A DNA stretch of 40,091 bases from Acinetobacter sp. Lineage in GTDB: Bacteria; Pseudomonadota; Gammaproteobacteria; Pseudomonadales; Moraxellaceae. Under the pieces are notes generated by a model. That model made no database searches. It was not told where the DNA came from and was given only the letters and a program-made list of their open reading frames with translations. The number at the start of each line of letters is the position of its first letter. The first letter of the stretch is position 1. Below, in pieces: positions 1-40,091 of this stretch. The position numbers were made by a program, and so were the translations under genes. The stretch is from contig SSHE01000021.1 in assembly GCA_008017315.1 (NCBI GenBank), positions 1 to 40,091 of the forward strand. Direction: 5' to 3'.

Positions 1-1
1 A

Positions 2-112
2 GGTAATGCCAAAAAACTAAATTGGGACAATGCTAAAAAAGAATGTCGAAATTCTAAATAAGCTAACTTTAATGATTGGCGATTACCAACCATTGAAGAA
101 TTAAAAACATTA
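2..112 (+). pseudogene. Upstream part of the DUF1566 repeat gene, cut off by an in-frame stop
   Basis: Reading from base 2 in the same frame as the long ORF at 113 gives a normal piece of the DUF1566 repeat (KKLNWDNAKKECRNSK), then TAA at 59-61, then ANFNDWRLPTIEELKTL running straight into the ORF. The other repeats carry a leucine codon TTA at this place (NYKLANFNDW, NFKLAGFSDW), so one T-to-A change explains the stop. The reading frame has no upstream end within the window, so the original gene starts to the left of base 1. Seen directly: the stop and the continuing homology on both sides. Inferred: that the ancestral gene was continuous. A sequencing error cannot be excluded. Confidence 0.75.
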
Positions 113-2221
113 ATGATTCAAAATAAACAAGGATATAACTGCCCTCAAAATATATTATTCCAACCTATAAAAAATAGTTGGGGAATGTATTGGTCAATTT
201 CACCTTATACCGATGAAGATTCTTGGTATTCATATCTTGAGAATGAAAATGATGAATATTATTGGTATTTATATTTTGAAAATGGAAATATCGCTTATAA
301 TAATAATCTTGGCAATGCTTATGTTCGATCTGTTCGTGGTCAAGCAAAAATCACTCTACCACAACACGCACAGACCATACAAAAACCTGTACAAGCAATA
401 GCAAAACCGCAACCATCAACTATACCAACAAAACAACCTATTCAGCCACAGATAGTACAAAAACCTGTACAGCCTGCTACCCCAACTGCAAAACCGCCCC
501 AACAACCAACAATACCATTTAGTGATGAACTCGACCAAGGCGTATGGACTGACCCAAATACTGGGTTAATGTGGGCGAGAATTAGTATCGGGCAAGAATG
601 GAAAAATGGTAAATGTGTAAGTAGTGCGAAAAGATTAGATTGGTATGATGCACAAAAAGAATGTCAAAACTTTAAATTAGCAGGTTTTAGTGACTGGCGA
701 TTACCAACGATTGATGAATTAAAAACACTAAAACTAAATCGGGTAGCTGGTTATAATTGCCCTAATATGATGCTATTTCAACCTAAAAAACGTGATTGGG
801 GAATGTATTGGTCAATTTCACCTTATACTGATGAATATTCTTGGTATTTATATTTTGAGAATGGAAATATCGCTTATAATGGCAATCGTGGCAATGCTTA
901 TGTTCGAGCAGTTCGTGGCAAAGCGAAAAATACCCAAACCCAGCAAAAACCAACTGTACAAAAAACCGTACAATATATCACTAAACCACAACCATCAACG
1001 ACACCAATAAAGCAACCTATTCAGCCACAGACAGCACAAAAACCTGTACAGTCTGTTACACCAACTGCAAAACCGACCCAACAACCAACAACACCGCCTA
1101 TTAACAAACTTGACCAAGGCGTATGGACTGACCCAAATACTGGTTTAATGTGGGCGAGAATTAGTATCGGGCAACAATGGATAAATGGACAGTGTGTAGG
1201 TGATGCAAAAGAATTAAATTGGGAAGATGCAGAAAAAGAATGTCAAAACTTTCAATTAGCAGGATTTAATGATTGGCAACTACCGACTATTGACGAATTA
1301 AACACATTAAAATTAAAAAACACATCAGGTACATTATTCCCCCCTAAATCAGATAATTGGGGACAGTATTGGTCAGCATCACCTTATAAATTTGATAATA
1401 ATTTTACTTGGGGAACAGATTTTCATACTGGCTATTCATACGGTTACGATGAAAATGATACCTATCATGTTCGTGTAGTTCGTGGTGGCACAGCAAAAAT
1501 TTCCAGACCTAAAAAAACTATACAGCCTGTTACATCAACGGCAAAACCGCCCCAACAACAAACAACACCATCTAGTAATGAACTCGATAAAGGCGTATGG
1601 ACTGACCCAAATACTGGCTTAATGTGGGCGAGAATCAGCATCGGGCAACAATGGGAAAATGGAAAGTGTATAAGTGATGCTAGAAAATTAGACTGGGAAG
1701 ATGCGAAAAAAGAATGTCAAAATTATAAATTAGCTAACTTTAATGATTGGCGATTACCCACGATTGATGAATTAACAACATTAATGATTCAAGGTAAATC
1801 AGGATATAACTGCCCTAAAAATATATTATTCCAACCTAACAAAGACAGTTTTGGATATTATTGGTCTGAATCATCTAATAAATATGCTTATGCACTATAT
1901 ATAGGCTTTGATGGTGGTTTTTTATATGACAGCAAAAAGAACAGCAATAGCCATGTTCGGGCAGTTCGTGGAAATGCAAAAATAACCTTACCCCAACAAA
2001 AACCTGCTACTCAGCAGAATGTAATTCAAAGCAATACTCCATCTAAAAATAAATCAACATCCTATACAATTCATATAATATCAGATTTTATTACAATTTT
2101 ATTTAAAAATTTCTTTCATTATATATGGTTACTTCTAAAAATAATAGCTATTATTATATGGATTGGTTTTGTATTAGCTGTTATATTAACTGTTATAATA
2201 TCTATATTTAAGCATTTTTAG
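113..2221 (+). CDS. DUF1566 (Lcl C-terminal-like) repeat protein with C-terminal membrane segment; 5' end lost
   Basis: This 702-residue ORF contains one partial and three full DUF1566-like units. The full units begin near residues 140, 333 and 491 with LDxGVWTDPNTGLMWARISI and contain the family signatures DWRLPTIDEL, YWSxSPY and HVRxVRG. Linkers rich in Pro, Gln, Thr and Lys separate them. The last ~40 residues are strongly hydrophobic (IIIWIGFVLAVILTVIISIF) and look like a C-terminal membrane anchor. DUF1566 domains are common in bacterial surface or secreted proteins, but their biochemical role is not known to me. The ATG at 113 lies inside a repeat and has no ribosome site, so it is not the original start; the gene is interrupted by TAA at 59-61. 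Codon use is very AT-rich compared with the metabolic genes, suggesting accessory origin. Whether any product is made is unknown. Confidence 0.75.
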   Translation: MIQNKQGYNCPQNILFQPIKNSWGMYWSISPYTDEDSWYSYLENENDEYYWYLYFENGNIAYNNNLGNAYVRSVRGQAKITLPQHAQTIQKPVQAIAKPQPSTIPTKQPIQPQIVQKPVQPATPTAKPPQQPTIPFSDELDQGVWTDPNTGLMWARISIGQEWKNGKCVSSAKRLDWYDAQKECQNFKLAGFSDWRLPTIDELKTLKLNRVAGYNCPNMMLFQPKKRDWGMYWSISPYTDEYSWYLYFENGNIAYNGNRGNAYVRAVRGKAKNTQTQQKPTVQKTVQYITKPQPSTTPIKQPIQPQTAQKPVQSVTPTAKPTQQPTTPPINKLDQGVWTDPNTGLMWARISIGQQWINGQCVGDAKELNWEDAEKECQNFQLAGFNDWQLPTIDELNTLKLKNTSGTLFPPKSDNWGQYWSASPYKFDNNFTWGTDFHTGYSYGYDENDTYHVRVVRGGTAKISRPKKTIQPVTSTAKPPQQQTTPSSNELDKGVWTDPNTGLMWARISIGQQWENGKCISDARKLDWEDAKKECQNYKLANFNDWRLPTIDELTTLMIQGKSGYNCPKNILFQPNKDSFGYYWSESSNKYAYALYIGFDGGFLYDSKKNSNSHVRAVRGNAKITLPQQKPATQQNVIQSNTPSKNKSTSYTIHIISDFITILFKNFFHYIWLLLKIIAIIIWIGFVLAVILTVIISIFKHF
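531..1990 (+). repeat. Three long coding tandem repeats (DUF1566 units)
   Basis: Near-identical DNA begins around 531, 1109 and 1583 (GGCGTATGGACTGACCCAAA in all three) and continues through the DWRLPTIDEL-coding segment. Spacing is about 578 and 474 bp; the difference lies mostly in the low-complexity linker. A fourth unit, partial at its left end, occupies 2-360. High DNA identity between units makes recombination and copy-number change likely. Confidence 0.85.
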
Positions 2222-2234
2222 AATTTAATGTTTG

Positions 2235-2266
2235 AAAGATTCAGCCTAAAATTTGAATCTTTTTAT
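2235..2266 (+). terminator. Hairpin terminator after the DUF1566 gene; left copy of a flanking direct repeat
   Basis: AAAGATTCA (2235-2243) pairs perfectly with TGAATCTTT (2254-2262) and is followed by T-rich sequence. It lies 14 bp after the DUF1566 stop and also touches the end of the convergent PIN-toxin gene, so it could serve both. About 29 of its 32 bases recur at 2944-2975. Confidence 0.65.
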
Positions 2267-2658
2267 TTAGGTTCAATACAAACAGGAAAAATATGTTCAC
2301 GCTCACCACGTTTTAACAATCGCTTATCAAAACTATAAAATCCTGTACATTCATTCGATAAGGCAACATGCAAAGCATCTGCTATATCCATTCCTTGCTT
2401 TGCCCAAATTAAAGCCTGATACCATGTAGATGAAAACTGAAAATATAAATTCTGTAACATCAATAAATTTTCAAATGCTTCTATAATGTCTTCTTTTAAA
2501 ATACCATTTGAACGTAAGACCCAAGCCAACTCTAAACCTACGGTTATGGGAATAAAACATTGTTCAGAATTTTCAATCAGTTGTGTTGCTTTTTCAGCTT
2601 GAATTGGGTCATCAGCCAACAAATAACGGGCTAAAATATTTGTATCTAATGCAATCAT
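2263..2658 (-). CDS. PIN-domain (VapC-like) ribonuclease toxin
   Basis: A 131-residue protein of the usual VapC length. It opens with the PIN motif MIALDTNILARYL (first catalytic Asp at residue 5), has the conserved Glu in GLELAWVL, the central acidic pair in GMDIADALHVAL, and the closing YSFDKRLLK. These are the residues expected for a metal-dependent RNase. Known family members cleave tRNA or rRNA and are held inactive by the partner antitoxin; the target here cannot be told. The start ATG overlaps the stop of the upstream gene by one base (TAATG), typical of translational coupling in a toxin-antitoxin operon. All catalytic positions appear intact, so the toxin should be active if expressed. 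Confidence 0.85.
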   Translation of the reverse strand: MIALDTNILARYLLADDPIQAEKATQLIENSEQCFIPITVGLELAWVLRSNGILKEDIIEAFENLLMLQNLYFQFSSTWYQALIWAKQGMDIADALHVALSNECTGFYSFDKRLLKRGEREHIFPVCIEPK

Positions 2659-2867
2659 TATCGGCTCAACATATCATCTTGTAAAATGACTTGTGAAAAC
2701 TCATCTTGAGGAATATCTTTTTTTCGATTAGCTAACATGCCCTTACAATCACGCACCGTTAAAGAATTTTTCTTAATTTCATTAATAAAATCCATCACTT
2801 GATATAATTTTTTTTCATCAAGTTGATGTAATTTTTCAATAATACTACGCTCAAGAATGGCATTCAT
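2658..2867 (-). CDS. Antitoxin partner of the PIN toxin
   Basis: The ORF track gives 84 residues from 2912, but the better start is ATG at 2867, preceded by GGGGAGCTGAG as ribosome site, giving 69 residues beginning MNAILERSI. The protein is small and charged. The segment KLHQLDEKKLYQVMDFINEI resembles the short helical core of DUF2281-type antitoxins, and the acidic C-terminal tail (DEFSQVILQDDM) would suit toxin binding. I do not see a clear DNA-binding fold such as an AbrB or ribbon-helix-helix motif. Position directly upstream of, and one base overlapping, the PIN toxin is the strongest evidence for the role. Family assignment is tentative. Confidence 0.7.
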   Translation of the reverse strand: MNAILERSIIEKLHQLDEKKLYQVMDFINEIKKNSLTVRDCKGMLANRKKDIPQDEFSQVILQDDMLSR

Positions 2868-2943
2868 CTCAGCTCCCCAATTTCGATACATTCTCCAAGA
2901 ATCATAACACAAACTAGAGCATAGTATTTACACCCACCATATA

Positions 2944-2975
2944 AAAGATTCAGCCTAAAAATTGAAGCTTTTTAC
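2944..2975. repeat. Right copy of the ~32-bp hairpin repeat flanking the toxin-antitoxin pair
   Basis: The segment starting AAAGATTCAGCCTAAAA matches 2235-2266 at about 29 of 32 positions in the same orientation. Here one stem position is mismatched. It lies upstream of the antitoxin promoter region rather than after a gene, so as a terminator it has no obvious gene to serve. Confidence 0.75.
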
Positions 2976-3027
2976 TGTAGTAGAACAGATATTGTATGGC
3001 AAATCGTAAGACTATTTCCATAACTTT

Positions 3028-3062
3028 AAAAAAAACAGACACCTTAAATATGTCTGTTTTTT
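3028..3062 (-). terminator. Rho-independent terminator of the porin gene
   Basis: AAAAAACAGAC (3030-3040) pairs perfectly with GTCTGTTTTTT (3052-3062). On the minus strand it follows the porin stop by 14 bases and ends in a T run; the symmetric A/T tails make it potentially bidirectional. Confidence 0.85.
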
Positions 3063-3076
3063 CACCTAAAAAAAGA

Positions 3077-4303
3077 TTAAAAACTATAGCGTGCCATTGC
3101 CCCTACCCGATTATCTTGACCTTTTACACCGACAAAAGTTTCACGTTCACCATGCACATATTCCACGCCAAACATTAAAGGCTTGCTCGGTGCATACATT
3201 AGATTGACCCAACCTTGTTGCAGTTCTTTATTGGCAGTCGGGTTTAAGGTTGCATAACGGTTGCCATCATCTGCCTGCATCACGCCATAGCCTACCGTAC
3301 TGCGTAACTGTGGATTGATCTGATAAGTCGCCCCAACGGATGCCACATCAAATACATTATTTTCCAAATCATTGCCATCTACACTAAAAGCGGTATTGGC
3401 AAACATGGTCAGATTCTGATTACCCTCAACGTGCATATAATCCGCCGACATTTTAAATTCAGGGCTGAATTTATAACTCGCCCCAATACCTGCACCCCAA
3501 CCTGTGGTTTTTACATCCTCTTTTGGTGAGGCAGCACGGTTTTGCTCCACAAAGACCCGTCCTGAAATCAAGCCCTGATTTTGGGCAAAATTGTGATTTA
3601 CTTTTGCAGTCAAAGTCGGCAGACGATTATCCGAGTTTTTTTGCTCAAGACCGACCAAAACTTGTGTATCTGGGGTGACTTTTTCACTATAACGTAGCAT
3701 CGCACGGCGATCATAAGCAGAGCCAAGATTGAGATTAAAGTCCAACATCTCTGGAATGACTTCAAGATTGGAAAACGTCGATGTGGTTTGACCCATCAAC
3801 CAGTGATCATACGTTAAATAGCCATGACGCAAACGTAATTTAGGATTGACCGTACCATCATCACGAAAATCGACTTCGACTTTTCCACCAATATCCGCAC
3901 CTGCAACTGGGGTTTTAAAATCCCCCCCTATACGGCTACTATTAACCGTACTATAAAGCTTGTCGTTATGTTTGCCATCTAATGCAACAGCATTGATACG
4001 GTTAAAAATACTTTCTCCACCTTCTGCCTGATAGCTGACATCGGCACGGACAAAACCATACAGTTTGGCTTCTGCACCACCTGCAGTGGTCAATTTCAAT
4101 TCTTTTGCAGCAGTATTTGCTGGTGTAACTGTCACCTGTACGGCAGATTGTTGCTGAATCAACGCACGTAATTCTTGCACTTCTGCACGTAGTTGTTGCA
4201 CTTCTGCCATTTGTTCGGCGTTGGCATACGAGGTAAAAAATGTTGCTATTGCAAGGGTTAGAGCTGTTTTAACCCATCCTTTTTTCATGAGAGAACTACT
4301 CAT
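3077..4303 (-). CDS. DcaP-like outer membrane porin
   Basis: 408 residues. The N-terminus (MKKGWVKTALTLAIATFFTSYANA) is a clear Sec signal peptide with cleavage after ANA. It is followed by a short heptad-rich coiled coil (QMAEVQQLRAEVQELRALIQQQ), then alternating beta-strand sequence ending in ARYSF, whose terminal Phe is the usual outer-membrane insertion signal. This layout matches the DcaP family of Acinetobacter, trimeric porins linked to uptake of dicarboxylic acids and other small anions; substrate here is inferred only from the family. The start at 4303 has AGGAG seven bases upstream; an alternative in-frame Met five codons later also fits a signal peptide. It is a single-gene unit with its own terminator. 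Confidence 0.85.
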   Translation of the reverse strand: MSSSLMKKGWVKTALTLAIATFFTSYANAEQMAEVQQLRAEVQELRALIQQQSAVQVTVTPANTAAKELKLTTAGGAEAKLYGFVRADVSYQAEGGESIFNRINAVALDGKHNDKLYSTVNSSRIGGDFKTPVAGADIGGKVEVDFRDDGTVNPKLRLRHGYLTYDHWLMGQTTSTFSNLEVIPEMLDFNLNLGSAYDRRAMLRYSEKVTPDTQVLVGLEQKNSDNRLPTLTAKVNHNFAQNQGLISGRVFVEQNRAASPKEDVKTTGWGAGIGASYKFSPEFKMSADYMHVEGNQNLTMFANTAFSVDGNDLENNVFDVASVGATYQINPQLRSTVGYGVMQADDGNRYATLNPTANKELQQGWVNLMYAPSKPLMFGVEYVHGERETFVGVKGQDNRVGAMARYSF

Positions 4304-4502
4304 GTTAATCTCCTAAATTTTTTATGGTGATGATGTATCCATGTCATACACTTTTGCATTGTGACAAATTTATTAACAACTTTTAGCTATGCTTTAGTCT
4401 AATCCTGCCACAAATTCCACGTCATTTTTGCCAAACCCACTCGTTCAAAGTGTGTTTTCCGTTTATAGTGAGCGGAAAATTCACATCCCTATTGGTGTTT
4501 TT

Positions 4503-5207
4503 ATGAATATGGAACACGTTCAAATCGTAGATCATGCGATTACCTCCCGCCATTCTGTGCGTGCTTTTTTAAATCAACCTGTTGAACAGCAACTCATTAA
4601 GGATATTCTGAGCGTTGCTAGTCGTGCACCGTCGGGAACCAATACACAGCCTTGGAAAGTCTATGTGGTCACAGGGCAAAAACGTGATGAAATGGTCAAA
4701 CGTGTGTGTGATGCCCAAATCGCTGTCGCACAAAATCCACAACTTGCCGCACAATATCAAGAAACGTTTGCCTACTATCCAAAAAATTGGGTTTCACCAT
4801 TTATTGACCGTCGTCGTGAGAATGGTTGGGGTTTATATGGTTTGCTCGGTATTCAAAAGGGCGATAAAGAAAAAATGGCCTTGCAGCATTTGCGTAATTT
4901 TCAGCTATTTGATGCACCTGTAGGTTTATTCTTTACCACCAATAAAGCTATGGGAATTGGTTCAAAAATGGATATTTCCATGATGCTTCAAAACGTCATG
5001 ATTGCAGCTAAGGCACGTGGTTTGGATACTTGTCCACAAGCCGCATGGAATCATTTTCATCCGATTGTATTGGATATCGTCGGTGCACTCGATGATGAGG
5101 AATTGGTATGCGGCATAGCTCTCGGTTATGCCGATCCTGAACATATTATCAATACGTTTATTACCCCACGTGTACCTGTAGAAGAGTTTGCGGTGTTTTT
5201 GGGTTAA
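4503..5207 (+). CDS. Nitroreductase-family flavoprotein
   Basis: The ORF track begins at a TTG (4428), but the family fold begins shortly after the ATG at 4503 (MNMEHVQIVDHAITSRHSVRAF), so I use that start (234 residues; 4509 is also possible). SRHSVRAF and RAPSGTNTQPWKVYVV are the FMN-phosphate and flavin-contact motifs of the nitroreductase family, and the C-terminal GIALGYADPE is also characteristic. Such enzymes use FMN and NAD(P)H to reduce nitroaromatics, quinones or enones in the cytoplasm; the physiological substrate cannot be read from sequence. It stands alone between the oppositely oriented porin and a convergent hypothetical gene. No strong ribosome site is visible. Confidence 0.85.
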   Translation: MNMEHVQIVDHAITSRHSVRAFLNQPVEQQLIKDILSVASRAPSGTNTQPWKVYVVTGQKRDEMVKRVCDAQIAVAQNPQLAAQYQETFAYYPKNWVSPFIDRRRENGWGLYGLLGIQKGDKEKMALQHLRNFQLFDAPVGLFFTTNKAMGIGSKMDISMMLQNVMIAAKARGLDTCPQAAWNHFHPIVLDIVGALDDEELVCGIALGYADPEHIINTFITPRVPVEEFAVFLG

Positions 5208-5246
5208 TTGAGCAATTCAGCCAATACAACACACTATTGGCTGTTA

Positions 5247-5822
5247 CTACAAAAATCTCACCTCATCCACTCGCATCAATTCACAAGCCCCATTACCTGT
5301 ATCTTCACGGCTTAAAGAGCTACGCCAATGCCAACCCTCTTCCGCTTGCACCTCAACCAATGCACCTTTTAAATACACCAAATCATCCTTTTTCACTTTT
5401 TTGAGTTGATCTGCAACATAGGCATTTGCGGGAATAATGTGCATATTGGCACTATGCGTTTCAATCTCTCGTCTTGGGATAGGGGGTTCATTTGCATAAC
5501 GCCAAAAATACCAACGACCACTTTGACTAATATCCAATTTTTGATATACCGCAGGGTCAGCCATCTTCCCCCAACCCACGGCAAAATCCACTGGGCTCAG
5601 CTCTGCTTCTCGCCCAGACCGATATTCCTCTCGTCTCAAAATTCGAAATTCGCCTGCATATTGCTCCAAATCCGTAATGGTATATGAGCCAAATTTTTGG
5701 ACATTTTCACTAATACGTGTGCTTTGCGGCATATCTGCCAAATTGGGACTTGGTTTAAATACATACGTCCACGTGGCATAGAGCAAGGCTATCAGTAGCA
5801 AAACATAGTATTTTCTTGACAT
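5247..5822 (-). CDS. Membrane-anchored protein of unknown function
   Basis: I do not recognise this gene. The product (191 residues from ATG 5822; the ORF track uses a GTG one codon earlier) starts with one hydrophobic segment (YYVLLLIALLYATWTYVF) that acts as signal anchor or uncleaved signal, followed by a soluble, probably periplasmic domain. That domain is rich in aromatic and charged residues, with RREEYRSGREAELSPVDFAVGWG in the middle and a likely beta-barrel-like ending (DLVYLKGALVEVQAEEGWHWRSS). The last part has the feel of an OB-like fold, but this is only an impression. It converges with the nitroreductase and is divergent from the next gene, with 70 bp between the two starts. Confidence 0.7.
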   Translation of the reverse strand: MSRKYYVLLLIALLYATWTYVFKPSPNLADMPQSTRISENVQKFGSYTITDLEQYAGEFRILRREEYRSGREAELSPVDFAVGWGKMADPAVYQKLDISQSGRWYFWRYANEPPIPRREIETHSANMHIIPANAYVADQLKKVKKDDLVYLKGALVEVQAEEGWHWRSSLSREDTGNGACELMRVDEVRFL

Positions 5823-5892
5823 CACTTTTCGCTTTTTAGTTCCCTTTAATGCTAGAATAATAGCAATTTTTTATATTTGATATGAATATATT

Positions 5893-6450
5893 ATGTCATC
5901 AAACGCTTATGCCTACACCTTACAGACTGTACCTTATGAAATCTCTGTTGCAGAGCAACGTGCAGCACAGTTGATGATGTGGCGGAGTACCAATAAAATC
6001 AGCCCAAAAACATGGGCGATTGTGGGTGCTGTTACCGCTTTGGCCATTCTCGGTTTAATTTTTCTGAAAAATTATTCAACCATTTTTTGCTGGGTCGTGC
6101 TGGTATGTGTTGCCTTATTTTTATTTATTCGTCTGGTCGCCTATGAATGGTATGTCAAACGTAAAATGAATGAATTTCCTGTACAAGAAGTCACAGGTAT
6201 CAAATTGGGCATCCAACCTCATGGCATGGTGATGCAACAAAAAATGGGGGCACAGCAAGGTGTTGCCAATATCGCATGGAAAGACATCAGTGAATGGTAT
6301 GACAGTCCAGAATTTTTATTGATGACCTTCACGGTAAAAGGACAGCAAGGTTCATTTTTCCTGCCGAAACGTATGGATGGCAAAAGTTTTCCTTTTGCAA
6401 CAATTCGCAAACATCTCAATGAAGCGATTGGCAATGCAAAACCGCTTTAA
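5893..6450 (+). CDS. YcxB-like two-helix membrane protein
   Basis: 185 residues. Two adjacent transmembrane helices (TWAIVGAVTALAILGLIFL and FCWVVLVCVALFLFIRLVAYEW) are followed by a cytoplasmic domain with the pattern GIQPHGMVMQ..IAWKDISEWYDSPEFLLM...FFLPKRM. This helix-hairpin plus 'W..I......F.L.P.R' layout is that of the YcxB-like family (PF14317), whose function is unknown to me. A ribosome site before ATG 5893 is weak. A strong terminator follows directly, so it is a single-gene unit. Confidence 0.65.
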   Translation: MSSNAYAYTLQTVPYEISVAEQRAAQLMMWRSTNKISPKTWAIVGAVTALAILGLIFLKNYSTIFCWVVLVCVALFLFIRLVAYEWYVKRKMNEFPVQEVTGIKLGIQPHGMVMQQKMGAQQGVANIAWKDISEWYDSPEFLLMTFTVKGQQGSFFLPKRMDGKSFPFATIRKHLNEAIGNAKPL

Positions 6451-6477
6451 ATCATTGTTCTCGCCCGACACGCTACA

Positions 6478-6512
6478 ATACCCTGAGCTTGCAACAACTC
6501 AGGGTATTTTTT
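6478..6512 (+). terminator. Rho-independent terminator after the YcxB-like gene
   Basis: ATACCCTGAG (6478-6487) pairs perfectly with CTCAGGGTAT (6498-6507), followed by a run of T. Confidence 0.9.
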
Positions 6513-6520
6513 GCAAAATG

Positions 6521-6540
6521 AATGATAATACGTATTAAAT
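6521..6540. promoter_or_regulatory. Possible Fur-type operator before the PepSY reductase
   Basis: AATGATAATACGTATTAAAT contains the Fur half-site AATGATAAT and a perfect 12-bp palindrome TAATACGTATTA (6526-6537). It lies about 70 bp upstream of a predicted iron-reduction gene. The match to the full 19-bp Fur consensus is partial, so this is a suggestion only. Confidence 0.35.
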
Positions 6541-6608
6541 GAAAATCCTTATTGTTTACACAATTTTCCGCTATACTTCGTTTCAAGTATTCTATTCTTT
6601 CTTTTGCC

Positions 6609-9065
6609 ATGTTTAAAAAGACACTTTTCCAAATCCACTGGTTTCTCGGTATCACTGCTGGTCTGATTCTCTCTCTTATGGGGGTTACGGGTGCGATTTA
6701 CTCCTACGAATCACAAATCCTAAAATGGCTCAATAGTGAAAGTTATCAGGTGGTGGTTGCTCCCAATCAAAGCAAACTCAATCCAGAGCAGCTTTATCAG
6801 CATTTTATCCAGCAAGATCCAAATATCAAAATTAATAGTATTACCATTGCCAAAGATGCCAATACTTCATCTTCTCTCAATATTGCAAAAGAAGGCGAAC
6901 GACGTGGCAAAACCATCATGGTCAATCCTTATACGGCTGAGGTCTTGCCCGAGATTAAGGGACGTGAGTTTTTTCAGTTTATTCAGCAATTGCATCGTAA
7001 TTTAACTGTTGGTGAGTTTGGAAAACAGATTACAGGTGCATGTACTTTAATGCTGATTTATTTTGTATTAAGTGGTCTTTATCTACGCTTACCGAAAAAG
7101 CATTCTTTGCGTCAATGGTTCTTTATCAAACCCAAACTCAAAGGGCGTAATTTTATTTGGGATTTACATGCGGTGGTGGGTACGTGGGTAATTATCTTTT
7201 ATCTCATTTTTGCTATGACAGGATTATATTGGTCGTATGACTGGTGGCGTAATGGCATGTTTACAGTGCTGGGGGTAGAACGTCCTCAGCCACAAATGCA
7301 AGCAGGTGAACATAAAACAGGTCTCGGACAAGGTGAGGGCTCAAGAGGTGAAAGACAACCTCGTGGCGAGGGTCGTGGTGGTCGCAATGCCCAGCAGCAA
7401 CACATCTCGCTTTCTACTGTGCAAATCAGTCAAGCACTTCATCAGAGTTGGACTGGATTTACCGCACAATTAAACCGTGACTACACGAGTATTACCCTTA
7501 ATCTGCCAAAAACTGACGATGGCAAACTTGAGATTGCATTCGTAGATGCACCTGCACAACATGAACGTGCCAGAAATAGTGCGACTTATAATTACCAAAC
7601 AGCTCAAATTGAAAAACTTGAACTTTACGAAACAAAGAAACTCAATGAAAAAATCATGGGCAGCATGTTGCCTGTGCATCGTGGTAGTTTTATGGGGGGT
7701 ATCTATCAATTTTTTGCCATGCTTGCATCTCTGGCAATGCCACTCTTTTTAGTCACTGGTTGGATGCTGTATTTAAAACGTCGTAAACAAAAGAAATTGA
7801 CCCAATCGGCACGCTCAGGACTCAGCAGTCTGACACTTGATCCAAATGCACCACAGTGGACGATTCTATATGCCAGCCAAACAGGCATGGCCGAACAAAT
7901 CGCCTACAATACTTCGACTGCATTACAACAGGCAGGTGTTCCAACTCAAGTCAAAGCACTGAAAAGTTGTACGCCCGAACACATTCTTGAATTTAAACGG
8001 GTACTTTTTGTGGTGAGTACGTATGGCACAGGTGATGCACCTGACTTGGCTGTAACGTTTGCCAAAAAATACATGGCACAACCTCAAAATTTTGCTGGAT
8101 TACAATATGCCATTCTCGCATTAGGCTCTAAAGAATACCCTGAAACCTACTGTACTTTTGGACATCAACTGCATACATGGCTGACAACCAGTCAAGCGCA
8201 AGCGATTTTCCCTATACAAGAAGTGGACAATGGCAATCAGGCGGATTTACAACAATGGTACTCTGCCCTTGCTCAAATGACCCATAAAGAAGTCCATGCT
8301 GTCATGACTGAAAAAACCTTTGATGACTGGCAACTGGTGTCACGTAAACTGATGAATAGCAATAGTCAGGGCGAACCTGTATTTGAAGTCGTATTACAAC
8401 CTTTATCTGATGAATCTTGGCACGCAGGTGATATTTTAGAAATTCAGCCTGCCAACAATGCCGATTTACCTTCTCGTGAATATTCCATTGCCAGTATTCC
8501 ACAGGACAAATTACTACGTCTAGTGGTGCGTCAAAAGCAACTCACCGATGGCTTGGGCTTAGGTTCAGGCTGGCTGACTCAACATGCTGAAGTCGGCACA
8601 AAGATTCAGGCACGTATTCGCACCAATCCATCTTTCCATTTGATTGATGATAACCGCCCAATCATTTGTATTGGTAATGGTACAGGCATTGCAGGTTTGA
8701 TGAGTTTACTTAAACAGCGTGAACAGCTTGGTTTTACCCAAAACTGGCTGATTTTTGGTGAACGTCAGCAAGCGATTGATTTCTTCTATCAAACTCAAAT
8801 TCAGACATGGCAACAGACAGGCGTATTGCAGCATGTCGATGTGGCTTTTTCTCGTGACCAAGCCGAACGTATTTATGTACAGGACAAATTACGTGAGCAA
8901 CAGGAACGCTTAAAAGCATGGATTGCACAAGATGCAGTACTGTATATTTGTGGCAGTATCGACGGTATGGCAGGCGGTGTCGAACACACCCTGATAGATA
9001 TTCTTGGCGAAGATACCCTCGATGATTTACGCCAAGCCGACCGCTATCGTCGAGATGTGTATTAG
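6609..9065 (+). CDS. PepSY-TM / flavodoxin / ferredoxin-reductase fusion, probable ferric-siderophore reductase
   Basis: The track start is a TTG at 6552; ATG 6609 (MFKKTLFQIHWFLGITAG) is better and gives 818 residues. Residues ~1-400 are a PepSY-associated membrane module with several helices and membrane histidines (FIQQLHRNL, WDLHAVVGTW, LPVHRGSF) that could ligate heme. Residues ~418-560 are a flavodoxin domain (ILYASQTGMAEQIA). The remainder is a CysJ-like reductase with REYSIAS for FAD (~621) and GNGTGIAGLMSLL for NAD(P)H (~688). Electrons would flow from NADPH via FAD and FMN to the membrane. Similar fusions are annotated as sulfite-reductase flavoproteins but are usually found with iron-uptake genes; ferric-siderophore reduction is therefore inferred. 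A Gly/Arg-rich loop (GQGEGSRGERQPRGEGRGGR) interrupts the membrane module. Stands alone. Confidence 0.8.
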   Translation: MFKKTLFQIHWFLGITAGLILSLMGVTGAIYSYESQILKWLNSESYQVVVAPNQSKLNPEQLYQHFIQQDPNIKINSITIAKDANTSSSLNIAKEGERRGKTIMVNPYTAEVLPEIKGREFFQFIQQLHRNLTVGEFGKQITGACTLMLIYFVLSGLYLRLPKKHSLRQWFFIKPKLKGRNFIWDLHAVVGTWVIIFYLIFAMTGLYWSYDWWRNGMFTVLGVERPQPQMQAGEHKTGLGQGEGSRGERQPRGEGRGGRNAQQQHISLSTVQISQALHQSWTGFTAQLNRDYTSITLNLPKTDDGKLEIAFVDAPAQHERARNSATYNYQTAQIEKLELYETKKLNEKIMGSMLPVHRGSFMGGIYQFFAMLASLAMPLFLVTGWMLYLKRRKQKKLTQSARSGLSSLTLDPNAPQWTILYASQTGMAEQIAYNTSTALQQAGVPTQVKALKSCTPEHILEFKRVLFVVSTYGTGDAPDLAVTFAKKYMAQPQNFAGLQYAILALGSKEYPETYCTFGHQLHTWLTTSQAQAIFPIQEVDNGNQADLQQWYSALAQMTHKEVHAVMTEKTFDDWQLVSRKLMNSNSQGEPVFEVVLQPLSDESWHAGDILEIQPANNADLPSREYSIASIPQDKLLRLVVRQKQLTDGLGLGSGWLTQHAEVGTKIQARIRTNPSFHLIDDNRPIICIGNGTGIAGLMSLLKQREQLGFTQNWLIFGERQQAIDFFYQTQIQTWQQTGVLQHVDVAFSRDQAERIYVQDKLREQQERLKAWIAQDAVLYICGSIDGMAGGVEHTLIDILGEDTLDDLRQADRYRRDVY

Positions 9066-9076
9066 TTCTTTTCTGA

Positions 9077-9109
9077 AATCCCTTGCGTTATTTATGAACG
9101 CAAGGGATT
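9077..9109. terminator. Shared hairpin between convergent genes
   Basis: AATCCCTTGCGTT (9077-9089) pairs perfectly over 13 bp with AACGCAAGGGATT (9097-9109). It sits 11 bp past the PepSY-fusion stop and overlaps the stop of the convergent Sel1 gene. It has no long T run, so its strength as an intrinsic terminator is uncertain. Confidence 0.75.
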
Positions 9110-10592
9110 AAACTTCTTCCAACGCTACCAAAGCCTTTTTCGCATCACTATTCCCAGCCTGTGCAGCTTGCTGATAGTAGCATAAGGCTTGTTCTTTATC
9201 CTGCTCAACCTCTGTACCCTCAGCATATAATTTAGCCAACTGATACTGTGACGTAGCATGATGAAATGCAGCCGCTTTTTCAAAAAAAAATATCGCCTGA
9301 TGGATATCTTTAGCAAAAATTTCACCCTCTAAATACACCATGCCCAATAAACCATAGGTCGCAGCTTGCATCACTTCAAACTCATATTTTTTCTCTGTTA
9401 AAGCCGTCATAACCTGTCTGACATCATGGCGAGCCCGCTCAATCTGCTGTTCACTACTATTCAATTTGGCTAAACAAATCGCATAGGCAACACGACCTGT
9501 TAAATTGCCCTTTGCTGCACTCTGCTGTAAATAGGTTAAGGCTTTAGCTACATCTGCTGGCAAACTCTGACAACCATATAAATATAATAATCCGAGATTA
9601 TTTAATGCTTCATCTTCCTGCTCAAGAATGCCATGCCACAATTCCAATGCACGTTCAACCTGTACAATGTCCTGCTCATTTTCCATCACCAATAATTCGG
9701 CATAATTACATATTGCCTGTACATGCTGCTCAGCGACCATTTTTTCCAACCAATGATGAGCCTGTACAAAATCACATTCTACCCCCCAGCCATACATATA
9801 AAACAAGCCGAGATTCGCCATCGCTTCAGGATTGCCATTTTGTACTGCTAGATGAACCCAATAAAATGCCTGCTCAAGATTTTTACTCGTTCCCTGTCCA
9901 TGCAAATAACATGCGATTCCAAGACAACGCTGTGCATCGCTATGCCCTTGCTTGGCCAGTGCTGACCATTTAATAAAGGCTTTGACTTTATGCTCAGCAA
10001 CACCATTCCCATGATAATAGCACCATGCCAGTTGATGCTCGGCATCCTGATTACCCAAAGTGACTGCTCTTTCCAACCATTCCACAGCCAGCTCCGCATC
10101 CTGCACCACCCATTCCCCATCGACATACATACGGGCAATCTGAAACATCGCTTCACTACAGGTGTCATCCAATTCAAGTGCCTGATGAAAATATTGTAGG
10201 GCTAATTTGGGATTTTTTTCACCAAGATAACCCTCTTTTGCCAATTCACCTAAACCAACATTGGCTATCGCATATCTATCAGCGATTTTTGTCCAAAGTT
10301 GATGGGCTTTAGCATAACTTTTTGGTACACCATCACCGTTGATATAGGCGATTGCATGTAAATGAGTTTGGTGTAACTCTTTGAGATATTTCACCATTTC
10401 ATCACTGGCATCTAAACTCGCTTGCTCTAGTCCCAGTCGGATTTCTTTTTCTAATGCTGATTCATTTTTTTTGATACTTTTGGTTTTTTGAATATGGGGT
10501 TCTGATTCAGTGGGTATAGACTGTTTTTTCAGATCATTTATCCAGAAATAGGCAATAATAAACACTACAACAATAACGATGAACACCAACAT
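9108..10592 (-). CDS. Membrane-anchored Sel1-like repeat protein
   Basis: 494 residues. An N-terminal transmembrane helix (MLVFIVIVVVFIIAYFWI) is followed by a charged linker and then many Sel1-like (SLR, TPR-related) units of ~36 residues with the signature A..WL..A...G...A...L...Y..G.GV, for example AVEWLERAVTLGNQDAEHQLAWCYYHGNGV. Such proteins are helical scaffolds for protein-protein contacts; no partner can be named. One helix at the N-terminus places the repeats either in the periplasm or cytoplasm; orientation is not certain. TGGGG six bases before ATG 10592 is an acceptable ribosome site. It lies just downstream of the second toxin-antitoxin locus on the same strand but no functional link is visible. 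Confidence 0.85.
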   Translation of the reverse strand: MLVFIVIVVVFIIAYFWINDLKKQSIPTESEPHIQKTKSIKKNESALEKEIRLGLEQASLDASDEMVKYLKELHQTHLHAIAYINGDGVPKSYAKAHQLWTKIADRYAIANVGLGELAKEGYLGEKNPKLALQYFHQALELDDTCSEAMFQIARMYVDGEWVVQDAELAVEWLERAVTLGNQDAEHQLAWCYYHGNGVAEHKVKAFIKWSALAKQGHSDAQRCLGIACYLHGQGTSKNLEQAFYWVHLAVQNGNPEAMANLGLFYMYGWGVECDFVQAHHWLEKMVAEQHVQAICNYAELLVMENEQDIVQVERALELWHGILEQEDEALNNLGLLYLYGCQSLPADVAKALTYLQQSAAKGNLTGRVAYAICLAKLNSSEQQIERARHDVRQVMTALTEKKYEFEVMQAATYGLLGMVYLEGEIFAKDIHQAIFFFEKAAAFHHATSQYQLAKLYAEGTEVEQDKEQALCYYQQAAQAGNSDAKKALVALEEV

Positions 10593-10631
10593 TTTTTACC
10601 CCAAAATATTTTTTAGTTTGTTTTTCAATAC

Positions 10632-11037
10632 TTAAGCATACCAATTTTCAAGTTGTAAATTCATTGCTACCAAAGCGTTAAAAATTGCATCATTACTCAC
10701 CAAAACCATATTTTCAGCTTTAGCATGGGATGCAATCTGCAAATCTAGTTCAGCGACGGTAATTCCCTGCTGTCGGGTTAAATATTTTAATTCACCATAA
10801 GACTGTGCAGCCATTCTATCCCAATTTAAGATATTAATATTTTTCAGGAAATCATGTACCCTTACAATTAAACGCTCATTATTAGACATCTTTATGCCGT
10901 ATAAAAGTTCTGCTTCGGTCATCACAGATGATATAAAGATTTTCCTGGACAGCAAAACGCATTTTTTGCTCTAGCTTTTCAGAATAACGGTTTTTAACGA
11001 TATAACTGACAATATTGGTATCCAACAAATAACGCAT
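10632..11037 (-). pseudogene. vapC: PIN-domain (VapC-like) toxin gene with a frameshift
   Basis: The ORF track shows only 107 residues from a TTG at 10955. Upstream, in another frame, ATG at 11037 encodes a perfect PIN start (MRYLLDTNIVSYIVKNRYSEKL) that runs off frame and stops after about 52 codons. The two halves join if one base is removed from the run of six T at 10962-10967 (A on the coding strand), giving a 134-residue protein, the normal VapC length, with all acidic positions present (LLDTN, TEAELLYG, ELDLQIASHA, LVSNDAIF). The ATG overlaps the antitoxin stop as TGATG, as in intact operons. Seen: two frames with matching halves. Inferred: one-base insertion; a two-base loss nearby would also fit. 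Could be true decay, slippage-controlled expression, or a sequencing error. Confidence 0.8.
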
Positions 11038-11312
11038 CAAAATACATCTCGTTCAACTGCTGGTAAAATATGACGTTCTCTTAAAAAATCATCGTCAGGC
11101 TGGTCATTTGCATATTTATCGAAAAACTCGTTCCATGTTTTTGGTGCAATATCCTCAGTATAATGTGGCAATGGAAGTGTATTGCGTTCAACTGTTTCCA
11201 TAAGAAATAGTTTTATCGCCTGTGCAGGACTGATACCTAAGCGTTTAAATACGGAAAAAGACTGATTTTTTAAATCTTCATCTATCCGAAAATTATAAGA
11301 TACCGAACTCAT
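11037..11312 (-). CDS. RelB/DinJ-type antitoxin
   Basis: The track gives 111 residues from 11372; ATG at 11312 has an excellent ribosome site (AGGAGAGG, TGACC spacer) and gives 91 residues beginning MSSVSYNFRIDEDL. That opening beta-strand followed by LKNQSFSVFKRLGISPAQAIKLFL is the ribbon-helix-helix of the RelB/DinJ family, which binds operator DNA; the C-terminal part (WNEFFDKYANDQPDDDFLRERH) would wrap the toxin. The family is best known with RelE/YafQ-type toxins, whereas here the next gene encodes a PIN toxin. Because the toxin frame is broken while this gene is intact, it may now act only as a repressor or as protection against a related toxin. Confidence 0.85.
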   Translation of the reverse strand: MSSVSYNFRIDEDLKNQSFSVFKRLGISPAQAIKLFLMETVERNTLPLPHYTEDIAPKTWNEFFDKYANDQPDDDFLRERHILPAVERDVF

Positions 11313-11347
11313 GGTCACCTCTCCTATTTTCTTATTTGCACCGAATG

Positions 11348-11376
11348 AATGTATCACACCATGTATATACACTCAA
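11348..11376 (-). promoter_or_regulatory. Promoter and operator of the DinJ/PIN operon
   Basis: On the minus strand, TTGAGT (11376-11371) and TACATT (11353-11348) are separated by exactly 17 bases. A perfect palindrome TGTATATACA (11362-11371) overlaps the -35 end and fills part of the spacer. This is a sensible site for autorepression by the antitoxin's ribbon-helix-helix domain. Confidence 0.55.
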
Positions 11377-11391
11377 CGCTATTCACACATC

Positions 11392-11425
11392 AAAAAAAGC
11401 TGCTTCATTTCTGAAACAGCTTTTT
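11392..11425 (-). terminator. Terminator of the cytochrome bd operon
   Basis: AAAAAGCTG (11394-11402) pairs with CAGCTTTTT (11417-11425), with extra pairing TTCA/TGAA inside. On the minus strand it lies 13 bases after the ybgE stop and ends in seven T; the symmetric tails could also stop plus-strand transcription. Confidence 0.8.
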
Positions 11426-11437
11426 CATCACATTAAA

Positions 11438-11737
11438 TCAAGCCAATAGCCACGTATAATAGCCCCACAACATCAATGGGAAAGAAACTATCGGATGAAA
11501 CAACCACTTCCATAACCAGAAGTGTGGAATAAAACCCACACCATAGATAAATCCACCCGAGATTCCCAACATAATCAACATCATGGCACGATGACTATAA
11601 TGACCATCGGCATCCAGCATTAACGCTGGATGAATCAGCAACATGGCAGCGAGTGGCAATGCCAACAAAAAGGACACCGCCATGAGCACTTTTTGCCCGA
11701 CTGATGTTTTAATCGGCATCACCTCATCACCCATCAT
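11438..11737 (-). CDS. ybgE: Cyd operon protein YbgE
   Basis: 99 residues with three likely transmembrane helices (VLMAVSFLLALPLAAMLLI, AMMLIMLGISGGFIYGVGFI, LFHPIVSFPLMLWGYYTWLL). Length, helix pattern and position after cydX match YbgE, the small membrane protein found with cytochrome bd genes; its precise role is unresolved. ATG follows the cydX TAG immediately (TAGATG) and the ribosome site GAGGAA lies within the last cydX codons, so the two are translationally coupled. It is the last gene of the operon and is followed by a terminator. Confidence 0.8.
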   Translation of the reverse strand: MMGDEVMPIKTSVGQKVLMAVSFLLALPLAAMLLIHPALMLDADGHYSHRAMMLIMLGISGGFIYGVGFIPHFWLWKWLFHPIVSFPLMLWGYYTWLLA

Positions 11738-11842
11738 CTATTCCTCATCCAAGTCTTGATTGTTTTCCATGTACAATGCTGCAAGAACGCCTGCAAAACA
11801 CGCCATTAATACACCTAGAATCCACGCAAAATACCACATCAT
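11738..11842 (-). CDS. cydX: Cytochrome bd small subunit CydX
   Basis: This 34-residue gene is not in the ORF track. The peptide begins MMWYFAWILG, continues as one hydrophobic helix and ends in an acidic tail (MENNQDLDEE), which is the CydX pattern. CydX is a single-helix subunit that stabilises the heme site of cytochrome bd oxidase in the inner membrane. GGAGA lies four bases before ATG 11842; the second Met (11839) is an equally possible start. It sits 21 bp after cydB and directly before ybgE. Confidence 0.9.
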   Translation of the reverse strand: MMWYFAWILGVLMACFAGVLAALYMENNQDLDEE

Positions 11843-11863
11843 ATTTCTCCGTTATTCATTCGC

Positions 11864-13009
11864 TTAATACAAGCTATGGCTATTACTTTCAATGTGTTTG
11901 CTGGTGATTTTACCCCACATTTTATAGTATGACCACGTGGTATACAGCAAAATCAATGGCACAAAAATACCTGCTGCAATCGTCATCACAGTCAAAGTAT
12001 TTTTACTCGATACCGCATCCCACATAGTCAAACTTGATACAGGGTCAAGGCTTGATGGTAAAACAAATGGGAATAATGCAAAACCAGCAGTCAAAATCGT
12101 CCCGATAATCGCCAAACTTGAGCCGATAAAACTTAAACCTGCTTTATTCGCTTTGGCAAACACAATCGCCAACACCCCACCCAACACGCCTACACTAGGG
12201 GCTAGCATGGTCACTGGATACGTTGCATAATTGTTGAGCCAACCTGCATTGGCAGTTACAGATACTTGTTTTGCCAGTGGATTAAGTGCTGCACCTGTTT
12301 CCACAGCTTGTGCATAGCTAAAACCTTGGATATTACCCAATGCCAACCAAGCCCCAGCCAAAATAAAGCTCACCAAATATACAGCACCCATGATGGTTGC
12401 CGATTTGCGTGAACGGTCGTGCAAATCACCATCGGTACGCAACATCAACCACGTACTACCATGCAAACACAACATACTTAAACTCACCACACCAGCCAAC
12501 AATGCAAATGGATTTAATAGTGCAAAAAAACTGCCTGTATAAGTAGAACGCATGGTATCATCGAGCTGAAATGGAATCCCCAAAAACAAGTTACCAAATG
12601 CCACACCAAACACCAGAGCAGGCACTGCACCACCAACAGCCAGTGCCCAATCCCATGCTGTACGCCACTGGGTATTTTCTAATTTAGAACGATAATCAAA
12701 ACCCACAGGACGCAAGAATAAGGCAAACAATACCAACAATAATGCCCAATACATCCCAGAGAAAGCAACCGCATACACCATTGGCCATGCTGCAAAAAGT
12801 GCACCACCAGCAGTAATAAACCACACCTGATTACCATCCCAGTGTGGAGCAATGGTATTAATCGCTGCACGACGCTCATTATCGGTTTTGCCGACAAAAG
12901 GCATTACAGCCATCGACCCCATATCAAAACCATCTGTAAGGGCAAAACCGATAAGCAAAACACCAACCAATACCCACCAAATGATCTTTAACACTTCATA
13001 ATCAAACAT
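11864..13009 (-). CDS. cydB: Cytochrome bd ubiquinol oxidase subunit II
   Basis: 381 residues, close to the ~379 of the E. coli protein. It opens with FDYEVLKIIWWVLVGVLLIGFALTDGFDMG, the family signature of the first helix, followed by GKTDNERRAAINTIAPHWDGNQVW. The protein is an eight- to nine-helix inner-membrane subunit without its own hemes, pairing with CydA to reduce oxygen with ubiquinol at high affinity. Its ribosome site AAGGAG is made from the last codons and stop of cydA (five bases between the genes), so translation is probably coupled. Nothing unusual seen. Confidence 0.96.
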   Translation of the reverse strand: MFDYEVLKIIWWVLVGVLLIGFALTDGFDMGSMAVMPFVGKTDNERRAAINTIAPHWDGNQVWFITAGGALFAAWPMVYAVAFSGMYWALLLVLFALFLRPVGFDYRSKLENTQWRTAWDWALAVGGAVPALVFGVAFGNLFLGIPFQLDDTMRSTYTGSFFALLNPFALLAGVVSLSMLCLHGSTWLMLRTDGDLHDRSRKSATIMGAVYLVSFILAGAWLALGNIQGFSYAQAVETGAALNPLAKQVSVTANAGWLNNYATYPVTMLAPSVGVLGGVLAIVFAKANKAGLSFIGSSLAIIGTILTAGFALFPFVLPSSLDPVSSLTMWDAVSSKNTLTVMTIAAGIFVPLILLYTTWSYYKMWGKITSKHIESNSHSLY

Positions 13010-13014
13010 GATGA

Positions 13015-14583
13015 TTACTCCTTAGCGTTTTGCTCTAATTTTTCAAAATGATAACGTCCAGTATGCAATGAACTTGGTCCCAAACGAGAGAACTTAATCA
13101 TCAAATACATTTCGATAATTAACAAGACCGTATAGAACGCTGCCAAAGCGATGATAGACCCCCAAACATCCCCTGCACTCAAACTCGATGCCGATAAATG
13201 TGTGGGTAACACTTCACCAATCGTCCACGGCTGGCGACCATGTTCTGCCACAAACCAACCTGCCTGAATCGCAATCCACGGTAAAGGTAGAGAAACAATG
13301 GCAAATTTAAGCAACCAAGGTTTACGTTCGGCATTACGATGAATCACTGCCCACGTTGCCAAGCCAAATAACAACAACATTAAAAAGCCCGATGCCACCA
13401 TCGCACGGAATGACCAGAATAGACTTGGCACGTGAGGAATAGTATCTTTGGTTGCTGCTTTAATATGCTCTTCAGTTGCATCCACAACATTAGGGGTATA
13501 TTTTTTCAATAATAAACCATACCCTAAATCTTTTTGATTCTGTGCAAAAGAATCCAACAATTCAGGTGATTTATCTCCAGCACGTAATTTTTCCAATTCG
13601 GCATAAGCAATCATCCCATTACGAATACGCGCCTCATGCTGCACCATCAAATCTTTAAGTCCCATGACTTCTTTATCTAAAGAACGTGTGGCAATAATAC
13701 CCATCGCATACGGAATTTTAATCGCATAATCGGTACGCATTTCCTCTTGGTTCGGAATACCAAATAAGGTAAATGGTGCAGGTGCTGGATGTGTATCCCA
13801 TTCTGCTTCAATCGCTGCCAATTTGGTTTTTTGTACATCACCCAGCTCATAACCCGATTCATCACCGAGTAAAATCACCGAAAAAGACGATGCCAAACCA
13901 AAAATCGCTGCAATCGCAAAAGAACGACGAGCAAATGGTACATCACGCTTTTTAAGCAAATAATAACTTGATAATGCAAGCACAAAAATTGCCCCAGTCA
14001 CATAACCTGCCGATACAGTATGCACAAACTTCACTTGAGCTACAGGGTTAAATACTAATGCCGCAAAATCTACCATTTCCATTCGCATGGTTTCATAGTT
14101 AAACGCAGAGCCTACAGGATTTTGCATCCAACCATTGGCAATCAAAATCCATAACGCCGACATATTGGAGCCAATCGCCACCAACCATGTCACAATCAAA
14201 TGCTGAAACTTAGACAATCTATCCCAACCAAAGAAGAATAGACCAATAAAAGTGGATTCAAGAAAGAATGCCATCAAGCCTTCAATCGCAAGCGGTGCAC
14301 CAAAAATATCACCCACATAATGTGAATAATATGCCCAGTTAGTACCAAACTGGAACTCCATTGTTAAGCCTGTGGTGACTCCCAGTGCAAAGTTAATACC
14401 AAATAATTTCCCCCAAAACTTCACCATATCTTTATAAATTTCTTTACCCGATATGACATAAGTCGTCTCCATGATCGCGAGAATAAACGCTAAACCAAGA
14501 GTAAGAGGAACAAAAATAAAATGATACATCGCTGTCATAGCGAATTGAAATCGTGATAAATCCACGACAGTTTCTGAGATCAT
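13015..14583 (-). CDS. cydA: Cytochrome bd ubiquinol oxidase subunit I
   Basis: 522 residues. [26 protein letters not shown] carries the axial histidine of heme b595; [13 protein letters not shown] holds the heme b558 histidine, and the Met ligand is in [31 protein letters not shown] is the conserved quinol-oxidase motif. A long hydrophilic loop from about [21 protein letters not shown] to HVPSLFW marks the long Q-loop subfamily, as in E. coli CydAB. The enzyme oxidises ubiquinol and reduces oxygen at the inner membrane with high oxygen affinity and cyanide tolerance. The start overlaps the cydP stop as ATGA, so the operon is translationally coupled at this joint. Confidence 0.97.
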
Positions 14584-14774
14584 CGAAATGACTCCTGTGA
14601 TACAGACGAATTACCTGCTATATGTTCAGCAACTTGATTTTCCATCCCTTTAGGGATAGTGGGAGCATCAAACCAAATTGCTTTTATTGCCATAAGACAA
14701 ATCACCTTCACGACCAAAATGAGGGTGATTTCTCGCACTAGCCTTTTATTACTCAAATTGCGCCAGTCTTTCAT
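14580..14774 (-). CDS. cydP: Putative cytochrome bd small subunit CydP
   Basis: 64 residues with one transmembrane helix ([22 protein letters not shown]) preceded by a basic stretch (NKRLVREI), which is the pattern of the CydP family (cytochrome oxidase putative small subunit). Members sit directly upstream of cydA and are thought to assist assembly or stability, but evidence is limited. It overlaps cydA by four bases. The region before ATG 14774 has only a weak ribosome site (AGG). Family identification rests on helix pattern and position. Confidence 0.75.
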
Positions 14775-14880
14775 CAGAAAAACCTATACAAAAAATAATC
14801 TTTTTTATTATCCATCAACCACCTACAAAAATACATACTCATAATTCATGCCAATAAACCCGACTAAATTGATATACTTT

Positions 14881-14909
14881 ATTATAAAACAAAATATTCT
14901 ATCAAATAA
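14881..14909 (-). promoter_or_regulatory. Candidate promoter of the cydPABX-ybgE operon
   Basis: On the minus strand a perfect TATAAT (14886-14881) has TTATTT 17 bases upstream. It would give a leader of about 100 bases before cydP. The -35 is weak, suggesting dependence on an activator. Confidence 0.4.
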
Positions 14910-14938
14910 GATATTGATTTATTAAATAATACTTATGA

Positions 14939-15106
14939 TTTTATCTTGTATATAAAAAACTTGGATACCCAGACGATTTACAAAAAAATTGGCAAAAAAT
15001 ACCACCACAACAACATCACCCTGTATTTTTATGTATTCAATGTCATTTTAAAGCACAGCATCTACTGATTTTAGATGATTTCATGTACACTAAGTTTTCA
15101 GGCTAA
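14939..15106 (+). pseudogene. Possible remnant of an unknown gene with a CxxC motif
   Basis: An open frame without a usable start reads LGYPDDLQKNWQKIPP..HHPVFLCIQCHFKAQHLLILDDFMYTKFSG and ends in TAA at 15104. The composition is protein-like (varied, with CIQC and a normal C-terminus) and the DNA is less AT-rich than the sequence just before it. A stop lies at 14936 and no ATG, GTG or TTG precedes the conserved-looking part. I do not recognise the family. It could be the tail of a decayed gene or chance. Confidence 0.3.
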
Positions 15107-15182
15107 GGAGCGGCTTCTGTTATGCACAAACACGACCATATCTCATGTACGTCCAATATACACTGAGTCAGGAATCATCTTC

Positions 15183-16424
15183 ATGACCGACCCATCTCTT
15201 GTGACAACATCTTTAAAATCTTATCTATTAAAGTCACAGACCTATTTATCGCTTCTTATTCTAGCGGTATGTGTTGTTGGCATGACCAGCATCGCAGCAC
15301 ATACTTTTAAAAGATACTCCGAATACAATTTACAACTCATTGCCCAGTCTTTCTCCGAACAAATCCAGATGGCAGTTCTGCTGGAGGACAAACGTACTAT
15401 TGATGATACCATCAAGATATTTATGCAAAAATATCCATTACAAAGCATACAAGTCATCAATATGACAGGTGAAATCATCGCAAACAGTGCAGAACCGCTC
15501 CCTATCTATCGCACAGATGCAGCACTGCTTGAAAGCATACAAACATGGCTTATTTCCGATCATGCTGGTTATACCAATGTTGTTCACAATGCCCAAATCT
15601 TGGCACAAGTCAAAGTCACCAATAGTATTTTTCCGCTGATTAGCTTTTTAAAATTATTTGTTTTGTTTTTTATTATCAGTCTAGGTGGTGTGTTATTTTT
15701 AATCACCTTTAGTACCAATCTCATCTATCGTAATATTGACCACTCATTAGCGACGCTCACGCTCACCACCGAATCCATCATTGCCAAACGCAACTTTACC
15801 CAACGTGTGCCACATAGCCACATTGCGGAATTTAATACTATCTCCGAAAGTTTTAATGCACTATTAAATGAAATCCAAACCTGGCAAGCCCACTTACAAC
15901 AAGAAAATTCTCACCTCGAATATCGTGCTTTACATGACATACTCACACAACTGCCAAACCGTGCGTATTTTAATCAACGTCTAGCTCAACTCTTTGAGCA
16001 TCCAAATACACGCAGACATTTTGCCTTATTGTATATTGATAATAATAGTTTTAAAGAAATCAATGATACGTATGGACATCAAGCAGGTGATGCCGTATTG
16101 CAAGAAATGGCGATACGGTTAAAACGCACACTGCGTTCCAATGATTTCATTGCTCGTATTGGTGGCGATGAGTTTGCGGTTTTACTCCTGAATATTTCCA
16201 AACCTATGCAAGCGATGACCGCAGCAAAAAATCTCTTGCGTGTTGGCGATACACCTCTACAATTTGAAAATACCAGCATTCAATTTGGTTTTAGTATTGG
16301 TGTTGCACTGTCTGTTCAAGCAGACTCAATTGAACAACTTATCCATCAAGCAGACCAGGCCATGTATCAGGCAAAAGCCAATACACCGCAAAAATTAGCC
16401 ATTTATACGCCAATCTCAACATAG
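15183..16424 (+). CDS. Membrane-bound diguanylate cyclase (GGDEF)
   Basis: I choose ATG 15183 (MTDPSLVTTSLKSYL; AGGA upstream) over the tracked 15075, whose extra residues look non-coding; this gives 413 residues. Two transmembrane helices (TYLSLLILAVCVVGMTSIAA; LKLFVLFFIISLGGVLFLITF) flank a periplasmic sensor domain of ~110 residues. Next come a HAMP-like segment and the GGDEF domain, with RIGGDEF intact near residue 327. An RSND sequence five residues before the GGDEF core is the inhibitory c-di-GMP site (RxxD), so feedback control is likely. It should make c-di-GMP from two GTP; no EAL domain is present. The input signal is unknown. It is divergent from the cytochrome bd operon. Confidence 0.88.
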   Translation: MTDPSLVTTSLKSYLLKSQTYLSLLILAVCVVGMTSIAAHTFKRYSEYNLQLIAQSFSEQIQMAVLLEDKRTIDDTIKIFMQKYPLQSIQVINMTGEIIANSAEPLPIYRTDAALLESIQTWLISDHAGYTNVVHNAQILAQVKVTNSIFPLISFLKLFVLFFIISLGGVLFLITFSTNLIYRNIDHSLATLTLTTESIIAKRNFTQRVPHSHIAEFNTISESFNALLNEIQTWQAHLQQENSHLEYRALHDILTQLPNRAYFNQRLAQLFEHPNTRRHFALLYIDNNSFKEINDTYGHQAGDAVLQEMAIRLKRTLRSNDFIARIGGDEFAVLLLNISKPMQAMTAAKNLLRVGDTPLQFENTSIQFGFSIGVALSVQADSIEQLIHQADQAMYQAKANTPQKLAIYTPIST

Positions 16425-16447
16425 CGTCTAAAAATAGACGCTATGTT
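16418..16447 (+). terminator. Strong hairpin at the end of the diguanylate cyclase gene
   Basis: AACATAGCGTCTA (16418-16430) pairs perfectly over 13 bp with TAGACGCTATGTT (16435-16447) around an AAAA loop. It includes the stop codon. There is no T run after it, so it may be an RNA-stabilising or factor-dependent end rather than a classical intrinsic terminator. Confidence 0.6.
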
Positions 16448-16550
16448 GTACACAATTCTTGCTATATCCCTACACGCCATTCATCGTTGTTTGTCAATTT
16501 TGGATAGACATCGTCCATATATGACTGGCGACCATGATGGCAGCGTTCAC

Positions 16551-18245
16551 TTATGACTTCGCTTTTAACCCTTGTGTTAAGCCATTAATATCACCACCCT
16601 GTAGGCCTAACTCATTCATTAAGCTATCAATCAATGGGGCTTGACTACGATAACGCAAGGCACTATTGACCACTTGGTCGGATAACGATGCTTGGTTATT
16701 TGCACCATCAGCCGATTCACCCGACACCGAACCACCAGCAAAACCATTTAAACCATTGACTTGTAAAATTTTGATGTCATCAATATTTTCCATTGGTTTA
16801 ACACTTTCACGAATAATGTCTGGCAAATGTTTCAATAAAGCTAAACGCACTTGCATTTCCACCTGTTCCGCAGACAACACATTGGCTGCTTCATTGACGG
16901 CACGAGTACCTTCGGCATCGACCTGATATTGCTTTTCCAATGCCTGTGCCAGCAAAACTTTGGCATCTGCTTCACCTTTGGCTTTTAAGCGAACTTTTTC
17001 GGCTTCGGCCTCGGCAGCAATGCGTACCGCTTCGGCTTCATCGGCTGCGGCTTTTTTACCTGCATCGGCAGCCACAGTAATCGCAATGGCATCTTTTTCC
17101 GCCGCCTGTTTTGCTGCAACCAGTTCAACAGCTTTTTGACGCTCAGCACGTTGTGTTTCACGTACCGTCACGACTTCTTCTTCAGCTTTTACTGCTTCAG
17201 CACGGGCTTTATCCGCTTGTGCTTTGGCTTCTGATTCAGCACGAGATTTTTCCGCAATGGCAATCGCACGGTCTTGCTCGGCAAGTTCAATGGTTTTCTT
17301 TTGTTCAACCATAGCTTGCTCAATGATTTGTGACTTCTGAATATTCTCATTTTCCACATCACGTGCTGCTGCAATACGTTTTAACTCAACTTCACGCTCT
17401 GCTGCAATACGTGCTTCTTCAGCCTCACGTTTTTTCGCAGCTTCTTGTGACGCAATTTCAGCCGATTGCTCTGCTTTACGAATAGAGACTTCACGCTCCT
17501 GTTGCATTTTGGCATATTCCTCTTCACGAGAAATTTGTAAACGTGCCTGCTCCGCTTCAAGATTTTTCGCACGAATGGCGAGATCTGCATCCTGTTCAAT
17601 ATCATTACGCTTTTTACGGCGGTCTTCGATGGTTTCGGTAAGCTTGGTCAAACCTTCGGCATCAAAGGCATTTTGTGGATTGAAGAATTTAAAGCTGGTT
17701 TGGTCTAAACCTGTTAAGGATACGGTTTCCAATTCCAAACCGTTTTTAGATAAATCTTCTGACACCACCTGCTGTACTTTTTGCACAAAATCCACTCGTT
17801 TTTCATGCAATTCTTCCATTGCCATTTCCGCAGCAACCGCACGCAAGGAATCGACAAATTTACCTTCGACTAGGTCTTTTAACTCTTGTGGTGACATGGT
17901 TTTTTTACCCAATGTCTGTGCTGCCGTTGCAATAGATTCTGCGGTAGGCTTGACGCGTACATAAAACTCCGCCATCACATCAACACGCATACGATCACGC
18001 GTAATCAACGCCTGATCTGCCGCACGACGCACCTCCAAACGCAAGGTATTCATATTCACAGGGATAATTTCATGCAGAATTGGAAATACCAATGCACCAC
18101 CATTGAGAATGACTTTTTCTCCACCCCAGCCTGTCCGTACAAACGACACTTCTTTACTTGAACGACGATATAATCGTGCCAGAATCACCCCTAAAATTAT
18201 TAAGGCGACAACTGCAATACCTGCAAAAATCAAAATTTCAACCAT
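16551..18245 (-). CDS. yqiK: Flotillin-family protein YqiK
   Basis: 564 residues. One N-terminal transmembrane helix (ILIFAGIAVVALIILGVILARLY) is followed by a SPFH/PHB domain (~30-220; SFVRTGWGGEKVILNGGALVFPI), a long coiled-coil region very rich in Ala, Glu, Arg and Lys (~220-450), and a C-terminal flotillin domain. Flotillins form large assemblies at detergent-resistant membrane zones. YqiK is the proteobacterial form paired with YqiJ. The upstream YqiJ-like gene ends 30 bp before this start, so they form an operon. The biased composition of the coiled coil accounts for the many overlapping shadow ORFs in this region. Confidence 0.9.
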   Translation of the reverse strand: MVEILIFAGIAVVALIILGVILARLYRRSSKEVSFVRTGWGGEKVILNGGALVFPILHEIIPVNMNTLRLEVRRAADQALITRDRMRVDVMAEFYVRVKPTAESIATAAQTLGKKTMSPQELKDLVEGKFVDSLRAVAAEMAMEELHEKRVDFVQKVQQVVSEDLSKNGLELETVSLTGLDQTSFKFFNPQNAFDAEGLTKLTETIEDRRKKRNDIEQDADLAIRAKNLEAEQARLQISREEEYAKMQQEREVSIRKAEQSAEIASQEAAKKREAEEARIAAEREVELKRIAAARDVENENIQKSQIIEQAMVEQKKTIELAEQDRAIAIAEKSRAESEAKAQADKARAEAVKAEEEVVTVRETQRAERQKAVELVAAKQAAEKDAIAITVAADAGKKAAADEAEAVRIAAEAEAEKVRLKAKGEADAKVLLAQALEKQYQVDAEGTRAVNEAANVLSAEQVEMQVRLALLKHLPDIIRESVKPMENIDDIKILQVNGLNGFAGGSVSGESADGANNQASLSDQVVNSALRYRSQAPLIDSLMNELGLQGGDINGLTQGLKAKS

Positions 18246-18275
18246 GACTATTTTCCCAATTCCCGATTGTGATGA

Positions 18276-18923
18276 CTATTCTTTGAGAATAGCTTTGAAA
18301 ACTGTGCCGTTCTTCGACACCAATAAAATTTCACTCCCTTGCGGTAGTATCTGTGCCATATCAGGCTCAACCATCACATAATGGGTCTGACCAAATGAAT
18401 CTTTGAGTTTCGCCTGTGCAGGATATCCCTGCCTTGCTTCACCCAAAATAATGTGTGCTGCCGAACCCACCAACGAATCACTTGATATTGCTGTAGTAAA
18501 ATCTTTGGGTAAAATCCGATACAAGCCCATGGCAATATAACGCACTATCGGCAGAACCATAAAAAATACCGCAATACCAGCCAACCATGCAGGTAAATAC
18601 TGATTAAACATCATCTGCCAGATATTTTGTGCCATTAAACCCGCAATACCATAGCTTGCTAGAAACACCACCAGCCACATCAATACAGGTACACGTCCAA
18701 GATATAACCATGCTAGACATTCAATCAGTACACTGCCCGAGTGTGCATCCAATGGCAATTCAGGCGAAGAATGATCCATCAAACTATGCGGTAATAAATG
18801 ATCCAGCCAGTCCGTCACACCGCCAACCAGCAAGCTAATAACTTCCAAAATCCCCAGCATCAACATGACCGCTAAAGCAACGGTAAACCACAGGTTTTCA
18901 GGTTGTATCAATAAATCCCACAT
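18276..18923 (-). CDS. yqiJ: YqiJ-like (DUF1449/OB-fold) inner-membrane protein
   Basis: 215 residues: three or four transmembrane helices in the first ~140 (LWFTVALAVMLMLGILEVISLL; VLMWLVVFLASYGIAGLM; WLAGIAVFFMVLPIVRYIAMGLY) and a C-terminal beta-rich domain (GSAAHIILGEARQGYPAQAKLKDSFGQTHYVMVE) typical of NfeD/YqiJ-type OB folds. Such proteins are the membrane partners of flotillins, and the adjacent YqiK gene confirms the pairing. Known roles of the pair relate to membrane organisation and motility or stress in some bacteria, but none can be deduced here. Confidence 0.82.
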   Translation of the reverse strand: MWDLLIQPENLWFTVALAVMLMLGILEVISLLVGGVTDWLDHLLPHSLMDHSSPELPLDAHSGSVLIECLAWLYLGRVPVLMWLVVFLASYGIAGLMAQNIWQMMFNQYLPAWLAGIAVFFMVLPIVRYIAMGLYRILPKDFTTAISSDSLVGSAAHIILGEARQGYPAQAKLKDSFGQTHYVMVEPDMAQILPQGSEILLVSKNGTVFKAILKE

Positions 18924-19144
18924 CCACCACCCTCCTGTTCTTGATTTTAATTCAATATTTTAGACCACAATATCACCCTTAAAAAAGACACTTTAAAATA
19001 TTATAAGTGACTTATTTTTAAGTTATTTTATAACACATTACCCAAAGGATGACTAGCAAGTTATCGAAAAAAATTGGCAACTATACGCAATATTGTAATG
19101 ATTGCAACACCTCGCCGTATTTATTTCATATCAGGTACAACACT

Positions 19145-19993
19145 ATGTTTGAGCATGTACAATTTTCCTGCGTTGATGATTACACACTCAATGGCTGTTT
19201 TTATCCAAAGCAACAGGAGTCCAATTTTTTACCGATACTTATTGGTTCGGCAACGGGGATTCGTCAAGGATTTTATCAAGCCTTTGCCACGTGGTTAAGC
19301 ACACAAGGCTATGATGTACTGACTTTTGATTTTCGTGGCATTGGTGATTCACTTTATACTTCCGTGAGTCAATCTATCGCTCGTATTCAGGATTGGGGCA
19401 TGTATGATTTACCTGCTGCGATTGATTTTTTACTCAAAAAAACCCAGGCCGATAAAGTTTTACTCTTAGGACACAGTGCAGGTGGACAATTACTCGGTTT
19501 GGCACATAATTTTGCCAAAGTCGAAAAAGTCATCGCTATCGCTGGCTCATCGGGCAATGTCAAAGGCTTATCGGGAAGAACCAAACTCATGGCACCTGTC
19601 ATGTTTAATCTTATTTTCCCTATTTCATCGAGATTCAAAGGCTATGCTGCAACCAAAATGCTCGGAATGGGTGAAAATCTACCCAAAGGTGTTGGTGCAC
19701 AGTGGCGAGAATTTTGTAGCAAACCTGGCTATGTCATCAATGCACTTGGCAAAACAGTCGATGTGGATTATCACGATGCGATTCGATGCCCAATCATTTC
19801 AATCCATGCCACCGATGATGAAATTGCGACTGAACATAATGTCAAAGATTTTTTACGCATTTATCCAAATGCAAAAACTGATTACATTAGCCTTGAACCA
19901 AAAGCCTTACAACATAAAGCCATTGGTCACATGCTCATGTTTAAATCCTCACACCAAAATATCTGGTCGGTGATTGAACAACAATTACACTAA
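19145..19993 (+). CDS. Alpha/beta hydrolase (serine hydrolase)
   Basis: The ORF opens at 19049, but ATG 19145 (MFEHVQFSCVDDYTLNGCFYP) marks the start of the conserved fold and gives 282 residues; the 19049 ATG has its AAAGG touching the start codon, which is poor. The nucleophile elbow GHSAGG puts the catalytic Ser near residue 111; an acidic residue in HATDDE and the His in KAIGHMLMF complete the triad. LIGSATGIRQGFYQAFATWLSTQGYDVLTFDFRGIG is the early strand-loop region. It resembles the COG4757 group of predicted hydrolases. Substrate unknown. No signal peptide, so cytoplasmic. Confidence 0.8.
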   Translation: MFEHVQFSCVDDYTLNGCFYPKQQESNFLPILIGSATGIRQGFYQAFATWLSTQGYDVLTFDFRGIGDSLYTSVSQSIARIQDWGMYDLPAAIDFLLKKTQADKVLLLGHSAGGQLLGLAHNFAKVEKVIAIAGSSGNVKGLSGRTKLMAPVMFNLIFPISSRFKGYAATKMLGMGENLPKGVGAQWREFCSKPGYVINALGKTVDVDYHDAIRCPIISIHATDDEIATEHNVKDFLRIYPNAKTDYISLEPKALQHKAIGHMLMFKSSHQNIWSVIEQQLH

Positions 19994-20016
19994 AAAAACA
20001 TCCCTCGCAAGAGGGA
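19992..20016 (-). terminator. Terminator of the DUF808 gene, overlapping the hydrolase stop
   Basis: TCCCTC (20001-20006) pairs with GAGGGA (20011-20016) around GCAA. On the minus strand a run of seven T follows (19998-19992), overlapping the last bases of the convergent hydrolase gene. Confidence 0.8.
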
Positions 20017-20059
20017 CTTAACGCATGTTTTTAGAACTACGCATCACTTCAGCAATACG

Positions 20060-21001
20060 TTAATGAGCTGGTTTTTTGCCCAATAACTTACCGAACAGTG
20101 CCACACCCAATACCACAATTAATCCCACAATCGCACCAATCACAAAATTTAATAATGTCGGTGTCAATGCCCCCACAATGCTCCCTATTGCTGGCAAGTG
20201 TGCAGAATAATCCACCGCATCCTCACTGATATGGTGCAGAAAAGGCACAGCATGACTAATAATACCACCGCCGACTAAAAACATCGCAGCAGTCCCAACA
20301 ATCGACAAGGTTTTCATCAATATCGGTGCAAATGCTAACAATCCTCGCCCAAATGCTGCTTGTATTCCCTGCTTTTTTTCATTCAAATATAAGCCTATAT
20401 CATCAATTTTGACAATCAATGCCACCAAGCCATAAACCCCAACTGTCATGGCAATCGCAACAAACGACAATACACTCAGCTTGGTCAGCAAAGATGCTGT
20501 GATGGAAATTGTCCCAAGTGTAATCACCACTATCTCGGCTGATAAAATAAAATCGGTACGAATTGCCCCTTTGATTTTCTCATTTTCAAATTGTCTTAGG
20601 CTTTCTTCATCCTGAATGAGCTGCTGCTGGGCAATCACGATGTCTTCTTTGGCTTGTGGGTTTTTGCGATGCTTAAGGGTATGAATGACCTTTTCCACCC
20701 CTTCATAGCATAGAAAAGCCCCACCAATCATCAATAATGGTGTAATCAGTACAGGTGCAATCCAGCTAATCAGCAATGCCAAAGGCACTAAAATCAACTT
20801 ATTGATAAACGAACCTACCGCCACTTTCCAAACAATCGGCAACTCTCGTTCTGCCCGCACACCACTGACTTGCTGGGCATTGAGTGCCAAATCATCACCC
20901 AATACCCCTGCAGTTTTTTTCGCTGCAACTTTACTCATCACTGCAACATCATCCAGCACTGTTGCAATATCATCGAGCAACAATAATAAGCTACTTGCCA
21001 T
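20060..21001 (-). CDS. yedI: DUF808 (YedI-like) inner-membrane protein
   Basis: 313 residues. The opening [47 protein letters not shown] is the hallmark of DUF808. Several transmembrane helices follow ([64 protein letters not shown]). The family is widespread in Proteobacteria and has no established function that I know of. It is a single-gene unit with a clear terminator. Nothing broken or unusual. Confidence 0.85.
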
Positions 21002-21079
21002 ATTTATTTTTTCTCACTGTAAACGACACGATAAATTCGGCTAACAATAAATAGTTATCCCATCTTGCACAAGAAAAAT

Positions 21080-21463
21080 TTACTCTTGTTCTTGTGCTTT
21101 CTCACTATCATAACGTCCTTCGTTTACTATCCGATGGCGTGGTGTCACCTTAGCATAGCGAGGATTCTGGGAAATGTACTCTGTGGTCTTACGATAAGTC
21201 CCACCATAAGGTAAATAGACTTCTTCAGTTCGCTGCTCACGATATTGCGACTGTGGCAATGGCATATAGATACGAACATTCGGCGTTTGTATCGACACAT
21301 GTGGTTGCGAATAACTTGGGGAACGGTGCGATGTAGAATGATGATGGTGATTATCATACTTTACTGCATTTGGTGCTTTATAAACGGATTGATATGTCAC
21401 AGGTACAGCAATGCTCAGCGTAGATGTACTCCATACCAACAAAGCGAATATTATTTTTTTCAT
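21080..21463 (-). CDS. Small secreted protein, His-rich, unknown function
   Basis: The track starts at 21523, but ATG 21463 has a fine ribosome site (AAGGGGAAC) and begins a clean Sec signal peptide (MKKIIFALLVWSTSTLSIA), giving 127 residues. The mature part has a His-rich patch (DNHHHHSTSH), Ser/Pro/Gln-rich stretches and Tyr repeats (YLPYGGTYRKTTEYISQNPRYAK). I do not recognise a family. The His cluster could bind metal, but nothing else supports that. It probably resides in the periplasm or outside the cell. Confidence 0.65.
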   Translation of the reverse strand: MKKIIFALLVWSTSTLSIAVPVTYQSVYKAPNAVKYDNHHHHSTSHRSPSYSQPHVSIQTPNVRIYMPLPQSQYREQRTEEVYLPYGGTYRKTTEYISQNPRYAKVTPRHRIVNEGRYDSEKAQEQE

Positions 21464-21590
21464 GATGTTCCCCTTATCGTATAGTATTTTCTCTATCATA
21501 AACGATTCTATCTTTTTTAACATTTTTACTTTTGTGAACTAGGTTTTCACGACAACTCTAATTACAATATGCAGCTATAAATATTGATAC

Positions 21591-22619
21591 ATGATGGAAA
21601 ACATAGTGACTCAAGCTCTACAACGTCCAATTATTTTAACTGGCGACCGCCCAACAGGACAATTACACTTAGGACATTTTGCAGGTTCATTGCGTAGCCG
21701 TGTGGGTTTACAAGATTCCCATCAACAATATTTATTACTTGCCGATACACAGGCATTGACTGACAATGCCGATAATGTCGAAAAAGTACAACGCAATATT
21801 CTCGAAGTGGCACTGGATTATTTGGCTGTGGGTATCGACCCGAGCAAAACCACAATTTGCGTCCAATCTTGCCTACCAGCACTGTTCGAATTGACCAGTT
21901 ACTATATGAATTTTGTGACAGTTGCACGTCTGGAACGCAATCCAACCATTAAAACCGAAATCCAAATGCGTGGTTTTGAACGGGATATTCCATCAGGATT
22001 TCTCTGCTATCCCGTATCACAGGCAGCCGATATTACCGCTTTTAAAGCGACCATTGTGCCTGTAGGTGAAGACCAAATCCCCATGATTGAACAAACCAAC
22101 GAAATTGTACGCCGAGTGAATCGCCAGATTGGAAGTGAGGTTTTACCTGAATGTAAAGCCCTACTTTCCAATGTCGGACGCTTACCAGGCTTTGATGGCA
22201 AAGCAAAAATGTCAAAATCTCTAGGCAATACCATTGTACTGGATGCTAGCGATAAGGATATTAAAAAAGCAGTCAATGCCATGTACACCGATCCCAATCA
22301 CCTACGTATCGAAGACCCAGGGCAAGTTGAAGGTAATGTCGTCTTTACCTATTTGGACGCATTTGACAGCAATAAAGCCGAAATCGAAGCACTCAAAGCC
22401 CATTATCGCCGTGGTGGTCTAGGTGATGGTACAGTCAAAAAACGCCTTGAAGCCGTACTCAAAGACTTAATTGAACCCATCCGTGAGCGTCGCCATGAAC
22501 TGGCAAAAAATCCAGATTACGTGATGGATGTCTTACGTGATGGCACAGAAAAATGTCGTCAAATTACCCAACAAACACTAGAAGAAGTGAAAGCTGGATT
22601 AGGTCTATTTCGCTTTTAA
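21591..22619 (+). CDS. trpS: Tryptophanyl-tRNA synthetase
   Basis: 342 residues. Class I signatures are present: the HIGH variant in TGDRPTGQLHLGHFAGSL and KMSKS in GKAKMSKSLGN. The enzyme charges tRNA-Trp with tryptophan using ATP. The opening GDRPTG..LHLGH resembles the type common in Firmicutes rather than the SGxQPSGxLTIGN type of E. coli; both are true TrpRS forms. ATG 21591 and 21594 are adjacent; no strong ribosome site is visible. The gene ends 166 bp before a strong terminator, with a likely small RNA in between. Confidence 0.96.
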   Translation: MMENIVTQALQRPIILTGDRPTGQLHLGHFAGSLRSRVGLQDSHQQYLLLADTQALTDNADNVEKVQRNILEVALDYLAVGIDPSKTTICVQSCLPALFELTSYYMNFVTVARLERNPTIKTEIQMRGFERDIPSGFLCYPVSQAADITAFKATIVPVGEDQIPMIEQTNEIVRRVNRQIGSEVLPECKALLSNVGRLPGFDGKAKMSKSLGNTIVLDASDKDIKKAVNAMYTDPNHLRIEDPGQVEGNVVFTYLDAFDSNKAEIEALKAHYRRGGLGDGTVKKRLEAVLKDLIEPIRERRHELAKNPDYVMDVLRDGTEKCRQITQQTLEEVKAGLGLFRF

Positions 22620-22639
22620 TGTTTCAATGCGTTAATCAG

Positions 22640-22820
22640 ATAAATATCTGCCGTCTTCATTGACATTCTTTACCTGTTTTAACATTCAATTACGTGTTTA
22701 TTCATGACATCGTTGCGTCATTCACAGATAATGGCTTTAACAAGTTAAGCAACATCCTTCTTAATTTGTAATATCCTAACTTTCAGCACAATGCTCCCCC
22801 AAGTATTGTGCTTTTTTTAT
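22640..22820 (+). ncRNA. aar: Candidate Aar-like small RNA between trpS and the suc genes
   Basis: The space after trpS holds no ORF but ends in a textbook terminator. From memory, Acinetobacter baylyi encodes Aar, a ~180-nt small RNA in the trpS-sucD gap that affects mRNAs of amino-acid biosynthesis genes. The position and available length here agree. The start coordinate is a guess from that length; I do not see a convincing promoter (TTGACA at 22660 has no good -10 at the right distance). Alternatively the segment is only the 3' leader of trpS mRNA. Confidence 0.5.
22785..22819 (+). terminator. Rho-independent terminator (small RNA or trpS)
   Basis: AGCACAAT (22785-22792) pairs perfectly with ATTGTGCT (22805-22812), followed by seven T. 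The 12-base loop contains five C in a row, which might be available for base-pairing with mRNA ribosome sites. Confidence 0.9.
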
Positions 22821-22825
22821 TCTTT

Positions 22826-23869
22826 TTATATGGATTGTGTCGAAGACAAAATGATCGACTTACGCTGAACCCCAAATAAAGTCCGATATTTCTGTAAGGA
22901 TACAAATTTATCATAATGCTCAGACATATACTGATTAAATAGATTTAAATCAATATCATCTGAAATATAAAATCTAAAATTATCGTCCAAAAGCTGTGCA
23001 ATCGGCTGATTGGTCACTCGAAAATATTGCAATGCAAATACGTCTGATTTACCAAAACGTTGCCCTACCCAGAATAGATAAGTCAAATATTGCAGTATTT
23101 CATTAATGCCATTTAATTTGGCAGATTGATTAATGATCTGATTAAATTTTTCGGTTTCTATCAAGCGTTCCAGAAAATCAAGTCGTTGCTGAAATTTATG
23201 GTCATGTGCATTGAAACTGGTATATCCCAAAAATGCTTGAAACATATCAAGGAAATAAGCATAAATCTCTAGCTTGGTGTGAATCGGAAAATCATTGAAA
23301 AAATCTTCTACTTGCTGCTCGACATCTTCTTGTTGCTGTATTGCCAGTTTAATTTGAGCAGTCCATGCGGCAAATTTATAATGTAAATGTGCCATTCCTG
23401 TTAAATTTTTGCTAAGACGCATCATCCGATGATAAAAATATTCTGCCTTAAAAACATCATGTTCATCTAAATGTTGTACTTTAAATTCATACGCCTCACA
23501 CAGTGCCAAACTCATATCTGCATCGTGTTGTTCGGTAAAGTTCTGCCCAAGCTTAATCAGTTCATTACATAGGTCATTTTTTAAATAAGGTAATAGTTCA
23601 TCTTCTTGATATCGTAACAAGCTTGCAATAGCAAACATGATCAGTCTTTTAATACGCATATCTTTGTGGGTATGGTATTGTGAAATAAATCGCTTAAGCT
23701 GAATGAGTTGATCCTGTTCCTCTTGGATCTTCCGCCAGTATGCCAAAATCACTAGATACTGAATTTCTGTATTTGATTCTTTATGATATTTCACAATAAA
23801 GGCATCAGGATTGCTCATTTGTTCTAATTCTTGCTGAATGTGTGAAATATCTTGATCTGCAATCATCAT
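22826..23869 (-). CDS. Helical protein of unknown function
   Basis: I do not recognise this 347-residue protein. It has no signal peptide or membrane segment and reads as alpha-helical almost throughout, with repeated aromatic-rich helices (EIQYLVILAYWRKIQEEQDQLI; IYAYFLDMFQAFLGYTSF; ILQYLTYLFWVGQRFG) that could form a TPR-like or HEAT-like solenoid. GGAGG eight bases before ATG 23869 is a strong ribosome site. It lies between the trpS/small-RNA region and sucD on the same strand as the suc genes but after the sucD terminator, so it has its own transcript. Codon use is AT-rich compared with the suc genes, consistent with a later insertion. Confidence 0.7.
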   Translation of the reverse strand: MMIADQDISHIQQELEQMSNPDAFIVKYHKESNTEIQYLVILAYWRKIQEEQDQLIQLKRFISQYHTHKDMRIKRLIMFAIASLLRYQEDELLPYLKNDLCNELIKLGQNFTEQHDADMSLALCEAYEFKVQHLDEHDVFKAEYFYHRMMRLSKNLTGMAHLHYKFAAWTAQIKLAIQQQEDVEQQVEDFFNDFPIHTKLEIYAYFLDMFQAFLGYTSFNAHDHKFQQRLDFLERLIETEKFNQIINQSAKLNGINEILQYLTYLFWVGQRFGKSDVFALQYFRVTNQPIAQLLDDNFRFYISDDIDLNLFNQYMSEHYDKFVSLQKYRTLFGVQRKSIILSSTQSI

Positions 23870-24080
23870 TGTTTATGCCTCCACGATTGGACACAAAATT
23901 GCAATCCACAATCTAACTGCAATGTCATTATGTCCTTATGATATAACAAATTGCTCGAATCTCTAAATTTTAGCATGATAATTTTTTGCCATAAATTTGC
24001 ATAAAATCAATCAAAGTGACATATTTTGCCAACCCTATCAAAATAAAAAATTCATTTATGTTTTAGCATGCTTAAATGTA

Positions 24081-24112
24081 AAAAAAGCTCTCATGAATCT
24101 TCACAAGAGCTT
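24081..24112 (-). terminator. Terminator of the suc operon
   Basis: AAGCTCT (24085-24091) pairs with AGAGCTT (24106-24112), with TGAA/TTCA also able to pair inside the loop. On the minus strand it follows the sucD stop by 17 bases and ends in a T run. Confidence 0.85.
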
Positions 24113-24129
24113 CTTTTACGTCAGAATGA

Positions 24130-25020
24130 TTAAGCTAAGCCTTTCTCTTTCAATACTTGTAGCATGGTTGAACCGAGTTCAGCTGGGCTACGAGTATATG
24201 CCATACCTGCTTTCTCAAATGCAGCAAATTTCTCTTCTGCTGTACCTTTACCACCAGAAATGATTGCACCAGCATGTCCCATACGTTTACCTTTTGGTGC
24301 AGTCACACCAGCGATATAGCCCACCACAGGTTTGGTGACATTGGACTGGATAAATTCCGCTGCTTCTTCTTCGGCAGAACCACCAATTTCACCAATCATG
24401 ATAATCGCATCGGTATCTGGATCATCTTGAAAAAGTTGTAAAGCATCAATCTGATTCATCCCTGGAATTGGGTCACCACCAATACCGATACAGGTTGATT
24501 GCCCCAAACCTAGACGAGTGGTTTGTGAGACGGCTTCATAGGTTAATGTACCTGAACGTGAAATAATACCGATACGACCAGGTTGATGAATATGACCTGG
24601 CATAATCCCGATTTTACATTCACCTGGGGTAATCACACCTGGACAGTTCGGGCCAACTAGACGTACGCCATTACCATTGGTTTCAAGGTAACGTTTGGCT
24701 TTGAGCATATCGATGGTTGGTACACCTTCGGTAATCACCACGATAAGTCCCACGCCTGAATCAACTGCTTCGACAATTGAATCTAAAACAAATGGTGCTG
24801 GTACATAAATCACCGACGCATCTGCACCTGTTTCACGTACCGCATCTTTCATGGTATTAAATACAGGTAAATCCAAATGGGTTGTACCGCCTTTACCTGG
24901 CGTGACACCACCCACCACTTTTGTGCCGTACTCTAATGCTTGTGCAGAATGGAATGTACCATTTTTACCCGTAAAACCCTGTACCAATACTTTAGTGTCT
25001 TTATTAATTAATACGCTCAT
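24130..25020 (-). CDS. sucD: Succinyl-CoA synthetase alpha subunit
   Basis: 296 residues. N-terminal CoA-binding Rossmann domain ([30 protein letters not shown]), ligase domain, and the phosphorylated His in [14 protein letters not shown]. With SucC it converts succinyl-CoA plus ADP and phosphate to succinate, CoA and ATP in the citrate cycle. AAGGAGTATCAATC precedes the ATG. It follows sucC by 12 bp and is the last gene of the suc operon, before a clear terminator. Nothing unusual. Confidence 0.97.
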
Positions 25021-25032
25021 GATTGATACTCC

Positions 25033-26199
25033 TTAGCCTTTTACCGCAGCAACGATTTTTTCTGCCGCATCAGCTAGACCGTTGGCAGATGTTAATTTCA
25101 AACCTGATTCATCAAGGATTTTTGCACCGAGTTCTGCATTGTTCCCTTCTAAACGAACAACCACAGGTACAGTCACATTCACCTCTTGAACTGCTGCAAT
25201 AATGGCTTCGGCAATCATGTCACAACGCACGATACCACCAAAGATATTAATCAATACCCCTTGTACAGATGTATCTGCAAGAATCAATTTAAATGCTTCA
25301 ATCACACGCTCTTTGGTTGCACCACCGCCCACATCAAGGAAGTTTGCAGGCTGACCACCATAAAGTTTGATAATGTCCATGGTTGCCATTGCAAGACCAG
25401 CACCATTGACCATACAACCGATGTTACCTTCTAATGCCACATAATTGAGTTCAAATTCTGAGGCTTTGAGTTCACGCTCATTTTCTTGTGACTTATCACG
25501 AGAAGCTGCAACTTCTGGCAAACGATATAATGCATTGGAATCAATGCCAATTTTGGCATCCACCGCAAGAATATCACCATTTTCACGTACCGATAATGGA
25601 TTGATTTCAAACAAGGCAAAATCATTTTCAACAAAGGCCTGATATGCACCTGTCATCAATTTTACAAATTGGTTAATTTGCTTATCTTTTAAGCCCAAAG
25701 CAAATGCAACTTCACGCGCTTGGAAAGGTTGTAAACCCACTAAAGGATCAACTTCAACTTTTAAGATTTTTTCAGGGGTCTCTTCAGCCACTTTCTCGAT
25801 TTCTACCCCGCCCTCAGTCGATGCCATAAAGGTAATACGACGACTAGAACGATCGACCACTGCACCTAGATACAATTCACGCTCTACTGGGTAAACATCT
25901 TCACAGACCAAAACACTATTGACTGGCTGACCATTGGCATCCGTCTGATACGTCACCAGACGTGTACCGATGAGTTGTCCAGCAACTTCGGCAGCTTCGG
26001 CAGCAGTTTTGACGACTTTTACACCACCAGCTTTACCACGACCACCTGCATGCACTTGTGCCTTGATCACGGCAAATTTACCACCGATTTGTTCAAATGC
26101 GGCGGCGGCTTCCTCTGCGGTTGTCGCCAAAACACCTTCCTGTACAGGAAAACCGTATTTTTTCAACAACGCTTTTGCTTGATACTCATGTAGATTCAT
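25033..26199 (-). CDS. sucC: Succinyl-CoA synthetase beta subunit
   Basis: 388 residues, the family length. [22 protein letters not shown] is the classic opening of the ATP-grasp domain, followed by [16 protein letters not shown] for nucleotide binding and [14 protein letters not shown] in the C-terminal domain. The nucleotide (ATP or GTP) cannot be settled by eye. It is separated from the upstream lpd gene by a 200-bp gap with two inverted repeats, unlike the tight spacing elsewhere in the operon, so it may have extra regulation. Confidence 0.97.
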
Positions 26200-26398
26200 T
26201 GTTTTACCTTAAATTGTGCATTTGATTTCATACCAAAAACCGTACATCATCCCAATCGAAAATACGTTTTTTGGCTATCACACTTTATTCGGACTTGTTG
26301 AATATTCATCACTACAATGATGTAAATCATGAATCTTCAACAAATACCCTCTCTTACATGGATAAAACCATCTTGAATGATGGTTTTAGGCTGCAATT
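26200..26398 (-). other. Gap between lpd and sucC with inverted repeats
   Basis: Two hairpins are visible. GTTGAA plus ATTCAT (26297-26309) pair with ATGAAT plus TTCAAC (26329-26341), 12 of 13 positions. AAAACCATC (26364-26372) pairs with GATGGTTTT (26379-26387). Neither is followed by a good T run on the minus strand, so they fit RNA processing or partial termination. No ORF is seen. Confidence 0.6.
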
Positions 26399-27847
<1,449 letters not shown>

Positions 27848-29044
27848 TTACAAATCAAGCAATAAAGATGCAGGCTCTTCTAACAATTCTTTAATTGTTA
27901 CCAAAAACCCTACGGCTTCTTTACCATCAATCAAACGGTGGTCGTAAGACAATGCCAAATACATCATCGGTAAAATTTCAACTTGACCATTGACTGCCAT
28001 AGGACGCTCTTGAATTTTGTGCATCCCAAGAATCGCTGTTTGTGGTGGATTGATAATCGGTGTAGAAAGCAATGAACCAAATGTACCACCATTGGTAATG
28101 GTAAATGTACCACCTGTCATTTCTTCAATACTCAGCTTGCCTGCACGTGCTTTAGCAGCAAAATCGCCAATACCACCTTCAATTTGTGCATAACTCATTT
28201 GGTCGGTATCACGTAATACAGGTACAACCAAACCACGGTCGGACGATACCGCCACACCTACATCATAAAAACCATGATACACAATATCATCACCATCAAT
28301 TGAGGCATTTACAGCAGGATAACGCTTCAAAGCTTCGGTCGCAGCTTTAACAAAGAACGACATAAAGCCTAATTTTGTACCGTGACGCTTCTCAAAACGG
28401 TCTTTAAACTGCTTACGCAATTCCATAATCGGTTTCATATTGACTTCGTTAAACGTGGTCAGCATTGCCGTTTCCTGCGTTGCAGATAATAAACGCTCTG
28501 CAACACGTTTACGCAAACGGGTCATTGGTACACGTTTTTCAACACGTTCCCCAATCGCAACACTTAATGGTGTCACGCTGGCAGCAGGTTTGGCTTGATG
28601 ATTCACCACATCTTCTTTGGTAATACGACCACCACGCCCAGTACCTTGTACATCACTCGCATCTACACCTTTTTCAGTTAATGCTTTACGCACTGCAGGT
28701 GCTTGGTCTTGTATAGGCTGACTACGTTCCAGCACAGGCGAAGAACCCGCTTGTAATTGTGATACTGCTTGTTCTACTTCCTGATGCGTAGTACTTGCAG
28801 CTACTGCACCTGCTGTAAATTCAGCAATAAGTTCAGCAGACAGTACCGTATCACCTTCATTTTTGATAATTTGGCTAATCACACCATCGGCAGGAGCAAC
28901 CACTTCCAATACAACTTTATCGGTTTCGATATCACAAATCACTTCATCACGTGATACCGCTTCACCCACCTGCTTATGCCACGTTGCAATCGTACCGTCT
29001 GCAACCGACTCTGGAAATACGGGTGCTTTAATTTCAGTTGCCAT
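27848..29044 (-). CDS. sucB: 2-oxoglutarate dehydrogenase E2 (dihydrolipoyl succinyltransferase)
   Basis: 398 residues. One lipoyl domain (residues ~1-80) with the lipoylated Lys in [11 protein letters not shown]; an Ala/Gln-rich linker; an E3/E1-binding domain ([32 protein letters not shown], ~115-150); and a catalytic domain ending in [16 protein letters not shown], with the HxxxDG motif. It transfers succinyl from E1 to CoA and forms the core of the complex. The ATG overlaps the sucA stop (TAATG), with GGAGATC as ribosome site inside sucA. Normal in all respects. Confidence 0.97.
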
Positions 29045-31884
29045 TATTGATGATCTCCTGTTTCTTCAACTTGTACGCCTAAGGCATCATATATAAGCTG
29101 CGTCTGTTGTTTTGCGTGTAAATACGGCGAACCACATGCTGGTGCAGCCGATGCAGGACGACCTGCATAAATCAATCGGTTTACCTTACCACGTGGAATA
29201 ATATCTTCATAAAGACGTGGGGCAATAAATAGCCAAGCACCCTGATTTTTAGGTTCTTCCTGAGCCCAAACCAGTTCTTGCATATTCGGATAGCTATCAA
29301 CCATTTTGTTTAATACGTCTTTCGGATACGGATAGAGCTGCTCCACCCGAACAATCGCAATATGGTTTAAACCCAATTCACGACGTTTTTCCAATAAGTC
29401 ATAATAAACTTTACCACCACACAGTATCATACGTGTAATGTCTGCTTTATTGATGCTATCGACTTCATCAATCACCGTCTGGAATGCACCATGTGCCAAT
29501 TCTTCCAAAGTAGAAGTCGCCAGTTTGTGGCGTAATAATGATTTTGGTGACATCACAATCATCGGCTTACGAATAGGACGCACCGCCTGACGACGCAAAG
29601 CATGATAAATCTGTGCTGGTGTGGTTGGTGTCATCACCTGCATATTGTCTTCGGCACACAACTGCAAGAAACGTTCCAAACGTGCTGATGAATGTTCTGG
29701 CCCTTGCCCCTCATAGCCATGTGGAAGCAACATGGTTAAATTACTGACACGTTCCCATTTAGTCTCGCCAGAAGCAATAAACTGATCAATCACCACTTGT
29801 GCACAGTTAGCAAAGTCACCAAATTGTGCTTCCCAGATAATCAGACTTTTTGGCAATGTCGTCGAATAACCATATTCAAATGCCAATACTGCTTCTTCTG
29901 AAAGTAAAGAGTCATACACTGCGACACGAGGCTGATTTTCCTTGATATGGCACAGTGGGATATAGACCGAACCATCAGCTTGATTATGTAATTTGGCATG
30001 ACGATGTGAGAACGTGCCACGCCCAACATCTTCACCTGTAATCCGCACAAGGAAGCCATCATCTAATAATGTCGCATAAGCCAAAGTTTCTGCCGCACCC
30101 CAGTTGAGTGGCATTTCACCAGTTTGCATTTTGACACGGTCATCAATGACTTTTTGCACTTGACGCTGTAATACAAAACCTTCTGGTAATGTATTCATCG
30201 TCCGACCTAACTCTTTTAAACGCTCAATATCAACTGTCGTATCCCAAATATCGGTATATTCATGCCCCAAATACGGCGACCAATCGACAAACATCGCCTT
30301 ATTAGGTTCGTGTACCAAGGCATTGGCGACATGACGACCAGCTTCTAAATCCGTGCGATAATCTTCAACCATTTGGTCAGCGGTCGTACGATCCAAAATA
30401 CCTGTTGCGACCAACTTATCCGCATACAATGTCCGTGTCGTCGGCTGTCGAGCAATTTGTTGATACATTAATGGTTGCGTACCCGCAGGTTCATCGGCTT
30501 CGTTATGACCACGACGACGGTAACAGAATAAATCCAAAATCACATCTTTACGGAAAGTATGACGAAAATCATGGGCGAGTTGTGTGGCAAAAATCACGGC
30601 TTCAGGATCATCACCATTGACATGAAAAATCGGTGCCTGAATCATTTTCGCCACATCGGTACAATATTCGGTTGAACGAGAATCACGAGGATCTGAAGTA
30701 GTAAAACCAACCTGATTATTCACCACGATATGAATCGTACCGCCCACGGTATAGCCACGTGTTTGTGACATCTGGAAGGTTTCCATATTCACACCCTGAC
30801 CTGCAAATGCGGCATCACCATGTACGATTAATGGTAAAACATCATCTCCACCAATATCACGACGACGTACTTGTCGAGCACGCACCGAACCTTCAACCAC
30901 TGGGCCAACAATTTCCAAATGCGATGGGTTAAATGCCAGTGCAAGGTGTATTTCACCACCTGCCGTCATTACATTAGAAGAAAAGCCCTGATGATATTTC
31001 ACATCACCAGAGCCTTTTTTATTGAGCATTTTACCTTCAAATTCACCAAACAAATCGGCAGGGTTTTTGCCCATGATATTCACGAGTAGATTTAAACGCC
31101 CACGATGTGGCATTCCGATCACCACTTCTTTACAGCCAACTGTACCCGCACGCTGGATAATTTCATTGACCATTGGAATAAAGGATTCCCCTCCCTCTAC
31201 ACCAAAACGTTTTGCTCCGACATACTTGTTACCCAGATATTTTTCCAGACCCTCAGCCGCAGTCAAACGTTCAAGAATATGCTTTTTCTGTTCGGCGGAA
31301 AAATTAAAATGCCCTCTAGCCCCTTCCAAACGCTGTTGAATCCAGCGTTTTTCCTTGGTATCGACAATGTGCATGTATTCTGCACCAATTGATTGACAAT
31401 ACACTGCCTGCATATCCGCAACCATTTCCCCTAAGGTTGCTTCAGATTTACCAATCGCTAGATTTCCTGTATTAAAAACAGTATCTAAATCCGATTTGGA
31501 CAAACCATGTGCCGCCAATTCCAAATCTGGCACATCTTCACGCTTAGCTAAACCCAATGGATCAAGCTTGGCTTTTTGATGCCCACGATTACGATAGGCT
31601 GCAATCAATTGTAATACAGCAATTTGACGACGTTCGTGCTCAGAACTCACTTCACTTTGCTGCATGGGTAAGGAGCGTCCAGAATTACGAGCAAGGAGTA
31701 AAAATTGCTCACGGACATTGCTATGTGGTTGGTCACCTTTAGGAAACCGACTAAAATACTGCTGCCAGTCTTCACCGACTGAATCTGGTGCAGTCAAATA
31801 GTTTTCATAAAGTTCTTCGATATACGCTGCACTATCAGCGGAAAGTTCTGTGTCAAGACGCAAAGCGTCAGCAACATCTTGCAT
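29044..31884 (-). CDS. sucA: 2-oxoglutarate dehydrogenase E1
   Basis: 946 residues. An N-terminal tail ([24 protein letters not shown]) of the OdhA/SucA type; substrate motif [17 protein letters not shown]; thiamine diphosphate site around [18 protein letters not shown]; and a C-terminal transketolase-like half ([36 protein letters not shown]). It decarboxylates 2-oxoglutarate and passes succinyl to SucB lipoate. It is the first gene of sucAB-lpd-sucCD. The ribosome site before ATG 31884 is poor (GGAAATGGCCACTC). The upstream 564 bp is free of genes and presumably holds its promoter. Confidence 0.97.
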
Positions 31885-32348
31885 GAGTGGCCATTTCCTA
31901 TTGCAAAATCACTTTTGGTGGTCTTTTAAACACACCTACTGATAAAAACTCATTGATAGACAAGTTTTTACTGCTCTTAATCGACACTTTCAATTAAGAT
32001 TTCCACATTGTCAGACGAGCTGACCCGAAAATAATAGGTGTATCTTGTATGCTTAAGTCCACAACAAAATACCTCTTATTTCCATTTCTACTCTGTTTGA
32101 ACAGAGCATTTCTGCAAGACGTATGAATAAACATAAACGCATTTATACTTATTCATAAGACCTGTATTCCCCTCCAACTATCTTAAAGAAACAAATACTT
32201 ATTTCTATAAGACTTAGGCATAATATGCAGCTCTTCGTAAGTGATTAAATCCTAACACGACTTACCAGCATCCTTTGATTTATTCCCAACATACCATTCA
32301 TAAATATTTTAAATACACATATCGTCATTAGGACTCTTACATATCAGT

Positions 32349-32367
32349 AAAAATGATTATTATTCCC
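32349..32367. promoter_or_regulatory. Fur-box-like sequence upstream of sucA
   Basis: The reverse complement GGGAATAATAATCATTTTT agrees with the 19-bp Fur consensus at about 14 positions, including the core AATCATT. It lies ~465 bp before sucA, far for a direct operator, and the region is AT-rich, so chance is possible. Confidence 0.3.
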
Positions 32368-32407
32368 ATTTTTGCACAATACAAGTGCATATTGTCATTT
32401 TTGCCAC

Positions 32408-32434
32408 AAAAAAACGCCTCTAATGAGGCGTTTT
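32408..32434 (-). terminator. Terminator of the sdhCDAB operon
   Basis: AAAACGCCTC (32411-32420) pairs perfectly over 10 bp with GAGGCGTTTT (32425-32434) around TAAT. On the minus strand a run of seven T follows. It separates sdhB from sucA, indicating two transcripts. Confidence 0.92.
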
Positions 32435-32448
32435 GAACACAAACAGAA

Positions 32449-33159
32449 TTAACCTGCTTGATCTAACAACATATTACGGATATGACCAATCGCTTTAGTT
32501 GGGTTTAAACCTTTCGGACAAACCGATACGCAGTTCATGATGCCCTTACAACGGAACAAGCTAAATGGATCGTCAAGACGAGCCAAACGTTCTGCTGTCG
32601 CCGTATCACGAGAGTCAATGATAAAACGATAGGCATTTAACAATGCAGAAGGCCCCAAGAATTTATCAGGATTCCACCAGAATGACGGGCATGACGTTGA
32701 ACAACATGCACAAAGAATACATTCATATAAACCGTCTAAATGCTCACGCTCTGCTTGCGATTGCAAACGTTCTTTTGGTGGTGCAGGTTGATTATTTATC
32801 AAGAATGGATGAATCTTGTTGTACTGATCGTAGAACTGATTCATATCTACCACTAAATCCTTAATGACAGGCAACCCTGGTAAAGGACGAATAGTAATTT
32901 CATTTGGCAAATCATTTAAATTCCAAAGACAGGCCAAACCATTTTTACCATTAATATTGACACCATCCGAACCACAAATCCCTTCACGGCAAGAACGACG
33001 GAACGTCAAAGTTTCGTCTTGTACTTTTAAGGCTAGAAGTGCATCCAATAACATACGATGTTTATCGGTCAATTCTAATGTAAAAGTCTGCATGTATGGT
33101 GCTTTATCCTTATCAGGATCATAGCGGTAGATGTGAAATGTACGTGTACCTCTACTCAT
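32449..33159 (-). CDS. sdhB: Succinate dehydrogenase iron-sulfur subunit
   Basis: 236 residues. The [2Fe-2S] cysteines are in [21 protein letters not shown], and the [4Fe-4S] and [3Fe-4S] ligands in [16 protein letters not shown] and [17 protein letters not shown]. It passes electrons from SdhA FAD to ubiquinone at the SdhCD membrane anchor. GGAGAACAAAG precedes the ATG, 14 bp after sdhA. Last gene of the sdh operon. Confidence 0.97.
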
Positions 33160-33173
33160 CTTTGTTCTCCCAA

Positions 33174-35063
33174 TTAGAATGTACGTGGTTTAGGTTCAAT
33201 CGCTTCAACCGTTAATGGTTTGAAACGCACTGGCTTATACTCAAGGTGGTTGTCAGACGAGTACCATAATGTATGCTTCATCCACTCATCATCACGACGA
33301 CCATAAGAATAGGTTGGATGATCTGGCGGTAATTCATAATCAACCACGGTATGTGCACCACGACATTCTTTACGTGCAGCAGCAGAAATCAGGGTTGCTT
33401 TTGCCACTTCGTATAAGTTTTCCACTTCCAAAGCTTCAATACGTGCAGTATTAAACACTTTAGATTTGTCTTTTAAGTGAATATTGCGTACACGAGATTC
33501 AATCGCAAGGATTTCTTTTACGCCTTTGTCTAGCAATTCCTGTGTACGGAATACGCCTGCATGATCTTGTACAATGTCACGAATCGCATCCGCAACATCT
33601 TGTGCATTCTCACCTTGACTAGATTCATCTAGCTTACGCACACGTGCCAAAGTTTTTTCCAACACATCATTTGGTAATGGTTCATATTCATCACCGTGAT
33701 GTTTGGTGACATAATCAATGATATGTTCGCCAGCTGCTTTACCAAATACCACAAGGTCAAGCAATGAATTTGTACCTAAACGGTTGGCACCATGTACCGA
33801 TACGCAAGAACATTCACCAATTGCATATAAGCCTTTAACAGGTTGCGTGTAATCACGTGTACCTTTATAGGTGTATTCTTTGGTATCTTTGTCATAATGT
33901 GCAGAAAATTCACCCTCTTCCACACCATGCGGCACAACCACTTGACCATGAATATTGGTCGGAATACCACCCATTTGATAGTGAATCGTTGGCACAACTG
34001 GAATTGGTTCTTTGGTACAGTCCACATTAGCGAATTTTTTACCAATCTCAAACACTGATGGCAAACGCTTCATGATGGTTTCAGCACCCAAGTGCGTCAA
34101 GTCAAGCAAGATATAGTCTTTATTTGGACCACAACCACGACCTTCTTTAATTTCCTGATCCATAGAACGAGAAACAAAGTCACGAGGTGCAAGATCTTTT
34201 AACGTTGGTGCATAACGCTCCATAAATGGCTCACCAGAGTCATTACGAAGTACACCACCCTCACCACGACAACCTTCAGTTAAAAGTACGCCTGCACCCG
34301 CCACGCCTGTTGGGTGGAATTGCCAAAACTCCATATCTTGTAATGGAATCCCAGCACGAGCTGCCATACCCAAACCGTCACCTGTATTAATATAGGCATT
34401 GGTTGAAGCACGGTATGCACGACCCGCACCACCTGTTGCGAATAAAGTGACTTTCGCCTGAAATACTGCAATATTACCTGTTTCTTGATCGTAAGCAGTA
34501 ACACCAAGTACATCACCTTCTTCGTTACGGATCAAATCCAACGCAATCCATTCAACGAAAAATTGTGTACCCATTTTCACATTGCTTTGATACAACGTAT
34601 GCAGCAGTGCATGACCTGTACGATCGGCAGCAGCACAGGCACGTGGGACAGCTTTTGCACCATATTCTGCGGAGTGACCACCGAATGGACGTTGATAAAT
34701 CGTCCCATCTTCGTTACGGTCAAACGGCATACCCAAATGCTCAAGCTCATACACCACTTTTGGTGCTTCACGTGTCATAAACTCGATTGCGTCCTGATCG
34801 CCTAACCAGTCCGAACCTTTCACCGTATCATAAAAATGATAATGCCAGTTATCTTCCTGCATGTTACCAAGCGATGCACCAATACCACCTTGTGCTGCTA
34901 CAGTATGCGAACGTGTCGGGAATACTTTGGTCAGTACCGCAACTTTTAAACCTGCTTGTGCAAGTTGATAAGATGCACGCATCCCAGAACCACCACCACC
35001 CACGATGATTGCATCGAAAGATAGCGTTTGAATATTTGAATAGTCTTGTTGAGGCTTAGCCAT
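33174..35063 (-). CDS. sdhA: Succinate dehydrogenase flavoprotein subunit
   Basis: 629 residues. FAD-binding start ([23 protein letters not shown]); covalent FAD histidine in [17 protein letters not shown]; substrate-site motifs [21 protein letters not shown] and [16 protein letters not shown]-terminal [13 protein letters not shown]. It oxidises succinate to fumarate on the cytoplasmic face of the inner membrane, linking the citrate cycle to respiration. It follows sdhD by 12 bp. No anomalies. Confidence 0.97.
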
Positions 35064-35075
35064 GGTGTTTTCCTA

Positions 35076-35441
35076 TCAATTCGCCCAGAAAATCTGGATC
35101 GCCCAGATTGCATAAACAAACACTGCGATAATCACTGCAGACGTAAGCACTAGGCGTAAACCTGATGCAGATGGGCCCATTTGACGAGTCGTGACGTAGT
35201 CGGTAAAAACCTGCCACATACCAATCCAAGCATGTGCAACCAATGATAAAATCGCCAACAATGATAAAATTTTCATTGGCAAAGTCATCATAAAGCTCGA
35301 CCACTGTGCATAATCAAAATCACCTTTGCACAGTACCCAACCTAAAATGACAACTGTATATACAGCCAAAACCACAGCACTGACACGCTGGATAAACCAG
35401 TCACGAGAGCCTGAACCTGTTAAACCAGTAGCACTTTTCAT
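35076..35441 (-). CDS. sdhD: Succinate dehydrogenase membrane anchor subunit D
   Basis: I use ATG 35441 (MKSATGLTGSGSRDWFIQRVSAV), which overlaps the sdhC stop as TAATG, giving 121 residues; the tracked start five codons earlier is possible. Three transmembrane helices (VSAVVLAVYTVVILGWVL; ILSLLAILSLVAHAWIGMW; LVLTSAVIIAVFVYAIWAIQIFW) with the heme-ligand His in LVAHAWIGMWQVFTDY. With SdhC it binds heme b and the ubiquinone site. Confidence 0.93.
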   Translation of the reverse strand: MKSATGLTGSGSRDWFIQRVSAVVLAVYTVVILGWVLCKGDFDYAQWSSFMMTLPMKILSLLAILSLVAHAWIGMWQVFTDYVTTRQMGPSASGLRLVLTSAVIIAVFVYAIWAIQIFWAN

Positions 35442-35842
35442 TAGAACATAATCCATACAAAGGCTGCGAGAATACCAATCGCAGACAGTACCAATGAAAT
35501 TGTCGCCGCAACTCGACCACTTTGTAATTCTTCAGCAATGCCAAGGTCGGCAAGTAAATGCTTAACCCCTGCTACGAAGTGGAAAATCAAGCCTGCAACA
35601 AAGACCCATACGATAAAACGTACAGCAATATTGCCAAATACGACATTTTTAACATAGTCGAAGCCTTCTGGCGAAGATAGCGACTTATCCAGAATCCATA
35701 ATAGAACTGGAACTAAAAGGAAAACGATGACACCAGACAAACGGTGTAGAATTGATGCAATAGCCACGGGTGATTTTAAGTTTACAGCTAAAACTTGACC
35801 CATGGACAAATTGACAGGTCTGTTGCTTTTCACAGCGGGCAT
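35441..35842 (-). CDS. sdhC: Succinate dehydrogenase cytochrome b556 subunit
   Basis: 133 residues. The SdhC signature SPVAIASILHRLSGVIVF (quinone site) and the heme-ligand region FHFVAGVKHLLADLG are both present, in a three-helix protein. First gene of sdhCDAB. The ATG is preceded by AGG almost touching it and by AGGAG 14 bases further up, the latter within a hairpin (35855-35874), so translation initiation may be structured. A good promoter lies about 100 bp upstream. Confidence 0.93.
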   Translation of the reverse strand: MPAVKSNRPVNLSMGQVLAVNLKSPVAIASILHRLSGVIVFLLVPVLLWILDKSLSSPEGFDYVKNVVFGNIAVRFIVWVFVAGLIFHFVAGVKHLLADLGIAEELQSGRVAATISLVLSAIGILAAFVWIMF

Positions 35843-35854
35843 CCTGTAAGTAAT

Positions 35855-35874
35855 AACTCCTGATACAAGGAGTT
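35855..35874 (-). promoter_or_regulatory. Leader hairpin close to the sdhC start
   Basis: AACTCCT (35855-35861) pairs with AGGAGTT (35868-35874) around GATACA. On the mRNA the arm nearer the start contains AGGAG, 14 bases before the ATG. A second hairpin, TTGAGCA/TGCTCAA (35906-35924), lies upstream in the same leader. Confidence 0.5.
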
Positions 35875-35940
35875 TATGAATAAATTCGAAGGAAAGCTGG
35901 CATTATTGAGCAGCGTTTGCTCAAATTTAAATGTCGGGGA

Positions 35941-35969
35941 ATTATAAAACGCACAACACAAAATTACAA
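35941..35969 (-). promoter_or_regulatory. Promoter of sdhCDAB
   Basis: On the minus strand a perfect TATAAT (35946-35941) has TTGTAA exactly 17 bases upstream (35969-35964). The transcript would start near 35934, giving a leader of about 90 bases before sdhC. Confidence 0.65.
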
Positions 35970-36000
35970 ATACGTTTGTTTAAAACTTGTTTAAAATTAC

Positions 36001-36019
36001 ATGATTGAGAATCATTTTC
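36001..36019. promoter_or_regulatory. Fur-box-like site upstream of the sdhC promoter
   Basis: ATGATTGAGAATCATTTTC matches the 19-bp Fur consensus at about 13 positions with the core AATCATT intact. It lies ~32 bp upstream of the sdhC -35, a position more typical of activation or of repressing another promoter than of blocking this one. Confidence 0.4.
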
Positions 36020-36176
36020 ATTTCACTCAAATTCCCCTTTATTTATCGCAAAATACACATCAAATAAACACCTTTGCTGCACAAATACGACTTTAGTGCA
36101 ATTTATTTTATGATTCTTTTTGTCGTATAAACAATCATTGCTTTATCGCAGCATTCTCATACAAAAGATAAATCTT

Positions 36177-36194
36177 CTTACAAAATTTTGTAAG
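36177..36194. promoter_or_regulatory. Perfect 18-bp palindrome between gltA and sdhC
   Basis: CTTACAAAATTTTGTAAG is an uninterrupted palindrome, suited to a dimeric regulator. It is ~310 bp from gltA and ~335 bp from sdhC. I cannot name the protein that would bind it. Confidence 0.5.
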
Positions 36195-36289
36195 CAATTG
36201 TCGGTATGTAGTACATGAAGCGGTATTATGGCAGTGCGATGTTAGGCGAACGAAAATACATAACGTGCTACTCCATCAAGGAGATAAGT

Positions 36290-36313
36290 GTGAAAAACGA
36301 GCGTGGTATTTAG
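36290..36313 (+). CDS. Possible seven-codon leader peptide upstream of gltA
   Basis: GTG AAA AAC GAG CGT GGT ATT TAG follows an excellent ribosome site (AAGGAG, six-base spacer). The peptide would be MKNERGI. No bias to a regulatory amino acid is evident, and the TTGACA element for gltA lies downstream, so it would need a longer transcript. Very tentative. Confidence 0.25.
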   Translation: MKNERGI

Positions 36314-36423
36314 AAAATAAATATAGCAATCATCGTTTTTTATGTTTTTTCTGCTGAATGAGAATTGACAAAATCTCAACACTCACTAAGCTTATAGCGA
36401 TTTTTTTAGTAGTCTGATTGATA

Positions 36424-36443
36424 GGGTGATTTTTTCATCACCC
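36424..36443 (+). promoter_or_regulatory. Hairpin in the gltA leader
   Basis: GGGTGAT (36424-36430) pairs perfectly with ATCACCC (36437-36443) around TTTTTC, ending 43 bases before the gltA ATG. No T run follows, so it may stabilise or control the mRNA rather than end it. Confidence 0.45.
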
Positions 36444-36486
36444 CAATGCTCAGATTTCATATTCACCAGGACAGGAGAGCTTTTGA

Positions 36487-37761
36487 ATGTCTGAAACAAC
36501 TGGCAAAAAAGCCGTTTTAGAACTTGATGGCAAAAGAATTGAACTTCCAATTTACAGTGGCACATTAGGCCCAGATGTAATTGATGTTGGCAGTGTATTG
36601 AAAGAAGGTCACTTTACTTTCGATCCTGGTTTTATGTCCACAGCAGCTTGTGAATCTAAAATCACCTTTATTGATGGTGACAAAGGCATTCTGTTGCATC
36701 GTGGCTACCCAATCGATCAACTTGCAACTCAAGCAGACTACCTTGAAACTTGCTATTTGTTATTGAATGGTGAATTACCAACAGCTGAACAAAAAACTGA
36801 ATTTGATGCCAAAGTACGTAATCATACTATGGTACATGATCAGGTGAGTCGCTTCTTTAAAGGCTTCCGTCGTGATGCACATCCAATGGCAATCATGGTC
36901 GGTGTTGTTGGTGCATTATCTGCGTTCTATCATAATGGTTTGGATATCGAAGATATTAACCACCGTGAAATTACGGCGATTCGCTTAATTGCCAAGATTC
37001 CTACGCTTGCAGCGTGGAGCTACAAATATACAATAGGTCAGCCATTCATTTACCCACGTAATGACTTAGGCTATGCAGAAAACTTCTTGCACATGATGTT
37101 TGCAACACCTGCAGACCGTGACTACAAGGTTAATCCTGTACTTGCTCGTGCCATGGATCGTATCTTTACGCTTCACGCAGACCATGAACAAAATGCCTCA
37201 ACTTCTACGGTTCGTCTAGCTGGTTCTACTGGTGCAAACCCTTATGCGTGTATCTCTGCAGGTATCTCTGCACTTTGGGGGCCTGCACATGGTGGTGCAA
37301 ACGAAGCCGTCCTTAAAATGCTTGATGAAATTGGTAGCGTAGAAAACGTTGCTGAATTCATGGAAAAAGTAAAACGCAAAGAAGTGAAGCTGATGGGCTT
37401 CGGTCACCGTGTGTATAAAAACTTTGACCCACGTGCCAAAGTCATGAAACAGACCTGTGACGAAGTGCTTGCAGCATTAAATATCAATGATCCACAACTT
37501 GCTTTAGCGATGGAATTGGAGCGTATCGCATTGTCTGATGAATATTTCATCAAGCGTAATCTCTATCCAAACGTGGACTTCTATTCTGGTATCATCTTAA
37601 AAGCGATTGGTATTCCAACCGAAATGTTTACCGTCATCTTTGCACTTGCACGTACTGTTGGCTGGATTAGCCATTGGTTAGAAATGCACGCTACCCCATA
37701 CAAAATTGGTCGTCCTCGTCAGCTCTATACTGGCGAAACGCAACGTGATATTCAGCGTTAA
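36487..37761 (+). CDS. gltA: Citrate synthase (type II, hexameric)
   Basis: 424 residues. Catalytic residues: the first His in [16 protein letters not shown], the second in [15 protein letters not shown], and the Asp in [10 protein letters not shown]. The N-terminal domain ([26 protein letters not shown]) and length are those of the Gram-negative, NADH-sensitive hexameric type, though allostery is inferred from family only. It condenses acetyl-CoA with oxaloacetate. GGAGAG sits seven bases before the ATG. It is divergent from sdhCDAB and followed by its own terminator. Confidence 0.97.
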
Positions 37762-37776
37762 TCGCGAATATTCTCC

Positions 37777-37806
37777 AAATAGGCACAGATACTGTGCCTA
37801 TTTTTT
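37777..37806 (+). terminator. Rho-independent terminator of gltA
   Basis: AAATAGGCACAG (37777-37788) pairs perfectly with CTGTGCCTATTT (37792-37803), followed by more T. Confidence 0.92.
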
Positions 37807-38122
37807 CGCCAGCAAGTCCCCTATAAGCAAAAAAATTTTGCTATTTTTAATAGCCACAGATTGAAACAGTATCTCACCCCAATATTTAAAATATAAATAT
37901 CAAACATTTCTATAAGTTATTTTTCAAAACTTTCAACTAATGCACTAATTTTTAATAAAATAATAAAAAAATCCATTTCCACACTACGAGTTACGACTTT
38001 AGATTGCTTATCATTTCACTCAATTTGTGCTTTAATGCGTCCACACTTTTTTCGTTTGTAATCGCTGTACCACGGTGATTATTTGTACTTCAAGTACACT
38101 TTCTAATTGAGCAGGTTTCAAC
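37807..38122 (+). other. Upstream region of pckG
   Basis: Very AT-rich, no ORF. A possible promoter is TTATCA with TTTAAT 17 bases later (about 38010-38038), but both hexamers are weak. AGG lies eight bases before the pckG ATG. Nothing else stands out. Confidence 0.4.
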
Positions 38123-39952
38123 ATGACCCAAGTGAACGCACCAGAATTCGTTCGTCACCCTAAGCTTATTGCATGGGTGGAAGAGATTGCAAAACTAACC
38201 AAACCAGCAAAAATCGAATGGTGTGACGGCAGCGAAGAGGAATATCAACGTCTGATCGACTTGATGATCGCTAACGGCACCATGCAAAAACTTAACCAAG
38301 AAAAACATCCTGGTTCTTATCTTGCAAATTCTGACCCTTCTGACGTTGCACGTGTTGAAGACCGTACGTTTATCTGTTCAGAACATAAAGAAGATGCTGG
38401 TGCGACCAATAACTGGGAAGCTCCAGCGGTCATGCGTGAAAAATTAAATGGCCTATTTGATGGTGCAATGGCTGGTCGTACCATGTATGTCGTGCCATTC
38501 TCAATGGGACCTTTAGGTAGCCATATTGCCCACATCGGTATCGAATTGACCGACTCACCTTATGTTGCGGTCAGCATGACCAAAATGGCACGTATGGGTA
38601 AAGCGGTTTATGACGTTCTAGGTACAGATGGTGAGTATGTTCCTTGTGTCCATACTGTCGGTGCACCACTGGCTGAAGGTCAAAAAGATGTCTCTTGGCC
38701 ATGCAACCCTGAAAAATATATCGTACATTATCCAGAAACACGTGAAATCTGGTCTTATGGTTCAGGCTACGGTGGCAACGCATTATTGGGTAAAAAATGT
38801 CTTGCGTTACGTATTGCATCCGTTATGGGACGTGAGCAAGGTTGGTTGGCTGAGCACATGCTGATTTTAGGTGTGACCAATCCACAGGGTGAAAAACATT
38901 ATATCGCTGCCGCATTCCCTTCTGCGTGTGGTAAAACCAACTTTGCCATGTTGATTCCACCAGCAGGCTACGAAGGTTGGAAAATTGAAACTGTAGGTGA
39001 TGATATTGCTTGGATTAAACCAGGTGAAGATGGTCGCTTATATGCCATCAATCCAGAAGCTGGTTTCTTCGGTGTTGCACCAGGTACCAATACCAAAACC
39101 AACCCGAACTGTATTGCAACCATGTATAAAGACACAATTTATACCAACGTTGCAGTGACTAGAAACGGCGAAGTATGGTGGGAAGGTCTAACTAAAGAAG
39201 TCCCAGCCGACCTCACAACATGGAAAGGGCAACCTTACGTTGAAGGCGAAAAAGCAGCACATCCAAACTCTCGCTTTACCGTTTCTGCGGGTCAATGCCC
39301 ATCTATCGACGCTGACTGGGAAAATCCAGCAGGTGTGCCAATTTCTGCGTTCATCTTTGGTGGTCGTCGTGCCGATACTGTACCTTTAGTATCAGAAGCA
39401 TTTGACTGGGTTGATGGTGTGTATAAAGCTGCAACCATGGGTTCTGAAACCACTGCCGCCGCTGTTGGTCAGCAAGGTATTGTACGTCGTGATCCATTTG
39501 CCATGCTTCCATTTGCTGGCTACAACATGGCAGACTATTTTAACCACTGGTTAGACATGGGTAAAACTGTTGGTGCAAAAGCTGAAGCTGCTGGCAACAC
39601 ATTACCAAAAATCTTTAATGTAAACTGGTTCCGTCGCGATGCAGAAGGCAACTTCGTATGGCCTGGTTTTGGTCAAAACATGCGTGTACTTGAGTGGATT
39701 ATTGACCGTTGTGAAGGTCGTGCAGATGCAGTGACTACACCGATTGGTTATGTACCCACTTATGAGCAACTGAACTGGACAGGTTTAGATTTCTCTAAAG
39801 AGCAATTCGAAACTGTTACAGCACAAAACAAAGATCAGTGGATTACAGAGTTAGAAAGCCACACCGAGCTATTTACTAAACTCGGTGAGCGTTTACCTCA
39901 AGCACTTAAAGATCGCCAAGCTGAATTATTAAACGCGGTTAAATCTGCATAA
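38123..39952 (+). CDS. pckG: Phosphoenolpyruvate carboxykinase (GTP)
   Basis: 609 residues, the size of GTP-type enzymes (the ATP type is ~540). The nucleotide-phosphate loop [13 protein letters not shown] is the GTP-type P-loop; the substrate and metal region is in [28 protein letters not shown], and [14 protein letters not shown] and [25 protein letters not shown] are also family-specific. It decarboxylates and phosphorylates oxaloacetate to PEP, opening gluconeogenesis from citrate-cycle carbon, which suits an organism that grows on organic acids. Single-gene unit with tandem hairpins after it. Confidence 0.97.
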
Positions 39953-39964
39953 TTCTCCTTGATT

Positions 39965-40024
39965 TCCCTCTTTCATAAAGAGGGATTCAGAGAAATGAAA
40001 AAGGTCGCCTCGGCGACCTTTTTT
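39965..40024 (+). terminator. Tandem hairpins ending pckG
   Basis: First hairpin: TCCCTCTTT (39965-39973) with AAAGAGGGA (39977-39985). Second: AAGGTCGCC (40001-40009) with GGCGACCTT (40012-40020), followed by T. The second also has an A run on its left and could stop the convergent gene at the window edge. Confidence 0.88.
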
Positions 40025-40045
40025 GCTTTATATGAATACGGATTT

Positions 40046-40091
40046 TTAAGCAGCTTCGTTACCATGAGTTTTCACAGTAAGGTACGCATCC
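40046..40091 (-). CDS. C-terminal end of an unidentified gene at the window edge
   Basis: On the minus strand the frame reads DAYLTVKTHGNEAA then TAA (40048-40046), running off the right edge. It converges on the pckG terminator, as expected for a real neighbouring gene. Fifteen codons are too few to identify a family. Confidence 0.4.
   Translation of the reverse strand, partial: DAYLTVKTHGNEAA

Follow-up and report, generated by a model that had tools for sequence, protein, structure and literature searches.

A vapBC-like operon between two diverged copies of a rare terminator-like hairpin in an Acinetobacter genome

The closest described relatives of the locus analyzed here are the VapBC type II toxin-antitoxin systems, in which the toxin VapC is a PIN-domain protein. 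As in those systems, a PIN protein (131 aa) with its active-site acids is preceded by a small overlapping gene in a compact bicistron; the differences are that the antitoxin candidate has no match among the antitoxin families of Pfam and NCBIfam and that the toxin is distant from all relatives found. Two short direct repeats bound this bicistron and recall three other kinds of element. Like intrinsic (Rho-independent) bidirectional terminators, the left copy shows the succession A-tract, stem, loop, and T-tract between convergent genes, but its stem is AT rich with few G-C pairs, and a near-identical second copy lies 709 bp off. Like REP/BIME-like palindromes, the sequence is a short palindrome found at gene ends in more than one place; in contrast to them, it has at most two copies per genome, occurs in 2 of 176 genomes of the genus, and has no associated transposase that we could see; this genome has two copies only, where a REP-like element would have many dispersed ones. 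Finally, the pdif/dif modules of Acinetobacter also have toxin-antitoxin genes as typical cargo (PMC13141974) between short sites on the 28-bp scale, and single dif modules have inversely oriented sites (PMC12907356, PMC13141974), whereas the sites here are direct and lack Xer half-site sequence.

The window, that is, the whole stretch of 40,091 nucleotides analyzed, is contig 6 of a draft genome of 2.05 Mb that is 91% complete; judged by its genes, it belongs in Acinetobacter or close to it. Its gene order runs from a DUF1566/Lcl_C gene (+) through the left repeat, the PIN toxin (-), the antitoxin candidate (-), the right repeat, and the DcaP terminator to DcaP (-), with the following features.

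113..2221, + strand: gene for a DUF1566/Lcl_C multi-repeat protein (Pfam Lcl_C, E value 2.7e-70), convergent with the toxin gene and cut by the contig start
2235..2265, + strand: left repeat copy, a perfect hairpin (AAAGATTCA/TGAATCTTT, T-run TTTTTATTT), probable bidirectional terminator
2263..2658, - strand: VapC-type PIN-domain toxin, 131 aa (Pfam PIN, 39.7 bits, and alignment with homologues)
2658..2867, - strand: probable antitoxin, 69 aa, of no recognized family; its stop overlaps the toxin start, and a GGGGAG ribosome-binding site precedes the ATG at 2867
2944..2974, + strand: right repeat copy, oriented as the left copy, a degenerate hairpin with one stem mismatch, about 76 bases upstream of the antitoxin ATG
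3030..3062, no strand assigned: DcaP gene terminator, perfect 12-bp stem, distinct from the right copy by inverted-repeat search
3077..4303, - strand: DcaP outer-membrane protein gene (Pfam DcaP), transcribed towards the module

The DUF1566 gene comprises four Lcl_C repeats with near-identical stretches at offsets of 474 to 618 bp. The contig starts inside the first of these repeats, where an in-frame stop near position 60 is possibly a nonsense mutation or an assembly collapse in the repeats.

We then analyzed the toxin-antitoxin module. The toxin scored well above the Pfam PIN cut-off (23.6 bits), and the active-site acids were in place when LDTN, LELAW, DIADALH, and SFDK were aligned with homologues. 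Its tail, IEPK, is similar to the homologue tails IEPR and IVPK, which indicates a natural C-terminus and not a truncation by the repeat. The closest relative within the genus has 40% identity; identity was about 45% or less to anything found, and plasmid relatives, below 60%, are mostly paired with AbrB-type antitoxins. The antitoxin candidate is the small gene upstream, which overlaps the toxin start codon and matched no Pfam or NCBIfam antitoxin family. Taken together, the module is most likely an ordinary vapBC-like operon. Its G+C content of 32.3%, compared to a genome mean of 41.8%, puts it among the 1.1% of 600-bp windows with the lowest values in a genome sample and supports a foreign origin, and so does the value of 34.6% for the DUF1566 gene. 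The AT-rich, foreign look of the module agrees with the first-pass annotation, in which the module had arrived between the copies.

A 15-base inverted repeat (2841-2855/2914-2928, 87% complementary) extends across the antitoxin start and the region upstream of it, possibly as operator half-sites or by chance. The same genome contains a second PIN-domain toxin (L050:1492-1893, contig 30 of G000) with an overlapping partner gene and 30% identity to the first. PIN homologues in two other genomes (G076 and G077) had no flanking repeat copies.

The two ends of the module had been described as copies of a hairpin sequence of about 32 bp with 29 of 32 bases in common. Upon recomputation the identity of 2235-2266 and 2944-2975 held, and the repeat is real, but the match proper covers 31 bp (29/31 bases between 2235-2265, AAAGATTCAGCCTAAAATTTGAATCTTTTTA, and 2944-2974, AAAGATTCAGCCTAAAAATTGAAGCTTTTTA), and only the left copy forms a good hairpin. 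The copies are in direct orientation, the likeness ends at the 31-bp edges, and the flanks beyond do not match. Apart from repeats within the DUF1566 gene itself, this is the only direct 32-mer pair with at least 29/32 identity in the 40-kb window; 300 dinucleotide-shuffled versions of the 881-bp region gave pairs of 25/32 at most. A search of the whole 2.05 Mb for further copies, as the first-pass annotation had proposed, returned no third within three mismatches, and a covariance-model search added one weaker match on contig 72, an ordinary terminator whose stem differs. Among 74 terminator-like hairpins from a 264-kb genome sample, the loop GCCTAAA was unique to this hairpin, and none of the other hairpins matched the right copy better than 19/32. 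A common genome-wide terminator, which would have undone the proposal, can be set aside, with two copies only in the genome and no such stem or loop in the 74 hairpins. Since this comparison means that shared terminator design cannot explain their likeness, the sequences point to common descent, and the two copies are most likely homologous; with 3 differences in 32 bases, they did not arise by a recent duplication.

The left copy was said to work as the DUF1566 terminator, and it looks like one. It has an uninterrupted stem (-9.4 kcal/mol) followed by the T-run, lies in the 41-bp gap between the convergent stops, and begins 13 bases past the end of DUF1566 (stop at 2221), while the toxin stop codon (2263-2265) falls within the T-run. 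A stem-loop with a T-run at a gene end, as in intrinsic terminators, was found for the left copy only. A G-C-rich stem was found for neither copy, and a consensus terminator scan (at least three G-C pairs) lists neither; by that rule, the left copy is a weak terminator. Judged from its layout, it could end both transcripts, that of DUF1566 better than that of the toxin, and because it adjoins the toxin's own stop codon, it would serve the module as well as DUF1566. The stem of the right copy contains an A.G mismatch, its predicted stability is -4.5 kcal/mol, and it folds no better than shuffles; most simply, it is a decayed relic. The perfect 12-bp stem of the DcaP terminator stands between DcaP and the right copy, which would give at most weak extra insulation from DcaP read-through.

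We also compared the locus with its counterparts in relatives. Among DcaP loci from other genomes, gltS is directly downstream of DcaP in 24/29, and 18 of those 24 have the same nitroreductase upstream, whose gene at 4503-5207 of the window encodes a protein with 82% identity to the A. baumannii counterpart. The order nitroreductase-DcaP-gltS (here window 3077-5207) is conserved across many genomes of the genus. We did not find gltS in this genome, an empty search that alone carries little weight at 91% completeness. With gltS following DcaP in relatives and not found here, the whole stretch from DUF1566 to the repeat is lineage specific, and the module is absent from the relatives sampled. 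Since relatives have gltS at that place, the insertion may exceed the 700-bp module, perhaps including DUF1566, and insertion of the module alone is unproven. None of the sampled relatives had DUF1566 beside DcaP, an empty site with one copy, or a donor. Elsewhere in the genus, DUF1566 homologues have at most 54 to 55% identity, and their loci, where checked, contained no such hairpin.

We then looked for the hairpin in other genomes. Across 176 Acinetobacter genomes, near-copies were found only in G003, which has two (2 and 3 mismatches; E about 1e-8 against this window), at unrelated genes and near gene ends. One lies between convergent genes and closes a Zorya-like operon (ZorA, ZorB, ZorB by PADLOC); the other lies past glyA's own terminator, beside a truncated gene with an IS-like fragment, where the adjoining stretch has 91 to 98% identity to sequence in or near plasmid IS30-family transposase genes. 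No further copies occurred among 392 genomes sampled evenly across the order, and an exact pattern scan of 84,980 genomes gave two matches, in unrelated phyla. The hairpin is thus dispersed but extremely rare. This rarity disfavors a genome-wide terminator, and the near-copies at unrelated genes in another species disfavor a plain target-site duplication.

The Zorya-like operon of G003 (L172:4973-10001, continuing into L175) encodes ZorA, a pair of ZorB paralogues, and a protein of 505 aa that matched no family; it is flanked by a C39 peptidase gene and, on the other side, by apparent potassium-transport genes. A tail in G003 that resembled a RelE/YafQ remnant by eye had no Pfam match and is not claimed. 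Plasmid carriage was considered and rejected: 22-base matches occurred in two dozen Acinetobacter plasmid records, but in the three records examined these matches were not hairpins and followed eptA-like genes or lay in unrelated sequence. A search for carriage by phages gave no matches of value.

We favor, at about even confidence, the proposal that an AT-rich vapBC-like operon was acquired between two homologous, diverged copies of a rare 31-bp terminator hairpin and joined there by recombination or repair. The operon would have been acquired horizontally, and either the module by itself or a larger segment that includes DUF1566 may have been joined at the short homology of the hairpins, presumably with no transposase or site-specific recombinase involved. 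The left copy would end both convergent genes, DUF1566 and the toxin, and the operon should work as an ordinary VapBC system in which the antitoxin binds and silences the PIN ribonuclease. Each end of the module has its copy: the left one holds the toxin stop codon, and the right one leaves 76 bp for a promoter. The arrangement of the repeats suggests but does not prove acquisition by recombination at hairpins. Arrival between the copies, the simplest reading in the first-pass annotation, gains from their shared ancestry, the rarity of the hairpin, and a foreign-looking module absent from relatives, and lacks an empty site with one copy. As for the two routes that it had offered, recombination between dispersed hairpins fits better, as near-copies stand at unrelated loci in another Acinetobacter, although these are very rare, and a fresh insertion with duplication is disfavored. 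Several points speak against our proposal: neither an empty site nor a donor turned up, the divergence of the copies does not fit a recent duplication, 31 bp of homology is short for RecA-dependent recombination, the consensus terminator scan passed over both copies, and a family with near-copies in just one further genome among 176 can hardly be shown to be dispersed.

A less likely but tenable explanation is a small duplication of a terminator that had nothing to do with how the module arrived: the hairpin was already on the operon, or a local copy of it was made (by slippage, gene conversion, or tandem duplication with subsequent loss), and insulation of both ends resulted. The left copy, next to the toxin's stop codon, can act for that gene; the right copy, with its T-rich tail on the minus strand, occupies an insulating position that separates the antitoxin from DcaP; and similar A-tract/loop/T-tract terminators are common in the genus. 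Against this, pairing in the stem of the right copy is no longer complete, and insulation is already provided by the strong DcaP terminator; moreover, the flanks beyond 31 bp share nothing, and thus no larger duplicated block is seen.

Operators of toxin-antitoxin operons are often palindromic, and the right copy, upstream of the antitoxin, might be an operator or leader element of the promoter, with the left copy as a second regulatory site. We regard this as rather improbable: the antitoxin has no recognized DNA-binding domain, the right copy is the decayed palindrome of the two, the best extended -10-like element (TGTTATGAT) is well inside the 76-bp gap and away from the repeat, and the G003 near-copies stand at gene ends. 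Insertion of a mobile element with a 31-bp target-site duplication would account for direct copies that flank a compact module of foreign look, yet it is improbable, since no transposase, integrase, or terminal inverted repeats lie between the copies, 31 bp is unusually long, the copies differ at 3/32 bases, and near-copies occur at unrelated sites in another species. An Xer (pdif) module, a known carrier of toxin-antitoxin genes in Acinetobacter, is scarcely credible and was rejected on half-site sequence and orientation. The palindrome, at 28 bp, has the length of a dif site, but the copies lack the ATAA/TTAT cores of the XerC/XerD half-sites (11-6-11 sites) in the published lists (PMC12907356, PMC13141974), are direct, and lie in a window with no excess of dif-like sites.

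Returning to acquisition between diverged hairpin copies, the hairpin most likely bounds the module and perhaps helped bring it in. A bolder idea, which we hold as doubtful, is that an undescribed, very low-copy 31-bp terminator hairpin marks or serves as the join point for incoming defense and toxin-antitoxin cargo in Acinetobacter: it bounds a vapBC-like operon here, and its near-copies in G003 end a Zorya-like operon and adjoin a truncated gene with an IS-like fragment. With one pair and two near-copies as evidence, such a recombination seam is a lead and not a demonstration. If true, hairpin seams would explain how toxin-antitoxin and defense modules free of recombinases slot in behind genes without breaking them.

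Follow-up and report, generated by a model that had tools for sequence, protein, structure and literature searches.

The small RNA Aar (Rfam family RF02375) is a proven repressor at ribosome-binding sites in Acinetobacter baumannii (PMC11472050) and is associated with Hfq (PMC12802169). The A. baumannii RNA (sRNA21) is 103 nt long by northern blot and dRNA-seq, the Acinetobacter baylyi RNA has been reported as 181 nt, and osmotic shock induces Aar in both species (PMC11472050). The seed through which published Aar works is a CUCC in the single-stranded 5′ part, and binding is lost when CUCC is mutated. When Aar was probed in-line with carO and bfnH, protection was seen at positions 15-17, 25-38, 37-43 and 45-48, and not in the terminator loop (PMC11472050).

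We analyzed a 40,091-nt stretch of Acinetobacter sp. DNA (contig SSHE01000021.1, hereafter the window), in which an Aar-like RNA had been predicted at 22640-22820. Judged from sequence, the locus most likely encodes a shortened, diverged Aar. We assign a probability of about 0.8 to the reading that the locus is a divergent aar orthologue and would produce an ~80-nt RNA with two hairpins from its own promoter. The argument for orthology combines the position after trpS, a shared promoter layout, a covarying terminator stem and a sub-threshold Rfam match. We class the locus as an Aar variant because it falls below the Rfam gathering score and lacks the CUCC seed; its basic kind is already known, but these two departures make it more than a routine member of the family.

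In the window, trpS (21591-22619, + strand; Pfam PF00579, tRNA-synt_1b, and ORF call) has its stop at 22619, and the next ORF is convergent, on the − strand, ending at 22826. Terminator scans found a single terminator between the two, at 22785-22818 on the + strand (AGCACAATGCTCCCCCAAGTATTGTGCT followed by seven T), and detected none of trpS's own before 22785. Its RNA folds into an 11-bp stem with the loop CCCCCA, which includes the CCCCA (22797-22801) typical of the family terminator, and bears out the original prediction of gene-free DNA after trpS that ends in a strong terminator with five C in its loop. sucD lies at 24130-25020, and aar sits directly 3′ of trpS in the trpS-sucD region where Aar is expected, with one additional ORF before sucD. 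That ORF encodes 347 aa (22826-23869, − strand) and has no Pfam match; among 80 related loci, a distant relative (27%) occupies the same place in A. puyangensis (L038) only. A 147-aa His-rich ORF upstream of trpS (21080-21523, − strand) also has no Pfam match and is present in 5 of the 80 loci. The element follows trpS in 77 of 80 named trpS loci. The other three (L046, L085 and L105) have no aar copy beside trpS, and their downstream DNA soon enters other genes, as if it had been rearranged. Of the 80 loci, 20 have sucD within the 3.5 kb retrieved downstream, and 12 of these have it no more than about 450 bp from the trpS stop.

At gathering thresholds, an Rfam scan returned no match in the window. 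Under a relaxed threshold, the best match was RF02375, which aligned over its full length (model 1-191) to 22668-22833 with 33.5 bits (E = 0.0022 for 341 nt searched). The family's gathering score is 60 bits, so that formal Rfam membership is not reached. Three other weak matches in the relaxed scan (csRNA, SNORA81 and DdR8) were at chance level. Of 176 genus genomes, 173 have an RF02375 match, which exceeds the cut-off in 153; the 14 control genomes have none, and the only match in the genome that contains the window is at this locus. Most of the 23 genus genomes without a match at or above the gathering score have a weaker one. Several other Acinetobacter species score equally low, indicating that a divergent group of species falls below the curated threshold. 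In most species, the 5′ part of the RF02375 model appears to be promoter DNA. A plain DNA search across 119 genomes gave only 4 matches and was uninformative.

Upstream of the terminator, the window has an array of three T(T/A)AC repeats at exact 10-bp spacing (22670-22693, + strand; TTAC at 22670, TAAC at 22680 and TTAC at 22690), which matches at 12 of 12 positions and is equaled in 0 of 200 shuffles. A predicted −35 hexamer, ATGACA (22704-22709, + strand), begins 14 bp beyond the first base of the third repeat, as does ATGAAC in A. nosocomialis-type loci, and a predicted −10 hexamer, GATAAT (22727-22732, + strand; 10/12 sigma-70 match), follows after a 17-bp spacer. The sigma-70 scan as a whole did not exceed its shuffles, and support for the −10 hexamer therefore comes from its conserved spacing. 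The array is perfect in 67 of 78 aar loci, including this one, and each perfect array is equaled by 0 to 1 of 200 dinucleotide shuffles. Typically, ATGAAC or ATGACA comes 14 bp on, followed by a 17-bp spacer and a −10-like hexamer. The distance from the array to the CCCCA loop is about 125-136 bp in the main group of loci and 95-109 bp in the group to which the window belongs. The window copy has a predicted promoter of its own with the genus-wide layout, a layout described in the present analysis and lying outside the published definition of Aar. In the literature searched, we found no earlier description of either the array or the invariance of the CCCCA loop. In the same genome (2.05 Mb), the three-repeat pattern occurs at aar and otherwise once, in a simple TTACA repeat, compared with 17 matches for a reversed control pattern.

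Direct repeats at 10-bp spacing upstream of a −35 element are the arrangement of an OmpR/PhoB-family site, and the phased array in these 67 of 78 loci suggests that it is a site for an OmpR-type regulator. Its spacing agrees with both the E. coli OmpR consensus, TTTTACTTTTTG(A/T)AACATAT (quoted in PMC7156557), and the P. aeruginosa BfmR motif, TACAA-N3-GATACA (PMC8025907). Base matches, however, separate neither regulator from the other, nor either from background. The OmpR consensus matches the array at 14 of 20 positions, a count shared by many other sites in the window, and we do not name OmpR on this match; the BfmR motif fits in spacing only, and BfmR is likewise not named. We found no A. 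baumannii regulator motif in the literature searched. The genome encodes at least five OmpR/PhoB-family regulators, among which the osmotic-shock induction of Aar would make OmpR the first candidate.

Given a promoter at 22704-22732, the predicted start falls near 22739 (± 2 nt, from the −10 hexamer), giving a predicted Aar transcript of about 80 nt on the + strand (22739-22818), with 22640-22738 as promoter DNA outside the RNA. Of the extent first proposed, 22640-22820, the RNA and terminator part is thus retained and the upstream part reassigned; the proposed ~180-nt transcript is probably wrong. An 82-nt RNA is predicted to form two hairpins (−21.3 kcal/mol, z = −7.5; 0 of 200 shuffles as stable). 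Hairpin 1 (22740-22769, + strand) has a 10-bp stem and the loop CAACAUCCUU (22750-22759), possibly the diverged counterpart of the ACAUUUCUCCUU seed region. The second hairpin is the terminator, whose stem covaries across the genus: among 31 distinct sequences, pairing is kept in 98.1% of cells, both partners have changed in 8 of the 10 pairs, and none of 500 shuffles reaches the 37 two-sided cells observed.

Despite these compensatory changes in the stem, the loop contains CCCCA in all 78 trpS-linked copies, the set to which our CCCCA and UCUCC counts are restricted. This invariance was established by a terminator scan without any condition on the loop, in which every terminator at the aar position had CCCCA. 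Two more aar copies with imperfect stems also have it, and the divergent L153, which sits one column off in alignment A1, has a loop that reads ACCCCA. Across 80 Acinetobacter loci, CCCC was found in the loop of 0 of 131 other terminators versus 75 aar terminators; because these 75 were recognized by CCCCA and position, the unbiased check is the scan without a loop condition.

The window copy thus resembles described Aar in its place downstream of trpS, its promoter layout and its two-hairpin fold, in which the 3′ hairpin has a covarying stem and a CCCCA loop. It differs in its shorter predicted length, in its CCCCCA loop, and in having a 10-bp hairpin with the loop CAACAUCCUU in place of the UCUCC seed. 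The Aar copies of A. populi and A. puyangensis (L037 and L038) are variants with the same upstream block and the same promoter layout as the window copy, and their first hairpin resembles its own (AAGUUAAG stem). They differ in that UCCUU is missing from the first loop and a free ACCCCAAG stands between the two hairpins.

Four observations count against an Aar orthologue: the 33.5-bit score, the missing UCUCC motif, a lone sigma-70 promoter match no better than shuffle expectation, and the extra 347-aa ORF between aar and sucD. The Rfam score, which is low and has the 3′ part aligning best, would also suit a hairpin that serves only to terminate trpS transcription, with no separate RNA and with its similarity to Aar reduced to inherited terminator sequence, as would the lack of any other terminator in the window between trpS and 22785. 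We consider this improbable: the array, −35 and −10 are conserved upstream at fixed spacing, hairpin 1 is predicted as well, in many relatives a trpS terminator exists alongside the CCCCA one, and a bare terminator needs no invariant loop on a changing stem. Similarly small is the chance of a longer RNA of ~150-180 nt with its start around 22640-22668, which would correspond to the A. baylyi annotation and to the span of the Rfam model. The start of the Rfam alignment at 22668 and the reported 181-nt length of A. baylyi Aar (PMC11472050) speak for such an RNA, but its 5′ part would hold the T(T/A)AC array and the promoter hexamers, the A. baumannii RNA measures 103 nt, and added 5′ sequence weakens the significance of the fold (z = −4.6 for 181 nt vs. 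−7.5 for 82 nt). Because the A. baylyi 5′ extension spans the same array, the 5′ end of that RNA may itself deserve another look. The reading that best fits these observations remains a short Aar variant, for which the original assignment to the Aar type holds by the sub-threshold Rfam match together with synteny and the homology of promoter and terminator.

Within the Aar reading, the known seed varies more than the terminator loop does: UCUCC occurs in 68 of the 78 copies, CCCCA in every one. UCUCC is absent from the window copy, A. populi, A. puyangensis, A. qingfengensis, A. nectaris and five others, and the published seed therefore cannot explain Aar genus-wide. No CTCC occurs in the 5′ part of the window copy, which instead places UCCUU in the hairpin 1 loop. 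In L049, L101, L102, L111 and others, extra copies of CCCCAA lie upstream of the UCUCC seed, near protected region 1 of the A. baumannii RNA.

The original prediction had further proposed that the C-rich loop can pair with G-rich ribosome sites, which is a hypothesis. With a CarO query used only as a probe, we located a carO orthologue in the same genome, 51% identical to the query, with the start region TTTTTGGAGGAGTTTAAGATG. In this test of one gene in one genome, the loop segment CUCCCCCAAG was predicted to form a duplex with UUGGAGGAG in the carO ribosome site, with one mismatch (−10.8 kcal/mol), and 1 of 46 other start regions did as well (median −4.3). Pairing of the hairpin 1 loop with carO was unremarkable, as 6 of 46 other start regions were as good. 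The loop pairing is no more than suggestive; a strong ribosome site fits any C-run. A genome-wide search for GGGGGA near ATG gave 114 matches vs. 57 for the control, about twice as many, and is thus too unspecific for naming targets.

These results raise a refinement, compatible with an Aar orthologue, in which the C-rich loop would be the main targeting site in this lineage, would replace the lost CUCC seed, and would pair with G-rich ribosome sites, the carO site among them. The invariance of the loop where the seed is missing, the carO duplex and the additional CCCC copies that about 20 species have further upstream in the RNA all point in this direction. On the other hand, the contacts mapped in A. 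baumannii with carO and bfnH exclude the terminator loop, any C-run suits strong ribosome sites, carO is a single case, and the excess of GGGGGA-ATG matches over control is only twofold. We therefore regard the refinement as doubtful. No firmer, and equally tentative, is a broader proposal: that the CCCCA loop is a second, older and overlooked element of Aar, acting through pairing or protein binding and kept genus-wide while the seed was lost in several lineages, and that aar is the sole three-repeat OmpR-type target in its genome.

Taken together, the locus would work as follows. An OmpR/PhoB-family regulator on the array would probably activate the sigma-70 promoter just downstream (22704-22732), which would drive a two-hairpin RNA of ~80 nt (22739-22818) that ends at the intrinsic terminator. 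By homology with Aar, this RNA would associate with Hfq and act as a repressor, covering ribosome-binding sites through base pairing.

Whether Aar has common regulators across species despite differing promoter regions has been asked by others (PMC11472050), and the 10-bp-phased array in most species is a direct candidate site for a shared regulator. If aar is indeed the only three-repeat OmpR-type target, its induction under osmotic shock would be accounted for. Two interactome studies give Aar a prominent place, and it is a hub RNA of Acinetobacter. The invariance of its loop points to a function in a region left untouched by the mutations made in the published work considered here.
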